Shown: piece by piece, positions 1-64,000 of the stretch
Layout of the letters: each line of letters begins with the position of its first letter
Numbering within the stretch: the first letter of the stretch is position 1
DNA from: Actinacidiphila acidipaludis
Lineage (GTDB): Bacteria; Actinomycetota; Actinomycetes; Streptomycetales; Streptomycetaceae
Direction of reading: 5' to 3'
DNA: 64,000 nucleotides
NCBI RefSeq assembly: GCF_019890725.1
Contig: NZ_JAINZZ010000021.1
Span: forward strand, 1 to 64,000
Made by a program: the position numbers and the translations under genes
Notes under the pieces: generated by a model
What the model saw: the letters and a program-made list of their open reading frames with translations, nothing else
Database searches by the model: none
Told to the model about the DNA's origin: nothing

Positions 1-37
1 CAGGAACGGTGGGGGCGGTCGCCGACGGGGCGCTCAT
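1..37 (-). CDS. Possible 5' end of a divergent gene running off the left edge
   Basis: An ATG at 37 on the minus strand opens a frame reading MSAPSATAPTVP up to the window edge. It would be divergent from the pentapeptide-repeat gene and share the promoter gap 38-131. Only twelve codons are visible and the ribosome binding site is weak, so this is tentative. Confidence 0.3.
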   Translation of the reverse strand, partial: MSAPSATAPTVP

Positions 38-131
38 GAGCGGCCACGCTAGCAACCGGTGACCCATATGTCCGTTAGGTGCGGCATGCGGGCCCCGGCG
101 TCCCCCCGGTCGGCGTCACACCGGACGTAGG

Positions 132-797
132 GTGACCGGTGTGATGGTGCCCGACGAACTCGCCGATCTGCCGTACGCGGAACTGCTGCGGCCGCACACC
201 GGCCCGTTGTCGGTCGAAGGCGACTACGACACGGTCCACTTCGACCGGCTCGGCTTCGAGGACGACGGGGCGGCCGGCGGCTCACGCTTCCTGGAGTCCG
301 CCGTCACCGACTGCGTCTTCGCCGGCACCGACCTGCGGCGCAGCCGGTTCAACGAGCTCTGGGCCACCGGAACGCGGTTCACCGGCGTCTCCCTCGCCGA
401 GACCGAGTGGCTCGACTCCTCCTTCACCGGCTGCTCCCTGGCCGGCGTCGAGTTCTTCGGCGCGGTGCTGCGCCGCGTCGTGCTGCGGCGCTGCAAGCTC
501 GACTCGGTGAACCTGCGCGGCGCCGCCCTGCACGACGTCGTCTTCGAGGACTGCGTTCTGCGGGACGTCGACCTCGCCGAGGCCGTGCTGGACGGCGTGA
601 CGTTCCCCGGCAGCCGGATCGAGCGCGCCCGCCTCGGCCGGGCCACGATGACCCGGGCCGACCTGCGCGGCGCGGTGAGCATCGACCTCGCGGACGGGTA
701 CGACAGCCTGCGCGGCGCCGTCATCAGCCCCGGCCAGCTCCTCGACCTGGCGCCGGCCCTGGCGGCCACGCTCGGCATCACCGTCCAGGACGCCTGA
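132..797 (+). CDS. Pentapeptide-repeat protein
   Basis: A 221-residue protein built mostly of tandem A(D/N)LXX-like five-residue repeats (for example FAGTDLRRSRF, CSLAGVEFFGAVL, LRGAALHDVVFEDCVLRDVDLAEAVLD) from about residue 50 to 200. Such repeats fold into a right-handed quadrilateral beta helix. Some members of the family (Qnr/MfpA) mimic DNA and bind gyrase, but most have no known role and nothing here ties this one to gyrase. The GTG at 132 gives the longest frame; GTG 141 and ATG 144 are alternatives and none has a strong ribosome binding site. It is probably cytosolic, as no signal peptide is seen. The glutathione peroxidase gene follows 45 bp later, so the two may be co-transcribed. 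Confidence 0.85.
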   Translation: MTGVMVPDELADLPYAELLRPHTGPLSVEGDYDTVHFDRLGFEDDGAAGGSRFLESAVTDCVFAGTDLRRSRFNELWATGTRFTGVSLAETEWLDSSFTGCSLAGVEFFGAVLRRVVLRRCKLDSVNLRGAALHDVVFEDCVLRDVDLAEAVLDGVTFPGSRIERARLGRATMTRADLRGAVSIDLADGYDSLRGAVISPGQLLDLAPALAATLGITVQDA

Positions 798-842
798 CCC
801 CCATTCCGCCCCACCCGCTGTTCCCACCCTCAGGAGAACCCC

Positions 843-1334
<492 letters not shown>

Positions 1335-1503
1335 CCGTCGCGGGGCACCGGTGATCCCCTGTGACCAGGGGTTCGTCGGCTCCGGGGATGCCCTAGATGC
1401 GCGAACGCGCCATGGCAGAATCCGGCCCGTCGGTGGACATTGTCCGGATCACCCGCTTCCTGGAAAGCTCTGCTTACCGCCTCAGCGAGGAAGGGACAGG
1501 GCA

Positions 1504-1965
1504 GTGCAGGAGATCGAGTTCCGTAGCGGACACCTGTGTGTCGACACGGACCCTGCCCTGTGCGTTCCTTGCCAGGAGCGGTTGGATCGGCAACTCGCCT
1601 TGCTTCCCCGGGTATACGGCGAGTTGGAGGTTGCGCTCGTACCGGCGCCGGACTCCGGCGACCGAGTGACCGGCATCGACCGGCCCGGCATCCCCCTGAA
1701 CGGGCCGGCTGTCGAGGCGCGCGCCGCAATTCGAGGCACTCTCGCCTCCTGGGCCGATCTGATAGTCGAGGGCCGCACCGTCCGTCTCCCCCTACGGACG
1801 GTGCCGGCCCTCGCAGCCTTCCTCCGGCGCCACCTCGGCTGGCTGGCCGTTCACCCGGCCGCGGACGAGGCGGCGACGGAGATCGACACCCTCCTCCAGC
1901 GGACGCTCCCGATCGCGCGCCCGCTCCCCGAGCCCCTACCCGCGGGCCGTCGCGACGCCGCCTGA
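1504..1965 (+). CDS. Small actinobacterial protein with a CxxC motif
   Basis: A 153-residue protein. The frame is open from a GTG at 1351, but I chose the GTG at 1504 because GGAAGGGAC sits just upstream. The N-terminus carries CVDTDPALCVPCQERLDRQL, where CVPC could bind metal, followed by a helical region without a signal peptide or membrane segment. Short proteins with this Cys-rich start and LPxxYxELE helix are common in Streptomyces and are sometimes annotated as OvmZ-like; their function is unknown to me. It is followed by a bidirectional hairpin at 2060-2097. Confidence 0.7.
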   Translation: MQEIEFRSGHLCVDTDPALCVPCQERLDRQLALLPRVYGELEVALVPAPDSGDRVTGIDRPGIPLNGPAVEARAAIRGTLASWADLIVEGRTVRLPLRTVPALAAFLRRHLGWLAVHPAADEAATEIDTLLQRTLPIARPLPEPLPAGRRDAA

Positions 1966-2059
1966 GCGCGGCCGCCACCTCGTCGTACCCCCGTCCTCCG
2001 GCCCGTCCGCCCAGCGCACGCCGAAGAACCACCGAACCCCCCACAACCCCCCACAGAAA

Positions 2060-2097
2060 AGCTGTACGGCCCGCGAATCATCACGGGCCGTACAGCT
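2060..2097. terminator. Rho-independent terminator between convergent genes
   Basis: A perfect 14-bp stem, AGCTGTACGGCCCG and its complement, with a 10-base loop. On the minus strand the second arm is followed by a TTTTCTG run, so it best ends the NWIP-repeat gene whose stop is at 2116. It can also stop transcription from the plus-strand gene ending at 1965. Confidence 0.85.
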
Positions 2098-2115
2098 GAC
2101 AGAGAGAGGGTCCGG

Positions 2116-2418
2116 CTACGGGATCCAGTTGGCCGGGGCGGCGTTCGGAATCCAGTTGTCGGGAGACGCCGACGGCTCGGCGTTGGGGATCCAGTTGGCC
2201 GGCTGGGCATTCGGGATCCAGTTGTCCGGAGTGGCGTTGGGGATCCAGTTGTCCGGGGTGGCGTTCGGGATCCAGTTGTCCGGGGTGGGGTCTGCGGCTG
2301 TGGCGGCCGGCGCGGCCGGCTCGCTTTCGGCGATGGCGGCAACAGCGCCGGTCGTCGACAGGCCGAGGACCAAGGCTGCAACGGCAGCTATCTCAATCTT
2401 GCGCCGGGAACGCGACAT
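2116..2418 (-). CDS. Small secreted protein with six NWIP repeats
   Basis: A 100-residue protein. Residues 1 to about 30 form a signal peptide (MSRSRRK, a hydrophobic AAVAALVLGLSTTGAVA stretch, then AIA cleavage-like residues). The rest is almost entirely repeats: three TPDNWIPNA, one QPANWIPNA, one SPDNWIPNA and a final APANWIP that ends exactly at the stop codon. There are no cysteines. The start has GAAGGA about seven bases upstream. The regulator gene ends 132 bp upstream on the same strand, so the two may be functionally linked. The repeat layout resembles a precursor cut into several identical short peptides, but it could equally be a structural or adhesive surface protein. I do not recognise the family. 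Confidence 0.8.
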   Translation of the reverse strand: MSRSRRKIEIAAVAALVLGLSTTGAVAAIAESEPAAPAATAADPTPDNWIPNATPDNWIPNATPDNWIPNAQPANWIPNAEPSASPDNWIPNAAPANWIP

Positions 2419-2550
2419 TGTGGTCCTTCGGTTAAGAGACTCGGAGGTGCCTCAAGGTGACGGTCGTACTCGGACCAAGGATGGCAAAGGCCCAGAGCTG
2501 ACGACCATCTTCCGCTTGTGCGTAAATACGCAATGGCGGGAATGCGCAGC

Positions 2551-3558
2551 TCAAACCAGCCCGTGGGTCACAGCGAGGACCCCGGCCTGAAAACGACTGT
2601 CCGCCTGGAGGTATCTCATGATCTCCGACACCAGGCGACTCACAGTGCGCAGTGACACTCCTAGTTTGCGTGCGATCCGCTCATCTGTCAGCCCGTTCGC
2701 CAACAGTCGCATCGTCGTGCGGTGCTGTTCGGTCAGCTCGCCGTCCGGATCGAAGGTGCCTGCGGCCTGTGCCGAGTACGGGACGGACCGTAGCCAGCAG
2801 TCCTCGAAGAGGGCCACGTACGTGCGGATCAGGGCGGAACCGCGGACCACGATCGCCGCCTCGGAGGGATTCTCCGGATTCGCCACCATGAAAGCCGTGT
2901 GCGTGTCGGCGATCAGCAGATCGAACGGAATTTGCGGCGCCAGCCGGACTTCCACCCCTGTTGCGGAAAGCTGCGCGAGATATTTCCTTTGACGCGGTGC
3001 GGAATCCACACTCTGGCTGTAGATGGCCCTTACTTTGATGCCGCGTCGGACGAGTTCTTCGTCGGCTTTGATCGACTGCGCGAGAATGTCGGACGCGGGC
3101 AGCGGGCCGGGGTGCATGGAACCGGTCGACGTCGTGATGGACGCATTGAATTCGGCGAGTGTCTGCCGCTTCCGTTCGTCGCTGATGACGAGTTCGACCT
3201 CGATCTCGGCGGACTCGCGCTGGACCGTGGGACGGTACCGCTCCATCAACGACTCGGCGGAGGTGAGGACTTCGGACAGCGCCGTCTGCTGGGTGCGCAG
3301 TTGCTCGCGCTGCCTGGCCAGCAAGCCCAGCAGTGCGGTGTCGGGCTCGATGGGGTCGACCTCGTCCGGCATCCGCCCCGGGCGTATCAGACCCAGGCTC
3401 TCCAGCTCCGCCCAGCCGGGCGCGGCCTCCTCCTCGGTCAGCCCGGCGGCGGCCGTGGCCTTCGCCGGCACGGAGGATCCATGACTGCGCAAAACCTGAT
3501 ACAGGGCGAGTCCGATGTCTCCGGCGTCCGGACCGTTGTTCCGAGCAGAATTGGCCAC
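2551..3558 (-). CDS. LuxR-type transcriptional regulator with TrmB-like N-terminus
   Basis: A 335-residue protein starting at GTG 3558, chosen over the open frame to 3735 because GGGGGA lies just upstream. Residues about 10-80 resemble a winged-helix sensor-type domain (LALYQVLRSHG, LESLGLIRPG). A coiled-coil-like stretch follows (LARQREQLRTQQTALSEVL), then a PLD/TrmB-C-like region containing VRAIYSQSV and FDLLIADTHTAFMV. A C-terminal LuxR helix-turn-helix ends the protein (LTDERIARKLGVSLRTVSRLVSEIM). This architecture is common in Streptomyces orphan regulators. The target is unknown; the adjacent NWIP-repeat peptide gene is the obvious candidate. Confidence 0.85.
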   Translation of the reverse strand: MANSARNNGPDAGDIGLALYQVLRSHGSSVPAKATAAAGLTEEEAAPGWAELESLGLIRPGRMPDEVDPIEPDTALLGLLARQREQLRTQQTALSEVLTSAESLMERYRPTVQRESAEIEVELVISDERKRQTLAEFNASITTSTGSMHPGPLPASDILAQSIKADEELVRRGIKVRAIYSQSVDSAPRQRKYLAQLSATGVEVRLAPQIPFDLLIADTHTAFMVANPENPSEAAIVVRGSALIRTYVALFEDCWLRSVPYSAQAAGTFDPDGELTEQHRTTMRLLANGLTDERIARKLGVSLRTVSRLVSEIMRYLQADSRFQAGVLAVTHGLV

Positions 3559-3811
3559 GAGTTCCCCCTTTCGCCACCATGCGTCCTGCTGTTCGGGTCC
3601 GCGCTCGCTTCCTGGACCCGAAGCGACTCTAGCAACTGATCGGCCGCCTGCCAGCAGGTGAGGTGGAGCGGTTCCGCTACGGGCGGCGGCAAGGCCCCTT
3701 GGCCGTGCAAACAAGGTCTTCTTTACCGCTCCCATACCGGGGGATTTTCACCGGTCGCAACGGTGGTGGTTAGCCTGAGCGGGTGGACGGATACAGGGTG
3801 GCGGCACCGCG

Positions 3812-4930
3812 ATGAGCGGGCCGGAGTTCAATGCCGAGCCGGGGCCGGGGGTTCCGGTACCGGTGGCCCTCGTCGGTGCCGGGAGGGTGGCCCACGCCGC
3901 CCACCTGCGAGAGCTACGTGATCTCCGTCACATCATCCGGCTGGCGGCGGTGGTGGAGGCCGATCCGGATCGGATCGCGGCCGTGCGGGGATTTCCGGGC
4001 GTGGCCGCCTGCGCCGACCTGGACGAGGCGGTGGCGGCGGGCGCCCGTGCCGTCCTGGTCTGCACCCCGTGGTGGACCCACCGGGACGTGGTGCTCGCCT
4101 GCCTGGCCCGCGGCCTGCCCGTGCTGTGCGAGAAGCCGGTGAGCCTGGATCCGGCCGAGATCGAGGAACTGGCCGCGGCCGAGCGGGCGGCCGGTGTCCC
4201 GGTGGCCGCGGCGTACATGAAGCGGCACGACCCGGTCGTGGGACTGTTCGTCGAGCACTGCCGGAAGCGGCTGGCCCGCGGGCGGCGGCTCGTCGTGGAC
4301 ATCCACGACCCCAACGCCCCGCACCAGGTGGCGCACCTGCTGCCGTTCGACCCGCCGCCGTTCGGGCCGCAGCCGCCGCCCGCCGAGGAGGCGCTGGCGC
4401 GGGCGCTGGGACCGGCCGCGGACGCCGGGCAGCGCGAGGCGTACGCGCGCGGGCTCGGCGGCTCCCTGATCCACCAGGTCAACCTCGTCCACGCCGTGCT
4501 GGACGACGGCCCCGGCCTGTACGGGACCCTGCTGCACGCGGACCGGTGGGCCGGCGGCGACACGGTGAGCTGCCGGTGGCGGCCGGCGGACGGTCTGGTG
4601 GTCGACGCCACCCACGCGCGGCTCCCGGAGCACCGGCGCTACCGGGAGATCCTGGAGTTCACCGCGGAGGACTCGGTGGCGACGCTCACGCTGCCGTCGC
4701 CGTACGCGCGGGACGAGGCGGCCACGCTGCACGTCGAGACGTGGGACGCCGCGACGGGGCTGGGCACCCGGCACACCCACACCGCCGAGCCCGGCAACAC
4801 CGGCTTCCGCCGCCAGCTCGTCGCCTGGGCCCGCACCCTCCACTCCGACGCGGCCCCGCCCCTCCCCGGCCTCGCCGACGTCCGCCGCGACACCCTCACC
4901 CTCCACGAGGCCGCCTCCCGCTTGGGCTGA
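3812..4930 (+). CDS. Gfo/Idh/MocA-family NAD(P)-dependent oxidoreductase
   Basis: A 372-residue protein with an N-terminal Rossmann fold (VALVGAGRVAHAAHLREL) and the family EKP motif within VLCEKPVSLDPAEIEELA near residue 110. A C-terminal alpha/beta substrate domain contains GGSLIHQVNLVHAVL, whose His is a likely catalytic residue. Family members oxidise or reduce sugars, inositols and related polyols with bound NAD(P). The substrate cannot be told. ATG 3812 is preceded by weak purines; the gene stands alone between a minus-strand regulator and a convergent regulator. Confidence 0.88.
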   Translation: MSGPEFNAEPGPGVPVPVALVGAGRVAHAAHLRELRDLRHIIRLAAVVEADPDRIAAVRGFPGVAACADLDEAVAAGARAVLVCTPWWTHRDVVLACLARGLPVLCEKPVSLDPAEIEELAAAERAAGVPVAAAYMKRHDPVVGLFVEHCRKRLARGRRLVVDIHDPNAPHQVAHLLPFDPPPFGPQPPPAEEALARALGPAADAGQREAYARGLGGSLIHQVNLVHAVLDDGPGLYGTLLHADRWAGGDTVSCRWRPADGLVVDATHARLPEHRRYREILEFTAEDSVATLTLPSPYARDEAATLHVETWDAATGLGTRHTHTAEPGNTGFRRQLVAWARTLHSDAAPPLPGLADVRRDTLTLHEAASRLG

Positions 4931-5051
4931 GTCCCGCGAAGTGCCCCGGGTTCCGTCCGGCCCCGGGCCCCGAAGGGTGCGGGGCGTGCCGCACGCCGCG
5001 AGGCGGCCCCCCGGGGGGAGGGCGGAAGGCAGGACAGGGGAGGGCGGGCCC

Positions 5052-6833
5052 TCAGGGAGGAGCCAGGAAGGTTCGGGTGAGGGCAACCCGTGAGCGCAGC
5101 CCCAGCTTGCGATAGATCCGGGTCAGCCCGGCCTCCACCGTCTTGACGCTCACCGAAAGCGCCTCCGCCGTCTCCCGGTTCGTGGCCCCCCGCGCCACGA
5201 GCAGCGCGATCCTCCGCTCACCCGGCGTCAGAGCGGCCAGGTGCCGCCCGTCCCCGCGCGCGCCCGGAACCGCCAGCCCGTCCAGCTCCGCGGTCACCAG
5301 CGCCAGCCACGGATCCGCCCCGCACCGCCCGAACAGCCGCGCCGCCTCCGTGAACGCCCCCCGTGCCGACCCCACGTCACCGAGCCGCGCCCGCACCCGT
5401 CCCAGCGCGAGCCGCGTCCGTGCCTCCTCCAGCGGGTACGGCAACCCCGCCAGCCCCTCCAGCGCCCGGCCCAGCTGCGCGGCGGCCAGCTCCGGATCAC
5501 CCCGCGCGGCACTGACCAGCGCCGCGCAGCGGTCCAGTACGGCCAGCACCCCGCGCCGCCCGAGCCGCACCGCCGGCACCCGCGTCTCGGCGACGATCCC
5601 GGCCGCCTCCTCGACCCGGCCCTCGGCCACCAGCGCCTCCACGAGGTCGCCCTGCCAGCGCCGCACCGCGGGGTCGCCCTGGCCCTGGCCGAGTTCGAGC
5701 CGCCGGGCCCGGCGCAGGGCCTCCACCGCGGCCGCGGTCTCGCCCCGCAGCAGCCGGACGTGCCCCTCGGCGTGCAGCGCGCGCGGCAGGAACAGCTGGT
5801 CGTCGTCGTCCTCGCTGTGCCGCCGCGCCCGTTCCGCCGCGGCCAGCGCCCGTTCCGTACTGCCGCCCGCCGCCTCGGCGAGTGCCACCGCGTACCAGGC
5901 GGGGCCCTGGCTGAGGTCGGCCTCCTCGGTGACCCGCAGGCACTGCTGGGCGAGGTCCAGCGCTCGCGCGCACCGCCCGCGCAGGATCTCCACCTGCGCC
6001 AGCCCGGACAGGCACTGGCACAGGCTCTCGGCCGAACCCCGGTACCGCACGGTGTAGATGAGGGCGCGCAGCTCGGTGCGGGCCTCGTCGGCGCGGTCGT
6101 GCAGCAGGTGCCGGCGGTGCTTGAGGAAGACCGGGCCGTTGTGGTCGAAGAGCACGCGCGGGTCCTGTGCGGCGGCCAGCGCGTCCGTCAGGGTGCGTTC
6201 GGCCCGCGGACGCCCGAGGTAGAACTCCAGCGCCGACTGCTGGGTCAGCGCCAGCGCCTCGGTACGCCGGTCGCCGGCCTGGCGGGCGAGGACGGCGGAC
6301 CGCGCCGCGTGGTCCAGGGCCCGGGCGGCCGAGCCCGACACCATCCAGGCGCGCCACGCCAGCCGGTAGTGCAGCCGGGCCAGCAACTCCGGGTCGTCCC
6401 GGGCGTCCTGGAGCGCCTGGGGGAAGACGTCGGCGATCTCCGCCATGGCCTGCCCGCAGGAGTCGACGACGACGATCCAGGCCCGTACGCGGTCGGCCGG
6501 CCGCTCCGACTCGGCGAGGACCTGGTGGGCGATGCGGCGGGCCAGCGGGTAGTCGCCCGCGGCCACCGCGTCCTCCGCGGCCGCGAGCCGCAGGTCGACG
6601 TCGGGGACGCGGCCGTCCGACGGGGCGTGCTCCGCGGCGAGTTGGGCCAGGCGTGCGGCGACCGCCGGGGCTCCCCGCCGGCGGGCGGCCGACGCGGCGT
6701 CCGCCAGCGCGACCGCGACGGACGCCTCGACCGACTTCTCGAACGGCTTCCCGGCCGACTTCTCAGCGGAATCCCCATGCCGGTCCCGAGGGGCGGCACC
6801 ACCGTCCTCGGCGGGGCCCGTCGCTTCGGTCAT
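5052..6833 (-). CDS. Large LuxR-family regulator with TPR-like body
   Basis: A 593-residue protein from ATG 6833, preferred to the longer frame to 6896 because GGAAGG sits upstream of it. The bulk is an Ala/Leu/Arg-rich alpha-helical solenoid of TPR-like helical pairs. The last ~65 residues form a LuxR helix-turn-helix (LTPGERRIALLVARGATNRETAEALSVS, KTVEAGLTRIYRKLGL). No Walker A motif is visible, so it is a shortened relative of the large LAL regulators. Its closest neighbour on the same strand is the M1 peptidase gene, which ends up upstream of it; a regulatory link is only a guess. Confidence 0.87.
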   Translation of the reverse strand: MTEATGPAEDGGAAPRDRHGDSAEKSAGKPFEKSVEASVAVALADAASAARRRGAPAVAARLAQLAAEHAPSDGRVPDVDLRLAAAEDAVAAGDYPLARRIAHQVLAESERPADRVRAWIVVVDSCGQAMAEIADVFPQALQDARDDPELLARLHYRLAWRAWMVSGSAARALDHAARSAVLARQAGDRRTEALALTQQSALEFYLGRPRAERTLTDALAAAQDPRVLFDHNGPVFLKHRRHLLHDRADEARTELRALIYTVRYRGSAESLCQCLSGLAQVEILRGRCARALDLAQQCLRVTEEADLSQGPAWYAVALAEAAGGSTERALAAAERARRHSEDDDDQLFLPRALHAEGHVRLLRGETAAAVEALRRARRLELGQGQGDPAVRRWQGDLVEALVAEGRVEEAAGIVAETRVPAVRLGRRGVLAVLDRCAALVSAARGDPELAAAQLGRALEGLAGLPYPLEEARTRLALGRVRARLGDVGSARGAFTEAARLFGRCGADPWLALVTAELDGLAVPGARGDGRHLAALTPGERRIALLVARGATNRETAEALSVSVKTVEAGLTRIYRKLGLRSRVALTRTFLAPP

Positions 6834-7222
6834 TCCGGGGCCTTCCGGATCCGGCCCGTTCGGCGGTCGCTGACCAACCGATCGTGCTCCTGACAAATGG
6901 GGCGGGTGACCCCAGTGTCGGAAGGAGCGGGCACCGGGTCAATGGTGCCCAAGGAAACGCCAAGGCCCGGGAAACGCGCGGCAATGCGGGCGAGGGTGCG
7001 GGAAGTGGAGCGCCCCGCCCGGCAGCGTGGGTGTCCATGCCGGGCGGGGCGGCCTGTGGGGCGGCCGCCGGGGACGCAGAGATCCGCGCCCCCCGAGGCG
7101 GCTCGCCCGCGCGGGGCGAACCGGGTGCGAGCCGTGAGCCCGCTCCGGTTCCGGCCCCGGGGCCGAGCCCGGGGCCCGATGAGCCAGGACCGCCGGGCCG
7201 GGCCCCCGAGCGGGCCGCAGGC
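6834..7222. other. Intergenic region without a convincing gene
   Basis: This 389-bp stretch separates the LuxR start from the M1 peptidase stop. It holds the hairpin at 7013-7049 and should contain the LuxR promoter. Open frames crossing it look like GC-driven shadows. Confidence 0.6.
7013..7049 (-). terminator. Likely terminator of the M1 peptidase gene
   Basis: A perfect 12-bp stem (CCCCGCCCGGCA and complement) with a 13-base loop lies about 170 bp beyond the peptidase stop. There is no U tail, as is common in Streptomyces. Confidence 0.45.
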
Positions 7223-9112
7223 CTATCCGTCGATCCGGTGCTGGGTCCAGAACGACGTCAGGTCCGTCGTGGTCGCCGCCTGCGCCGCGGCCTTGAACTC
7301 CGCCGTGGTCGAGACCCCGTACCAGTGGGACTGGGCGTAGCCGCGCAGCAGCGTGCTCATCGCGCTGTCGCCGATCAGCCGTTGCAGGTCGTGCAAGGCG
7401 CACTTGCCGTATCCGTAGACCACCGTCGAGTAGCGGGAGGAGTGCGCGTCCCAGTACGCCATCGAGTTGGTGATCTTCTCCGCGGAGGACTGCCAGGCGA
7501 CGCTGTTCCAGCAGCCGGAGCCGGTCTTGCCCTCGGCCAGGTCGGTGGCGTAGTCGGTGAACGCCTCGTCCAGCCACGGGCTGTTGTACTCGTCGTCGCC
7601 GACGATCCCGTAGAACCACTGGTGTCCCAGTTCATGGGTGAGCGCGTTGCTGTCGACGAGGTCGAGCACGAAGCCCGGGTACTCCATCCCGCCGAACCAG
7701 AAGTTGTTGTCGAGCACCGCGTCGACCTCGCCGTACGGGTACGCGCCGAATCGCGCGGCGTGCGCGTCGATCGCCGACTCCGAGGTGCTGAGCATCGACT
7801 GCGCGCTGGAGCTCGAAATGCCGCTCACCGCGTACACGTTGACCTTCACCCCGCCCGGCGAGGTGCCCGAGACCTTGCTGAACGCGCCGGCGGCCCAGGC
7901 GAAGTCCCGCACCTTCGTCGCGGTCGCCGTCGTCACGGTGCGGCCCGACGTGCCGGGGGTGTCCACGGAGGTGCCGGTGGCCGGCACCAGCAGGTTCGAC
8001 GGGTGGTCGAGCGTGACGTGGAAGTCGGCGGCCAGCGAGTAGAAGGACTCACCGTTGTTGGTGTACGGGTCGAGGTGCCAGCCGGCGGCGTCCCGGATCG
8101 CCAGCACCGGCAGCGCGTTGCCGACGAACGCGAACGCGCCGTCGTGCCCGAACCGGTCGGCGCCGCTGGGCACCACGATTCTCAGGTCGAAGCCGATCGT
8201 TCCGCTCTGGCCCTGCTGCAGTGGGGTCGGCAGGGTCACGTCGAGGGCGGTGCAGCCGACCGACAGGGCCGAGGGGGTGCCGCCGGAGACGTTGGACACG
8301 GTGATCGGCGTCGTCGGGCAGCTGCCGTGGTAGTTGTCCCACAGTCGCAGGTAGACGTCGTTCAGCGGCGAGGCCGAGGCGTTGGTGAAGGTGACGCTCT
8401 CGTGGCCGGTCCAGGTGGTGCCGGCGGTGTCGCTCGACAGGCTGACCGTGTACGCCGGGGACGCGGGGGTGCGCGTGCTGTCGGCGGGCGGCGGCGTGGT
8501 CGGGGGAGTGGTCGGCGGGGTGGTGCCGCCGTCGCCCGAGGTGCTCAGCGCGACGTCGTCGACCACGAAGCTGGTCTGCAGGCCGGAGTCCTCGGTGCCG
8601 GTGAAGGCGAGCGTGGCGTTCTGCCCGATGAACGACGAGACGTCGAAGGTGCGCTGGACGTAGCCGCCGCCCGCGTCGAGGTTGGACCAGCCGGCCAGCG
8701 TGGTGCCGCCGAGCTTGGCGGTGAGGGTGTCGTACTTCGCCGAGGTGGTCGTCTCGGCGGTGTCGACGTGCAGCCAGACGGTCAGGGTGGCCGTGCCGCA
8801 CCCGGCCGGGATCGCCAGGGCCTGCGACAGGGTGTCGGTGTGGGTGGAGCCGTAGCCGTCGAGCCAGGCGAACCGGGTGCCGGTGTGGGCGCTCTGGCCG
8901 CCGCCGCTGGTGATCACGCCGCTCGAACTCGACCAGGGCGTCGTGCCGTTCTCGAAGCCGCCGTTGGCCACGACCTGCGTGGGAGTACAGGTCGCGGCCG
9001 ACGGGCGGGCGCCGCCCGTCCCGGCCTGCGCGGCGCCGGCGACGGCCGCGGTCACGACCAGTCCCGCGGCGCCGGCGGCCGCGGCGAGGGAGAGCAGTCT
9101 GCGTCGTCTCAT
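7223..9112 (-). CDS. Secreted M1-family zinc metallopeptidase with N-terminal binding module
   Basis: A 629-residue protein. Residues 1-30 form a signal peptide (MRRRRLLSLAAAAGAAGLVV). Residues about 40-190 form a jelly-roll, carbohydrate-binding-like module (VVANGGFENGTTPW at its start), then a TTPPTTPPTTPPP linker, then an aminopeptidase-N type domain. Catalytic features are the GGMEYPG substrate motif, HELGH at 493-497 and the downstream zinc ligand Glu in WLDEAFTDY. It probably trims extracellular peptides. It is shorter than classical aminopeptidase N because the C-terminal helical domain is reduced. The gene is divergent from the GH3 gene. Confidence 0.93.
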   Translation of the reverse strand: MRRRRLLSLAAAAGAAGLVVTAAVAGAAQAGTGGARPSAATCTPTQVVANGGFENGTTPWSSSSGVITSGGGQSAHTGTRFAWLDGYGSTHTDTLSQALAIPAGCGTATLTVWLHVDTAETTTSAKYDTLTAKLGGTTLAGWSNLDAGGGYVQRTFDVSSFIGQNATLAFTGTEDSGLQTSFVVDDVALSTSGDGGTTPPTTPPTTPPPADSTRTPASPAYTVSLSSDTAGTTWTGHESVTFTNASASPLNDVYLRLWDNYHGSCPTTPITVSNVSGGTPSALSVGCTALDVTLPTPLQQGQSGTIGFDLRIVVPSGADRFGHDGAFAFVGNALPVLAIRDAAGWHLDPYTNNGESFYSLAADFHVTLDHPSNLLVPATGTSVDTPGTSGRTVTTATATKVRDFAWAAGAFSKVSGTSPGGVKVNVYAVSGISSSSAQSMLSTSESAIDAHAARFGAYPYGEVDAVLDNNFWFGGMEYPGFVLDLVDSNALTHELGHQWFYGIVGDDEYNSPWLDEAFTDYATDLAEGKTGSGCWNSVAWQSSAEKITNSMAYWDAHSSRYSTVVYGYGKCALHDLQRLIGDSAMSTLLRGYAQSHWYGVSTTAEFKAAAQAATTTDLTSFWTQHRIDG

Positions 9113-9506
9113 CGTCTCATCGGATCCTCTCGTGGAGGCACGACGGCCCGGGACCGGCGGGTGGCCGGTCGGCGTGCCGGTGGTGGGGGGAGGGTGACGG
9201 TGGGGAGGGGTGACACAGGGACGCCCGGAAGTCTGGGGCTCAGTGCTGCCCCCGGTAACCCCACCCGGCCAGCTCTAGGGATTTCCCTACGCCCGCCCCG
9301 GGGACGTGTGGGGACGTGTGAGGACCTCCGCCGCGGCCGGGAATCGGCGGCGTGAGGTCCCCGCCGGGCATCGGTGCATCGGCCAACGTTCAGCCCCAGG
9401 AATTGCGTTCAAGTTCTTGACGCAGTGTCGAACGCACGCGCAAACTGCGACTCGTTTGCGTTCATCCTGTGAATCCGCGCCCACGGACGTCCGTTTGGAG
9501 AGTCGC
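9113..9506. other. Divergent promoter region, M1 peptidase / GH3 glucosidase
   Basis: A 394-bp gene-free gap. It holds direct repeats of GGGGACGTGTG near 9299-9322 and the nested inverted repeats at 9404-9460. Nothing in it looks coding. Confidence 0.6.
9404..9460 (+). promoter_or_regulatory. Nested inverted repeats, candidate operator of the GH3 gene
   Basis: CGCAAAC at 9439-9445 and GTTTGCG at 9454-9460 are perfect inverted repeats. TGCGTTC at 9404-9410 pairs with GAACGCA at 9430-9436. They end about 45 bp before the GH3 start, where a sugar-responsive repressor would act. No regulator is encoded next to them. Confidence 0.4.
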
Positions 9507-12500
9507 ATGCGCATGGCCCGCCTCGCCGTCGCGGCAGCAGCAGCCGCCGCGATGGCCGTACCCCTGGCAGTGCCCGCCGTCGCCGGAAGCGTTTCCGGTT
9601 CCGACGCCGCGGGCGGTGCAGCCGCCGCACGGCCCTGGCTCGACACCCGCCTCCCGATGGAGAAGCGGATCGACCTGCTGCTGCAGCAGATGACCAACGC
9701 CGAGAAGGCGACCCTGATGACGGCCGTCGGGAAGCCGGCCGGCTCGCACGCCACCGGCTACATCCCCGGCATCGACCGCCTCGGCATCCCGGGTCTGAGC
9801 TTCACCGACGGGCCCGGCGGCGTCCGCGACGGCCAGCCGGCCACCGCGCTGCCCTCCCCGGTCTCCCTCGCCGCCTCCTTCGACACCGAACTCGCGCGCC
9901 GGTACGGCACGGTGATGGGGTCCGAGGCCAAGTCCCGCGGCTACCAGGTGATCTACGGCCCGATGGTCAACATCGTGCGGACCCCGCTCGGCGGCCGCGA
10001 CTTCGAGACGCTCGGCGAGGACCCGCAACTCGCCGGCGGCATCGCCGCGTCGGAGATCGAGGGCATCCAGGCCCAGGGCGTCGCCGCACAGGTCAAGCAC
10101 TACGCGGGCAACAACCAGGAGAACGCCCGGACCACCTCCAGCTCGAACATCGACGAGCGGACGCTGCACGAGATCTACCTGCCCGCCTTCGAGAAGGCGG
10201 TCAAGGACGCGAACGTCTGGTCCGTGATGTGCGCGTACAACAAGGTCAACGGCACCTACGCGTGCGAGAACGCCACGATCCTGCGCGACATCCTCATCGA
10301 CACCTGGAAGTTCGACGGCGCCATCGACACCGACTACCCGGCGAACCACAGCACCGTCGCCTCCGCGCTGGCCGGGCTCGACCAGGAGTTCAGCGGCACC
10401 ACCTACTTCCAGCAGCTCCCCGCGGCCGTCGCGGCCGGCCACGTCCCGCAGTCCGTGCTCGACGACGCGGCCCGGCGCATCCTGCGCCTGGAGTTCCGCA
10501 CCGGGCAGTTCGACCCCGCCTCGCCCCCGCCCGCCGTCGACTACGACAAGGACAGCGCCTTCGCCCGCCAGGCGGCCGAGGACGGCAGCGTCCTGCTGAA
10601 GAACAGCGGGAACACCCTGCCGCTGGACACCTCCCGGCTGACCTCGCTCGCCGTCATCGGCCCCAACGCCGACACCGCGGTCACCGGAGGCGGCGGCAGC
10701 TCGGCGGTCACCCCTTACAAGAAGGTCGACCCGCTGAGCGGGCTGCGCGCCCGGCTCGGTGACGGCGTGGCCGTCACCTCCGTCAAGGCGGGCCAGGGCA
10801 GCGGCGTCCCGCCGATCCCGGCGTCCGCCCTCAGCGGCCTGCAGGGCCAGTACTTCGCCAACCCGACGCTGTCCGGCACGCCGGTGCTGACCCGCAGCGA
10901 CAGCACCATCGACTTCGACTGGGGCACCGGCTCGCCCGACCCGTCGCTGCCCGCCGACGGGTTCTCCGCCCGCTGGACCGGCACCCTCACCGCGCCCGCC
11001 ACCGGCGCCTACACCTTCGGCGCCACCAGCGACGACGGCAGCCGCGTCTACCTCGACGGCAAGCTCATCGCGGACAACTGGGGCGACCACGGCGTCAGCA
11101 CCGTCAAGAGCACCCCGGTGCAGCTCACCGCGGGCGAGCCGCACAGCCTGAAGGTGGAGTACTACGAGAACGCCGGCGGCGCCTCGGTCTCCATCGGCTG
11201 GAGCGCGCCCGGCCTGCCCGACCCGAGCCTGCAGGCCGCCGCGGACGCCGCCGCCAAGGCCGACGCCGCGGTCGTCGTGGTCGGCGACTCCTCCAGCGAG
11301 GGCTCCGACCGCAAGACGCTCGCGCTGCCCGGCAACGAGGACGACCTGATCCGCGCCGTCGCCGCCGCCAACCCCCGCACCATCGTGGTGCTGCGGGCCG
11401 GCGCCCCCGTGCTGATGCCGTGGCTGTCCGAGGTCCCCGCGGTCCTCGACATGTGGTACCCGGGCCAGGAGGACGGCAACGCGCTGGCCGCGCTGCTCAC
11501 CGGCGACGCCGCCCCCGGCGGCCGGCTCCCGGTCAGCTTCCCCGCCTCCGACACCCAGACGCCCACCGCCGCCGCGCCCGGCCGCTACCCGGCGGTGAAC
11601 GGCGTCTACACCTACAGCGAGGGCCTCGAGGTCGGCTACCGCTGGTACCAGCAGGAGAACCAGACCCCGCTGTTCCCCTTCGGCTACGGCCTGACGTACA
11701 CCACCTTCCGCCTGTCCGGTCTGCGCGGCGCACCGGGCGTCCTCACCGTCGCCCCCGACGGCAGCGCCCCGGTGAACGTCTCCGTGGACGTCACCAACAC
11801 CGGCCACCGCGCCGGCACCGACGTGGTGCAGCTCTACCTCGGCCACCCGGCCGGCTCCGGCGAGCCGCCGAAGACCCTGGCCACCTTCGCCAAGGTCTCG
11901 CTGGAGCCCGGTCAGACCAAGACGGTCCGGCTCACGCTGACCGCCGACGACCTGCGGGTGTGGGACAGCGGCGCCCACGACTGGACGGTGCTCGACGGCC
12001 GCTACCCGCTGTACGTCGGCGAGTCCTCCGCCGCCACCCCGCTGAGCACCGCGGTCACCGTGCACAAGACCACCGGCGCTCAGTCCGTGGCCGTGGCCGC
12101 GCCCGCCACCACCGACGCGGGCACCACGCAGACGGTGACCACCACGTTCACCAACTCCGGTGACTTCCCCGTCGCCGGGCTGCGCCTCGGGCTCACCGTG
12201 CCCGGCGGCTGGACCGCCGCGCCCGCGGCCGGCTCCTCCGCGGCGATCCCCGTCGTGCGCCCGCACGGCACCGCCACCACCACCTGGAAGGTGACCGCCC
12301 CGGCGGCCGCCACCCCGGGCGCGGCGACGCTCACCGGCACCGCGGCGTTCGACCTGGGCGGTCTCCAGAACCGCAGCACCAAGGCGGCCACCACCGTGCC
12401 GTACGCCTCGGTCGCCGCCGCCTTCGACAACGCGGGCATCAGCGCCGACAGCGACCCCGGCACCGGCAAGCTCGACCCGGGCGGTTACAGCCTGTCCGCC

Positions 12501-12950
12501 ACCCAGCTCGCGGCGGTCGGCTACACCCCCGGCGCCCAGGTCACGGCCAACGGCCTGACGTACGCCTGGCCCGACACCCAGCCCGGCCGGCCCGACAACG
12601 TCGCCGCCGCCGGCCAGGCCATCCGCGTCTCCGGGCAGGGCGGCCGGATCGGGCTGCTCGGCACCGGCATCAGCTCGGCGCACTCCGGGACGGTCAAGGT
12701 CACCTACACCGACGGGACGGCGGCCGACATCGCCGTGGACTTCCCGGACTGGTACAGCAACAAGGCCAGCGGCAACAGCCAGTTGGCGGTCACCACCGCC
12801 AACTGGAACCGCCCGCCCGGCGACACCCTGGGCAACCACGCCGTCAGCCTCTACACCACGGGCGGCGCGCTCGATCCGTCCAAGACCGTGGCCCTGGTGA
12901 CGCTGCCCGACGACAGCGGCATCCACGTGTTCGCGGTCGCCATCGGCTGA
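9507..12950 (+). CDS. Secreted GH3 beta-glucosidase with PA14 insert
   Basis: A 1147-residue enzyme from ATG 9507, which has TTTGGAGAG upstream; the open frame extends to 9306 but that part is leader. A signal peptide covers residues 1-28. The GH3 N-terminal barrel follows, with the nucleophile region FDGAIDTDYP; Asp276 in TDY stands where most members have SDW. A PA14 domain lies at about 440-580 (LQGQYFANPTLSG, TSDDGSRVYLDG), then the GH3 C-terminal sandwich, a fibronectin-III-like domain, an NEW3-type domain at about 855-945 and a further beta-rich module. PA14 inserts in GH3 enzymes shape the active site for oligosaccharides. The secreted location and the GH76 neighbour point to plant or fungal polysaccharide use. 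Confidence 0.93.
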   Translation: MRMARLAVAAAAAAAMAVPLAVPAVAGSVSGSDAAGGAAAARPWLDTRLPMEKRIDLLLQQMTNAEKATLMTAVGKPAGSHATGYIPGIDRLGIPGLSFTDGPGGVRDGQPATALPSPVSLAASFDTELARRYGTVMGSEAKSRGYQVIYGPMVNIVRTPLGGRDFETLGEDPQLAGGIAASEIEGIQAQGVAAQVKHYAGNNQENARTTSSSNIDERTLHEIYLPAFEKAVKDANVWSVMCAYNKVNGTYACENATILRDILIDTWKFDGAIDTDYPANHSTVASALAGLDQEFSGTTYFQQLPAAVAAGHVPQSVLDDAARRILRLEFRTGQFDPASPPPAVDYDKDSAFARQAAEDGSVLLKNSGNTLPLDTSRLTSLAVIGPNADTAVTGGGGSSAVTPYKKVDPLSGLRARLGDGVAVTSVKAGQGSGVPPIPASALSGLQGQYFANPTLSGTPVLTRSDSTIDFDWGTGSPDPSLPADGFSARWTGTLTAPATGAYTFGATSDDGSRVYLDGKLIADNWGDHGVSTVKSTPVQLTAGEPHSLKVEYYENAGGASVSIGWSAPGLPDPSLQAAADAAAKADAAVVVVGDSSSEGSDRKTLALPGNEDDLIRAVAAANPRTIVVLRAGAPVLMPWLSEVPAVLDMWYPGQEDGNALAALLTGDAAPGGRLPVSFPASDTQTPTAAAPGRYPAVNGVYTYSEGLEVGYRWYQQENQTPLFPFGYGLTYTTFRLSGLRGAPGVLTVAPDGSAPVNVSVDVTNTGHRAGTDVVQLYLGHPAGSGEPPKTLATFAKVSLEPGQTKTVRLTLTADDLRVWDSGAHDWTVLDGRYPLYVGESSAATPLSTAVTVHKTTGAQSVAVAAPATTDAGTTQTVTTTFTNSGDFPVAGLRLGLTVPGGWTAAPAAGSSAAIPVVRPHGTATTTWKVTAPAAATPGAATLTGTAAFDLGGLQNRSTKAATTVPYASVAAAFDNAGISADSDPGTGKLDPGGYSLSATQLAAVGYTPGAQVTANGLTYAWPDTQPGRPDNVAAAGQAIRVSGQGGRIGLLGTGISSAHSGTVKVTYTDGTAADIAVDFPDWYSNKASGNSQLAVTTANWNRPPGDTLGNHAVSLYTTGGALDPSKTVALVTLPDDSGIHVFAVAIG

Positions 12951-13033
12951 GGCGCTGAGGCGGCCGCCGGCCGACCCACCGCTTGAACGCACGGCCGGCG
13001 CGACTCGCACGGCCCGGCGCGTCTCGCACGGCT

Positions 13034-13069
13034 CCGCCGCCCGCCCCGGACTTCCGGGGCGGGCGGCGG
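13034..13069. terminator. Bidirectional terminator between GH3 and GH76 genes
   Basis: A perfect 16-bp GC stem (CCGCCGCCCGCCCCGG and complement) with an ACTT loop sits between the converging stops at 12950 and 13094. Confidence 0.85.
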
Positions 13070-13093
13070 CGTGCCGGGAGGTTCGTCCGGGGA

Positions 13094-14593
13094 TCAGGTG
13101 GCCTCGGAAGCCGTCAGCGCGTCGAGTGCGCTCTGCTGGCAGCCGTAGCCGGTACCGGTCAGCGGGCCGTTCCAGTGCGGGCCGTAAGCGTCCAGGGCGT
13201 TGCGGTCGCCGGCGTGCGCCGCGTTGGCCTGGGTGTCCAGGTATCCGTTGTAGGGGTGGTCGGACAGCTGCTTGTCCAGGTCCCGCAGTCCGCGGACGTA
13301 TGCGCCCTTGAAGGACGCGCCGTCGTTGTCGCAGGCGTCGGACTCACCCGGCTCGTGCAGCACACCACCGGAGTTGAGGGAGGTCGCGGACGTCGAGGCG
13401 TTCGCCAGGGTGCGGGCGGTCGTCAGCAGGGTGCTGTCGCCGGTCGCCTTGTACAGCTCGGTCAGCCCGCCCAGGACCACCCCCTGGTTGTAGGTGTACG
13501 TGGGCTGGCCGTTGTTGACGCACGCGCTGCTCAGGCCGTCGTTGATCAGGTGCGAGCCGTTGATCATGCCGCTCGCCTGGAACCACGACCACTCGCTCCG
13601 CGCGCGGCCGAGGTACACCGAGTCGCCGGAGATGCGGTTGTGCAGGGCCGCGTTGAGCTCCAGGTAGAGCTCGTTGGTGATGGCGTTCTTGTACCCGTTG
13701 GTCTCGTTCCACTGCACGCCACCGCCGCAGGTGCCGTTCCAGTAGGAGAACATGTGGTCGGCGTCGGCGCGGGCGGTGTTGAGGTAGCGGCTGTCACCGG
13801 TCAGGTCGTAGGCGTCGACCCAGGCCAGGCCCCACCAGGCGGTGTCGTCGAGGTAGTCGTTGCGGAACTGCCCCTCGCGCGCGTTGACGTTGAGATCGTA
13901 CGTGCGTGAGACGGCGTACGTGTAGCTGGGCATGCCGCTCGTACGGACGTTGTCGATGATCGACGTCAGGGCGTTGGCGGCGGTCCACCAGCCGTTGCCG
14001 CCGAACAGGCCGGTGCCGCGGTCCCAGCTCATCATCAGCGTGGTGGCGGCGGCGGTGCTCGGGCTCCAGGCGTTCCAGTTGGACCGGGCCCAGGCCGTGC
14101 AGGCGATCTCCGGCCGGTCGCCGGCCTTGCCGCAGGCGCGCAGGGCGCCGACGCCGGTGTTGTTCCAGTCGTCGACGTTGTACATCAGGGTCCGCCAGCC
14201 GCGGGACCCCGACGGCGTGGTGGTGTCGCCGAGTTTGCTGCCGGAGGCCCAGGTGGCGCCCCCGTCGAACGAGCGGTCCAGCCAGACCTCGTCGCCCGCG
14301 TTGCCGTTGCCGATGGAGGCCCAGCCCATGGCATCGTTGTCATCGATGTGCAGCTGGATGGTGCGGGAGTAGATCGAGGTGCTGACCGGGACACGGTCGG
14401 CCGGGGCGGCGGCCGGGTCGCGGCCGTCGCAGTAGGTGTTGCAGACGGCGGTCGCCGCGTGGGCCTGGTCGGCCCGGACGAGGCCGGGAACGAGGCTCAG
14501 CAGGAGGCAGGCGAGCGCGGCGAGGAGGGTACGGGTCCCGCGTTCGCGGGTTCCTCGCGGGCGGTGCTGGTGACGTGGCATCAGGTGGACCAT
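13094..14593 (-). CDS. Secreted GH76-type alpha-1,6-mannanase
   Basis: A 499-residue protein from ATG 14593, chosen because GGAAGCGGAG lies just upstream; the frame itself runs to 14824. A signal peptide covers about residues 1-45 (LLAALACLLLSLVPGLVRADQAHA). The C-terminal two thirds is an (alpha/alpha)6 GH76 barrel with DDTAWWGLAWVDAY, where the paired acidic residues of the family sit, and TYNQGVVLGGLTELY. The N-terminal 150 residues (LHIDDNDAMGWASIGNGNAGDEVWLDRSFD-like text) form an extra module often found in Streptomyces members. The predicted substrate is alpha-1,6-mannan of fungal or mycobacterial walls. Confidence 0.9.
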   Translation of the reverse strand: MVHLMPRHQHRPRGTRERGTRTLLAALACLLLSLVPGLVRADQAHAATAVCNTYCDGRDPAAAPADRVPVSTSIYSRTIQLHIDDNDAMGWASIGNGNAGDEVWLDRSFDGGATWASGSKLGDTTTPSGSRGWRTLMYNVDDWNNTGVGALRACGKAGDRPEIACTAWARSNWNAWSPSTAAATTLMMSWDRGTGLFGGNGWWTAANALTSIIDNVRTSGMPSYTYAVSRTYDLNVNAREGQFRNDYLDDTAWWGLAWVDAYDLTGDSRYLNTARADADHMFSYWNGTCGGGVQWNETNGYKNAITNELYLELNAALHNRISGDSVYLGRARSEWSWFQASGMINGSHLINDGLSSACVNNGQPTYTYNQGVVLGGLTELYKATGDSTLLTTARTLANASTSATSLNSGGVLHEPGESDACDNDGASFKGAYVRGLRDLDKQLSDHPYNGYLDTQANAAHAGDRNALDAYGPHWNGPLTGTGYGCQQSALDALTASEAT

Positions 14594-14822
14594 GGGCTCC
14601 GCTTCCCGGCGGCGTGGGGGCCGCCATGCGCGACGGTGGGGGTGTGGGCGGACCGGTCGGTCCCCCTCAGCACACCGGGTGCGCTGTGCACATGTCAACA
14701 GTGGTGCTGGGGAGTCGCGTTGCGCTTTCCGTGACCCGGCCGCCCGGGAGGCGTTCGCGCCCTGTTGCGGAAGCGGATCTCGGCCGTGAATGATCACGGG
14801 ATCCGACCTCGAAGGGGGCGAC

Positions 14823-15344
14823 ATGAGACTGGCCGAGGGTCCGGGCGTGGGCTGCGCGGTTCACGTCGAGGCGGACGTGGCGCGGGTCTGGGAGCTGGTG
14901 ACCGACATCCGTCTGCCGGCCCGGCTCAGCCCCGAGTTGCGGCGTGTCGCCTGGATGGGCGAGGCGGACCGGCCCCTGGTCGGTGCGCGCTTCGAGGGCT
15001 GGAACCACCACCCGCAACTGGGTGAGTGGCGAACGGTCTCCCACGTCGTCGAGCTGGACGAACCCCGGGTGTTCGCCTGGGCCGTCACGGACGCGGACGG
15101 CCGGTACGGCGAACCGACACTGGATCCCGCGCGGTGCATGGCGTCCTGGCGGTTCGAACTCGAGCCCGAGGCCGGCGGCACCCGTCTGCGCCTGTCCGTC
15201 CGCATCGGCCCGGGCCGCAGCGGGGTCTCCCTCGCCCTCGACCACCGGCCCGACCGGGAGGAGGAGATCGTCGCCTTCCGGCTGAACGAACTCCGCGCGG
15301 GGATGGAGGCCACCCTGCGGGGCATCAAGTCGGCGGCGGAGTAG
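14823..15344 (+). CDS. SRPBCC-fold (polyketide cyclase/START-like) protein
   Basis: A 173-residue protein starting at ATG 14823 with AAGGGGGCG upstream. The pattern VHVEADVARVWELVTDIRLPARLSPELRRVAW is the usual first strand and helix of the fold. GTRLRLSVRIGPGRSG and the long C-terminal helix (LRAGMEATLRGIKSAAE) complete it. Such proteins bind hydrophobic ligands in a deep pocket; many are uncharacterised and the ligand cannot be read here. There is no export signal. It is divergent from the GH76 gene and monocistronic. Confidence 0.87.
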   Translation: MRLAEGPGVGCAVHVEADVARVWELVTDIRLPARLSPELRRVAWMGEADRPLVGARFEGWNHHPQLGEWRTVSHVVELDEPRVFAWAVTDADGRYGEPTLDPARCMASWRFELEPEAGGTRLRLSVRIGPGRSGVSLALDHRPDREEEIVAFRLNELRAGMEATLRGIKSAAE

Positions 15345-15498
15345 CGGAGCCCGTCGACCGGGAGGCCCCCTCCGGCCTCCCGGGCGACGTGCTGAACCGG
15401 GCCCGGCCCCCTGAACCGGGCCCGGCCCCCTGAGCCGGGCCCGGTGGTCCGGGGCTGGCCGAGGCACCGTCCCGGATGGGCCTCCGGCTGGTGGCGGC

Positions 15499-16575
15499 CT
15501 AGCCGTCGTGCGCGAAGTCCCGCACGGTGATCGACGACGGCGGCGGCACGGGCCCCCCGGGGCGCTGACCCGGGTGGTCGACGACGACGTAGGCCAGTTG
15601 CGCCGACGAGACGGACCATGATCGGTTCTGCTTCGGAATGCGGGTGTCGCTTTCCCGTACTTCCAGACGCTTACCTCGGTAGGCGTACGTCTTCGGATCG
15701 AGGATCAGGTACGAGTGCGCGGTGGTGGTGGGCTTGCCCTGAACGGAGACAGCCTCGACAGCGAGCCCGGGCCGTCCCGCGATGTCCTTCATGGGCTTGG
15801 CGAGTAGGTGGACCCCCGGGATGTAGGCGAGCGAGCGGTAGAGCGCCGCGGTGAGCTTCGGAGGGGCCGGGACAGTCAGTGACAGCAGCGCGACGACCCG
15901 GTCGAACGCCGCCATGGGTGACGACGCGGGAAGCGAACCGAACTTCGTGCGGACGTCCGCGAAGTAGGGGTCGTCACGAAGCGCCTTCAGCAAGGCATGC
16001 GGCTCCATGGGCAGTTCGGCCATCCTCCGCCGGGTCTCCTGAGGCCGGGCGCCGGGACCCTCGACGTACCGGTTCGCGCCGGGTTCGTTCAGCGCTCCGA
16101 AGTCGTTGATCAGCACATGGACCCCCTTTGCCTCGGGGTCCAGGAACGCGTCCTGGTTGCCGTCGTAGCGGAACCAGTCCTCGGTCGTGCGACAGCTCGC
16201 CCAGCACCCGTAGTCCCGCGTGTACAGCCACTGGTGCGCGCCCGGTTCCTTGCCGGGCGCGGCGGCCGCGTTCGTGGCCGCGGCGTCGAGGATCTCGGCG
16301 ACGGTGAGGGCGTGCGGGCGCCCGGCCGAGTCGCCGCCCGGCACCGCCACCACGACGCCCGCGGTGACGGCGGCCGCCGTCAGCCCGGCCAGGACGGCCC
16401 TGCGCGCACCCGTGGCCACCGTCATCCGCAGCAGGCGGCCGCCCGCGAGCCGGCGGCCGGCGCGGCCGTCACCGCGGATCTGCGTGACGAGACGGCCGGC
16501 GCCCGCGGTGAGGTGTTCGTCGTCGGGCGGCGAGGTGTCGGCGCGGAACTCGCGCAGCTTCGTCAGCTCATCCAT
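15499..16575 (-). CDS. CU044_5270-family membrane-anchored protein, partner of the ECF sigma factor
   Basis: A 358-residue protein. A short cytosolic N-terminal part (MDELTKLREFRADTSPPDDEHLTAG) resembles the Asp/Leu-rich N-terminus of this family. One membrane helix lies at about residues 60-80 (AVLAGLTAAAVTAGVVVAV), followed by a large outside domain with a WASC motif. The family is usually encoded right after an ECF sigma factor and may act as its anti-sigma partner. The ATG at 16575 overlaps the end of the sigma gene by eight bases, so the two are translationally coupled. Confidence 0.85.
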   Translation of the reverse strand: MDELTKLREFRADTSPPDDEHLTAGAGRLVTQIRGDGRAGRRLAGGRLLRMTVATGARRAVLAGLTAAAVTAGVVVAVPGGDSAGRPHALTVAEILDAAATNAAAAPGKEPGAHQWLYTRDYGCWASCRTTEDWFRYDGNQDAFLDPEAKGVHVLINDFGALNEPGANRYVEGPGARPQETRRRMAELPMEPHALLKALRDDPYFADVRTKFGSLPASSPMAAFDRVVALLSLTVPAPPKLTAALYRSLAYIPGVHLLAKPMKDIAGRPGLAVEAVSVQGKPTTTAHSYLILDPKTYAYRGKRLEVRESDTRIPKQNRSWSVSSAQLAYVVVDHPGQRPGGPVPPPSSITVRDFAHDG

Positions 16576-17212
16576 GGCGGGACGTCTCCGGAGTGGGGAT
16601 CGGGTCGAGGTCGGGGAGCGCGGCGCGCATCTTGCGCCGGGCGCGGTTGAGCCGGGACCGCACGGTTCCCAGCGGTATGCCCAGGGCCTCGGCCACTTCC
16701 TCGTAGGACAGGTCCGCCCAGGCGAACAGCAGCAGCACATGGCGGTCGCCCTCGGACAGCGAACGCAGCGCCGCCGCGATGGCGGGGGCGGAGGCCTGCG
16801 CGGTGACCTTGCCGTCGACGGAGTCCGCGTCGGAGCCGGTGGACTGGGCGACGGGGTCGACGCCCGTCCTGGCGAGGGCGCGGTAGGCGCGCAGTTCGCT
16901 CCGGCGGTGCTGGCTCATGACGTTGGCGGCGATGCCGTACAGCCACGGCAGCGCCTTGGTGCGTGTGCGGTCGTACCGTGTGCGCCGGCGGAACGCGATG
17001 AGGAAGGTCTCACCGACCACGTCGTCGGCCAGGGCGGGGCCCAGCCGCCGGGCGACGTAGCGCAGCAGTTCGCCCGCGTGCCGGTGGTAGAGCTCGGCGA
17101 ACACCTCGGGCTCGTCCAGCGAGCGGCCGATGAGCTGGGCGTCGTCGAGGGTCTCGGGCGCCGCGTGCGGGGCGGGCGGGTCGGCCGGCGAGGGGCGGAT
17201 GGAGGCGATCAC
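16568..17212 (-). CDS. ECF-type RNA polymerase sigma factor
   Basis: A 214-residue protein with region 2 (EVFAELYHRHAGELLRYV, DDVVGETFLIAFRR, ALPWLYGIAANVM) and region 4 (LRSLSEGDRHVLLLFAWADLSYEEVAEALGIPLGTVRSRLNRARRKM). The two are joined by an Ala/Ser-rich linker. It starts at ATG 17212 and overlaps the CU044_5270-type gene. It probably directs a small envelope-related regulon and may drive its own operon. Confidence 0.93.
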   Translation of the reverse strand: MIASIRPSPADPPAPHAAPETLDDAQLIGRSLDEPEVFAELYHRHAGELLRYVARRLGPALADDVVGETFLIAFRRRTRYDRTRTKALPWLYGIAANVMSQHRRSELRAYRALARTGVDPVAQSTGSDADSVDGKVTAQASAPAIAAALRSLSEGDRHVLLLFAWADLSYEEVAEALGIPLGTVRSRLNRARRKMRAALPDLDPIPTPETSRHG

Positions 17213-17325
17213 GAAGCTCCGTTCCTGCGCTGAGGGGAGGACGCCCGGACGGCGTGCCCACCTCTCCTTGTCCGCAGGGGCCGTTCGGGTTCACGCCTCG
17301 GCCGCGAGCCCTCGCCGGCCACCCC

Positions 17326-18147
17326 CTACGCGGCGGCGCGGGCGGCCGCCCGCCCGGTCGCCTGGGCGGCGAAACGGACGGCGACGGTGTGCCAGACCGC
17401 GGCGGCGGCGGGTTCGTCGGCCATGGCGGCGCGGTGGAGTTCGTCCCGGTCGAAGCCGTGCGGTTCGACGCGGGCCGGGTCCCAGTGGCGGATGCGGTCC
17501 GCGGTGGTCTCGGGGTGGAACTGGACGCCCCACGCGGGCGCGTCGCCGAGCCGGAAAGCCTGGAAGGGGCAGTTCTCGGACTCCACCAGCCAGTGCGCGC
17601 CGGGCGGCAGCGCGGTGATCGCGTCCACGTGGTTCTCGATCGCGGTGGGGGCTTCGGGCAGGCCCTGGAAGAGGGGGTCCTCGGCGGCGGGGGTGCGCAG
17701 GCGCAGCGCGGTGCTGCCGAACTCGGGGCGGCCGTGGTTCCCCGCGACGGAGCCGCCGGCGACGTGCGCCAGCATCTGGCCGCCCAGGCAGATGCCGAAC
17801 ACGGGCACGCCGCGGTCCACCGCCTCCCGCACCAGCGCGCGGGTGGCCGCCAGCCAGGGGGCGCGGGCGTCGTCGTCCGGCAGGTAGCCGCCGCCCAGCA
17901 CGACCAGCGCCTGATGGTCCGTCAGCGAATCGGGGACGGGGGCGCCGTCGTACGCCGCGACCACGTCCAGGGCGAGGCCGCCCTCCCGCAGCCAGGTCTC
18001 CCAGCGGCCGGGGCCGCCGTTCGGCGTGTTCTGGATCACCAGGGCGGTCGCGCCGGGCGCTCTGCCCTCCGCCGTCTCCGCCTCCGTGCCCGTGCCCGTG
18101 CCCGTGCCTGTGCCCGTGCCCGTGCCTGTTCCCGTGGCGTGCGTCAT
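17326..18147 (-). CDS. Class I glutamine amidotransferase-like protein
   Basis: A 273-residue protein starting at ATG 18147 with an excellent GAGGAGCGGG site, much better than the longer frame to 18333. Residues 6-20 are a run of Thr-Gly dipeptides from a hexamer repeat. The GATase1 fold follows, with the nucleophile Cys in GVPVFGICLGGQMLA and the His/Glu pair in WGVQFHPETT. Stand-alone members of this type (GMP-synthase-like) often hydrolyse glutamyl bonds or glutamine for a separate partner; none is encoded nearby. It is divergent from the osmoprotectant transporter operon. Confidence 0.9.
   Translation of the reverse strand: MTHATGTGTGTGTGTGTGTGTEAETAEGRAPGATALVIQNTPNGGPGRWETWLREGGLALDVVAAYDGAPVPDSLTDHQALVVLGGGYLPDDDARAPWLAATRALVREAVDRGVPVFGICLGGQMLAHVAGGSVAGNHGRPEFGSTALRLRTPAAEDPLFQGLPEAPTAIENHVDAITALPPGAHWLVESENCPFQAFRLGDAPAWGVQFHPETTADRIRHWDPARVEPHGFDRDELHRAAMADEPAAAAVWHTVAVRFAAQATGRAAARAAA
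18088..18139. repeat. GTGCCC hexamer microsatellite
   Basis: About nine near-perfect GTGCCC/T units lie inside the 5' end of the amidotransferase gene and encode alternating Thr and Gly. Changes in copy number would keep the reading frame. Confidence 0.85.
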
Positions 18148-18452
18148 CCCGCTCCTCGAACTCGTCCCCTCCGGGTCGTCGCCCCCATGCTGCACCTTTC
18201 GCGTTCCGCGGCTCTCCCCGTCCGCCATCCGGTACGCCCTCCCCGGTCGGGGGCTCCATCTCTCCGGGCAGAGGGCGACCCCTCCCGGCGGGGTTTCGGG
18301 CGGGCGGAAGGCACCCGGGGTGACAAGGGTCACCCCGGGTGTTGCCGAGGTGTGAAGGGCGCGTGGCGGGGAATCCGGATGCCCATGCCTTGTCGTCCCC
18401 GCGGGCTAAGCTCGCGCGGAACGACCTGTCCACCCCCCGAAGGGGCCCCACG
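18148..18452. other. Divergent promoter region, amidotransferase / OpuC-like operon
   Basis: A 305-bp gap with no convincing gene. Its only clear structure is the long inverted repeat at 18312-18341. Confidence 0.6.
18312..18341. promoter_or_regulatory. Perfect inverted repeat upstream of the OpuC-like operon
   Basis: CACCCGGGGTGAC and its complement flank AAGG, giving a 13-bp perfect stem about 110 bp before the ATPase gene. It may be an operator for osmotic control or a terminator-like hairpin in the leader. Which of these it is cannot be decided from sequence. Confidence 0.45.
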
Positions 18453-19813
<1,361 letters not shown>

Positions 19814-19817
<4 letters not shown>

Positions 19818-20566
19818 GCGCCTACTTCGACATCCCCAGCGACCTCCAGCACTCCTACCTGGGCCTGATCGCCCTGCACCTCCAGGAGGCCCTGCTGCCC
19901 GTGCTTTTCGGGCTGCTGATCGCGCTGCCGATCGCCCTGGTCTGCGCCCGCTTCGGCTGGCTGTACCCGCCGGTGCTGTGGGTCACCACCGTCCTGTACG
20001 CGATCCCGTCGCTCGCCTTCTTCGTGGTGCTGCTGGACTACACCGGGGACTCGACGACGACCGTCGAGATACCGCTGACCGTCTACAGCCTCGTGCTGCT
20101 CGTGCCCGCCATCGTCGAGGGCACCCGCGCGGTGTCACCCGACACCGTGGCCGCCGCCACCGCCATGGGATTCGGCTCGCTGCGGCGGTTCGTACAGGTG
20201 GAACTGCCCATCGCCGTGCCGGCGATCATGGCCGGCCTGCGGCTGGCCGCGGTGTCCAGCATCAGCCTCGTCAGCGTCGGCGCGATCATCGGCAACGAGG
20301 GCGCGCTCGGCAACCTGCTGCACGACGGCCAGATCTACCACCGCAATCCGCTGATCGTCACGTCCGTCGTCACCACCGCGCTGCTGGCCATCGTCGTCGA
20401 CGGCCTGCTCGTGGGGCTGCAGGTGCTGCTCACGCCGTGGCAGCCGCACGGCAGGCGGGCGGCGCGGCGGGCCCGTACCGCGGCGGCCGTCGAGCCCGCC
20501 ACCGAGGCGGAGTTGCGGCCCGGCCAGGAAGCCGACGCGCCGGTTCTGGAGGACGCAGCCCGATGA
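19814..20566 (+). CDS. opuCB: Osmoprotectant ABC transporter permease (first)
   Basis: A 250-residue membrane protein whose ATG overlaps the ATPase stop by four bases. Hydrophobic segments include LLPVLFGLLIALPIALVC and VLWVTTVLYAIPSLAFFVVLL. The cytoplasmic EAA loop is AAATAMGFGSLRRFVQVELPIAVPAI, which docks on the ATPase. The charged C-terminal tail is cytosolic. It pairs with the second permease to form the channel. Confidence 0.92.
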
Positions 20567-21234
20567 ACATCCTGCACTTCCTGAACACCTTCTTCTCGGA
20601 CGGCGCCAACTGGCACGGCCAGAACGGCATTCCGCACCGCCTGCTGGAGCACCTCCAGTACAGCGCGATCGCGCTCGCCATCGCCGCCGCCATCGGGCTG
20701 CCGATCGGCCTGTTCAGCGGGCACACCGGCCGCGGCGGCTACGCGCTGTCCGCGTTCGCCACCGGCGCCCGCGCGCTCCCCAGCTTCGGCCTGCTCGTGC
20801 TGATGACGGTCTGGCTGGGCGAACTGGGCACCACCCCCGCGATGATCCCGCTGGTGGCGCTGGCCGTGGCGCCCATCCTCGTCACCACGCACGAGGCGAT
20901 CCGCAGCGTCGACCCGGCGCCGGTCGACGCCGCCCGGGGCATGGGGATGACCTCGCTGAGCGTCCTGTTCCAGGTCGAGGTCCCGGTCGCGCTGCCGCTG
21001 ATTCTCGGCGGCCTGCGCTCGGCGGCGATCCAGGTCGTGTCGACGGCCACCATCGCCGCGTACATCAGCCTCGGCGGCTTCGGCCGCTACATCATCGACG
21101 GACTCGCCTCGCACACCTACGCGGACGTGGTCGGCGGAGCGGTCCTCGTCGCCGGGCTCGCGCTCGCGACGATCGGGCTTTTCTGGGCGATCGGGCGGCT
21201 CGTGGTGTCGCCGGGCGTACGGCGCGGCTGTTGA
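20563..21234 (+). CDS. opuCD: Osmoprotectant ABC transporter permease (second)
   Basis: A 223-residue membrane protein. ATG 20563 overlaps the previous stop (ATGA). The EAA loop reads DAARGMGMTSLSVLFQVEVPVALPLILGG, and IQVVSTATIAAYISLGGFGRYI is typical of OpuC/ProW permeases. It lies in one transcription unit with its partner permease and the ATPase. Confidence 0.92.
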   Translation: MNILHFLNTFFSDGANWHGQNGIPHRLLEHLQYSAIALAIAAAIGLPIGLFSGHTGRGGYALSAFATGARALPSFGLLVLMTVWLGELGTTPAMIPLVALAVAPILVTTHEAIRSVDPAPVDAARGMGMTSLSVLFQVEVPVALPLILGGLRSAAIQVVSTATIAAYISLGGFGRYIIDGLASHTYADVVGGAVLVAGLALATIGLFWAIGRLVVSPGVRRGC

Positions 21235-21370
21235 GTCCGTACCGATGCCGTCCGGTGACCTTATTCGCTTGACTGCCCCGGTGCCCCATGGCTGGATTTC
21301 GGGGTAACCGCGGGTCCTGATCGAACAAACGCTCCATGTCCGAAGCCCATTTCGTCCGGAAGCGGTAGTC

Positions 21371-22333
21371 GTGAACTCTCAACGGAAGAACACCTGGTCC
21401 AGCCCGAGGAACGTCAGACTGGCCGCGGTCGTCGTCGCCGCCGTCACCGCAGCCCCCCTGCTGGCGAGCTGTTCCTCCTCCTCCGGCTCCAAGGACCCCC
21501 TGGCCGCGCCCAAGGCCAAGGCCGGCACGGTCGTCGTCGGCTCCAACAACTTCCCCGAGTCGATCCTCATCGGCGACATCTACGGCGAGGCCCTCAAGGC
21601 CAAGGGGATCAAGGTCTCGTACAAGCCCAACATCGGCACCCGAGAGACCACGTACGGCATGCTCAAGAACGGCTCGGTGACCGTGCTCCCCGAGTACAAC
21701 GGCGCGCTGCTGGCCTACCTCGACCCCAAGGCCGCGCCCACCACCGCGGACGCGACGGCCAGCGCGATCACCGCGAAGCTCGACCCCAAGCTGACGCTGC
21801 TCAACCCGGCGCCGGCCGAGGACAAGGATTCCGTGACGGTCAACGCGTCCACCGCCGCGAAGTACCACCTCACCGCGGACTCCACGATCGCCGACCTGGC
21901 CAAGTACGGCGGCCAGATCACCTTCGGCGGCTCCCCGGAGTTCCAGAAGCGACAGCAGGGCCTGGTCGGCCTCAAGTCCGAGTACGGTCTGACGCCCAAG
22001 TCCTACAAGGCGCTGGACGTCGGCGGCCCGCTCACCGAGGCGGCGCTGAAGAACGACAACGTCCAGGCCGCGGACATCTTCAGCACCGACGTCACCATCG
22101 CCCAGGCGAAGATGGTCACGCTCAAGGACCCGAAGAACCTCTTCGGTTTCGAGAACGTCGTCCCGCTGGTCTCCAAGACCGGTCTGCCGCAGAACGGCGT
22201 GGACGCCCTCAACGCCGTCTCGGCCAAGCTGACCACCCAGGCGCTGCTCGACATGAACGCCCAGGTGCAGAACGACAAGAAGGACCCGCTGGCCGTCGCC
22301 AAGGCCTGGCTGTCCTCGGCCGGTCTCGGCTGA
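21371..22333 (+). CDS. opuCC: Osmoprotectant ABC transporter substrate-binding lipoprotein
   Basis: A 320-residue lipoprotein starting at GTG 21371. The signal peptide ends in the lipobox LLASC. The mature part begins AGTVVVGSNNFPESILIGDIYGEALKAKG and contains KPNIGTRETTYGMLKNGSVTVLPEYNG, hallmarks of OpuC/ProX-type binding proteins for quaternary amines. It is separated from the permease gene by 136 bp and may have its own promoter. A strong terminator follows. Confidence 0.93.
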   Translation: MNSQRKNTWSSPRNVRLAAVVVAAVTAAPLLASCSSSSGSKDPLAAPKAKAGTVVVGSNNFPESILIGDIYGEALKAKGIKVSYKPNIGTRETTYGMLKNGSVTVLPEYNGALLAYLDPKAAPTTADATASAITAKLDPKLTLLNPAPAEDKDSVTVNASTAAKYHLTADSTIADLAKYGGQITFGGSPEFQKRQQGLVGLKSEYGLTPKSYKALDVGGPLTEAALKNDNVQAADIFSTDVTIAQAKMVTLKDPKNLFGFENVVPLVSKTGLPQNGVDALNAVSAKLTTQALLDMNAQVQNDKKDPLAVAKAWLSSAGLG

Positions 22334-22370
22334 CACCCTGGCCGCCATGGACCCTGTGTCACCGCCCACC

Positions 22371-22399
22371 AAGGCACCCTCCCCCGGGGAGGGTGCCTT
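22371..22399 (+). terminator. Strong hairpin after the osmoprotectant operon
   Basis: AAGGCACCCTCCCC and its complement form a 14-bp perfect stem with a one-base centre, 38 bp after the lipoprotein stop. The 3' arm contains GGAGGG, which also serves as the likely ribosome binding site for the lyase GTG at 22401, so the hairpin could hide that site. Confidence 0.75.
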
Positions 22400-22400
22400 C

Positions 22401-23903
22401 GTGGTGCTCGACGGATCGAGCCTCGACCCCGCCGCGGTCGCCGCGCTCGCCGGCCGCGAGGCCGAACCGGCCGTCCCGCCCCAGGCGCTGGCCCGCGCCG
22501 AACGCTGCTGGCGCACCGCCCGCGACCTCGCCACATCCGGCCGGCTGTACGGGCGGCACACCGGGGTCGGGGCCAACCGCATGGTGTTCGTCGCCGCCGA
22601 GGAGCAGGCCGGCCAGGACCTGCGCCTGCTGCGCAGCCACGCCGGCGGCATCGGCGTCCTGCTGCCCGCCCGCCAGACCCGGGCGATGCTCGCCATCCGC
22701 GCCAACCAGGTGCTCGCGGGCGGCTCCGGTCTCCAACCCGCCGTCGTCCAGGCCATGGTGGAGGCGCTGCGGCTCGGCGTGCACCCGGCCGTCAACGAGT
22801 ACGGAGCCGTCGGCACCGGCGACCTCACGGCCCTCGCCCAGACCGGCCTCACCCTGATCGGCGAACGCCCCTGGCTCAGCGGGGACCTGGCGCCCGGCGA
22901 GACCGACGCGGCGCGTTCCCTGCCGACCACCGTGCCCGCGCCGGTCACCCTCGAACTGGGCGACGCCCTCGCGCTGATGAGCAGCAGTGCTCTCACGCTC
23001 GGCCAGGCCGCGCTGGTCTGCCACGACGTCGACGTCCTGCTCCGCGCCGGGCACGCCGTCGCCGCCCTGTCGCTCGCCGCCGTCTCCGGCTCCCTGGAGG
23101 CCTACGCCGCCCCAGTGCACGCCCTGCGCCCCTACCCCGGCGCGGTCCACGCCGCGTCCGAGGTGCGGCGCCTGCTCGGCGTGCCCGACCGGCCGCGCTC
23201 GACCGGCCTGCGCATCCAGGACCCCTACGGCTTCCGGGTCTTCCCGCAGGTCCACGGCCCGGCCCTGGAAGCGGCCGGCGAACTGCGCGGCATCCTCGGC
23301 GTGGAGCTCAACTCACCGTCCGAGAACCCGCTGATCACCGAGAACGGCGGACCCGACGGCGGCCCGGCCGCCTACCACCACGGAGGGTTCTTCGCGACGC
23401 CGCTCGGCCTGTCCCTCGACCGCCTCTGCCTGGCCCTGCTGCAGACCGGCCAGCTCTCCGCGGCCCGGCTCTCCTCCTACGCCGACCCCGAGCTCACCGG
23501 CCTGCGGTCCTTCCTCGCCGAGGGACCGGCCGCCAGCTCCGGCGTCATGATCCTGGAGTACAGCGCGAACGCGGCCCTCGCCGAACTCCGCGCCTGCGCG
23601 GCCCCCGCCTCCGCCGGACACGCCGTGCTGTCCCGCGGCCTGGAGGAGGCCGCGAGCTTCGCCTCCCAGGGCGCACGCCAGGCCGAGCGCGCGGTCGACG
23701 CCTATCGGCTGGTGCTGGCCTGCGAACTGGTCGCCGCCGTAAGGGCGTTGCGCCAGCAGCAGCGCGGAGTGCCGGCGGCGGTCCCGACCGCCCCCGTGCT
23801 GGCCGCGCTCGATGCGGGGCTCCCCGAGGGCGGCGAGGACCGCCCCCTCACCGCGGACGTCGCCGCGGCCTCGGCACTGCTGCCCGCGCTGGCCGAGCTC
23901 TGA
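22401..23903 (+). CDS. Aromatic amino acid (histidine/phenylalanine) ammonia-lyase family protein
   Basis: A protein of 500 residues from GTG 22401, or 518 from ATG 22347. I prefer 22401 because GGAGG lies eight bases upstream and the earlier start would run through the terminator hairpin. Family features are YGRHTGVGANR, HPAVNEYGAVGTGDLTALAQ and QDPYGFRVFPQVHG, plus NSPSENPLI and EYSANAALAELR. The MIO-forming triad is normally Ala-Ser-Gly; here the motif reads G138-T139-G140. The enzyme should eliminate ammonia from an aromatic amino acid, but with a Thr in the cofactor triad the activity is uncertain. Confidence 0.85.
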   Translation: MVLDGSSLDPAAVAALAGREAEPAVPPQALARAERCWRTARDLATSGRLYGRHTGVGANRMVFVAAEEQAGQDLRLLRSHAGGIGVLLPARQTRAMLAIRANQVLAGGSGLQPAVVQAMVEALRLGVHPAVNEYGAVGTGDLTALAQTGLTLIGERPWLSGDLAPGETDAARSLPTTVPAPVTLELGDALALMSSSALTLGQAALVCHDVDVLLRAGHAVAALSLAAVSGSLEAYAAPVHALRPYPGAVHAASEVRRLLGVPDRPRSTGLRIQDPYGFRVFPQVHGPALEAAGELRGILGVELNSPSENPLITENGGPDGGPAAYHHGGFFATPLGLSLDRLCLALLQTGQLSAARLSSYADPELTGLRSFLAEGPAASSGVMILEYSANAALAELRACAAPASAGHAVLSRGLEEAASFASQGARQAERAVDAYRLVLACELVAAVRALRQQQRGVPAAVPTAPVLAALDAGLPEGGEDRPLTADVAAASALLPALAEL

Positions 23904-23998
23904 GGTGGACCGCTTTTGCTCCGCTGTTCCCCGGCTCCCTGTACCGTCCGGAATGAGACGGCGCTCGGTGCCGCGCGCAGGCGGGTAGGGGTACGGAC

Positions 23999-24103
23999 AT
24001 GTCGTCCTGGTGGAACAGGCTCAGCGCTCCGCAGCGCATCGGGATCGTCGTCGTGAGCGTGGCCGTGCTCATCGTGATCGCCGGAATGCTGTCCGGGCCG
24101 TAG
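23999..24103 (+). CDS. Small single-pass membrane peptide
   Basis: A 34-residue frame starting at ATG 23999 with GTAGGGG upstream. It reads MSSWWNRLSAPQRIG and then a hydrophobic helix (IVVVSVAVLIVIAGML). Tiny proteins with this layout are frequent in Streptomyces and have no known function. Start, binding site and coding bias look real, but homology is not established. Confidence 0.55.
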   Translation: MSSWWNRLSAPQRIGIVVVSVAVLIVIAGMLSGP

Positions 24104-24131
24104 GACGGCGCCGCTCGACGCAGCCGGGCTC

Positions 24132-24323
24132 CTAGACCTCCGCGGCCCGCGCGAACGCGACGAAGTGGGCCCACGCGGTGGGGGAGAAGGCCAGTTGGGG
24201 GCCCTCCTTGTCCTTGGAGTCCCGCACATGGACGGTGCCGGGGCAGGCTGCGACCTCGACGCAATCGCCCTGACTGCCGCTGCTGTAGCTGCTCTTGAAC
24301 CAGGACAGTTCGGACGTGCTCAT
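24132..24323 (-). CDS. DUF397 protein
   Basis: A 63-residue protein with the family motifs WFKSSYSSGSQGDCVEVA, VHVRDSKDKEGPQLAFSP and the final WAHFVAF. In Streptomyces, DUF397 proteins are encoded next to WhiJ-like regulators and oppose or tune them. Its start overlaps the stop of the upstream regulator gene by four bases, so the two are coupled. Confidence 0.93.
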   Translation of the reverse strand: MSTSELSWFKSSYSSGSQGDCVEVAACPGTVHVRDSKDKEGPQLAFSPTAWAHFVAFARAAEV

Positions 24324-25186
24324 AGCGCTCCTCGCATTCGCTCCAGCAGACGCCTGGAGTCCTCGGGGGTGAGGGCCTGTGAGCGCAGTTTTGCATACCG
24401 CTGGGTGAGGAGGCTGATCGATTTCGGGTCAGTGATCAACCGCCCGTTCTCCTGACCCTCGGAGTATCCGAACCAGCGGTTCTCAGGCGTCTCCAGCAGT
24501 TGCAGCGGGCCGTCCAACCCGGGGTGATTGGGCTGGCGAAGGGGCATGATCTGGAGCTCAACGTTCCAGTGCCGCTGCTCCACATCCAAGAGGTGGTCGA
24601 AGAGTTCCCGCGTGATGACCACGCCACCCGTGTGACGTTCCAGCACCGCCTGTTCGACGATGAAGCTGAACGCCGTGGGTGGCTGGCGTTCCATAGACAG
24701 CAACCCCTGCCGATCGAGGCGGGCTCCGACGCGAGCCTCAAGTTCGGCGGCATCCGGCAGCGGGGGCACGCTGAGCGACACGGCTCGCGCGTACGCCTCG
24801 GTCTGCAACAGGCCCGGGACCACGCGGCACTCGTACGTCTCCAGCGTGATCGCCGTCGCTTCAAGGCGAGCCCAGGTGCGGAACCAACTGGCCAGCCCCG
24901 GTTGGCGGGCGATGTGGCGCACCGCCTTCCGTAAGGCGCCGGTGTTGCCGAGGACGCCCTCGGCCCGCTCGACGAAGTCCACGTCGGGGATGCGCCGGCC
25001 CTGTTCGACGGATGCGACCGTGTGCTTCGAGAAGCGGACGAGCGCCCCGAACTCCTCGCGGGAGTAGCCCGCGTGCTCGCGGAGGGCTTGCAGGAACGCG
25101 CCGAACGTCCGCAGACTGTCGGACGATTCGGGCTCGCCGCCGGTGCCCGTCGCCGGCCCTTCCGTGTTCTCCGCTGTCCCGGCCAT
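24320..25186 (-). CDS. WhiJ-like XRE-family regulator (HTH plus DUF5753)
   Basis: A 288-residue protein. The HTH lies at about residues 28-85 (FLQALREHAGYSREEFGALVRFSKHTVASVEQGRRIP). The DUF5753 domain follows (FRTWARLEATAITLETYECRVVPGLLQTEAYARAV through WFGYSEGQENGRLI). Such regulators control development and antibiotic production, and DUF397 partners are thought to modulate them. It forms an operon with the DUF397 gene and is divergent from an ATPase gene, the classic abaA-like arrangement. Confidence 0.93.
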   Translation of the reverse strand: MAGTAENTEGPATGTGGEPESSDSLRTFGAFLQALREHAGYSREEFGALVRFSKHTVASVEQGRRIPDVDFVERAEGVLGNTGALRKAVRHIARQPGLASWFRTWARLEATAITLETYECRVVPGLLQTEAYARAVSLSVPPLPDAAELEARVGARLDRQGLLSMERQPPTAFSFIVEQAVLERHTGGVVITRELFDHLLDVEQRHWNVELQIMPLRQPNHPGLDGPLQLLETPENRWFGYSEGQENGRLITDPKSISLLTQRYAKLRSQALTPEDSRRLLERMRGAL

Positions 25187-25349
25187 ACTCCGGCCACCTC
25201 CCGCGTGTGCGCGCCCCGCCGATCACCGGCAATCGGGGTCATGCTCACAGACGGTGACTCGTACCGTCCACCGTTGGTGCGCGTACGCTCGCGCAGCGTA
25301 CGCGGTGGGACCCTGGCCCGGGGTATCGGCGCAGGCCACAGTGGGCGCC

Positions 25350-25802
25350 ATGACAGCGCCATCCACTCGTCAACTGCCGGTGTTCGAGCATGAGTTCACG
25401 CAGCGTTTCAGTTCCACGCCGCTCGGGGCGCGGCTCGCCCGCCATCTCGCCCTCTACCAGTTGCACCGGTGGGGTCATCCGCCCGAGACCGGCCTCGCGG
25501 AGGCGGCCGGGCTGATCGTGGCCGAGCTGGCCGCGAACGCGGTGACCCACGGGCGGGTGTCCGGCCGGGACTTCGAGCTGCGTATGGGGCTCACGGCCGA
25601 CATGCTGCGGATCGACGTGACGGACACGCGGACCGAGCGGCGGCCGCCGGTGCCGGGGGAGGCCACGGAACCCGGCCCGCTCGCGGAGTCCGGCCGCGGC
25701 CTGCTGCTGGTGGAGGCGCTGGCCGAGCGCTGGACCGTGGTGGACCGGCCGGAGGTCGGCAAGACGGTGCGGGCCGAACTGTCACGGTCGCCGCAGGGAT
25801 GA
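25350..25802 (+). CDS. GHKL-type ATP-binding protein (anti-sigma kinase-like)
   Basis: A 150-residue protein starting at ATG 25350. The N box is LIVAELAANAVTHGRVSG, the G1-like block is RIDVTDTRTERRPPVP and the G2-like block is ESGRGLLLVEALAERW. This is the RsbW/SpoIIAB-like HATPase fold, which may phosphorylate an anti-anti-sigma factor. It is divergent from the WhiJ/DUF397 pair and belongs to the same locus. No anti-anti-sigma gene is present nearby. Confidence 0.92.
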   Translation: MTAPSTRQLPVFEHEFTQRFSSTPLGARLARHLALYQLHRWGHPPETGLAEAAGLIVAELAANAVTHGRVSGRDFELRMGLTADMLRIDVTDTRTERRPPVPGEATEPGPLAESGRGLLLVEALAERWTVVDRPEVGKTVRAELSRSPQG

Positions 25803-25880
25803 CGCGGCGTGGCGGAACGTGCCCGCGGGTCCGGCCGTGCGGCCGTGCGTTGGTCGTCGGGTGCCCGCGTGCCCGGACGG

Positions 25881-26264
25881 TCAGCGCCGGGGCTCGAAGA
25901 GCTCGACGAGGTTGCCCGCCGGGTCCTCGACCAGGATCTGCCGGCCGCCCACGCCCTCGACGACGTCGTTGCGGAAGTGGGTGCCGGCGGCGCGCAGCCG
26001 CAGGACCTCGGCGTCGAGGTCGTCGACCTGGAGGGAGATCCGGTTCCAGCCGCCCGGCTCGGGCACGCGTCCGTCGGGCATCGTCTGCCCGCCGCCACCG
26101 GGTCCGCCGGGGGCCGAGAGCGCGAGCCGCAGGGGACCGCGCGCGAGCATCGCGAAGGCGGGCGCCGGGTGCATGACCTCGTCGAAGCCGAGGTGCGCGG
26201 TGTAGAAGGCCAGCGCCGCGTCGACGTCGTCCACGATGTACCGCACCAGCACCGTCTCGCCCAT
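25881..26264 (-). CDS. VOC-family (glyoxalase/bleomycin-resistance-like) protein
   Basis: A 127-residue protein starting at ATG 26264 with GAGGAG upstream. It shows the paired beta-alpha-beta-beta-beta modules of the VOC fold: VRYIVDDVDAALAFYTAHLGFDEVMH in the first and NRISLQVDDLDAEVLRLRAAGTHF in the second, ending ILVEDPAGNLVELFEPRR. The last Glu is a usual metal ligand. Members range from glyoxalases to dioxygenases and antibiotic-binding proteins; the substrate is unknown. It is monocistronic. Confidence 0.9.
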   Translation of the reverse strand: MGETVLVRYIVDDVDAALAFYTAHLGFDEVMHPAPAFAMLARGPLRLALSAPGGPGGGGQTMPDGRVPEPGGWNRISLQVDDLDAEVLRLRAAGTHFRNDVVEGVGGRQILVEDPAGNLVELFEPRR

Positions 26265-26389
26265 GCCGTCTCCTCACGCGCCTCCGGGCAACGTACCCCC
26301 GCGTGCCGCCCAGCCCCCGGCGGCACGCGGGCCACCCCCCCCGCCCGATCGCGTCGGCGGCTTCCGGCACGGAGTTCCGCGGGGTTACC

Positions 26390-26869
26390 GTGCGGACACG
26401 GGAGAGCCACGAGTCGCAGGGGGTCGCGGTGTTCGGTGCCGAGGTGGCGGTCGGGTACCTGTGCGCGTACCTCGTGCGGAAGGCGCGGCGTGCGGGCGGG
26501 GCGTTGGACACGGAGGTCGACCGTGCCGTCGACGCGGGGCTGGAGCGGGTGCACGGCCTGGTGGCACGGGCGCTCGGCGACGACGCGGCGCTGGCCCTGG
26601 CGCGTCGGCAGGCCGAGGGCGACGACCACGCCGACGGGGAGGTCTCGGAGCGGACCCGGCGGCGCCTGGCGGGCGCCCTGGAGGAAGCGATGGAGTCCGA
26701 CCCCGGCCTGGCCGGCCGGCTCGGCGAGGCCGTCGCCGCGTTGCGGGCGGCGGAGTCGGCTGCGGGCGGCGGCGCCGACTCCGTGGTGACGGGGAACGTC
26801 TTCCACGGTCCGGCCGCGTTCCAGTCGGGCGGGCACCACAACACGCAGACCAACCACTTCGGATCCTGA
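26390..26869 (+). CDS. Small helical effector-like protein ending in an amyloid-type motif
   Basis: A 159-residue protein from GTG 26390; the frame is open further upstream but this start fits the gap best. The body is all-alpha: FGAEVAVGYLCAYLVRK, then a charged helix (DTEVDRAVDAGLERVHGLVARAL), then RRRLAGALEEAMESDPGLAGRLGEAV. The C-terminus switches to GNVFHGPAAFQSGGHHN and a short Asn/Gln/Gly-rich end. The motif FHGPAAxQSGGHHNxQ recurs at the N-terminus of the next protein. A helical domain followed by such a motif, four bases before an NLR-like gene, matches the layout of bacterial amyloid-signalling (BASS) effectors with putative membrane-active domains. The function is inferred from context only. 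Confidence 0.72.
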   Translation: MRTRESHESQGVAVFGAEVAVGYLCAYLVRKARRAGGALDTEVDRAVDAGLERVHGLVARALGDDAALALARRQAEGDDHADGEVSERTRRRLAGALEEAMESDPGLAGRLGEAVAALRAAESAAGGGADSVVTGNVFHGPAAFQSGGHHNTQTNHFGS

Positions 26870-26873
26870 CGAC

Positions 26874-29297
26874 GTGCCCGGCGACACCTTCCACGGTCCG
26901 GCCGCGGTCCAGTCCGGCGGGCACCACAACGTCCAGATCAACTACCAGGGTGGCGCCCCGCGGCCGGCGATCTCCTGGCCGCATCAGGTCGGGGTGATCC
27001 CGCAGCGGGCGGAGGCGTTCCAGGACCGCGGGGAACGGTCGCGGCTGCGCGCCGGCACGACCGACGGCGGGACGGCCGTGCTCGCCCAGGTGCTCAGCGG
27101 GATGGGCGGGGTCGGCAAGACCCAACTGGCCGCGGACTACGCCGAGGAGGTGTGGGACACCGGCGCCGTGGACCTGCTGGTGTGGGTCACCGCGACCAGC
27201 CGTGACGCCGTCGAGACGGCGTTCGCCCGGGCCGGAGCCGACGTCTGCGGCGCGGATCCGGCATCTCCGCAGCGGGCGTGCGAGACGTTCCTGGCGTGGC
27301 TGCGGACCGGCCGGCGGCGCTGGCTGGTCGTCCTCGACGACATCGCCGACCCCAAGGACCTGGCCGGCCTGTGGCCCCCGGCCGTCCCGCACGGACGGAC
27401 GGTGGCGACCACCCGCCGCCGGGACGCCGCCCTGGCCGGGGGCGGCCGGCGGATCGTCGAGGTGGGGGTGTTCACGCCCGACGAGGCGGTCACCTACCTG
27501 ACCTCGGTGCTGGCGACCCGCGGCCGCGCCGAACCCGCGGCCGAACTCGGCTCCCTGGCCATGGACTTGGGGCACCTTCCGCTGGCCCTGTCGCAGGCCG
27601 CGGCGTACCTCGTGGACGCCGGCATCCGGGTGGCCGCCTACCGCGAACTCCTCGCCCGGCGGGCCCGCACACTGGCGGACGTCAGCCCGGACGTCCTGCC
27701 CGACGACCAGATGCACACCATGGCCGCTTCCTGGGAGCTGTCGGTGGACTACGCCGACCGCCTGCGGCCCTGCGGACTGGCCCGCCCGATGCTGGAGCTG
27801 ACCGCCTTCCTGGCCCCCAACGGTATCCCCGCCTCCGTCCTGACCAGCACGTTCGCCGGCCTTTTCCTGGCCGGACACCGCACGTCCCCACACGCCGGCG
27901 CGGAGGAGCACGGTACGGCCCGGGCACCCGTGGCGGTCCCGGCCGACGACGCCGCCGCGGCGTTGCGGGCGCTGCACCGGCTGAGCCTTGTCACCGCGCC
28001 CGGCGCCGCCGACGAGGGGGCGGCGGGACCCGGTGGCGTCGCTGCGGAGGGCCGGATGGTCCGCGTGCACCAGATCGTCCAGCGTGCGACCCGGGACCGG
28101 CTGCCGTCCGAGCGCTTCGAGCGGGCCGTGACGGCGGTCGCGTACGCGCTGGTGGAGGTCTGGCCGGAGGTCGAACGCGACACCGGCCTCGCCGACGCAC
28201 TGCGGGCCTGTGCCGCCGCGCTGATCTCCTGCGCGGACGAGTGCCGGGAGCGCGACGCGCATCGGGGTAGCGGAGGGCGCGACGGGAGCGGGCAGCACTG
28301 GGAACGCGACGCGAGCGGGGGGCGCGCGGGCAGCCTGTACCGGGGGCGGCTCCACCCCGTGCTGTACCGCCTGGGCAGGAGCGTGGGCGAGTCCGGGCAG
28401 GTCGCCGCGGCCCTTCGGTACTTCCGTCAGCTCACCACGCTGGCCGAGCGGCGGTTCGGCGCCGACCACCCGGACACCCTGCTGGCTCGCGGACACTGCG
28501 CCCAGTGGCGCGGGGAGACCGGGGACGTGGCCGGAGCCGTGGCAGCGTACGGGGAGCTGCTGGACGACATGGCGCGCGTCCTCGGCCCCGGCCATCCGGA
28601 GGTGTCGGCCGCCAGGAGCAACCTCGCCTTCTGGCGCGGTGAGGCGGGAGACGTGGCCGGCGCGGTGGCGGCCTCCACCGAACTGCTGCGGGACGTAGTG
28701 CGGTTGCGGGGACCCGACCACCCGTTCACGCTGAACGCCCGCCACAACCTGGCCTTCTGGCGCGGGCAGGCGGGGGACGCGGCGGGCGCGGCGGCGGCGT
28801 TCGCCGCGTTGCTGGCCGACCGGCTGCGCGTGCTGGGCCCGGACCACCGCGACACCCTCATCACCCGCGGCAACCTCGCCGGCTGGCGGGAGAAGGCGGG
28901 CGACGAGGCGGGCGCGGACGAGGCCTTCGCCGAGGTGCTGGCCGACCAGACGCGGGTGCTCGGTCCCGACCACCCCGACACCCTCACCACCCGCAGCACC
29001 CTGGCCGGCCACCGCGGGCAGGCGGGGGACGCGGGGGGCGCGGCGGCGGCGTTCGCCGCGTTGCTGGCCGACCGGCTGCGCGTGCTGGGCCCGGACCACC
29101 CCGACACCGTCTCCACCCTGGGGCACCTGGCTCACTGGCGAGCGGAGGCAGGGGACACGCGAGGGGTCGCGGAAGCGTTGGCCGAGGTGCTGGCCGATCG
29201 GTTGCGCGACCTGGCACCCGGCCACCCGGACGCGCCGGCCCTCCGCGACGCCGTCGTCTCCCTGCGGCAACGCGCCCCCAGGACGGGACCTGCCTGA
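26874..29297 (+). CDS. NLR-like STAND ATPase: amyloid motif, NB-ARC and TPR repeats
   Basis: An 807-residue protein starting at GTG 26874. Residues about 3-22 repeat the motif of the upstream protein (FHGPAAVQSGGHHNVQ). NB-ARC follows: Walker A GMGGVGKT at 76-83, Walker B RRRWLVVLDDI, the sensor TTRRRD and the GLPL-like GHLPLALSQAAAYLVDAG. A helical arm and winged-helix region lie at about 280-430. Tetratricopeptide repeats then run from about 490 to the end, each with the pattern FAALLADRLRVLGPDHPDTL. STAND proteins sense a ligand with the repeats, oligomerise and trigger an effector; here the likely effector is the neighbour. A defence or regulated-death role is likely but unproven. Confidence 0.88.
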   Translation: MPGDTFHGPAAVQSGGHHNVQINYQGGAPRPAISWPHQVGVIPQRAEAFQDRGERSRLRAGTTDGGTAVLAQVLSGMGGVGKTQLAADYAEEVWDTGAVDLLVWVTATSRDAVETAFARAGADVCGADPASPQRACETFLAWLRTGRRRWLVVLDDIADPKDLAGLWPPAVPHGRTVATTRRRDAALAGGGRRIVEVGVFTPDEAVTYLTSVLATRGRAEPAAELGSLAMDLGHLPLALSQAAAYLVDAGIRVAAYRELLARRARTLADVSPDVLPDDQMHTMAASWELSVDYADRLRPCGLARPMLELTAFLAPNGIPASVLTSTFAGLFLAGHRTSPHAGAEEHGTARAPVAVPADDAAAALRALHRLSLVTAPGAADEGAAGPGGVAAEGRMVRVHQIVQRATRDRLPSERFERAVTAVAYALVEVWPEVERDTGLADALRACAAALISCADECRERDAHRGSGGRDGSGQHWERDASGGRAGSLYRGRLHPVLYRLGRSVGESGQVAAALRYFRQLTTLAERRFGADHPDTLLARGHCAQWRGETGDVAGAVAAYGELLDDMARVLGPGHPEVSAARSNLAFWRGEAGDVAGAVAASTELLRDVVRLRGPDHPFTLNARHNLAFWRGQAGDAAGAAAAFAALLADRLRVLGPDHRDTLITRGNLAGWREKAGDEAGADEAFAEVLADQTRVLGPDHPDTLTTRSTLAGHRGQAGDAGGAAAAFAALLADRLRVLGPDHPDTVSTLGHLAHWRAEAGDTRGVAEALAEVLADRLRDLAPGHPDAPALRDAVVSLRQRAPRTGPA

Positions 29298-29464
29298 CCT
29301 GACCTGACCTGAGCGGCCGCCTGTCCCGGTCCTTCCGGGTGCCGTCCGCTCGCCGCGTGGACGGCGACCCCACGGCGTCGCTCGCCGCGGCCCTGAGCGA
29401 GGTTCCGAGTCCCCCGGGAACGCGACGGCGCGATACCGCCAGAGTCCGGGGGCGCGGGAGCGCG

Positions 29465-30226
29465 ATGCTCGACGGCATGAAGCGACTTGAAGGACACGTG
29501 GCCCTGGTCACCGGGGGAAGCCGGGGGATCGGCGCGGCCATCGCGGTGCGGCTGGCGGAGGAGGGCGCGGACGTCGCCCTGACGTACCGGGCGGACGAGG
29601 AGCGGGCCGCCGAGGTGGTCGAGCGGGTCAAGGCGACCGGGCGGCGCGCCCTGGCTGTCCGGGCCGACAGCGCGGAGCCGGCGGCGCTGACCGCGGCGGT
29701 GGACGAGACCGCCGGGACGTTCGGCGCGCTCGACATCCTGGTCAACAACGCGGCGCTCTTCCTGACCGGCCCGTTCGAGGAGTTCGGCCTCGCCGAGGTC
29801 GACCGCACGCTCGCGGTGAACGTGCGCGCCGCGTTCGTCGCCTCCCAGGCGGCGGTCCGCCACATGGACGGCGGTGGCCGGGGCGGGCGGATCATCAGCA
29901 TCGGCAGCAACGTCGGCGAGCGCGCGGTGTTCCCGGGGCTCGCCCTGTACGCGATGAGCAAGACGGCGCTCACCGGAATGACCAGGGGCCTGGCCCGCGA
30001 GCTCGGCCCGCGCGGCATCACCGTCAACCTCGTGCACCCCGGCCCGACCGACACGGACGCCAACCCGGCGGACGGCCCGAGCGCCGCGGCCGTCGCGGGG
30101 TTCACCGCGCTCGGCCGGTACGCCGACGGTGCGGAGATCGCGGGGACGGTGGCGCATCTGGCGGGCCCCGACGGGCGGTACGTCACCGGCGCCGCCCTCG
30201 CCGTCGACGGGGGGTTCACCGCGTGA
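29465..30226 (+). CDS. Short-chain dehydrogenase/reductase (FabG-like)
   Basis: A 253-residue protein from ATG 29465 (ATG 29477 is also possible) with GGGAG just upstream. The cofactor motif is TGGSRGIG, followed by LDILVNNAAL, a catalytic Ser region with SIGSNVGERAV and the YAMSK active-site motif, and it ends ALAVDGGFTA. These are classical SDR features with NADPH preference typical of 3-oxoacyl-ACP reductases. The substrate is unknown. A (CCTGA)4 tandem lies just before it at 29290-29310. Confidence 0.92.
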   Translation: MLDGMKRLEGHVALVTGGSRGIGAAIAVRLAEEGADVALTYRADEERAAEVVERVKATGRRALAVRADSAEPAALTAAVDETAGTFGALDILVNNAALFLTGPFEEFGLAEVDRTLAVNVRAAFVASQAAVRHMDGGGRGGRIISIGSNVGERAVFPGLALYAMSKTALTGMTRGLARELGPRGITVNLVHPGPTDTDANPADGPSAAAVAGFTALGRYADGAEIAGTVAHLAGPDGRYVTGAALAVDGGFTA

Positions 30227-30258
30227 GCCGCGGCTGAACGGGTGCGGACCGCGCGGGG

Positions 30259-31197
30259 TCAGGAGGAGGCGGGCGCCAACCCGTAGTGCACGCCGGTCAG
30301 TTCCTCGGAGAGGTCCCACAGGCGGCGGCCGGTCTCGGGGTCGGCCGCCGCCCTGGACAACTGGACCGTGCGCGGGCCGCCACGCAACTCGCCGGGGCCG
30401 TCCGGACCGATGAGCGCGCCGCCCTCGGCGTCCGGCGCGGTGGCCGCGTAGAGCTGCGGGAGGGCGCCCTGCGCCGGCGACTGGGCCAGCGGCGCGAGGA
30501 GCCGGCCGAACAGGACCTTCGTCAGGCCGACCGGCCCGCTGGTCTGCAGATGGGTGGCCGCGTAGCCCGGGTGTGCGAGGACGCTGCGCACCGGGCTGCC
30601 CGCCGCGGCCAGCCGCCGGTGGAGTTCGCGGCCGAAGACGGCGTTGGCGAACTTGGACTGGTTGTAGAACCGCATGGGCGCGTAGCCGCGTTCGCCGTCC
30701 AGGTCGTCGAAGTGGAGGCGGCCGAAACGGTGGTTGGCCGAGGTCACGGTGACCACGCGAGGGTCGGAGCCGTCGGTGAGACGGCCGAGCAGCAGACCGG
30801 TGAGCGCGAAGTGGCCGAGGTGGTTGCCGGCGAACTGCAGCTCGTGGCCCTGCGGGCTGAGCGAACGCGGCGGGGCCATCACCCCCGCGTTGTTGACGAG
30901 GACGTCGGGCCTTCCGCGGTCCGCGGTCAGCCGGTCGGCGAACATCCGGACCGCGTCCAGATCCGCCAGGTCGAGGCGGCGTACCTCCAGGTCGGCGTCG
31001 GGCTGCCCGGCGGTGATCGCCGCGGCCGCCCGACGCCCCTTCGCCTCGTCGCGCACCGCCATGACCACCCGGCCGCCGCTGCGTGCCAGTGCGCGGGTGG
31101 TCTCCAGACCGAGCCCGCTGTTCGCCCCCGTGACGACGAACACCCGCCCGGACAGGTCCGGGATGTCCTCGGTGGTCCAGCGCATGCGCTTCGTCAT
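30259..31197 (-). CDS. SDR-family NAD(P)-dependent oxidoreductase
   Basis: A 312-residue protein starting at ATG 31197. The motifs are VVTGANSGLGLETT, PDVLVNNAGVM, VTVTSANHR and the active-site YNQSK, followed by an extended C-terminal part typical of retinol-dehydrogenase-like SDRs. It is divergent from the TetR gene, so it is the most likely target of that regulator. Confidence 0.92.
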   Translation of the reverse strand: MTKRMRWTTEDIPDLSGRVFVVTGANSGLGLETTRALARSGGRVVMAVRDEAKGRRAAAAITAGQPDADLEVRRLDLADLDAVRMFADRLTADRGRPDVLVNNAGVMAPPRSLSPQGHELQFAGNHLGHFALTGLLLGRLTDGSDPRVVTVTSANHRFGRLHFDDLDGERGYAPMRFYNQSKFANAVFGRELHRRLAAAGSPVRSVLAHPGYAATHLQTSGPVGLTKVLFGRLLAPLAQSPAQGALPQLYAATAPDAEGGALIGPDGPGELRGGPRTVQLSRAAADPETGRRLWDLSEELTGVHYGLAPASS

Positions 31198-31235
31198 ACG
31201 TCTCACGATGCCGCTGCTGTCACCCGGTGTCAAGG

Positions 31236-31250
31236 TGTCACCGAGTGACA
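31236..31250. promoter_or_regulatory. Candidate TetR operator in the SDR/TetR divergent gap
   Basis: TGTCAC and GTGACA flank CGA in a perfect inverted repeat, with further GGTGTCA half-sites just to the left. It lies between the two divergent starts, as expected for an autoregulated TetR system. Confidence 0.6.
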
Positions 31251-31277
31251 TGCTTGGCATCGCGGTACTATGACCAG

Positions 31278-31931
31278 GTGAAATCCGTTCCCGACGTCAC
31301 CATGGCCCAGCGCAAACGCCGGCTCGTGGCGAACGAACTGAGCGAAGCGGCTCTGCAGTTGCTGGCGCTGAAGGGGTTCGAGGCGGTCACCGTCGACGAG
31401 ATCGCGGTCACCGCGGGTGTGTCGAAGCGGACGTTCTTCCGCTATTTCGCCTCCAAGGAGGACGTGGTCGTCCAGTTCCTGGCGGACCTCGGCGGCGGCA
31501 TCCGGGCGGAGCTGGCGGGGCGCCCTGCGGGCGAGCTGCCGTCGCTGGCGCTGGGGCACGCCGTCCGGTCGGCGATGGAGGTGTGCGCGGAAGGGGGGTC
31601 CGCGGGGTCTGCCGGCTCTCCGGATCACGCCGAACGTGTGCTGCGGGTCGTCCAGTTGATCCTGGGGACTCCGGCGTTGCGCGCGCGTTTCGTGGAGCGG
31701 CAGGCGCAGTGGCGAGACGAGCTCGCGGCGGAGCTGGGGCGGCGCCTCGGGCTCGACCCGGCCGCCGAGCTGTATCCGCTGCTCGCCGCGGGGATGGCGG
31801 TGAACGCGTTTGACGCGGTGCTGAGGAGGTGGAGTGCGGGTGGGGGCGTGGCGGACCCGGTCGCGCTCACGAATCAGGCTTTTGCCCTGCTGGCGCCCGC
31901 ACTGGACTCCGTGCCGGCCTCCCCGGCCTAG
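31278..31931 (+). CDS. TetR-family transcriptional regulator
   Basis: A 217-residue protein from GTG 31278; ATG 31302 is a second possible start. The HTH lies at about residues 25-65 (AALQLLALKGFEAVTVDEIAVTAGVSKRTFFRYFASKEDVV). The ligand-binding half is helical and includes RVVQLILGTPALRARFVERQ. It probably represses the divergent dehydrogenase and itself through the repeat at 31236-31250. The ligand is unknown. Confidence 0.93.
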   Translation: MKSVPDVTMAQRKRRLVANELSEAALQLLALKGFEAVTVDEIAVTAGVSKRTFFRYFASKEDVVVQFLADLGGGIRAELAGRPAGELPSLALGHAVRSAMEVCAEGGSAGSAGSPDHAERVLRVVQLILGTPALRARFVERQAQWRDELAAELGRRLGLDPAAELYPLLAAGMAVNAFDAVLRRWSAGGGVADPVALTNQAFALLAPALDSVPASPA

Positions 31932-32602
31932 GTCGCGCCCGGGTGCGCATGGGCCTCCGGCCCGGTAGTGGGGTACGGCTTCCGGGGTGCCCCCGGGGCG
32001 CCGTTCCCGTCCTCCGCGCGGTGGTGGGCTTGTCGCGCCGTTCCCCGCGCCCCTTTCGGGGCTTGTCCTGCCCCTTGCGGTGCGTTGCCGACCGCTGCGC
32101 CGTCGTGGCTTGTCGCGCAGTTCCCCGCGCCCCTGATCACGTGCCGTTTGTCCGCACGTTGGGGGCAGTCCGGAAGCGTCTCCTCGGACTTGTGCGTGAC
32201 CGTTCTCCCGAAGGGGCTGGTCGGGCGTGTGCACAAGTCCTTGCGGGGAGCGCTTCCTCCCCACCCCCTGGTCGTCCATGGGGCCGCCTGGGCAGGACCG
32301 GGGTACCCCGGTAACACCCCCTGCGGCACTCGTTGCTGCCGGGGGGTGGGGAGGAAGCGCTCCCCGCAGGAATGTGCATCCGCCCGACCAGCTGAAAGGA
32401 AGCACCCGTCATGCACAGTCCGAGGAGACGCTTCCGGACTGCCCCCGACACGTGGACGAACGGCAAGCGATACCAGGGGCGCGAGGAACTGCGCGAGCAA
32501 CCACCCACCGGCGGAGAGCCGGGAACGTACCGCAAGGGGCAGGGCATGCCCCGAACCCCCGAGCCCAGCGGCAGGCCCGACGCAGAGATAGGGGGTGCGG
32601 GT
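31932..32602. other. Gene-free region filled by dispersed repeats
   Basis: This 671-bp gap contains no convincing gene. A 25-bp element TTGTCGCGC(C/A)GTTCCCCGCG occurs at 32030 and 32110, and the long inverted repeat occupies 32109-32500. Frames crossing it lack coding bias. Confidence 0.7.
32109..32500. repeat. Long imperfect inverted repeat of a dispersed intergenic family
   Basis: Two arms of about 160 bp (32109-32268 and 32341-32500) are inverted copies. Shared blocks are GGGGGCAGTCCGGAAGCGTC, GGGGAGCGCTTCCTCCCCAC and GCGCAGTTCC. Each arm also holds a short stem, GGACTTGTGC with GCACAAGTCC in the left arm. Related copies occur at 42622-43085 and 43735-43960. No transposase is linked. Confidence 0.8.
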
Positions 32603-33589
32603 TCAGCGGCCCAGAAGCTTGCGCAGAGCCTTGTGGGTGCGGCCCCGCCGCAGAAGACGCCCGAACTCCCGCTCACCGGGCTGCAGGTAGAGGACGAAGT
32701 CGGGGTGCCGGTGCACACCGGGCGAACCGGCAGCCGCAGCCACGGCGTCCCGCACCGCGGTGAGATGCCCCGCCCCCAGCGAAAGCCCCCGCTCCCGCGG
32801 CTGGTAGTCCGCCCCGATCGGGTAGTCCCGCCCCGGGCGGCGGGTCATCTCGACATGGCACCCCAGCACATGGCTGACGGGCCGGGCCGCCGCAAAATCC
32901 ACCAACCTGTCCATGGACGCAAGGAAGGCCTCCGCGTCGAAAGCGAAGAGCCGCCCCGGCAGCACCGTGTCACCGGTCAGCAGCACACCCGTCCACGGGT
33001 CGTAGAGGGTGACGGCCGCCTCGTGGTGGCCCGGTGTCCACAGAACCTCCAGCACCCGGCCGCCGAGGTCGAACGGGAGCGCGTCGTCGGGCCGTTCGGC
33101 GCCCAGGCCGAAGAACTCCCGTACCGCGGCGGCCTCCCGCGGCACCACCGTGGTGCCCGCCCGCCCCTCGAACTGCGGGTCCGCGGCGACGTGGTCCCCG
33201 TGCCCGTGGGAGTGGGCGACCACCAGCTCGTACCCCTCGCGCGGATGCGCCCGCAGCCACTCCTCGACGAGGCCGTCGACCGTCGCGCGCAACGGGAACC
33301 GCTCGGGCTCGGCGGTGGCGCCGGTGTCCAGCAGCAACGCCCGCTCGTTGCCGAACAGCAGGTAGAGGAACGGTGCTTCGTAGCTGAGCGACTTGCTCTG
33401 CCGCAGGATCACGGTGTGCTCGTCGTAGTGGTGGACCTGGATCGGCGGCTCGCCGCCGTTCCTGCGCCGCCGGGCGGAGCCCACGCCGTGCCGCCAGACC
33501 ACGTCCGGCGAACCGGGCCGGGGCGCGTCGCTCACGAAGTCCACCGGCCCGTGGCCGCCCTCAGTTGCCGTCTGCCGCATCATCGTCAT
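32603..33589 (-). CDS. MBL-fold metallo-hydrolase
   Basis: A 328-residue protein from ATG 33589, overlapping the ArsR-type gene by 29 bases. The metal site is VVAHSHGHGDHVA, later ligands are in WTPGHHEAAVTLYD and LLTGDTVLPGRLF, and a final His lies in VLGCHVEM. The family covers thioesterases, glyoxalase II, lactonases and more; the reaction is unknown. Tight overlap with the regulator gene indicates one transcription unit, so its expression is likely controlled by it. Confidence 0.9.
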   Translation of the reverse strand: MTMMRQTATEGGHGPVDFVSDAPRPGSPDVVWRHGVGSARRRRNGGEPPIQVHHYDEHTVILRQSKSLSYEAPFLYLLFGNERALLLDTGATAEPERFPLRATVDGLVEEWLRAHPREGYELVVAHSHGHGDHVAADPQFEGRAGTTVVPREAAAVREFFGLGAERPDDALPFDLGGRVLEVLWTPGHHEAAVTLYDPWTGVLLTGDTVLPGRLFAFDAEAFLASMDRLVDFAAARPVSHVLGCHVEMTRRPGRDYPIGADYQPRERGLSLGAGHLTAVRDAVAAAAGSPGVHRHPDFVLYLQPGEREFGRLLRRGRTHKALRKLLGR

Positions 33590-34157
33590 CCCCCGACGTC
33601 TCGTGTGAGGAAAGCGGCGTCGCCGCCATGAAGTACCGGACATGGCGGTGTCCGGCGTCGTGCTGTGCACCGGCCGCCTCGCTCCTGGCGATGTACGGCT
33701 CCAGGAGGGCCAGCCACCGGGCCTCGATCTCGGCCGCCTCCTCGGGTGAGACGAGCGCGATCGCGGAGACGACCCCGGCCTTGCCGCGCCACGCGGCGCT
33801 CTCCTGGCCGCGCCGCGCGCCGTAGTCCAGGACCGCCTGCAACTCCCGCTCGACCACGAGCCGTTCCAGCTCCCGCCCGACCACGGCCGCACCACCGCCG
33901 CTGTCCACCCGCAGGCTCGGCCGGTCGGCCGGCACCCGCCACTTCCGCTCGCGCCGGTCCTGCCCCGGCCCGGCGTCCTCGACGAACCCGTACTTGGCCA
34001 ACTGCCGCAGATGGAAGGAGCAGTTGGCCTGCGGGACGTCCAGCACGCGTCCGCAGTGCGCCGCCGTGGCCGGCCCGATCGCCGTCAGCAGCTCCATCAG
34101 GTCCAGCCGCAGCGGATGCGCCAGAGCCCTGATCGCCTTGGGGTCGCTGATCTCCAT
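33561..34157 (-). CDS. ArsR-like winged-helix regulator
   Basis: A 198-residue protein. The winged helix lies at residues 5-80 (DPKAIRALAHPLRLDLMELLTAIGPATAAHCGRVL, NCSFHLRQLAKYGFVED). A C-terminal part of about 110 residues contains an Arg/Glu-rich helix and an Asp-rich tail. Few cysteines are present, so metal sensing of the ArsR type is not supported; an effector-binding role is possible. An inverted repeat lies four bases before its start codon, pointing to autoregulation. Confidence 0.9.
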   Translation of the reverse strand: MEISDPKAIRALAHPLRLDLMELLTAIGPATAAHCGRVLDVPQANCSFHLRQLAKYGFVEDAGPGQDRRERKWRVPADRPSLRVDSGGGAAVVGRELERLVVERELQAVLDYGARRGQESAAWRGKAGVVSAIALVSPEEAAEIEARWLALLEPYIARSEAAGAQHDAGHRHVRYFMAATPLSSHETSGDDDDAADGN

Positions 34158-34160
34158 GTC

Positions 34161-34176
34161 CCAAAGAATACTTTGG
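34161..34176. promoter_or_regulatory. Operator-like inverted repeat at the ArsR-type gene start
   Basis: CCAAAGAATACTTTGG is a perfect 6-4-6 inverted repeat three bases upstream of the ATG, probably overlapping the promoter or transcript start. A further TTTGG half-site lies to the right near 34200. It is the natural site for the adjacent regulator. Confidence 0.65.
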
Positions 34177-34244
34177 CATCCGGAGATGTCAACGCTTCCT
34201 TTGGCTTTTGTGCGGAGTGCGGCCGCCGCCCGGCACCGGGCGTC

Positions 34245-34511
34245 TCAGACCCCGGCGCTTCCCGGTGGCATCGCGGTACCCGCGCGCGCCCGCCTGCGCC
34301 GGAGCAGCCGGGCCCGCACACCGCGCCCCGTCATCGAACCCGCGATCACGAACGCGAGGAACGCCCCCCGGTGCGCGACCCGATGTCCCAGGTCGGCCCA
34401 CCCGCCGTGCGACCACAGCCACGGCGCCAGCACCAGCAGCGCCGTGGCCAGTGCCCACCCGATCAGGAAGTCCGCGACGCCCGACGCCGCGCGCCGCGGG
34501 GCGCCCGTCAT
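34245..34511 (-). CDS. Small integral membrane protein
   Basis: An 88-residue protein starting at ATG 34511 with a perfect GGAGGAGG site. The start overlaps the stop of the DUF4032 gene (ATGA), so it is translationally coupled. Two hydrophobic segments are visible (VADFLIGWALATALLVLAPWLW and GAFLAFVIAGSMTG), with an Arg-rich C-terminus facing the cytosol. I do not recognise a family. Confidence 0.75.
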   Translation of the reverse strand: MTGAPRRAASGVADFLIGWALATALLVLAPWLWSHGGWADLGHRVAHRGAFLAFVIAGSMTGRGVRARLLRRRRARAGTAMPPGSAGV

Positions 34512-35767
34512 TCCTCCTCCACCAGGGCCGTCGGGTCGGGCACGTGGGGGAGGACGTCGGCGAGGTAGGACGTGACGGTGGCGTCGACGCCGACGTCGTG
34601 CTGGGCCTGCTCGGAGAGGTACCAGCGGTGTTCCAGCAGCTCGTGGTAGAGCTGGGCGGGGTCCATGCCGCGGCGGAGCTCGACGGGCACGGCCCGCACG
34701 GCGGGGCGGAACACCTCGCGCACCCACCGGTGGGCCAGCACCTCGGGCCGGGCGCCGGGGAAGCCGTCGGCGGTGAGCCGGCCGGGCGGCGCGTAGTCGT
34801 CCTGGGTCGCCATCCAGCTCTCCAGGTCGTTGAGCAGGCTGCGCGCCTGGTTCTCCTCGGTGTCCATGCCCGTCAGCCGCAGCAGTTGCCGCTGGTGGTG
34901 TCCGGCGTCCACCACCTTCGGCAGGAACGTCACGGTGTCGCCCTCCGGCGACTTCTGGATCCGCATCTCCGCGACGTCGAAGCCGAGGTCGTTCAGCCGC
35001 CGTATGCGCCGGTCGATGTAGTGCCGCTTGCTCGCCGGGTACACCGACTCCCGGGTCAGCTCGTGCCACAGGTCGCCGTACCGCGCGGCGATCGCCTCGC
35101 CGAAGGTGATCGGGTCCACCGACGGGTGCAGCGAGCCGCCGGCCTCCAGGTCCATCAGCTCGCCGGCGATGTTCACCCGGGCCAGCTCGATGTCGTACTC
35201 CCGCTGCCCGGGGCTGAGTCCGTGGTCGTGCTGCAGCTGCCCGGTCTCGGCGTCCACCAGGTAGGCGGCGTACGCGCCGGCGTCCCGGCGGAACAGCGTG
35301 TTGGACAGCGAGCAGTCACCCCACGCGAAGCCCACCAGGTGCAGCCGCACCAGCAGCACGGCCAGCGCGTCGAGGAGCCGGTTCACCGTCCCCGGCCGCA
35401 TCGTCGTCTCGAACATCGCCCGGTACGGCAGCGAACCGCCGAGGTGCCGGGTGATCAGCGCCGGCTCCAGCGGGGTGCCGTCCGGGGCCTCCCGCCCGGT
35501 CACCACCGCGATCGCGTCCACGGCGGGTATCGCGAGGCGGTCGAGGTCGCGCAGCAGCTCGTACTCGCGCTCCGCCGCCCACTGGCTGACCTCCTTGATG
35601 GCCACCACCTCGTCGCCCGCGCGGGCGAACCGCACCACGTGCCGGGAGATGCCCCGGGGCAGCGCCACCAGCGACTCGTCCGGCCACTGCTCCAGCGGGA
35701 CGTTCCAGGCCAGGTCGAGCAGGGCGGACGGGTGCTCGGCTTCGGTCGCCGTGATCTGCAGGGGCAT
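34508..35767 (-). CDS. DUF4032 protein with kinase-like fold
   Basis: A 419-residue protein from ATG 35767; AGGAGAGG lies upstream but somewhat distant. The N-terminal half resembles lipopolysaccharide-kinase-type protein kinases: VVAIKEVSQWAAEREYELLRDLDRL contains a Lys and Glu as in the ATP pocket, VGFAWGDCSLSNTLF resembles the catalytic loop, and YLVDAETGQL the metal-binding Asp. The C-terminal half is the DUF4032 region, ending in GVDATVTSYLADVLPHVPDP. The family is widespread in actinobacteria and its substrate is unknown. It is co-transcribed with the small membrane protein gene. Confidence 0.88.
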   Translation of the reverse strand: MPLQITATEAEHPSALLDLAWNVPLEQWPDESLVALPRGISRHVVRFARAGDEVVAIKEVSQWAAEREYELLRDLDRLAIPAVDAIAVVTGREAPDGTPLEPALITRHLGGSLPYRAMFETTMRPGTVNRLLDALAVLLVRLHLVGFAWGDCSLSNTLFRRDAGAYAAYLVDAETGQLQHDHGLSPGQREYDIELARVNIAGELMDLEAGGSLHPSVDPITFGEAIAARYGDLWHELTRESVYPASKRHYIDRRIRRLNDLGFDVAEMRIQKSPEGDTVTFLPKVVDAGHHQRQLLRLTGMDTEENQARSLLNDLESWMATQDDYAPPGRLTADGFPGARPEVLAHRWVREVFRPAVRAVPVELRRGMDPAQLYHELLEHRWYLSEQAQHDVGVDATVTSYLADVLPHVPDPTALVEEE

Positions 35768-35982
35768 CGCGCTGACGTCCTCTCCTGGGTGGCACGGCCG
35801 GGTCGCAGCGCCGGGACGTGTGTTCGGGCAGCCCGATGGTGCCATGCCCGCGGCCCCGCCCGGCCTGCGGGTTCACAGGGCGGACGGCACCGCACGGCTG
35901 ACCGCAGGGCGCCGGGACCTCCGGCCCCGGCACCGCGGTTCGGGCCCGGGCCCGCCCCGGGCGAGGGGACCCGGGTCCTGCC

Positions 35983-38900
35983 TCAGCCGCGGCGGAACCG
36001 CAGCGTCACCAACTGGAACGGCCGCAGGGCCAGTTGGACGGTGCCGTCCTCGATCTCGGGACGCCGGGGCGCGTCGGCCAGGGCGCGCTCCAGCAGGTCG
36101 GTGACCTCCACGCCGGCCGCCGGGAAGCCCAGCGACACCCGGGCCCGCGCCCGGCCGCCGCGCGACTCGTACAGCCGCACGACGACGTCCCCGCTCGCGT
36201 CGTCCGCCAGCTTGACCGCGCTGACCACGACCGCGTCGTCGTCCACGGCCACCAGCGGCGCCACCTCGCGCGAGCCCCGCACGTGGCGCTCGGGCAGGTT
36301 GACGCGGTATCCCTCGGCCACCGCGTCGCCGATCCCGGCGCCGGGCACCAGTGCGTGCCGGAAGCGGTGGACGCCCTGGTCGGTCTCGGGGTCGGGGAAG
36401 CGCGGGGCCCGCAGCAGCGACGCCCGCACGGTGGTCGTCGTCCCCCCGTCGGCGCGGACCGCCCGGTCGGCCTGGTCGGCCTGGGCGGCCCGGTCGGCCC
36501 GAACCGCCCGGTCGGCCTCGGCGCCGGCACCGTACCCGGAACCCGGGCGGCCGTCGTTGCCGTCCCTGACCGTCCGCGTCACGTCGTGCCCGTACGTCGA
36601 GTCGTTGACCAGCGCGACGCCCCATCCCGGCTCCTCGACGTACACGAACCGGTGGTTGCATGCCTCGAACTTGGCCGCCTCCCATGAAGTGTTGGTGTGC
36701 GTGGGACGGTGCACGTGCCCGAACTGCGTCTCGGACGCGTACCGTTCGGCGTGCACGTCCAGCGGGAAGGCCAGCTTCAGGAACTTCTCCGTCTCGTGCC
36801 AGTCCACCTCGGTGGCGATGTCCAGCCGCTTGGCGCCCGGCCGCAGCGACAGCACCTGGGTCACGCGGGAGGATCCGAAGCCGCGGACCACGCGGACGGC
36901 CGCGGGGGCGCCGGCGGCCTCCTCCCCGTCCACGGGCGCCAGTTCGTCGAGCCCGGTCAGGTCGGTGACGGTGTTGCGGTAGAAGGCGTCGACGTCCCAG
37001 GCGTCCCACATGTTGGGGAAGTCCGGGTGGAGCTGGAGCAGGTTGGCGGCGAGGCCGGGGGCGACGGTCTCACGGTCGGCCGCGACGTCGTACGCGGAGA
37101 CCACCAGACCGCGGCCGTCCACCTCGACCCGCAGCAGCCCGTTGGCCAGGACGAACCCGCCGCCCTCGCGGGGCGTGAGCACGGCGGGTTCCGCGGCGGC
37201 CGCGGCATCCACCGCCGCCGCCGCACCCGCCGCGACGCCGTCACGAGCGTGCGGCGCCGCGTTGAACACCAGCGCCAGCCCGCCCGACGGGTCCCCGGCC
37301 AGCGCCCGCTGCGCCTCGGTGATGATCTCCGTCAGCTCCTCGGCGACCGCCGCGTAGGTGCGGCGCGCCTCGCGGTGCACCCAGGCGATCGACGACCCCG
37401 GCAGGATGTCGTGGAACTGGTGCAGCAGCACCGTCTTCCAGATCCGGTCCAGCCGCTCGTACGGGTACGCGGCGCCCGTCCGCACCGCCGCCGTGGCCGC
37501 CCACAACTCGGCCTCGTACAACAGGTGTTCACTGCGCCGGTTGCCCTGCTTGGTCTGCGCCTGGCTGGTCAGCGTGGCCCGGTGCAGCTCCAGATACAAC
37601 TCGCCCACCCACACCGGCGGTTGCGGGTACTCCGCCTCGGCGCGGGTGAAGAACTCGGCCGGCGACTCCCAGTGGACGGTGGCCGAGCCCTCCAGGTTCC
37701 GCAGCCGCGCCGCCTTCGCCACGATCTCGCGGGTCGTGCCACCGCCGCCGTCGCCGTACCCGGTCGGGGCGAGCGAGTGCCGGGCGGCGCCCTTCTCCTT
37801 GAAGTTGCGCGCCGCGTGGGCGATCTCGCTGCCCTGCATCGCGCAGTTGTAGGTGTCGACCGGCGGGAAGTGCGTGAAGATCCGCGTGCCGTCGATGCCC
37901 TCCCAGCGGAAGGTGTGGTGCGGGAAGGAGTTGACCGCGCTCCACGAGATCTTCTGCGTCAGCAGCCACTTCGACCCTGCCGCCTTGATGATCTGCGGCA
38001 GGCCCGCGGCGAAGCCGAAGGTGTCGGGCAGCCACGCCTCCTCGTTCTCCACGCCGAACTCGTCGAGGAAGAAGCGCTTGCCGTGCACGAACTGCCGGGC
38101 CATCGCCTCCGAGCCCGGCATGTTGGTGTCCGACTCGACCCACATGCCGCCGGCCGGCACGAACCGGCCCTCCGCGACCGCCTCCTTGACCCGCGCGTAC
38201 ACCTCCGGCCGGTGCTCCTTGATCCAGGCGAACTGCTGCGCCTGCGACATCGCGAACACGAACTCCGGGTGGTCGGCCAGCAACGCGGTCATGCTGGCCG
38301 TGGTCCTTGCCACCTTGCGGACGGTCTCGCGCAGCGGCCACAGCCACGCCGAGTCGATGTGCGCGTGGCCGACCGCGCTGATCCGGTGGACCGTCGCGGC
38401 GGCGGGCGCGGCCAGCACGCCGGCCAGTTCGGCGCGGGCGGCCGCCGCCGTGGCGTTGACGTCCTGCAGGTCGACCGCGTCCAGCGCGCGGCCGACGGCC
38501 CGCAGGATCTCGTGCCGCCGCGCGCCGTCCACCGGAAGCTCGGCCATCAACTCGCCCAGCACCTCCAGGTCCTGGACCAGTTCCCAGACCGTCTCGTCGA
38601 CGACCACCAGGTCCGTCCGGCCCAGCCGGTACTGCGGTTCGCCGCCCGCCGTCTCCTTGTCGCCGAGCCGGGTCGGCAGGAACGGGTGGTAGTCCAGCAG
38701 CACCGGGTTCGACGCCGCCTCGATGTGCAGCAGCACCTCCTCGCCGCCCGCCGCGGGCGACGCCACGGGCACCCACTGGTTACGCGGGTTGAGGCCCTTC
38801 ACCGGCGTGCCGTCCGGCCGGTACACCAGGCCCTCGCACTGGAACCCGGTCATGTTCGGGTCGAACCCCAGGTCCAGGACGGCCTCCACGGTCCGGCCCG

Positions 38901-39144
38901 CCCAGGACGCCGGGACCGTGCCCGACACCCGGAACCAGCTCGTGCCCCACGGCGCGCCCCAGCGGTCGCCGGCCGCCACCGGCACGACCGGCCGCGCCAG
39001 CCCCTCCGCGACGGGCACCGGCTCACCCGGCGCGGTCCACACCGCGACGTCCAGCGGCACCGACGCGGGGTGGACGGCGGGCCGGATCCGTTCGTCCAGA
39101 ACACGCTTGAGACGGGCTTCGACCAGGCGGCGGTCGTCATGCAT
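35983..39144 (-). CDS. GH38 alpha-mannosidase
   Basis: A 1053-residue enzyme from ATG 39144 with GGGAG upstream; the frame extends further but without a binding site. No signal peptide is seen, so it acts in the cytosol. The zinc-binding catalytic domain has GHAHIDSAWLWPLRETVRK, the nucleophile Asp374 in EEAWLPDTFGFAAGLPQI, and HQFHDILPGSSI. The middle helical and C-terminal beta-sandwich domains are complete. A low-complexity Ala/Asp/Arg insertion lies near the C-terminus (VRADRAAQADQADRAVRAD), seemingly from slippage. It probably releases mannose from imported manno-oligosaccharides or glycans. Confidence 0.94.
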   Translation of the reverse strand: MHDDRRLVEARLKRVLDERIRPAVHPASVPLDVAVWTAPGEPVPVAEGLARPVVPVAAGDRWGAPWGTSWFRVSGTVPASWAGRTVEAVLDLGFDPNMTGFQCEGLVYRPDGTPVKGLNPRNQWVPVASPAAGGEEVLLHIEAASNPVLLDYHPFLPTRLGDKETAGGEPQYRLGRTDLVVVDETVWELVQDLEVLGELMAELPVDGARRHEILRAVGRALDAVDLQDVNATAAAARAELAGVLAAPAAATVHRISAVGHAHIDSAWLWPLRETVRKVARTTASMTALLADHPEFVFAMSQAQQFAWIKEHRPEVYARVKEAVAEGRFVPAGGMWVESDTNMPGSEAMARQFVHGKRFFLDEFGVENEEAWLPDTFGFAAGLPQIIKAAGSKWLLTQKISWSAVNSFPHHTFRWEGIDGTRIFTHFPPVDTYNCAMQGSEIAHAARNFKEKGAARHSLAPTGYGDGGGGTTREIVAKAARLRNLEGSATVHWESPAEFFTRAEAEYPQPPVWVGELYLELHRATLTSQAQTKQGNRRSEHLLYEAELWAATAAVRTGAAYPYERLDRIWKTVLLHQFHDILPGSSIAWVHREARRTYAAVAEELTEIITEAQRALAGDPSGGLALVFNAAPHARDGVAAGAAAAVDAAAAAEPAVLTPREGGGFVLANGLLRVEVDGRGLVVSAYDVAADRETVAPGLAANLLQLHPDFPNMWDAWDVDAFYRNTVTDLTGLDELAPVDGEEAAGAPAAVRVVRGFGSSRVTQVLSLRPGAKRLDIATEVDWHETEKFLKLAFPLDVHAERYASETQFGHVHRPTHTNTSWEAAKFEACNHRFVYVEEPGWGVALVNDSTYGHDVTRTVRDGNDGRPGSGYGAGAEADRAVRADRAAQADQADRAVRADGGTTTTVRASLLRAPRFPDPETDQGVHRFRHALVPGAGIGDAVAEGYRVNLPERHVRGSREVAPLVAVDDDAVVVSAVKLADDASGDVVVRLYESRGGRARARVSLGFPAAGVEVTDLLERALADAPRRPEIEDGTVQLALRPFQLVTLRFRRG

Positions 39145-39209
39145 GAGGGCGCTCCCGGGGCTGGAGGGTGAGCGGGCGGGGGTGGTACCTGATGCGGTTG
39201 CCGGGGGGC

Positions 39210-40445
39210 CTATCCGACGTCCGCCGGGCGGACGACCTCCGTGATGCCGCGGGCGGCGAGGTGCTCCTCGTCCTCGGCGCGGGCGGCGAGCACCGCGGTG
39301 GGCCGGGCGCCGTCCGCGGTGAGCCGCGCGAACGCCTCGAAGAAGGCGCCGCCCGGCGCGCACGCCGTACGGTCGGGGTCGTCCACGACCAGCGCGGTGG
39401 TGCGCACGGCCGGGCGGTACGGGCGGTCGCGCCACTCCGCGACGATCCGCCGGATCGACTCGCCCGCGGGCTTCACCTGGCGGTCGTTGGTGAGCAGGCC
39501 GAGGGAGTACTCCAGCTCGGGGAAGTCAGCGAGCGACCGCGAGACGTCGTGCGAGCACCACCAGGTGACACCCCAGACGTCCTGGCAGTCCAGGGCGTTC
39601 GCGACGGTCGCCTCGGTGAAGGCCGCGGCGTGCTCCGCGGGGATCAGCGGGGCCGGCGCGCCGACCTCCTGCAGCCACACCGGGCGGTGCGGGTCGTCCG
39701 CCCACGCCTTCGACAGCTCGATCATGTACGCGGCGTGGTGCTCGGTCGCGGTGCCGGTGCGGCCGTGCCGCTGCGCGGTGCCGTTGAACACCCAGCTGTG
39801 CACGGCGGTCACCGCGCCGAGGGTCGCCGAGTGCGCGGGCGTGAAGGCGTGGCCGTCCTGGTACCAGGCGGCGTCGTACTCGGCGTGCAGGTGCGGGCGC
39901 CCCGGGGCGCCCTCCTCGCACGCGGCGAGCAGCCGGCGCAGCCAGGCGGCGGCCTGGTCCTCGGTGATCGGGTCCGGGTCGGGGTGCGGCGGGCCGGAGA
40001 ACTGGTTGATCTCGTTGCCGATCGTCATGCCCAGGAAGTTGGGCCGGTCGGCGAGGGCGGCCGCGAGCGTGCGCAGGTAGGTGGCCTGGGCCTCGACGAC
40101 GTCCGGGTCGGTGAAGATGTTGCGGCGGTGCCAGGTGCCGGTCCAGGCGGGCAGGAAGTCGAAGCTGGACAGGTGGCCCTGGAGGCCGTCCACGTTGACG
40201 TCCAGGCCGCGTTCGGCCGCGGCGTCGGCCAGTTCCACGAGCTGCTCGACGGCGCGCGGCCGGATCAGCGTGCGGTTCGGCTGGAACAGCGGCCACAGCG
40301 GGAACACCCGAACGTGGTCGAGTCCCAGCGCGGCGATCGAGTCGAGATCGGCGCGGATGGCATCGATGTCAAAGTCCAGCCAGTGATGGAACCAGCCCTG
40401 GCTGGGGGTGTAATTGGCGCCGAAGCGCAGACCTGACGAGCTCAT
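39210..40445 (-). CDS. GH5-like (clan A) beta-mannanase/glucanase
   Basis: A 411-residue protein from ATG 40445. It folds as a TIM barrel by pattern: the acid/base Glu145 in GMTIGNEINQF and the nucleophile Glu260 in PVWLQEVGAPAP are correctly ordered for clan A. GLDHVRVFPLWPLF and GVTWWCSHDVSRS line the pocket. There is no signal peptide, so it likely works on imported oligosaccharides with the GH38 enzyme, whose gene starts 65 bp downstream on the same strand. GH5 is my best family guess; a related clan-A family is possible. Confidence 0.87.
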   Translation of the reverse strand: MSSSGLRFGANYTPSQGWFHHWLDFDIDAIRADLDSIAALGLDHVRVFPLWPLFQPNRTLIRPRAVEQLVELADAAAERGLDVNVDGLQGHLSSFDFLPAWTGTWHRRNIFTDPDVVEAQATYLRTLAAALADRPNFLGMTIGNEINQFSGPPHPDPDPITEDQAAAWLRRLLAACEEGAPGRPHLHAEYDAAWYQDGHAFTPAHSATLGAVTAVHSWVFNGTAQRHGRTGTATEHHAAYMIELSKAWADDPHRPVWLQEVGAPAPLIPAEHAAAFTEATVANALDCQDVWGVTWWCSHDVSRSLADFPELEYSLGLLTNDRQVKPAGESIRRIVAEWRDRPYRPAVRTTALVVDDPDRTACAPGGAFFEAFARLTADGARPTAVLAARAEDEEHLAARGITEVVRPADVG

Positions 40446-40589
40446 GCGCCCAGCATGAACCGCGCCCTGACCGCATGCGACGCCGGGGGCCGGTCTTGAC
40501 CGGGCGCGAGAGTCTTGACCGGGCGCGAGAGAACGTCGCGGCCCGCGATCGGGGCCGGTGGCGGGGACGCCGCCGCGGAGGGGGAAGAG

Positions 40590-41141
40590 ATGTGCCGTAT
40601 CGACGGGGCTGTCCGGCAGGCGGCCGTGACGGAGTTCGTGCGTAGCCGCCCGGCCGTGCGGCCGGACGGGGGCGGGCATCCCGCCCTGCGCGGGTGCGCC
40701 GACGTGCCGTGGGGCGATGTCGGCTGAACCGGCGTTCCCGAGCTGCTGAGCGCCCTCCTCGACGAGACCGCCGCCGCCGAGGCGCTGCGCGTCCTGGAGA
40801 ACGTGCTGATGGACGACCTCTTCAACGCCGCTGCGGTGCTGCCGCTCGCCCTGCCCTTCCTGATCCGGCTCGCGGCCACGCCCGACGTCACCGTTCGCGC
40901 CGACCTGATCGAACTCCTCTGGCTGGCCGCGGAGTTGACGCACCCGGTGGACGAGGACAGCGACATCGCCGTGCTGATGCGGGGGAGGGAGGCCGACCAT
41001 CCCGAACGCGCCCGGTGCCGGGCCGTGTTCGCCGAGCAGGCGCGGGTGATCCACGGTCTGCTGAGCGACCCCGCCCTCCCCGTCGATGTGCTCACCCCGG
41101 ACAGACGAGCCGCGCTCCTGGCGGCCGCGGGCTCGCGGTAG
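40590..41141 (+). pseudogene. Interrupted HEAT-like protein gene (in-frame TGA)
   Basis: The frame starts at ATG 40590 with a strong GGAGGGGGAA site and reads MCRIDGAVRQAAVTEF up to CADVPWGDVG. It stops at TGA 40725-40727, then continues in the same frame (TGVPELLSALLDETAAAEALRVLENVL) through a helical repeat part to 41141. The second part resembles Streptomyces proteins with a DVxW...VPELLxAL start and HEAT-like helices. Either the gene is dead or the 112-residue part from GTG 40803 is used alone. A short internal deletion near the stop is also likely. Confidence 0.55.
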
Positions 41142-41305
41142 ATTCCGGATGCGGGTTCGGGGTCGGGTTCGGGGTTCGGGTGACCGGCTCCCGGTGTCCC
41201 GGCTCCTGGTCGTGGGGCGCGGGCCCACCGCCCGGTGATCGTCGCGGCGCGCTCGAGAACCCGTGCAGGAACGTCCAGCACCTCGTGCAGGAAGAGGCAG
41301 GCCCG

Positions 41306-42622
41306 GTGACCGAACCCGTCCCCGCCCCGGCGCCGTTCGCGCCGCCGGCCCCCGGCACGCTCGCCGTCCTCCGCGGCGCCACGCTGATCGACGGCACGGG
41401 CGCCCCGCCGCGCCCGGCCACCACGGTCGTCGTGGACGGCGAACGGATCCTGCGGGTGGCCCCCGACGCGGAGGTCGGCCCCGGGGACCATCCCGGCGCC
41501 GACGTCGTGGACCTGACCGGCCACGTCCTCCTCCCCGGACTGATCGACTCCCACCAGCACATGGCCACCCCGCCCAACCGCCCGGTCGCCGAGGCCACCC
41601 TGCGGCGCGACCTGCTCGGCGGCGTCACCGCGGTCCGCGACATGGCGGACGACCTGCGGCAGGTCGGCGACCTCGCCCGGGCCGCGCTGGTCGGCGAGAT
41701 CGCGGCGCCCGACATCCGGTACGCGGCCCTGACCGCCGGACCCGGCTTCTTCGACGACCCGCGCACCTGGCAGGTGTGCCAGGGAGCCACGCCCGGCCAC
41801 ACGCCGTGGATGCAGGCCGTCACCGCGGACACCGACCTCCCGCTGGCCGTCGCCCGGGCGCTCGGCACCTCGGCGACCGCGATCAAGGTGTACGCCGACC
41901 TGTCCGGCGAACGCGTCGCCGCCATCACCGGCGAGGCGCACCGGCAGGGCGCGATGGTGTGGGCGCACGCGGCGGTCTTCCCCGCGTCGCCCGGCGAGGT
42001 CGTGGCGGCGGGCGTCGACAGCGTCTCGCACGTCAACCTGCTGGTGCACGAGGCCGCCGGTCGCGCCCTGACGACGTACGGCGACAAGCCGCCGGTCGAC
42101 CACACGCGCTTCCTCGCGGGGGACGAGCCGCGCATCGAGGCGCTGCTGCGCGCGATGGTCCGGCAGGGCACGATTCTCGACGCGACGGCGAGCATGTGGG
42201 GGCGGATCGCGGGGGAGGCCGCGGGGCGGGGTGACGCGGAGGGGGAGCGGCGGGCGCGGGAGAACGGTGAGCTGGCCGCCGCGTTGACGGCGCAGGCGCG
42301 CCGGGCGGGGGTGCAGGTGAGTGCCGGCACCGACTGCGACCCGGACCCCGGGCAGCCGTGGCCGCCGCTGCACGAGGAGATCGCGTTCCTCGTCCGCAGG
42401 TGCGGGTTCTCCGTCGAACAGGCGCTGCACAGTGCGACGTTGGTGGGGGCGCGGAGTTTGGGGGTGGAGGGGGAGACGGGGTCGGTGGAGGAGGGGAAGC
42501 TGGCGAATCTGGTGGTGCTGGCCCGTGACCCGATGGAGGAGATCGGGCACCTCGACAGTGTGGTGCTTGTCGTCAAGCGGGGGCGGCGGTACGACCGGCC
42601 GGCGGCCCGCACCCGGGGCTGA
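41306..42622 (+). CDS. Imidazolonepropionase-like amidohydrolase
   Basis: A 438-residue protein from GTG 41306 (GTG 41285 is possible). It has a small N-terminal beta sandwich and a metal-dependent TIM barrel: the metal motif is LLPGLIDSHQHM (HxH), the bridging Lys is in ATAIKVYADLS, later ligands are in VWAHAAV and VSHVNLLVHEA, and the catalytic Asp is in VSAGTDCDPDPG. The C-terminus GSVEEGKLANLVVLARDP is typical of the amidohydrolase superfamily. These enzymes hydrolyse cyclic amides or act as prolidases; the substrate is unknown. No close partner genes are seen. Confidence 0.92.
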   Translation: MTEPVPAPAPFAPPAPGTLAVLRGATLIDGTGAPPRPATTVVVDGERILRVAPDAEVGPGDHPGADVVDLTGHVLLPGLIDSHQHMATPPNRPVAEATLRRDLLGGVTAVRDMADDLRQVGDLARAALVGEIAAPDIRYAALTAGPGFFDDPRTWQVCQGATPGHTPWMQAVTADTDLPLAVARALGTSATAIKVYADLSGERVAAITGEAHRQGAMVWAHAAVFPASPGEVVAAGVDSVSHVNLLVHEAAGRALTTYGDKPPVDHTRFLAGDEPRIEALLRAMVRQGTILDATASMWGRIAGEAAGRGDAEGERRARENGELAAALTAQARRAGVQVSAGTDCDPDPGQPWPPLHEEIAFLVRRCGFSVEQALHSATLVGARSLGVEGETGSVEEGKLANLVVLARDPMEEIGHLDSVVLVVKRGRRYDRPAARTRG

Positions 42623-43085
42623 ACGCCCGGCACCCCTGACGGGGCTTGTCCTGCCCCTTGCGGTGCGTTGCCGACTCTCCGCCCGGTGGTGGGTTGCTCG
42701 CGCTGGGGGCACCGCCCGGACGAAGTCTGGGGGACCCCGCGCCCCTGTTATCGCTTGCCGTTCGTCCACACGTTGGGGGCAGTCCGGAAGCGTCTCCTCG
42801 GACTTGTGCGTGACCCTTGTGACGAAGGGGCTGGGCGGGCGGATGCACAAGTCCTTGCGGGGAGCACTTCCTCCCCACCCCCTGGCAGTAACGAGTGCCG
42901 CAGGGGCCGTACAGGGGTACCCCTGTCCACCTCGTTCCAGGGCAAGCCCCGTCAGGGGCGCGAAGAGCGGCGCGAACAGCCAGGGCGAACCGTGAGACGG
43001 CAAAGAACCCCAGGGGGCACCCCGGAGCCCGAAGGGGCGCGCGGGGAACTGCGCGAGTAGCCCACCACCGGGCGGAGGACGGCGA
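42622..43085. repeat. Second copy of the dispersed intergenic repeat
   Basis: It shares long blocks with 32060-32270, including GGGGCTTGTCCTGCCCCTTG, GGGGGCAGTCCGGAAGCGTC and the GGACTTGTGC/GCACAAGTCC stem. It ends with the GGGGCGCGCGGGGAACTGCG-type element in the opposite orientation. Confidence 0.75.
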
Positions 43086-43229
43086 TGCGCACTCGGGGGG
43101 CACTCCGGACCCATAGCGCACTCCGTGGCGGAGCCGCATATCAGGCAGTTGCCGGACAGGGTGTCCAACACGATGCGTAACTCGGGTCCTTCCGTCATGC
43201 CCGCCCGGTCGGGCGGATAGCGTGCGCGC
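42623..43229. other. Gene-free region with a repeat-family copy
   Basis: A 607-bp gap between the amidohydrolase and the small lipoprotein. It is mostly occupied by the second copy of the dispersed repeat. Nothing coding is convincing. Confidence 0.65.
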
Positions 43230-43703
43230 ATGATGCGCAGTCGAATAGCCGCGGCACTCGTCGCAACCGCCGCCACCCTCGCCCTCGGAGCCTGTGGAAC
43301 AGGCCAGACGCAGGATGCGGCGTCCAGTACACCCACGAGCATTACGACGAGCCCGAGCCCCAGCACCACGACGCCGTCGCCCGCGCACTCCGCGACGACG
43401 TCCGCCCCCGCGGCTACCTCACCGACCGCGACCCACGCCCCGCGGACCACACCGCCCACGCACCGCCCGGTCACGCACGCGCCAACCACTCCCGCGCCCA
43501 CACACAGGACCACGCGGCCGGCCGCACCTCGCACCACAGCCCCCGCCCGGACCACGCTGTGCAGCATCCGCTCGAACGCGGGGAACTGCTACCGCGCGGG
43601 CCAGTTCTGCCGGAACAGCGATCTCGGCAGCTCCACGACCGACGCCCAGGGCCGCCGCATCACCTGCGGCATCGAATCCGGCCGCCCCCACTGGCACTAC
43701 TGA
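43230..43703 (+). CDS. Secreted lipoprotein with excalibur-like C-terminus
   Basis: A 157-residue protein. The signal peptide ends in a LGAC lipobox near residue 21. Residues about 25-105 are a Thr/Ser/Pro/Ala linker that probably spans the cell wall. The final 45 residues (CSIRSNAGNCYRAGQFCRNSD, DAQGRRITCG, GRPHWHY) form a Cys-paired module common in Streptomyces secreted proteins and resembling calcium-binding excalibur domains. It is monocistronic and its role is unknown. Confidence 0.82.
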   Translation: MMRSRIAAALVATAATLALGACGTGQTQDAASSTPTSITTSPSPSTTTPSPAHSATTSAPAATSPTATHAPRTTPPTHRPVTHAPTTPAPTHRTTRPAAPRTTAPARTTLCSIRSNAGNCYRAGQFCRNSDLGSSTTDAQGRRITCGIESGRPHWHY

Positions 43704-43734
43704 CCTCGGTCCAGCCCCGCCCACAACATCCCCG

Positions 43735-43960
43735 GCAGCCGGGGTCCGGCCGGAGGGGACGGGGAGGGAATGCCCCCGCAGGACTTGTGCATCCGCCCGC
43801 ATAGCCAGACGGAAGAACGGCGCACGCACAAGTCCGAGGAGGTGCTCCCGGACTGGCCCCGCCACCAGAAACCGAGCAAGCCCCGCCAGGGGCGCGAGGT
43901 CCCCAAGACTTCGTCCGGGAGGTGCCCCCAGCGCGAGCAACCCACCACCGGGCGGAGGGG
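43735..43960. repeat. Third copy of the dispersed intergenic repeat
   Basis: It corresponds to the right arm of 32341-32500: GGGAGGGAATGCCCCCGCAG, then GACTTGTGCATCCGCCCG, GCACAAGTCCGAGGAG and a GGGGCGCGAGG element. It is more divergent than the other two copies. Confidence 0.65.
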
Positions 43961-44116
43961 CGGGAATGCGCACCCGGGGGCAGCCCGGGAGCCGGAGCAG
44001 GCCCAAGCCGGGGGGACCCACACACCAGGGGAAGGCAGCACCAGGCCCCACCACAACGAAAACCCACGGAACCAGACACCCTTGGCCCCGCTCTCAGCAA
44101 AATAAAGCAACAAATA

Positions 44117-44145
44117 TTGACGCGCGCCGACCGCACGCGTAATTT
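44117..44145 (+). promoter_or_regulatory. Candidate promoter of the GH54 gene
   Basis: TTGACG at 44117-44122 and TAATTT at 44140-44145 are separated by 17 bases, close to a housekeeping consensus and placed about 85 bp before the start codon. Confidence 0.55.
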
Positions 44146-44229
44146 CCGAGCCGGTCGCCCACCAGCCTGAACTCAGCTGCCGCATCGATGAGTCGAAGCT
44201 CCCTTCCCCCACCTTCTCAGGAGCACACC

Positions 44230-46119
44230 ATGCGCAGAACGAGACGTGCCGCCGTGCCCGCCCAGCCGGGCGGCCCCGTGGCACCGGCCCTCCGGATCCG
44301 GAGCGTCCTGCTGTCGGCCCTGGCGGCCCTCACCCTCGTCCTCGGAGTGTTCATCAGCCTGCCTGCCGCCTCGCAGGCGGCCGGCTCGCTCCCGTGCGAC
44401 ATCTACGGCGCCGCCGGCACCCCGTGCGTCGCCGCGCACAGCACCACCCGCGCGCTCTTCTCCTCGTACAACGGACCCCTGTACCAGGTCACCCGCGCCT
44501 CGGACGGCGCGACGTCCGACATCGGCCTGCTCTCCGCCGGCGGGTATGCCAACGCCGGTCAGCAGGACGGCTTCTGTCAGAACACCACGTGCCGCATCAG
44601 CAAGGTCTACGACCAGACCTCGCGGCACAACGACCTGCTCCCGGGCCCGGCCGGCACCGCCGGCGGCGTGGACCGCGGCGCCGACGCGAGCGAGATCGCC
44701 GTCTCCGCGGGCGGCCACAAGGTGTACGGCATCTGGATCTCGCCGGGTGTGGGTTACCGCTACACCGGTGTGGCCTCCGGCGTCGCCGTCAACGGCCAGC
44801 CGGAGGGCGCCTACATGGTGGCCAGCGGCACCCACGTCGGCTCGGACTGCTGCTTCGACTACGGCAACGCCGAGCGCACCCCCTCCGACACCGGCAACGG
44901 CCACATGGATGCCGTCTCCATCGCCACGACCTGCTACTTCGCGCCGTGCACCGGCTCCGGCCCGTGGGTCGAGGCGGACATGGAGAACGGCATGTTCCAG
45001 GGCGACAACGGCTCCAACACCGCGAACCAGGGGAACAACAGCCCGTATGTGACCGCGATGCTGAAGAACAACGGCCAGACGACGTACGCCATCAAGGGCG
45101 GCAACTCCCAGTCGGGCGGGCTGTCCACCTGGTGGAGTGGCGGGCTGCCGACCCGCGGCGGCTACCGGCCGATGCAGCAGGAGGGCGGCATCATCCTGGG
45201 CACTGGCGGCGACAACAGCAACCGCAACATGGGCACCTTCTTCGAGGGCGTGATGGTCGCGGGCTACCCGACCGACGCCGCGGACAACGCCGTCCAGGCC
45301 AACGTCGTCTCGGTGGGCTACGCCGGTGAGACGAACGTCCCCAACGGCCCGCAGGGCACCGTCACCGGCCCCGGAGGCCAGTGCGTGGACGTCGCCGCCG
45401 ACGACACCGGCACCAACGGCACCGCCGTCCAGCTCTGGAACTGCCAGTCCTACGCCGAGGACCAGCACTGGCAGCACAACGCCAACAGCTCGCTGAGCAC
45501 CATCGGCAGGTGCCTGGACATCAACGGCAACGGCACCGCGAACGGCACGCAGGTCGAGCTGTGGGACTGCAACGGCGTCGGCGGGCAGAAGTGGGTGCAG
45601 CGTTCCGACGGTTCGCTCTTCAACCCGCAGTCGGGCCGCTGCCTGGACTCGCCGAGCGGCGCGACGGCCAACGGCACGCGGCTGCAGATCTGGGACTGCA
45701 ACGGCAGCGGCGCGCAGAAGTTCAGCGTGAACGGCGGCGCTCCCGTCGCCGGGCCCGGCGCCAAGTGCCTCGACGTGGACGGTGACGACGTCGGCGGCAA
45801 CGGCAAGGCCGTCCAGCTCTGGGACTGCCAGTCCTACGCTGTGGACCAGCACTGGTTCCACAACGGCAACGGCACGCTGGCCACGCTCGGCAGGTGCCTG
45901 GACATCAACGGCAACGGCACCGCGAACGGCACGCAGGTCGAGCTGTGGGACTGCGACGGCGCGGGCGGCCAGGTCTGGAACCAGCAGTCGGACGGTTCGC
46001 TGGTCAACCCGCAGTCGGGCCGCTGCCTGGACTCGCCGAACGGCGCGACCGCCAACGGCACCCGGCTGCAGATCTGGGACTGCAACGGCAGCGCGGCGCA
46101 GAAGTTCGCGCTGAGCTAG
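44230..46119 (+). CDS. Secreted GH54 alpha-L-arabinofuranosidase with two ricin-type lectin domains
   Basis: A 629-residue protein from ATG 44230 with CAGGAG upstream. The signal peptide ends near residue 55 (AASQAAG). The catalytic domain (LPCDIYGAAGTPCVAAHSTTRALF onward) matches fungal-type arabinofuranosidase B; Glu252 in EADMENGMF and Asp328 in GTGGDNSNRN lie 76 residues apart, as in the characterised fungal enzyme. Two beta-trefoil lectin domains follow at about 378-500 and 505-629, each with QLW(N/D)CQSY and CLDINGNGTANGTQVELWDC repeats. It should remove arabinose side chains from plant hemicellulose while bound to sugar. Confidence 0.92.
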   Translation: MRRTRRAAVPAQPGGPVAPALRIRSVLLSALAALTLVLGVFISLPAASQAAGSLPCDIYGAAGTPCVAAHSTTRALFSSYNGPLYQVTRASDGATSDIGLLSAGGYANAGQQDGFCQNTTCRISKVYDQTSRHNDLLPGPAGTAGGVDRGADASEIAVSAGGHKVYGIWISPGVGYRYTGVASGVAVNGQPEGAYMVASGTHVGSDCCFDYGNAERTPSDTGNGHMDAVSIATTCYFAPCTGSGPWVEADMENGMFQGDNGSNTANQGNNSPYVTAMLKNNGQTTYAIKGGNSQSGGLSTWWSGGLPTRGGYRPMQQEGGIILGTGGDNSNRNMGTFFEGVMVAGYPTDAADNAVQANVVSVGYAGETNVPNGPQGTVTGPGGQCVDVAADDTGTNGTAVQLWNCQSYAEDQHWQHNANSSLSTIGRCLDINGNGTANGTQVELWDCNGVGGQKWVQRSDGSLFNPQSGRCLDSPSGATANGTRLQIWDCNGSGAQKFSVNGGAPVAGPGAKCLDVDGDDVGGNGKAVQLWDCQSYAVDQHWFHNGNGTLATLGRCLDINGNGTANGTQVELWDCDGAGGQVWNQQSDGSLVNPQSGRCLDSPNGATANGTRLQIWDCNGSAAQKFALS

Positions 46120-46152
46120 TCACGGCCGGAACGCTGAGCCAGGCACGGACGG

Positions 46153-46186
46153 ACAGGGCCGGCCCTTCGCGGAGGGCCGGCCCTGT
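46153..46186. terminator. Bidirectional terminator between GH54 and Fur-type genes
   Basis: ACAGGGCCGGCCCT and its complement form a perfect 14-bp stem with a TCGCGG loop, followed on the plus strand by TGCGTTTCTCTCT. Confidence 0.88.
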
Positions 46187-46228
46187 TGCGTTTCTCTCTC
46201 CGGCTGCGCCAGGCCCCTGTCCCGCGCC

Positions 46229-46639
46229 TCAGGCGCAGTCGGGGCACAGCCCCCGGTACGTCACCTCGACCGCCGAGAGCGTGAAACCGAACCGTTCCTC
46301 CTGCGGCAGGCCGGCCAGCAGGTTCCCGGTCGGCCGGACGTCGCGGATGCTGCCGCACCCCGAGCACACCAGGTGCTGGTGCGGCGTGTGCCCGTTCGGG
46401 TCGTACCGCTTGGCGCGCCCGTCCGTGGCGACCTCGCTGACCTCGCCGAGCACGACCAGTTCGCCGAGCGTGTTGTAGACGGTGGCCCGGGAGATCTCGG
46501 GCAGCCGAGCGGCCGCGCGGGCGTGCACCTCGTCCGCGGTCAGGTGCACGTGGTCGCCGTCGAGGACCTCGGCCACGACACGCCGCTGGGAGGTCATCCG
46601 CCAGCCGCGCCCGCGCAGTCGTTCCAGCAGGTCGCTCAT
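46229..46639 (-). CDS. Fur/PerR-family repressor (FurA/CatR-like)
   Basis: A 136-residue protein. The winged helix covers residues 1-80 (RVVAEVLDGDHVHLTADEVHARA, ISRATVYNTLGELVVLGEV). The dimer and metal domain carries HTPHQHLVCSGCGSIRDV and ends LCPDC, so the structural zinc cysteines are present. Divergence from katG indicates a peroxide-sensing repressor of the catalase-peroxidase, as FurA/CatR are in other Streptomyces. Confidence 0.93.
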   Translation of the reverse strand: MSDLLERLRGRGWRMTSQRRVVAEVLDGDHVHLTADEVHARAAARLPEISRATVYNTLGELVVLGEVSEVATDGRAKRYDPNGHTPHQHLVCSGCGSIRDVRPTGNLLAGLPQEERFGFTLSAVEVTYRGLCPDCA

Positions 46640-46724
46640 ATCGGTTCACCTTCGGCTTGGTGGGACACCGGAACAGTATCAGTGCTGGTCCGGAACCCGA
46701 CAGGTTATGCGTTTGGCGTCCTTC

Positions 46725-46752
46725 TTGACTTGGACTCCGTCCATCGTAGGAT
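46725..46752 (+). promoter_or_regulatory. Candidate katG promoter with internal operator
   Basis: TTGACT at 46725-46730 and TAGGAT at 46747-46752 are spaced by 16 bases. The spacer contains TGGACTCCGTCCA (46731-46743), a perfect inverted repeat, where a Fur-type repressor would block polymerase. Confidence 0.6.
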
Positions 46753-46884
46753 CGCTTCTGGTGGTAGCCAAGAGACAGAAGGAACTCCGGCCGCCCCCGG
46801 CCGCGGTCCGGCCCCCGCGTACGGCGCGGCGGGGGCGGCGACGCGGCGGGGACGGCGGGAGCAGGCCGCCACCCGCATTCCTGA

Positions 46885-49149
<2,265 letters not shown>

Positions 49150-49164
49150 GCATGACCGTCTGAC

Positions 49165-49198
49165 TCCGGGCCGGCCCCTGCGCGGGGGCCGGCCCGGA
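49165..49198 (+). terminator. katG terminator
   Basis: TCCGGGCCGGCCCC and its complement form a perfect 14-bp stem 15 bp past the katG stop. Confidence 0.82.
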
Positions 49199-49276
49199 CG
49201 TCTGTCCGGAGGTCTGTCCGGACATCGGTGCCGAAGGTCTGTCCGCGCGGGGAAGCCCGCCGGGGAGGGTCCCTTC

Positions 49277-50542
49277 TCAGCCGGGCAGCCGGTCGGGCAG
49301 GCCGAAGCGGGGGAGCAGGGCGGGGTCGCCGAAACGGGTGACCGCGCTGATCCCATCGCCCGTCAGCGTCAGCACCACCAGGCCGTACGGGTCCGCGCCG
49401 GAGCTGCCCGCCGCGCGCAGGTAACAGCCGAACGCAGGACTGCCGTTCGCCCGGGTCGGCAGCAGCCGCAACGACCGGCCGCCCCACCACGGCAGCGCCT
49501 GGTAGAACCGCGCGATGGCCGCGCGGCCCTGGTATGCCAGCGGCTCCGGCGGCATCGTCAGCCACGCGTCGCCGGTCAGCAGCGCGAGCAGCCCGTCGAT
49601 GTCGGAGCCCTCCACGGCCGCCGCGAACCGCTCGGCGATCTCCCGTTCCCGCGCCGACCGCGGCAGCGGCAGCGCGTCCCGGCCGCGCGGCGGCAGGTTC
49701 CCGTCCAGCGTGGCGCGGGCCCGCTGCAGCGCGCTGTTCACCGACACACCGGAGACGTCCAGCAGGTCCGCGACCTCGGCCGCGCGGAACCCCAGCACGT
49801 CCCGCAGCACCAGCACCGCGCGCTGCCGCGCCGGCAGCCGCTGCAACCCGGCCACGAACGCCAGCGCCAGCGACTCCCGCGTCTCGTAGCGAGCCTCCGG
49901 CCCGGGCGCGGCGTCCGGCAGCTCCGCCAGCAGCGCGTCCGGGTACGGCTCGTACCGCGGCGGCTCCGAGCGCCGGGTCGGTTCCGGCAGCACCGGGGGC
50001 AGGTCCGACGGTCGCAGATCCGACAGCCCCAGATCCGACGGCGCCCGGGCGCCGGGTTCCGTGGACGCCGTCCGCGGGCGGCGCCCGGCGGCACGCAGCA
50101 CGTTCAGGCAGCGGTTGGTCGCGATCCGGTACAGCCAGGCGCGCACCGACGACCGCTCCTGGAACCCCTCGAGCCCGCGCCACGCCGCCAGCAGCGTCTC
50201 CTGGACGGCGTCCTCCGCGTCCTGCACCGAGCCGAGCATGCGGTAGCAGTGCAGGTGCAACTCGCGCCGGTACGGCTCGGTGAGGTCCCGGAACGCGTCC
50301 CCGTCGCCCGCCCGGGCCCGCTCCAGCGCCGATCCGCTCACCGTCACATTTGCCGTCACCGTTGTCGTCACCACTGCCGTCCTCGCGGTCCTCACCGTGG
50401 TCGTCCTCGCGGTCGTCCTCGCGGTCGCCACCGCGCCCGCGCCAGTCGTCGCCCTCGCGCCCGCGCCCGTCGTCGCCCTCGCGCCCGCGCCCGTCGTCGC
50501 CCTCGCGCCCGCGCCCGTCGTCGCCCTCGCGCCGTGCGTCAT
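49277..50542 (-). CDS. ECF41/SigG-like sigma factor with SnoaL-type C-terminal domain
   Basis: A 421-residue protein from ATG 50542 with GGAGGAGG upstream. Residues about 3-60 are low complexity, beginning with four tandem GARATTGA units. Region 2 (FRDLTEPYRRELHLHCYRMLGSVQDAEDAVQETLLAAWRGL) and region 4 (LPARQRAVLVLRDVLGFRAAEVADLLDVSGVSVNSALQRAR) follow. The C-terminus is a SnoaL-like domain (FAAAVEGSDIDGLLALLTGDAWLTMPP, GRAAIARFY), which in such sigma factors controls activity in cis. No separate anti-sigma gene adjoins. It is divergent from the SDR gene at 50698. Confidence 0.9.
   Translation of the reverse strand: MTHGARATTGAGARATTGAGARATTGAGARATTGAGAVATARTTARTTTVRTARTAVVTTTVTANVTVSGSALERARAGDGDAFRDLTEPYRRELHLHCYRMLGSVQDAEDAVQETLLAAWRGLEGFQERSSVRAWLYRIATNRCLNVLRAAGRRPRTASTEPGARAPSDLGLSDLRPSDLPPVLPEPTRRSEPPRYEPYPDALLAELPDAAPGPEARYETRESLALAFVAGLQRLPARQRAVLVLRDVLGFRAAEVADLLDVSGVSVNSALQRARATLDGNLPPRGRDALPLPRSAREREIAERFAAAVEGSDIDGLLALLTGDAWLTMPPEPLAYQGRAAIARFYQALPWWGGRSLRLLPTRANGSPAFGCYLRAAGSSGADPYGLVVLTLTGDGISAVTRFGDPALLPRFGLPDRLPG
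50433..50533. repeat. 24-bp tandem repeats in the sigma factor 5' end
   Basis: Four units of GCGCCCGCGCCCGTCGTCGC plus CCTC, the first with one change, encode the GARATTGA repeats. Less regular GTCCTCGCG units continue the low-complexity tract to the left. Confidence 0.88.
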
Positions 50543-50697
50543 CGCTGCGCCTCCTCCGGCCTCCTGTCGTGAGGACACCGCCCGGCCCGGAAAGTCATCG
50601 GTGACTTCGTGCCGGCGGCCGTGTCTCAACCAACGACCGCACCACGAGGCCGTCCCGCGGGCGGCCGGCACGAACGACAGCCAAGGAGAACGTCGCC

Positions 50698-51414
50698 ATG
50701 ACCACCATCACGGGCAGCGCGGTACTGATCACCGGGGGGAACCGCGGCATCGGCCGGGCCCTCGTCGAGGAGGCCCTGACCAGGGGCGCGGTCAGGGTCT
50801 ACGCCGGAACGCGGCAGCCCCTGGCGCATCCCGACCCGCGTGTCACGCCCCTCACCCTGGACGTGACCGACCCGGCGCAGGTGCGGGAGGCCGCCGAACA
50901 GGTCGGCACGCTGGACATCCTCGTCAACAACGCCGGAGTCGCCCTCCCCGACGTCCTCGACGACCGGGGCGCCCTCGAACGCCACCTCGCCGTCAACCTC
51001 TACGGCACCTACGAGGTGACGCAGGCGTTCCTGCCGCACCTGGAGGCGGCGCAGGGCGCCATCGTCAACAACCTCTCGGTGAACGGCTTCGCGCCGCTGC
51101 CGCTGCTGCCCGCCTACTCCGCCTCCAAGGCCGCCGCCTTCTCCCTCACGCAGTCGCTGCGCGTGCTGCTCGCGGCGCGGGGCGTGCGGGTCCTCGCGGT
51201 GATGACCGGGCCGGTGGACACGGACATGACCCGGGAGATCCACGTCCCCAAGGCGTCCCCCGCGTCCGTGGCGCGGGCCGTCCTCGACGGGGTGGAGAAG
51301 GACGAGGAGGAGATCTTCCCCGATCCGCTGTCCGCTCCCCTCGCCGAGGGCTGGCGCACCGGCATGGTCAAGACCCTGGCCCGGCGGCTCGCCGAGATGC
51401 CGACCTCCGGCTGA
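50698..51414 (+). CDS. SDR-family oxidoreductase
   Basis: A 238-residue protein with AAGGAG upstream of ATG 50698. The motifs are ITGGNRGIGRAL, LDILVNNAGVAL, NNLSVNGFAPLPLLPAYSASKAA with the Ser and YSASK residues, and MTGPVDTDM. It is a classical SDR. Divergence from the SnoaL-type sigma factor gene suggests it is one of that factor's targets. Confidence 0.92.
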   Translation: MTTITGSAVLITGGNRGIGRALVEEALTRGAVRVYAGTRQPLAHPDPRVTPLTLDVTDPAQVREAAEQVGTLDILVNNAGVALPDVLDDRGALERHLAVNLYGTYEVTQAFLPHLEAAQGAIVNNLSVNGFAPLPLLPAYSASKAAAFSLTQSLRVLLAARGVRVLAVMTGPVDTDMTREIHVPKASPASVARAVLDGVEKDEEEIFPDPLSAPLAEGWRTGMVKTLARRLAEMPTSG

Positions 51415-51420
51415 GCGCGA

Positions 51421-51444
51421 GGGCGCGGGCACGTCCCCGCGCCC
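51421..51444 (+). terminator. Terminator after the SDR gene
   Basis: GGGCGCGGG and CCCGCGCCC form a perfect 9-bp stem followed by CCTTTGT, seven bases past the stop. Confidence 0.7.
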
Positions 51445-51579
51445 CCTTTGTCGCGCTTCGTCCCCTGCGGGCCCGGCCACTTCGTGAGGTGCACGGGGAA
51501 GAGGTGTCCCATGGGGTGCCGGAGACCCCGCAGGGTGGGTACCTTCATCGGCGGCCGACGAATTCCGTTGGTCCGTACC

Positions 51580-51618
51580 AGGGTTGAACAACCCTCCCTA
51601 CCAGGGCTGATCAACCCC
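51580..51618 (+). promoter_or_regulatory. Two tandem palindromes before the ThuA gene
   Basis: AGGGTTGAACAACCCT (51580-51595) is a perfect palindrome. AGGGCTGATCAACCCC (51603-51618) is an imperfect copy. Their centres are 23 bp apart, both preceded by TACC, and they end 17 bp before the ATG: a likely repressor site. Confidence 0.6.
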
Positions 51619-51635
51619 TCGACGAAGGAGACCCC

Positions 51636-52889
51636 ATGACCAGATGGTTAGCCGCCGGGATGGCGCGCCCCCGGCGCACCGCGCTGCAACTGCTCGCCGC
51701 GCTCCTGCTGCTCCTCGGCGTCGAGGTGGCCCCGGCCCACCACGCGCGGGCCGACACGCCGTTCAACGTCATCGCCTTCTACGACGGCACCTACGACGCG
51801 GCGCACATCAGCTTCGTGCACGAGGCCAATGCCTGGTTCCCGCAGCAGGCGGCCGCCAACGGCTTCACGTACACCGCCACCAACGACTGGTCCCGGCTCA
51901 ACGCCAGTGAGCTGTCGCACTACCAGGTGGTGATGTTCCTGGACAACTACCCGCAGACCGCCGCCGAACAGAGCGCGTTCCAGACCTACATGAACAACGG
52001 CGGCGGCTGGATCGGCTTCCACGTCGCCGCGTACAACGACACCTCGTCCAACGGCTGGTCCTGGTACCACCAGACCTTCCTCGGCACGGGCCTGTTCGCG
52101 TCCAACTCCTGGGGCCCGACGTCCGAGACGCTGAAGATCGAGGACCCGAACCACCCGGCGACCGCGGGCCTGCCGGCCACCATCACCTCGTCCGTCAGCG
52201 AGTGGTACAGCTGGCAGAACGACCTGCGGCAGAACCCGGCGATCGACATCCTGGCGTCGCTGGACCCGTCAACGTTTCCGGTCGGCACCGACCCCAACCA
52301 GACCTGGTACAGCGGCTACTACCCGATCGTCTGGTCGAACCGGAACTACCACATGGTCTACAACAACTTCGGGCACAACGCGATGGACTACTCGACGAAC
52401 ACGACCCTGTCGTCGACCTTCGCCAGCGCCGACCAGAACAAGCTGCTGCTGCAGGAGATCAAGTGGGCGGCCGGCCAGGCCGGTCCGGTCACACCGCCGA
52501 CGCAGCACACCGGACCCGTCACCGGCTACGCCGGCAAGTGCATGGACGTCGCCGGGGCCGGCAGCGCCAACGGCACGGCCGTCCAGCTCTACGACTGCAA
52601 CGGCACCAACGCCCAGAACTGGACGGTCGGTTCCGACGGCACCCTCCGCGCGCTGGGCAAATGCCTCGACGTCACCAGCGCCGGCACCGCCAACGGCACC
52701 AAGCTCCAGCTCTGGGACTGCAACGGCACCGGGGCGCAGCAGTGGGTCGCCGAGTCCGACGGGCACCTGAAGAACCCCAGCTCCGGCCGCTATGTCGACG
52801 TCACCAACGGCACCTCGGCCAACGGCACGCGCCTGCAGATCTGGGACCGCAACAGCAACGCCTGGCAGCTCTGGCACCTGCCTGCCTGA
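51636..52889 (+). CDS. Secreted ThuA-domain protein with ricin-type lectin domain
   Basis: A 417-residue protein with GAAGGAGA upstream of ATG 51636. A signal peptide covers residues 1-38. The ThuA domain, a GATase1-like fold, spans about 45-280 (FNVIAFYDGTYDAAHISFVHEANAWF, NGGGWIGFHVAAY, YPIVWSNRNYHMVYNNFGHNAMDY). A ricin-type beta-trefoil follows (CMDVAGAGSANGTAVQLYDCNG and two further repeats). ThuA proteins are linked to sugar metabolism, but the reaction is not settled; the lectin domain suggests action on extracellular polysaccharide. Confidence 0.9.
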   Translation: MTRWLAAGMARPRRTALQLLAALLLLLGVEVAPAHHARADTPFNVIAFYDGTYDAAHISFVHEANAWFPQQAAANGFTYTATNDWSRLNASELSHYQVVMFLDNYPQTAAEQSAFQTYMNNGGGWIGFHVAAYNDTSSNGWSWYHQTFLGTGLFASNSWGPTSETLKIEDPNHPATAGLPATITSSVSEWYSWQNDLRQNPAIDILASLDPSTFPVGTDPNQTWYSGYYPIVWSNRNYHMVYNNFGHNAMDYSTNTTLSSTFASADQNKLLLQEIKWAAGQAGPVTPPTQHTGPVTGYAGKCMDVAGAGSANGTAVQLYDCNGTNAQNWTVGSDGTLRALGKCLDVTSAGTANGTKLQLWDCNGTGAQQWVAESDGHLKNPSSGRYVDVTNGTSANGTRLQIWDRNSNAWQLWHLPA

Positions 52890-52954
52890 TCCCGCCGGTG
52901 CGTTGATCCCGGGGCCGCCCGCCCGCCATCCACGGCCGGCCCCACACCGTGATC

Positions 52955-53015
52955 GGGGGCGCGGGGAACCGCCGCCCAGCCTCGGCCGGGAGCACGAGCG
53001 GTTCTCCGCGCCCCC
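52955..53015 (+). terminator. Large hairpin after the ThuA gene
   Basis: GGGGGCGCGGGGAACCGC (52955-52972) pairs perfectly across most of its length with 52998-53015. The stem has the same core as the dispersed repeat elements (GGGGCGCGGGGAAC). Confidence 0.65.
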
Positions 53016-53085
53016 TCGGCACGTCCCCAGGCCCTCGATCGAATATGTGGTTCGCCGGCCGGCCGGACCCGCCTAAGGTGAGCCC

Positions 53086-53475
53086 ATGATCACCCACATC
53101 TCTCCCGACGGAGTCGCCCCGGCGAACGGCTACAGCCACGTCGTCCTCGGCGAGGGCCGGCTCGTCGCCGTCTCCGGCCAGATCGCGCTGGACGAACAGG
53201 GGAACCTCGTCGGCGCGGACGATCCGGCGGCCCAGGCCCGCCAGGTCTTCGAGAACCTCCGCCGCTGCCTGGCCGCCGCGGACGCCACCTTCGCCGACGT
53301 CGTCAAGCTCACCTTCTTCGTCACCGACGTCGCCGTCCTCCCCGCCGTGCGCGAGGCCCGCGACGCCCACATCGACACGTCCCGCCCGCCGGCCAGCACC
53401 GCCGTCCAGGTCGCCGCCCTCTTCCGCCCCGACCTCCTCCTCGAAGTCGAAGCACTGGCGATCCTCCGCAACTGA
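53086..53475 (+). CDS. RidA/YjgF-family protein
   Basis: A 129-residue protein, full length, with AAGGTGAG upstream of ATG 53086. It shows VAVSGQIALDEQGNLVGADDPAAQARQVFENL and ends RPPASTAVQVAALFRPDLLLEVEALAIL, where canonical RidA has an Arg in an R-P-A-R-S-type motif replaced by P-A-S-T; the enamine deaminase Arg may therefore be absent. Family members hydrolyse reactive enamine/imine intermediates or act in other catabolic steps. It is monocistronic. Confidence 0.92.
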   Translation: MITHISPDGVAPANGYSHVVLGEGRLVAVSGQIALDEQGNLVGADDPAAQARQVFENLRRCLAAADATFADVVKLTFFVTDVAVLPAVREARDAHIDTSRPPASTAVQVAALFRPDLLLEVEALAILRN

Positions 53476-53630
53476 CCGCGGGGGCTGGGGTTTTCCCCCA
53501 TGGCTGGGCAGGGCGAGCCGCGGGTCGGAGGCCACCCGGCGTGCGCCGTCAGGCGTTCCAGGCGAGCGGGCCTGCATGGTCCCCCGTTCCCCGTTCCCCG
53601 CTCCACCCTTGTTCCCGCACTCTCCGCCGG

Positions 53631-54191
53631 TCACCCGAAGCTGACGGGCACCTGCGCGTTCCACGCCACCGTGCTCGCGGAGGCGAAGTTCTGGCCGTCG
53701 ACGACCGCGCCCATGCCGCTGGAAGCGACCCAGCGCAGCGTCATCGACCGCCGCGGGAGATCCACGTCGCCCTGGATCTCCAGCGTCGAACTCCCGGCCG
53801 GCCCGGGGGTGACGGACTGCCCCTCGAAGTCGACCGTGCCGCCGGAGACGGTGTAGGTCCCGCTGAGCGGAACCCCGACGGTGTCGACCGTGGTGAACCT
53901 GAACGTGCCGTTCGCGTAGAGGTCGAGGACGCTGTTGGCGGCCCGGTTCCGCGCCGCGGCCTGCCAGGACGCCTGGCCCTGGACCAGGTCGAACTGCGTC
54001 AGGCCCCCCGCACGCACCTCGCTCGGCACCCCGGACCCGCCGTCGACCGGCGTGCCGCCCACCGCGCCGGACGACGCGCCGTCCGTCGGACTCCTCTCCG
54101 CACCACGGGAGTTGACCCCGCACGCACAGAGCAGCACAAGGAGCACGGAAGCCGCCGGCCACCTGGTCCGGCGCCCTGCCCTCCGTTTCAA
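53631..54191 (-). CDS. Putative lipoprotein
   Basis: A 186-residue protein with an Arg-rich N-terminus, a hydrophobic core (ASVLLVLLCAC) and a Cys at about residue 24 that fits a lipobox. A Gly/Ser linker is followed by a beta-rich domain (LDLYANGTFRFTTVDTVGVPLSGTYTVSGGTVDFEG) resembling lipocalin-like or META-type folds. No family is recognised. It probably faces the outside of the membrane. Confidence 0.78.
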   Translation of the reverse strand: MKRRAGRRTRWPAASVLLVLLCACGVNSRGAERSPTDGASSGAVGGTPVDGGSGVPSEVRAGGLTQFDLVQGQASWQAAARNRAANSVLDLYANGTFRFTTVDTVGVPLSGTYTVSGGTVDFEGQSVTPGPAGSSTLEIQGDVDLPRRSMTLRWVASSGMGAVVDGQNFASASTVAWNAQVPVSFG

Positions 54192-54506
54192 CGCCCGCCC
54201 CTCTCGTCGCGCTGGAACCCCCGGATCCGGACCTCACGCCCGGTTCAGGACAGGCCCCCACGATAGGGGCGCCGATCCGTCACCACCCATCACAGAATGC
54301 CGGGATATTTCCTACGCTTCCGGCATGTCAGGCCACGGCCTCAATGTCAGTAGGCGCGCGCCGTTGTCGCAGGCCGCAGCACCCCTCCCGGTGAAGCCAC
54401 GCAAGGCGGCTGGTCGAGGGAGCGGGGTGAGGGCGCCCACGGGGGTCCGGGTTCGGGGTCCGGGGTTCGCCTGCGCGGGCGTGCGGGAGTCCGCTTCACT
54501 GAGGGC

Positions 54507-54722
54507 GTGGAACTCATCGAACCGCCCGTGAAGTGGGACCAGCGGAACCATGCGCCCGGCACCAAGTCGCATGCGCAGCAGTGCACGTGGGGTGCGCCGT
54601 GCGACCGCGAGGCGGAGTGGAGCGTGCACGTCACGTCCAAGGGCGGCGAGAGCTGGTGGGCCGCGTGCGAGACGCATCGCGCGGCGAGCGACGTCCTGAA
54701 CGGGGTCGCCACCGTCGAGTAG
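54507..54722 (+). CDS. Small conserved-type protein with Cys pair
   Basis: A 71-residue frame from GTG 54507: VELIEPPVKWDQRNHAPG, CTWGAPCDREAEWSVHV, WWAACETHRAASD. CxxxxxC and C-x-x-H could bind zinc. Coding bias is good and the length matches small Streptomyces proteins, but I cannot assign a function. A frameshifted gene lies convergently just beyond. Confidence 0.6.
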   Translation: MELIEPPVKWDQRNHAPGTKSHAQQCTWGAPCDREAEWSVHVTSKGGESWWAACETHRAASDVLNGVATVE

Positions 54723-54739
54723 GGGGGCCGGCGAGCGGC

Positions 54740-55022
54740 TCAAGCGGACGAGCCCCTGACGCCCTCCTTGAACGGGGCCTCGAGCTGGTCCGCGAAGTTG
54801 ACCCACATGGAGCGCAGCCAGGACCTTCTCCTGGGAGATCGTGAACGTCTGGTAGTGCTCGGAGACGACACCGTCGCGGTGCTCGAGCTGGAAGACGTTG
54901 TCGTCGCGGAGCAGGACCTGGATGTACCAGTCGCCCGGGCGCAGGCTGTCGAGCATCGTCGCGACGGGCCGCTCGGACGGACGTCTGAGGGTGTGTCCAC
55001 GCTCGTCGGTTGCGATCAGCAC
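54740..55022 (-). pseudogene. Frameshifted small protein gene
   Basis: In one frame the text reads VLIATDERGHTLRRPSERPV, MLDSLRPGDWYIQVLLRDDN, FQLEHRDGVVSEHYQTFTIS and QEKVLAA. About position 54820 the sensible text moves to another frame: LRSMWVNFADQLEAPFKEGV and a stop at 54740. Together this is one continuous small protein broken by a single-base indel. The start is also unclear (GTG 55022 or an ancestral Met further up). A sequencing error would look the same. Confidence 0.6.
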
Positions 55023-55187
55023 GACGGGATCATGGAGGACGGGTCTGACGGCGGGCGGTAGGGCTCGTGCATGGCCGCCATTGCGGTGCTTCCGGGCCGG
55101 GCCTGCGCGGTGGCAGCGGGGCCGACGGGCCGCCCGATGCGTTGATGGCAAGTGCGGATCAAGGGGACCGCCGCACGGAGGCCGCAC

Positions 55188-55691
55188 ATGGACGACACGA
55201 TCACCACGAGCCCCGACCTCGACATCGCCGGAGCCGACCTGGTCCGCGCCACCGAGCGCTACCTGGCCGCCCAGAGCTCGGAGCCGGCGCAGGCGCGTCT
55301 GCCGCGAGGGCTGTGGCGGGTGCTGCCGGACCGGCTGCTGTCGCTGCACCCCGCCCGGCGCGGGGAGGCCGTGGCGAGGCTGCGCATCACGCCGGCCGAC
55401 CACCTGGCGCTTACCGCGGCGGTGCTGGAGCAGTGGGGCTGGGCGCAGACCGGCACCCGTCTCCGCACGGTCGGGGGCCGCCGCTGCATCCTCGGGGCCC
55501 AACGGGTCGTCTTCCACCTCGGCTACGGCACCGAGGACACCGCCACCACCGCGGGCACCTACATCAACGCCGTCCTACGCGCCCACGGCATCCCGGACCC
55601 CTACCCCCGCTGGAACGAACACCCTCACGTCACCCCCACCCATGCCCTGACCCTGCTCCGCACCGCCGCAACGGAGGCGACCCGGGCGTAG
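55188..55691 (+). CDS. DUF6197-family protein
   Basis: A 167-residue protein from ATG 55188 with CGGAGG upstream. A helical N-terminal part (ADLVRATERYLAAQSSE) is followed by RRCILGAQRVVFHLGYGTED and DPYPRWNEHPHVTPTHALTLLRTAA, a pattern seen in actinobacterial DUF6197 proteins (a helical body and W-N-x-x-P loop before the final helix). Function is unknown. It is the last flank gene before the less GC-rich block. Confidence 0.75.
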   Translation: MDDTITTSPDLDIAGADLVRATERYLAAQSSEPAQARLPRGLWRVLPDRLLSLHPARRGEAVARLRITPADHLALTAAVLEQWGWAQTGTRLRTVGGRRCILGAQRVVFHLGYGTEDTATTAGTYINAVLRAHGIPDPYPRWNEHPHVTPTHALTLLRTAATEATRA

Positions 55692-56255
55692 CGGAAGGTG
55701 TGCCCGCCCCCACCCGAAGCCAGCACACGGCTCCGGAGGGCGCTTCATGCTCCTACGTTTACGCAGGTCACGAGTTGATGATCGGCCGCTGGAGCGCGAT
55801 CCGTCCACAGGTAGTCCACGGACGGTGCAAGAGGCTGTGAGGTAGAGCCTACGTCCGTATCGGGTACGTCCCGGACCCGCCTGGCGCGAACGGTGACCGT
55901 TGCTGGACACCGTCCACCGCCTTCCGCATCCCGGCCGCCGCCTACCGAAGGTGGTCGGCGGCCAAGGACCATGGCTGGGCTTCAAAGGGTCCGTCTGGGC
56001 TTCCACCCAGTGTGCCGGGGTGGAGGCGTGCAAGCAGATCCCGTGTCGCTCCAGGGCATGAAGATGGCGCCATAATGCACGCATGCGAGGCGGTGAGACC
56101 GCGGTCCAGCGCGAGGGGCGGCCAGGTGAGTGGTCCGCTGCCGAATGGGGCGCTGAGGCGTACACCGGCGAGCGGCCGCTTCGAACCTGCTCAAGTCTTG
56201 AGCGAAGGCATTGCGGTGAGGTTTCCTGCCATGCGTGGATGGCAGGCTGGGACGT
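55692..56255. other. Gene-free left border of the 7-deazaguanine block
   Basis: A 564-bp gap. Base composition is lower in GC than the left flank and no coding frame is convincing. I see no integrase, tRNA or clear attachment site in it. It probably includes decayed sequence from an insertion boundary. Confidence 0.55.
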
Positions 56256-56771
56256 TCAGGCGATAACGCGGTAACGGCGGCGCAGTAGCGCCAGGACTAT
56301 GACGGCCACGACGGTCATCCACGTTTTGCCGAGGATTTGTCCAGGCAGGTAATTGAGGGAGCCGAAGGCGAGGTGGAGGAACAGGAGGCTGTCGACGAGA
56401 AGCCCGACGGCGTTCGAGGCGAGTATCGCAACCAGAAGTCCTCGGCGGCGCAGGGGTTCGTAGACGACGAAGTCCATGGTTTCGGCGACGGCGAAGGCAA
56501 CCGCTGAGGCAGTGGCGAGGCTGGGGTCCGCGAGAAGGTAGGAGAGGACGGTGCCGATGGCTATGGCGGCGAGGATGGCGCCACGGCCGGTCGCCTCGCG
56601 TGCAAGGTCGCGCAGGACGAGCGCCAGGCCGACGAAGTAGACGCCGGCGGGCGCCACGTAACCGAGGCCGACGGGTACCGCGCCGAAGTGGGCGACGGCC
56701 AAGTTGGCGGCCGGGATGGTGGCGATGTACGCGATGACTGTGGCAATACCGGCAGGAGCGGGGGCCTTCAC
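56256..56771 (-). CDS. yhhQ: VUT/YhhQ-family queuosine-precursor-type transporter
   Basis: A 171-residue membrane protein starting at GTG 56771. About six hydrophobic segments are visible (AGIATVIAYIATIPAANLAV, YVAPAGVYFVGLALVLRDLA, GAILAAIAIGTVLSYLLA and others). The family block is VAFAVAETMDFVVYEPLRRR with ASNAVGLLVDSLLFLHLAFG. Characterised YhhQ proteins import preQ0/preQ1, and relatives occur in phage 7-deazaguanine clusters. It lies on the same strand as the preQ0 genes but 400 bp further on, so it may be a separate transcript. Confidence 0.88.
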   Translation of the reverse strand: MKAPAPAGIATVIAYIATIPAANLAVAHFGAVPVGLGYVAPAGVYFVGLALVLRDLAREATGRGAILAAIAIGTVLSYLLADPSLATASAVAFAVAETMDFVVYEPLRRRGLLVAILASNAVGLLVDSLLFLHLAFGSLNYLPGQILGKTWMTVVAVIVLALLRRRYRVIA

Positions 56772-57170
56772 GATCTACTTTCTGTCTCGGTGGTGGGTTG
56801 CTGCGCTCGGCGCCAGCGGCGGACGGACGGTGGGACGAACGTGCAGACAGTACAGCGCAGGACACTGACATCCTTAAGGCGTCGGTCCGCGCTGCAGTGC
56901 TGAGAGAAGTGCCTGCTGCCGGGAGGTGAGTAAGGTCCCGGTGGGGTTAGGCGATGCCGCCCTGAGGGACTCGGGTGGGCTCCTGGATGGCGAACGCGCT
57001 AGTCAGCGGCGCCGGCGCCGGCCCGCTGTACGGGCCCACGTGGCGCGGGCATAGCCGCCAGTGGACGCTCCCCGCGGGCTCGGGTAAAGCCGCGCACGTG
57101 GCCGCCGCAGGCACGGCGTAGGGAAGGGGTTGGCCCCCTTTCCGTTCCGCCCCAGGGCGCGTGAGGGGCT
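56772..57170. other. Gap between folE2 and the transporter gene
   Basis: It holds only the doubtful small frame at 56947-57174 and the leader of the transporter gene. I searched the leader for a preQ1 riboswitch-like hairpin and adenine-rich tail and saw none. Confidence 0.5.
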
Positions 57171-57174
57171 TCAA
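56947..57174 (-). CDS. Doubtful 75-residue frame coupled to folE2
   Basis: A TTG at 57174 overlaps the folE2 stop (TTGA). The frame reads through VHWRLCPRHVGPYSGPAPAP with good third-position GC in its second half. No binding site beyond the coupling is seen and no family is recognised, so it may be a remnant. Confidence 0.28.
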   Translation of the reverse strand: MKPLTRPGAERKGGQPLPYAVPAAATCAALPEPAGSVHWRLCPRHVGPYSGPAPAPLTSAFAIQEPTRVPQGGIA

Positions 57175-57944
57175 CCGGTGTAGGTCAGGCTGGCGATGGC
57201 GTCGTGGCTGTGAATACTTTCCAGATTCTTCGCCCGGATCGCGTGTTTCAGCCCCTTTTCACGGCATGCAAGGCTTATATCCCGGATGATGTCTTCGACG
57301 AAGACGGGATGGTCGTAGGCCTGCATGGTGACGACGCGTTCGTCGGGCCGCTTGATGAGGGGGAGGACAGGGGCGGAGCCGACGCTGCGCAGTAGGTCAA
57401 CGATTTCGTGGACCGCCAGGGGGTAGGGCGCGTCGGCGGTCCCGGTGACAGTGAGGGTGACCTCGCTGCGCTGGTTGTGGGCGCCGTAGTCGGAGATGGC
57501 TTTGGAGCACGGGCACAGACTGGTGACGTCGGTGGTCACAGTGGTGGCGACGGTGCAGGTGTCGGGGGTGATGCAACCGGTGATGGTGACGTCGTGGGTT
57601 TGCCACGACTGCCGCTTACTGGCTGGCGCGGTCACGCTCGTGGCGATGGGCATGGACAACGTCACAGCCAGGCTGGGGGCTTCAAGCAGGGCGAGCCCTC
57701 GTTTGAGCGCGATGGGCAAGTCCTGCGGGGCGAGGGTGGCCACTTCCTCATGGACCAGGGCGATCATGCGGCTCATGTGGGTGCCACGTCGCTCGGCCTG
57801 CAGGCCGACGGTGACGCTGATGTCGGCGACGCCATGCTGGCGCGTGTGACCGTCATCGAACGTGACGGGATAGCGCAAGCCGCTAATCCCTACTTGGTCG
57901 ATGGCGATGCCGCGGGAGTCGTCCTCGTTTTGGATGTCATGCAT
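57171..57944 (-). CDS. folE2: GTP cyclohydrolase IB (FolE2 type)
   Basis: A 257-residue enzyme with RRGTHMSRMIALV and the metal-binding motif TSLCPCSKAISDYGAHNQRS (Cys144, Cys146). VEDIIRDISLACREKGLKHAIRAKNLESIHSHDAIA is also typical of the family. It converts GTP to 7,8-dihydroneopterin triphosphate, the first step to preQ0. The IB type works with metals other than zinc. It follows queD by four bases in the queC-queE-queD-folE2 operon; its placement there points to preQ0 supply rather than folate. Confidence 0.95.
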   Translation of the reverse strand: MHDIQNEDDSRGIAIDQVGISGLRYPVTFDDGHTRQHGVADISVTVGLQAERRGTHMSRMIALVHEEVATLAPQDLPIALKRGLALLEAPSLAVTLSMPIATSVTAPASKRQSWQTHDVTITGCITPDTCTVATTVTTDVTSLCPCSKAISDYGAHNQRSEVTLTVTGTADAPYPLAVHEIVDLLRSVGSAPVLPLIKRPDERVVTMQAYDHPVFVEDIIRDISLACREKGLKHAIRAKNLESIHSHDAIASLTYTG

Positions 57945-57948
57945 GCCA

Positions 57949-58305
57949 CTACTCGCCTCGGTAGGTGCAACCGGAGGTACAGGTCTCGCGCACGGTGATT
58001 GCCGACAGGGCGGGGAGTTCGACGATCATCCGGTCCCAGATCCAGCGGGCCAGGTTCTCGCTGGTGGGGTTGTCGAGGCCTTCGATGTCATTCAGGTAGT
58101 AATGGTCGAGTTGTGCATCAATGGGCTTAAAAGCCTCTTTGATGTCGCCGAAGTCCATCACCCAGCCCGCCTCCGGATCGACGGGTGCCTCCACGTGCAC
58201 GGTGACCTTGTAGGAGTGGCCGTGCAGGCGGGCGCACTTGTGGCCCTCGGGGACGCGCGGCAGGCGGTGGGCCGCTTCGAAGGTGAACTCGCGGAAGATT
58301 TCCAT
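57949..58305 (-). CDS. queD: 6-carboxytetrahydropterin synthase
   Basis: A 118-residue enzyme. Zinc ligands are His in [15 protein letters not shown] and [11 protein letters not shown]; Cys in [10 protein letters not shown] is the catalytic residue, and [25 protein letters not shown] with the final Glu/Arg region matches the family. It turns dihydroneopterin triphosphate into CPH4. Its ATG overlaps the queE stop by one base (TAATG), giving tight coupling. Confidence 0.96.
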
Positions 58306-58940
58306 TACTGAATTCCCAGATACTTGTGCGTCTGGAGGGAGAGCGTCCAGCGCGGGTTCTTCATGCAGTACTCGACGGTGGCACGAGTGTGGGCCTCGCG
58401 GTCGGCGTCATCCAGGGGCTGCAGGCGGAAGTGGCGAAAGTCGAGGTGTTCGAACTGGGTGGGGTCGCCGCCGGCCTGGGGGTAGACCAGTTTGAGTTCG
58501 TCACCGCTGGTGAGGACTAGGGTGGAGCCGATCTTCGGGCTCACACACAGCCAGTCGATACCGCGGGGAGCGGGCCGGGTGCCGTTGGTTTCCACCGCAA
58601 TCTCAAAACCGCGGCCATGCAGGGCCTCGATGGCGGCCTCGTCCAACTGCAGCAGGGGTTCTCCGCCGGTGCACACCACGAACCGGTGCGCTTGGTCGGT
58701 GGTGGGCCAGGCGGCCTCGACGGCGTCGGCCAGTTCCTTGGCGGTGCGAAAGCGGCCGCCGCCTTCGCCGTCGGTGCCCACGAAATCGGTGTCGCAGAAC
58801 TGGCAGATCGCGCGGGCGCGATCCTGTTCGCGGCCGGTCCACAGGTTGCAGCGGGAAAACCGGCAAAACACCGCCGGGCGGCCGGCGTGGCCGCCTTCGC
58901 CTTGCAGCGTGTAGAAGATTTCCTTGATCAGGTAGGTCAT
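58305..58940 (-). CDS. queE: 7-carboxy-7-deazaguanine synthase (radical SAM)
   Basis: A 211-residue protein from ATG 58940, two bases after the queC stop. The iron-sulfur motif is the family's unusual form, [19 protein letters not shown] (C-x14-C-x2-C). TGGEPLLQ and [10 protein letters not shown] bind S-adenosylmethionine and substrate. The TLQGEG start is typical. It converts CPH4 to 7-carboxy-7-deazaguanine by radical ring contraction. Confidence 0.96.
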
Positions 58941-58942
58941 GC

Positions 58943-59638
58943 TCAGGCGCTCTGGTACTGGACGGGGTCGCTGACGCCGGCTTCGGCGAAGCCCTTCAGG
59001 CGCAGCAGGCAGGTGTCGCACTTGCCGCAGGCCCGGCCCTGCTCGTCGGGGTCGTAGCAGGAGGAGGTCAGGGAGTAGTCCACGCCCAGGCGCAGGCCCG
59101 CGCGGACGATGTCGGCCTTGGAGAGTGCGATCAGGGGGGAGTGCAGCGTGATCTTGGAGGTACCCTCGACGCCGGCCTTGGTCGCCAGGTTGGCCATGGT
59201 GGCGAACGCCTCCATGTACTCGGGGCGGCAGTCGGGGTAGCCGCTGTAGTCCACGGCCGTGACCCCGGTGAAGATGTCGCTGGCGCCGACGGTCTCTGCA
59301 AACGCGAGCGCGAAGGACAAAAAGATCGTGTTGCGGGCCGGCACGTAGGTGATCGGCACCCCCGCCTCTTGCACGTCCGCGAGCGACTCATGCTTGGGTA
59401 CCTCGATGTCGGCCGTCAGAGCAGAGCCGCCGAAGACCCGCAGATCGATGTCGGCGATGACGTGCCGGGCCACGCCCTGGGTCTGGGCGACCCGCTGTGC
59501 CGCCTCCAACTCGATGGAGTGCCGCTGCCCGTAGCGGAAGCTGAGCGCGTATGGAGTGAATCCCTGGTCCTTGGCGATGGCCAGCACCGTGGTCGAGTCC
59601 AGGCCGCCGCTCAGCAACACGATCGCGGGACGGTCCAT
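58943..59638 (-). CDS. queC: 7-cyano-7-deazaguanine (preQ0) synthase
   Basis: A 231-residue ATP-dependent enzyme with the PP-loop [46 protein letters not shown] and a C-terminal zinc site ([19 protein letters not shown]). It makes the nitrile preQ0 from 7-carboxy-7-deazaguanine. It is first in the minus-strand operon, whose promoter is shared with the divergent DNA-modification operon. Confidence 0.97.
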
Positions 59639-59666
59639 GCTGTCACTCCCTTGTCTGAAGTCCAGT

Positions 59667-59682
59667 TGCCTCCGTTGAGGCA
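59667..59682. promoter_or_regulatory. Inverted repeat in the queC / DNA-modification divergent gap
   Basis: TGCCTC and GAGGCA flank CGTT, a perfect 6-4-6 inverted repeat 28 bp upstream of queC. Further right the gap becomes AT-richer (CTACAGTAATCACAATC) and may hold the plus-strand promoter. No dedicated regulator is visible. Confidence 0.45.
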
Positions 59683-59761
59683 GTGGCAGCCTACCGTCTT
59701 AACTACCGGCTACAGTAATCACAATCAGAATCGAGTTACGGAAGCCAGAGGTCGAACCGCA

Positions 59762-60658
59762 GTGAACGAGTTGCCCATCGTGGTCACGTGCACGGACCGG
59801 AAGACCTCGCCCCCCGAGGCCACGCTGCAGGCCCGTGCCCTGCCCGGGACGGGCCTGGCGGAGCGGGCCGCGGAATGGGCCCGCCGCCTGCACGCCGCGC
59901 CAGGGCCGCGCATCGCGCTGGAGGACCTCTATCAGGGCGACCAGTGGCGGCGCGCCCAAGCCCTCACAAAAGCCGCATCTCAGGCCGGTTTTGTTCCCCG
60001 GCTCTACGTGGCCTCGGCCGGTCTGGGCCTGCGGCCAGTCTCCAGCCTCGCACCCTCCTACGCGGCGACTTTCCTGCCCCGACACGCAGATTCCGTGGCT
60101 TCCTCCAGCGCGCAGGCCACCGGCTGGTGGGATCACCTGCAACGCATGGACGCCAACTGCCAGCTGCCCCAGATCGCAGCCGCCGCCGGCCGGGCGCTGG
60201 TGGTGCTGTCCGAGACCTACGCAGCAGCCATGCACCGCGACCTTGCCGCGCTGGCGGCCACGGGAACCGAGACGGTACTCATAGGGGGCGCCTGTGAGCT
60301 GGACGGCATCGTGCGCGTGCCGGCCAACGCCGCCCTGCGCCACGCCCTGGGCGGCACCCGCACCAGCTTGAACGTCCGTATGGCGGCTTCCTGGCTGGAG
60401 CACTGCACGCCCGGCCACCTCATCACCCCCAGCGCACGCAAGCGTTGGAGCGACTGGGTCGAGCAGGTCGCCCGCCCCGAACGCTACGAGCGCCGGCCGA
60501 TGACGGACGAAGCCGTGATCGACTTCATCGAACAGTCGAAGGACAGCCACCCCGGCTCCTCCCGCACCCGCCTGCTGCGCCTGCTGCGAGACCAGGGGAT
60601 GGCCTGTGAACAAAAGCGCTTCGCCAACCTGTACACAGCGACGATTGGCCCTCGATGA
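59762..60658 (+). CDS. DUF6884/YaaA-like protein, first gene of the DNA-modification operon
   Basis: A 298-residue protein starting at GTG 59762 (AGAGG upstream). The N-terminal 170 residues show a DUF6884/YaaA-like order of motifs: IVVTCTDRKTSPP, LEDLYQGDQWRRAQAL, LYVASAGLGLRPVSSLAPSY, and VLSETYAAAMHRDLAAL ending in VLIGGACEL. The last ~100 residues are helical (DEAVIDFIEQSKDSHPGSS, RTRLLRLLRDQG) and could bind DNA. YaaA-like domains occur in other base-modification systems. Being coupled to the DGQHR gene, it may process the inserted preQ0 (a DpdC-type role) or bind DNA; neither is shown. Confidence 0.72.
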   Translation: MNELPIVVTCTDRKTSPPEATLQARALPGTGLAERAAEWARRLHAAPGPRIALEDLYQGDQWRRAQALTKAASQAGFVPRLYVASAGLGLRPVSSLAPSYAATFLPRHADSVASSSAQATGWWDHLQRMDANCQLPQIAAAAGRALVVLSETYAAAMHRDLAALAATGTETVLIGGACELDGIVRVPANAALRHALGGTRTSLNVRMAASWLEHCTPGHLITPSARKRWSDWVEQVARPERYERRPMTDEAVIDFIEQSKDSHPGSSRTRLLRLLRDQGMACEQKRFANLYTATIGPR

Positions 60659-61788
60659 CCTCCCTTGTGCTTAAGCGTCGGGCCCTGCGGATCGAGCAGC
60701 ACCCCACGATCCCCCTGTACGTGTTCACCCTGGCGGCAGAAGAGGTCCACCAGGTCGCCGACGTGGCACGCATCTCGAGGGATGAGGCCGGCAAACTGAT
60801 CGGCTACCAACGCCCCGAGAAGAAGCAGCACGTGAAGCAGATCCTCGAGTACCTCGATGGCGAGGAGGTGCTGTTTCCCAACGGGCTGATCATGGCGCTG
60901 CCCTCCAGCGTGCGGTTCAAGTCCAGCCCGGGCCCGGGCAGCAGCGACGGCCTGTGCACCTCGGGCACGCTGGAGATCACCCTGCCCGATGCCCCCGACG
61001 CCCCCCGGCCCGCCTGGATCGTCGACGGTCAGCAGCGCAGCCTCGCCCTGGCTCGCACCCGCAACACCCGCCTGGCTGTGACCATCGCCGGCTTCGTTGC
61101 CGAAGACCTGGAAACCCAGCGCGACCAGTTCTTGCGCGTGAACACGGTGTCCCCGCTGCCCACCAATCTCGTGACCGAACTCCTCCCGGAAGTCGGCACC
61201 CTGCTGCCGACCAAGCTCTCCGCCCGCAAACTCCCCGCCGTGCTGGTCGAGGCCCTCAATCACGACAAGGACTCACCCTTTCGGGGCCTGGTGCGCCGCC
61301 CGTCCACCACGGCCGAGCAGAAGACGGACGCTGTCGTCACGGACAACAGCCTCACCACGGCCATCCAGGAATCCCTCAACTCCCCGTCAGGCGCCTTTTT
61401 TCCCTACAAAAATCTGTCCAATGGCACGGTCGACACGGCCACCATCCGCCAGATCCTCGTCGTCTACTGGACCGCGGTGCGCGACACCTTCCCCGACGCG
61501 TGGGGGCTGCCGGCGACCAAGAGTCGGCTGATGCACGGCGTCGGCATCCGCTCCATGGGACGCTTGATGGATCGCGTCATGATGGCCATCGACCCCGCCT
61601 CACCCCATGCCGTGGAGTTGGCGCGGGACGAACTCGCCTTGATCGCACCGCACTGCCGCTGGACCCAGGGACGCTGGCCCGACCTGAACACCCCCTGGAA
61701 CGAACTCCAGAACAACCCCCGCCACATCAGCACCCTGTCGAACTACCTCCTCCGTATCTATGTGCAGGAAAAGGCAAAGGCCGCGTGA
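60655..61788 (+). CDS. dpdB: DGQHR-domain protein, DpdB/DndB-like (copy 1)
   Basis: A 377-residue protein whose ATG overlaps the previous stop (ATGA). The defining motif is IVDGQQRSLALARTRN, with DGQQR at 124-128. Nearby blocks are IGYQRPEKKQHVKQIL, LFPNGLIMALP, FLRVNTVSPLPTNLVTELLPE, and DAWGLPATKSRLMHGVGIRSMG. DndB controls phosphorothioation and DpdB is an ATPase required with DpdA for preQ0 insertion. Coupling to the transglycosylase gene and the que genes favours DpdB. The symbol reflects this context, not proven orthology. Confidence 0.87.
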   Translation: MTSLVLKRRALRIEQHPTIPLYVFTLAAEEVHQVADVARISRDEAGKLIGYQRPEKKQHVKQILEYLDGEEVLFPNGLIMALPSSVRFKSSPGPGSSDGLCTSGTLEITLPDAPDAPRPAWIVDGQQRSLALARTRNTRLAVTIAGFVAEDLETQRDQFLRVNTVSPLPTNLVTELLPEVGTLLPTKLSARKLPAVLVEALNHDKDSPFRGLVRRPSTTAEQKTDAVVTDNSLTTAIQESLNSPSGAFFPYKNLSNGTVDTATIRQILVVYWTAVRDTFPDAWGLPATKSRLMHGVGIRSMGRLMDRVMMAIDPASPHAVELARDELALIAPHCRWTQGRWPDLNTPWNELQNNPRHISTLSNYLLRIYVQEKAKAA

Positions 61789-63005
61789 AATTCTATTTCC
61801 CTGACAGCCAGGACCTGGTGAGCCCCACGTACGACTTCATCAACGATGAGTACTCGCCCTACCGAGTCCGTCAGCGCGATGACGTCTACGCCCACCAGGC
61901 CGTGACACCGATCCCCTACGACGGGATCCTTGTCAGCAAGGCGGTTGTCGACGGATCCATGAAGGGTGCAGGTAAATACTCTGCCCCCCAGCGTGAGCGC
62001 TTTTACCGCCTGGGCGTGAGAAACTTCTTCCGTCTTCCCGACGAATGCTCCACCATCGGAGACTGCGGCGCCTTCAACTATATCGACGAAGAGCGCCCAC
62101 CCTACGAAGTCGACGAAGTCCTTGACTTCTACGGCCGATGCGGATTCGACGCCGGCATCAGCATCGACCACATCATCTTCGGCTACATCCCTCAAGAATC
62201 AGACACGGAACCAGAAGCGGCGTGGGTGGAACGCCAACAGATCTCCCTGGAACTCGCTGAGAACTTTCTCGCCGCGACCAAAAAGCACGGCGCCCACTTC
62301 GAACCCGTCGGCGCCGCCCAGGGGTGGGGGCCCGACAGTTACGCCCACTCCGTCGCGCAACTGCAGAAAATGGGATACCGGCGTATCGCCCTCGGCGGCA
62401 TGGTTCCCCTCAAGTCCCACGAGATCCTGGCCTGCCTGCGAGCCATCGACGAAGTACGCAACCACGACACCGAACTACACCTGCTCGGCATCAATCGCGT
62501 CGACAGCATGGAGCAGTTCGCCCGCCACGGCGTGACCAGCTTCGACAGCACCTCCGCCTTCCGTCAGGCCTTCATGGACGACCGCAACAACTACCACACC
62601 GCTACCGGTGCCTATACCGCCATCAGGGTCCCCCAAGTTGACGGCAACCCCGCACTCAAACGTCTCATCCTGTCCGGAAGTGTCTCCCAGGCTCAGGCCA
62701 TCACCGCAGAGCGGGCCTGCCTGCGCGCACTGCGGGAATTCGACCGCGGGGAAAACTCCCTTGAGGGCGTGCTGACCGCGCTTCAGACGTACGAGTCCCT
62801 GGTGCTGGGACCGAAAAAGAAAAGCTATCTCGAATTCTATGAGCGCACGCTGAGTGACGCTCCATGGCGTGCCTGCCTCTGCGCTCTGTGTAAGAAACAC
62901 GGCATCGAGATCGCTATATTCCGCGGAAGTGAACGCAACAAGCGTCGCGGATTCCATAATCTGACGGTGCTTGAGGCGAAAATGCGATCGCTCACCTTCG
63001 GGTAA
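61785..63005 (+). CDS. dpdA: DpdA-type DNA-guanine transglycosylase (TGT fold)
   Basis: A 406-residue protein whose GTG overlaps the previous stop (GTGA). It has TGT features: GDCGAFNY with Asp93 where tRNA enzymes have DSGGFQ; IALGGMVPLKS matching GGLAVGE; the likely nucleophile Asp254 in VTSFDSTSAFR where tRNA enzymes have MFDCVMPTR; and a C-terminal zinc site (CLCALCKK, then His in RRGFHN). It is longer in the middle and lacks the tRNA-binding PUA domain. With DGQHR partners this fits DpdA, which swaps guanine in DNA for preQ0. Confidence 0.9.
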   Translation: MKFYFPDSQDLVSPTYDFINDEYSPYRVRQRDDVYAHQAVTPIPYDGILVSKAVVDGSMKGAGKYSAPQRERFYRLGVRNFFRLPDECSTIGDCGAFNYIDEERPPYEVDEVLDFYGRCGFDAGISIDHIIFGYIPQESDTEPEAAWVERQQISLELAENFLAATKKHGAHFEPVGAAQGWGPDSYAHSVAQLQKMGYRRIALGGMVPLKSHEILACLRAIDEVRNHDTELHLLGINRVDSMEQFARHGVTSFDSTSAFRQAFMDDRNNYHTATGAYTAIRVPQVDGNPALKRLILSGSVSQAQAITAERACLRALREFDRGENSLEGVLTALQTYESLVLGPKKKSYLEFYERTLSDAPWRACLCALCKKHGIEIAIFRGSERNKRRGFHNLTVLEAKMRSLTFG

Positions 63006-63052
63006 CATGCGCCCCTAATTCTTTTAACTTTTTAAACCAGTCAGGAGATGCG
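63006..63052 (+). promoter_or_regulatory. AT-rich gap before the second DGQHR gene
   Basis: The only intergenic break in the operon is an AT-rich 47 bases (CTAATTCTTTTAACTTTTTA) with AGGAG before the ATG. It may hold an internal promoter or set the translation level of the paralogue. Confidence 0.35.
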
Positions 63053-64000
63053 ATGGCTGACCGCTACGAACTCAGGCTCCCTGCACTCGAGGTGCGCCAA
63101 GGAGACCGAAAAATCTACTGCTTCGCTGTCGACGGTAAGAAGATCCACAGTTTTGCTGCCGTCTCCCGCGTCCGCCGCGACGACGACAGCGCCCTCCAGG
63201 GCTACCAGCGCCCCGAGGTCCTCAGCCACATCCGCGGCATCCGCCGCTACCTCGAGTCCGACAAGGCCATGCTCCCCAACGCCCTGGTCCTGGCCTTCGA
63301 CGGTTCCGTCCGTTTCGAGAGCGGAGCACGACGCAAGGACGGCGTCGACTACTCCGTCCCCGGCGAGTTGGTCATCCCCGTCGACGAGTCCCTGTCCGAC
63401 GAGGACAAGCCCGCCCTGATCGTCGACGGCCAGCAGCGCAGCGCTGCGATCCGCGACGCCAACCTTGCCGAATTCCCCGTCGCCGCCGTTGGCTTTATCG
63501 CCGACGACCAGCAAGACCAGCGCTCGCAGTTCATTCTGGTCAATTCCACTAAGCCGCTGCCCAAGGGCCTCATCCACGAGCTCCTGCCCGAGACCAGTGG
63601 TCATCTCCCGCCCACCTACGCGCGCAAGCGCCTGCCGGCCCAGTTGATGACCCGCCTCAACACCGACGGCCAGGGCCCCTTCTACGGCCGCATCGCCAGC
63701 CCCACCTCACCCGACGGCAACATCAAAGACACTGCCGTTCTCCGCATGCTGGAGCACAGCCTCTTCGAGGGCGCCCTCTACCAGTACCGCAACCCCGAAG
63801 ACGGCTCCGGTGACGTCGACCGCATGCTGCTGCATCTGCGCTCCTTCTGGGCCATTGTCAAGGAGACATTCAGCGACGCTTGGAAACTCCCGCCTCGCCA
63901 GTCCCGCCTCACTCACGGTGCTGGCATCCAGGCCATGGGTTTCGTCATGGATAGCCTCACCGAAGGCATGTCTGCCGAAGAGGTCGACTGCGACGCGGTG
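63053..64000 (+). CDS. DGQHR-domain protein, DpdB/DndB-like (copy 2), cut by window end
   Basis: The frame runs from ATG 63053 (AGGAG upstream) off the right edge, 316 codons without stop. It parallels copy 1 block by block: LQGYQRPEVLSHIRGI, LPNALVLAFDGSVRF, IVDGQQRSAAIRDAN (DGQQR at 125-129), FILVNSTKPLPKGLIHELLPE, and DAWKLPPRQSRLTHGAGIQAMG. The two are clearly paralogues but diverged across most of their length, so they may act as a heteromer or have split roles. The C-terminus is not visible. Confidence 0.9.
   Translation, partial: MADRYELRLPALEVRQGDRKIYCFAVDGKKIHSFAAVSRVRRDDDSALQGYQRPEVLSHIRGIRRYLESDKAMLPNALVLAFDGSVRFESGARRKDGVDYSVPGELVIPVDESLSDEDKPALIVDGQQRSAAIRDANLAEFPVAAVGFIADDQQDQRSQFILVNSTKPLPKGLIHELLPETSGHLPPTYARKRLPAQLMTRLNTDGQGPFYGRIASPTSPDGNIKDTAVLRMLEHSLFEGALYQYRNPEDGSGDVDRMLLHLRSFWAIVKETFSDAWKLPPRQSRLTHGAGIQAMGFVMDSLTEGMSAEEVDCDAV

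Follow-up and report, generated by a model that had tools for sequence, protein, structure and literature searches.

A complete Dpd (7-deazapurine in DNA) restriction-modification system predicted on an island at tRNA-Arg(CCG) in Actinacidiphila acidipaludis

The end of the window, by which we mean the whole 64,000-nucleotide stretch of Actinacidiphila acidipaludis DNA analysed here, carries preQ0 genes beside a gene for a TGT-fold protein, and the question is whether this locus modifies DNA and whether it also restricts. An earlier note had proposed a 7-deazaguanine DNA-modification island with the preQ0 genes divergent from an operon of a TGT-fold protein and DGQHR proteins. The gene content bears this out, since the DpdA, DpdB and DpdC models and the preQ0 genes all match, and the operon comprises dpdC, a dpdB, dpdA and a second dpdB. 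Predicted from its genes, the locus is very probably a Dpd (7-deazapurine in DNA) restriction-modification system that is complete and was acquired horizontally. The Dpd system is already known and the gene content of the island is ordinary; the gain is a corrected anatomy, complete rather than compact and in the order of the enterobacterial locus plus one dpdB, and a mobile unit defined at tRNA-Arg(CCG). The full layout is yhhQ-like, folE2, queD, queE, queC / dpdC, dpdB1, dpdA, dpdB2 >< dpdD, K, J, I, H, G, F, E. All 11 functions dpdA-K could be assigned to open frames, ten by family models and DpdI by its position and a weak profile match.

The genes, open frames, homology, conserved residues, order and borders, as well as the lack of a Pfam-detectable tRNA TGT, were read directly, and we infer the chemistry and the restriction function of the island from the literature. 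FolE2, QueD, QueE and QueC would convert GTP to preQ0, which the YhhQ-like transporter might also salvage. DpdA with the ATP-using DpdB (here DpdB1 and DpdB2) would then swap guanine in DNA for preQ0, and DpdC would hydrate the nitrile to give 7-amido-7-deazaguanine (dADG). DNA without the mark would be attacked by DpdD-K, with E, F and J as helicases, H as an ATPase, K as a PLD nuclease, and G, I and D as partners. The insertion chemistry, from preQ0 in DNA on to dADG, is that given in the available text of PMC12839542 and PMC11888242.

Modification operon and preQ0 genes

On the plus strand, dpdC (59762..60658, 298 aa from a GTG, a putative preQ0-to-ADG enzyme) is overlapped by dpdB1 (60655..61788), which is itself overlapped by dpdA (61785..63005), and dpdB2 runs from 63053 to the end of the window at 64000, with its stop codon beyond it at contig positions 64154-64156. 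Their PADLOC scores are far beyond chance (E 7.1e-110, 1.1e-148, 2.9e-192 and, for the whole dpdB2 gene, 1.3e-153). DpdB1 and DpdB2 are ParB/DndB-like DGQQR paralogues, matching NCBIfam NF041060 with 401 and 528 bits and falling in the B1 and B2 clades, respectively; the DGQQR motif is present in 35/35 B1 rows and 37/37 B2 rows. These two ancient paralogues flank dpdA on either side in all 31 loci examined. We infer only that DpdB1 and DpdB2 may divide roles, and separate tasks are open to test; the E. coli and Enterobacter loci examined have a single DpdB of the second kind (B2) and, having no B1, cannot reveal whether the tasks differ. At E 0.001, solved relatives of DpdB1, DpdB2 and DpdC were not found by sequence.

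DpdC is the least conserved of the modification proteins. It is 24% identical to that of Enterobacter and has no NCBIfam match, so that the dADG step is predicted over a large distance, and in seven actinomycete pairs its identity is 43-57%, against 64-77% for DpdA (an eighth pair, with Planosporangium, in which DpdC is 34% identical and DpdA aligned over just 44 residues, was left out). This divergence, together with the statement in the available text of PMC11888242 that not all validated islands encode dADG, would suit a system that is present but halts at dPreQ0, its DpdC being inactive or having another role. We consider this unlikely in view of the strong PADLOC match of DpdC and of the constant position of dpdC, which precedes dpdB1 in 31/31 loci (in L029 only its end). 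A system proceeding to dADG is the preferred reading.

The four preQ0 genes named in the earlier note are all present on the minus strand: folE2 (57171..57944, GTP cyclohydrolase; PF02649 (GCHY-1), E 2.1e-67), queD (57949..58305; PF01242 (PTPS), E 5.1e-40), queE (58305..58940, 211 aa from an ATG; PF04055 (radical SAM), E 4.4e-9), which is 64% identical to the annotated queE in L071, and queC (58943..59638; PF06508, E 4.6e-75). The preQ0 supply for a Dpd system is encoded on the island. As for the proposed preQ0-type transporter, a yhhQ/VUT-like gene (56256..56771, minus strand, 171 aa) is indeed present and is 48-49% identical to VUT-annotated genes in alphaproteobacterial dpd clusters (48% to the Sinorhizobium one), but its TIGR00697 match (E 4.9e-8, 33 bits) lies under the cut-off of 50.95, and its transport of preQ0 is putative.

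The island QueC is the sole strong QueC match in its own genome, the other match reaching 23.1 bits over positions 1-68. Strong QueC (150 bits or more) was found in six of the 35 genus genomes; a tally of 35/35 was discarded, as the matches were mostly at about 21-28 bits and were treated as other enzymes, although most of the weak ones lie above Pfam's low cut-off of 22.

Restriction genes and island borders

The contig (120,517 bases) extends past the 64-kb window, and dpdD, K, J, H, G, F and E were found at contig positions 64546-82132 as open frames with family-model matches, with a DpdI candidate among them. The earlier note, which had advised looking for restriction genes beyond 64 kb, was right to do so, and its description of the gene set as compact does not hold. 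No restriction gene is visible before the end of the window, and strong QueC also occurs in 4/33 genus genomes without dpdA, so that preQ0 genes are not bound to dpd alone; both observations would fit a modification-only cluster, or a 7-deazapurine antibiotic cluster, that lacks restriction. With the open frames of dpdD-K directly past the window, this reading was rejected as very improbable, and a complete restriction-modification system is favoured.

Nor does the order differ from that of the enterobacterial cluster, as had been supposed: an Enterobacter plasmid and the E. coli chromosome read C-A-B >< D-K-J-(I)-H-G-F-E, and the island repeats this order, save that a further dpdB separates C from A and que genes adjoin the cluster (in the E. 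coli locus, a queD lies beyond dpdE). A divergent dpdI seems present in the island: the candidate has the expected slot, strand and size and matches the Enterobacter DpdI profile weakly (E 6.6e-5, probability 64); searches with PADLOC, Pfam and NCBIfam did not recognise it. Neither dpdG nor dpdI gave a BLAST match to its Enterobacter counterpart. This points to under-annotation of dpdI, and could account for the lower frequency of dpdI, relative to other dpd genes, in the survey of PMC11888242.

The island that carries the system is 30.15 kb long, lies at tRNA-Arg(CCG) and is low in GC (64.9%, the two flanks having 72.9 and 71.9%). Its left border is an exact 17-bp direct repeat of the tRNA-Arg(CCG) anticodon-arm core (55723..55739), the second copy of which lies outside the window at contig positions 85856-85872 (BLAST E 5.6e-4 within the 120-kb contig). 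Homology at the DNA level with the S. olindensis island begins at the left-border base, where that island has an intact 43-bp tRNA 3' half, and a 43-bp repeat is found at the left end in three relatives. The integrase and the tRNA lie beyond the window, after the restriction genes. This is the arrangement of a tRNA-inserted island, with the integrase beside the tRNA and a direct repeat at the far end; the left repeat is just 17 bp, and the Pfam score of the integrase is under the cut-off. Intact replication and transfer genes of the AICE (pSAM2) type are absent: a pSAM2-type Rep remnant retains no more than roughly the final 92 of 438 RepSA positions, and the ORFs read from dpdE to int included no recognised transfer gene. 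Not every dpd island is at tRNA-Arg(CCG): the tRNA repeat was found in three of the 11 dpdA loci searched (L012-L014, and not L015-L020, L023 or L024), and a full tRNA-Arg in one of seven right-hand stretches. In the best empty-site candidate among the matches listed, G010, the two flanks are separated by about 45 kb.

DpdA and the probable target of preQ0

The dpdA start was set by its models and relatives at GTG 61785, inside ORF 60954-63005, giving a protein of 406 aa. It matches the NCBIfam equivalog NF041059 with 626 bits and is 49% identical to Enterobacter DpdA. The PDB chain 7ui4, named DNA-guanine transglycosylase, matches residues 1-400 (E 2.4e-125) and is the only PDB sequence matching at E 0.001 or better. 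D93, D128, H129, D254 and C364/C366/C369/H391 are invariant in 35/35 aligned rows. The ORF holding dpdA has no Pfam match, and thus none to the tRNA TGT model PF01702; this model found nothing elsewhere in the genome and matched in all 14 control genomes. A TGT-like protein clustering with tRNA-acting enzymes, which the earlier note had named as evidence against its proposal, is therefore not what the sequence comparison gave. Since the genome is without a tRNA TGT by Pfam and its one strong QueC is on the island, the preQ0 made there is probably destined for DNA. A tRNA queuosine/archaeosine pathway lying beside dnd-like genes by chance would have the preQ0 genes and a TGT-superfamily protein in common with the island, but it is extremely improbable and was rejected, because DpdA matches the DpdA models and 7ui4, PF01702 is absent from 35/35 genus genomes, and no role in making tRNA queuosine is known for DpdB, DpdC or DpdD-K.

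The occurrence of dpdA is sporadic (2/35 genus genomes, including this one). A phylum scan for the DpdA family listed 27 of 396 genomes, only two of them (again including this one) over 500 bits; the other 25 matches, at 27 bits or less, were taken as ordinary TGTs on score alone. In viral contigs, two peptide patterns revealed no DpdA relatives.

Apparent exchange of halves and comparison with known systems

Nine Streptomyces with modification halves in one clade have restriction halves of three distant classes, and in five comparisons the DNA homology ends 2 bp past the dpdB2 stop codon. The dpdD-K cassettes are named alpha (that of the island described here), beta (S. olindensis type) and gamma (S. 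musisoli type). Among relatives, the half that marks DNA and the half that attacks it appear to have changed partners repeatedly. The cassette classes require five changes on the modification tree, or four without L019, whose dpdJ is on a different contig from its dpdA and whose class was assigned by genome; an additional clade test, which put L019 outside the group, was not used. The nine-row group was named before its tree, from layouts and identities, and group X of the single-gene trees only after the DpdB1 tree was viewed. L039 and L040, with very long branches, were dropped from the single-gene trees, and the DpdJ comparison covered 24 of the 31 loci and the window (L027, L029 and L037-L041 were left out).

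Tentatively, and with some doubt on our side, Dpd may be read as mosaic, built of three blocks that can be exchanged (que genes, dpdC and dpdB1; dpdA and dpdB2; dpdD-K), with restriction by a shared mark and two ancient DpdB subfamilies. Since very distant restriction complexes accompany the same modification enzymes, these complexes would respond to the presence or absence of the common mark rather than to partner proteins. DpdB2, the only subfamily in the E. coli and Enterobacter loci, would have a common history with DpdA, and DpdB1 would be a second ATPase subunit travelling with DpdC. Systems with DpdB1 would then possess a two-ATPase insertion machine, possibly heteromeric and strand- or sequence-discriminating; we know of no assay of such a machine. 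Whether the three Streptomyces restriction classes cut differently under one common mark is testable.

The Dpd systems of Salmonella Montevideo, E. coli and Enterobacter (dpdCAB + dpdD-K) have the same components, the order having been compared in the Enterobacter and E. coli loci. The enterobacterial system is likewise described at a tRNA hotspot, leuX, in the available text of PMC12707154. The island differs in its site, which is tRNA-Arg(CCG), in the second DpdB (B1) that separates C from A, in carrying a transporter and all of the preQ0 genes, and in its very divergent dpdG and dpdI. Among actinobacteria, as far as the available text of PMC11888242 goes, a GATOR-GC count gave 333 unique Actinomycetota dpd windows, in a group whose synthesis and restriction operons are described as complete, some dpd islands have preQ0 genes and YhhQ next to them, and 801 additional dpdB copies were found overall; that text describes no position of the extra dpdB, no ancient separate clade and no exchange of restriction cassettes.

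Alphaproteobacterial clusters on Sinorhizobium and Methylobacterium plasmids have a C-like gene, dpdB, dpdA and dpdB, followed downstream by que genes and a VUT transporter; their DpdA proteins are 40-45% identical to that of the island, and of their two DpdBs, one belongs to the B1 and the other to the B2 clade, according to position. DpdB is related to DndB/DGQHR of the Dnd phosphorothioate systems, whose chemistry differs. In the portions available, PMC12839542 gives DpdB as an ATPase used in insertion and PMC10853773 gives DndB as a possible regulator, the latter also noting that Dnd modification and restriction modules are commonly decoupled. BRIGADE, according to the part of PMC12458937 available, combines 7-deazaguanine genes with a YprA helicase and a PLD nuclease, as the island does, but it usually has two YprA helicases and has been detected only in halophilic archaea, whereas the island has one DpdJ.

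Gene content of the island and its place at tRNA-Arg(CCG)

The window covers bases 1-64,000 of a contig of 120,517 bases (genome, 8.48 Mb), so that contig positions carry on from those of the window; the window edge interrupts dpdB2, which ends at contig position 64156. A YhhQ/VUT-like gene, folE2, queD, queE and queC lie on the minus strand, and dpdC, dpdB1, dpdA and dpdB2 on the plus strand (B1 and B2 being the copies before and after dpdA); dpdC, dpdB1 and dpdA overlap successively, and dpdB2 begins 47 bases further on. When the contig was read past 64 kb, as the earlier note had proposed, the restriction genes were found on the minus strand: dpdD (64546-66597; PADLOC E 8.8e-134, NF041061 533 bits), dpdK (66572-67099; PADLOC E 4.4e-49, start placed by homologues), dpdJ (67096-71577; PADLOC 1573.6 bits, NF041067 1586 bits), a 227-aa dpdI candidate (71584-72267), dpdH (72264-75338; PADLOC 1031.5 bits, NF041065 1062 bits), dpdG (75331-76197; NF041064 103 bits, cut-off 80), dpdF (76197-78791; PADLOC E 2.3e-296) and dpdE (78791-82132; PADLOC 1223.6 bits). 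All seventeen island genes are free of internal stops, and the set, as judged from sequence, is that of a complete Dpd system. This gene content supports the earlier reading of a 7-deazaguanine DNA-modification island; the gene set had been called compact solely because the window ends there.

The 227-aa gene had no match in PADLOC (to E 10), Pfam or NCBIfam. In all 13 loci with both dpdJ and dpdH, Enterobacter among them, dpdJ is adjoined on the dpdH side by an ORF on its own strand (230-282 aa in the initial calls); opposite-strand ORFs are also open there, and this one was chosen by strand and place. A profile of this 14-member family gave a C-terminal match to the Enterobacter DpdI named by PADLOC (E 6.6e-5, probability 64) and a match over 213 columns to the family of the S. 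musisoli-type (gamma) cassettes (E 1.1e-3, probability 20). We take the gene as a divergent dpdI, more on position than on similarity.

The ORF containing dpdA had no Pfam TGT match; DpdA matched the NCBIfam DpdA equivalog (626 bits), and its sole PDB relative at E 0.001 was 7ui4, named a DNA-guanine transglycosylase and aligned over residues 1-400, which we take to be the Salmonella Montevideo enzyme. The sequence thus does not place the protein with tRNA-acting enzymes, the outcome that the earlier note had named as contrary to its reading. D93, D128, H129, D254 and C364/C366/C369/H391 are invariant among 35 aligned DpdA sequences (the window, 31 loci, Enterobacter, Sinorhizobium and Methylobacterium); from the TGT fold, the last four are presumably the zinc set and some of the acids presumably catalytic. 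The Pfam TGT family (PF01702) was absent from this genome and from all 35 genus genomes, its own included, and was detected in 14 of 14 control genomes. The only strong QueC of the genome is that of the island (a second match scores 23.1 bits and covers positions 1-68 of 210). Together, the lack of a PF01702 TGT and the single strong QueC suggest that preQ0 is likely used here for DNA.

The GC content is 64.9% within 55723-85872, and 72.9% and 71.9% outside. A 17-bp exact repeat occurs at 55723 and, at 85856-85872, in the anticodon arm of tRNA-Arg(CCG) (85829-85902, minus strand). Adjoining the tRNA on the plus strand are a remnant of RepSA (about 82965-83291; PF20199 positions 345-436 of 438, E 4.7e-26), corresponding to the last fifth of pSAM2 RepSA, an HTH_17 excisionase-like gene (83267-83461; 27.3 bits, cut-off 27) and an integrase (83458-84831; PF00589 21.5 bits, under the cut-off of 27.1). 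In S. barringtoniae, S. lucensis and S. olindensis, a 43-bp copy of the tRNA 3' half is located upstream of the que genes; the S. olindensis copy coincides exactly with the start of homology to the window. Beyond dpdD, S. lucensis has an integrase (47% identical) followed by tRNA-Arg(CCG), and S. barringtoniae another 43-bp copy. A search of 11 loci detected the repeat in none of the other eight, so dpd islands elsewhere may be inserted at different sites. At least 12 genus genomes have additional partial copies (42-58 bp) of the tRNA 3' half, as would be expected of an integration hotspot. With its own genome counted, dpdA occurs in two of 35 genus genomes and three of 150 relatives.

Between the integrase and the tRNA, within the island, is a 275-aa ORF with no Pfam match (contig 84896-85723, minus strand; L005 897-1724). 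In a relative (G010:C66, about 34,000-79,600), about 45 kb of other DNA separates the two flanks of the island and includes an additional partial copy of tRNA-Arg at 63018; this DNA probably represents different elements inserted at that hotspot. The chromosomal flank outside the island (46918-52889) encodes a peroxidase and a protein that combines ThuA with a ricin-type lectin.

Apparent exchange of the restriction half

A single scan of a genome collection, with an alignment of three DpdA sequences as query, yielded 31 dpdA loci, of which 27 are actinobacterial. All 31 have the dpdC-dpdB-dpdA-dpdB arrangement, the Nocardia farcinica locus retaining only the end of dpdC. The restriction genes around this constant block differ in layout. 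In 14 loci they converge with it, dpdD or dpdK coming first; in 10 they run in its direction, dpdE coming first; and in three they lie upstream of it. None were seen within the stretch covered in four.

S. olindensis DNA is 93% identical to the window contig over 55723-64158, and that of S. barringtoniae, S. lucensis and S. musisoli 88-89% over similar stretches. In these four and S. griseoruber the match stops at 64158, two bases past the dpdB2 stop, and in three further loci (L016, L017 and L019) at 64135; among L012-L020, only L020 matched collinearly into dpdD. Between the window and S. musisoli, DpdA is 93% and B1 98% identical, yet DpdE 31% and DpdJ 34%. The values are 96% for DpdA and 36% for DpdJ between S. 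olindensis and S. musisoli, and 65% and 59% between S. musisoli and Cellulomonas.

In a 25-row tree of DpdA, B1 and B2, nine Streptomyces (the window and L012-L019) formed one clade (SH-aLRT 99), whereas a tree built from DpdJ for those rows required at least three changes for them and rejected their single clade (AU, P = 0.0029; log-likelihood 1876 lower); both were quick searches with long branches flagged. On a ten-row modification tree (the nine and S. sporangiiformans), the three cassette classes (alpha, the window type; beta, the S. olindensis type; gamma) needed five changes, not fewer than shuffled labels (mean 4.8), or four without L019, whose dpdJ sits on another contig. These comparisons indicate that the restriction half is exchangeable; either half may have moved. 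The window shares its alpha class with S. sporangiiformans (DpdJ 84%), which the modification tree places beside the nine Streptomyces. The older pairing may therefore persist in the window, with the exchanges perhaps having taken place in its relatives. Two Saccharothrix loci (L021 and L022) have near-identical modification proteins and DpdJ in distant lineages, perhaps another such exchange, the L021 DpdJ being assigned by genome rather than contig.

DpdB subfamilies and unusual loci

In a DpdB tree of 72 rows, 32 before-dpdA and 32 after-dpdA copies, the window included, were split by one branch (100/100), recovered in 100% of 200 bootstrap trees. The eight ungrouped rows include the before- and after-dpdA copies of Sinorhizobium, Methylobacterium and a faecal contig, which fell on the B1 and the B2 side respectively; the single Enterobacter DpdB and a phage DpdB were also on the B2 side, inside which long branches were flagged. 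The two window copies are 36.5% identical to each other; against copies of its own kind in the four non-actinobacterial loci, B1 shows 40-52% and B2 37-48% identity, so that the B2 grouping is carried in two of the four by the tree and not by raw identity. DGQQR is conserved in 35 of 35 B1 and 37 of 37 B2 rows, and neither copy therefore looks dead. The tree argues that DpdB comprises two ancient subfamilies. A whole-word literature search, with a scope outside the main Dpd papers, did not find the names dpdB1 and dpdB2, and the split may already have been reported; PMC11888242 gives a GATOR-GC count of 801 additional dpdB copies.

A second seam may lie between B1 and A-B2. Grouping Planotetraspora, Microbispora, Nocardia and Planosporangium was acceptable for DpdB1 (AU, P = 0.43) and rejected by DpdA (P = 0.004) and DpdB2 (log-likelihood 103 lower; P far below 0.001). 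In DpdB2, Nocardia joined two mycobacteria, Gordonia and an actinomycete MAG (support 98); DpdA did not reject this grouping (P = 0.34) and DpdB1 did (P = 1e-4). In three of the four loci the que genes before dpdC are ordered differently and dpdC identity is low (34-37%), the fourth being interrupted by a contig end. These patterns suggest, post hoc and from four loci, that B2 and A have a common history and that B1 is historically closer to C and the que genes. The N. farcinica island (L029) is a mosaic, its DpdB1 grouping with Streptosporangiaceae and its DpdB2 with mycobacteria.

The faecal contig, an 'unverified Bacteriophage sp.' (L075; MT835580.1 21081-46154), carries C-B1-A-B2-queE-queD-queC and a dpdJ homologue; this is either the dpd island of a phage or, with greater likelihood, a bacterial one under a wrong label. 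Myxococcus phage Mx4 has a B2-side DpdB (L076 5740-7146; 46% to window B2), possibly an anti-Dpd or decoy protein; nothing else in the 13 kb covered is related to any of the seventeen island proteins. Plasmid loci of Paenibacillus (L073 7158-11132) and Nostoc (L074 5077-11258) encode a long DpdA (689 and 714 aa, respectively) together with another TGT-like protein; no annotated DpdB was found in the stretch shown, where the gene table is incomplete, and these are perhaps another Dpd variant.

Comparison with known systems

By analogy, DpdB of the window's system would serve in base insertion, as the ParB-like ATPase described in PMC12839542, and DpdC would hydrolyse dPreQ0 to dADG, as stated in the same paper. 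PMC11888242 divides a synthesis operon (dpdA-C) from a restriction operon (dpdD-K), and PMC12707154 states that the eight restriction genes reduce transformation; dpdD-K may act likewise here.

The earlier note described a gene order different from the enterobacterial cluster. That remark is not supported: an Enterobacter plasmid and an E. coli chromosome each have C-A-B convergent with D-K-J-(I)-H-G-F-E, the order of the island apart from its dpdB1 between C and A and its que genes. By DNA similarity, dpdA-dpdB was found in 159 of 5,426 E. coli genomes. For the apparent decoupling of modification from restriction in dpd loci, Dnd systems offer a precedent (PMC10853773).
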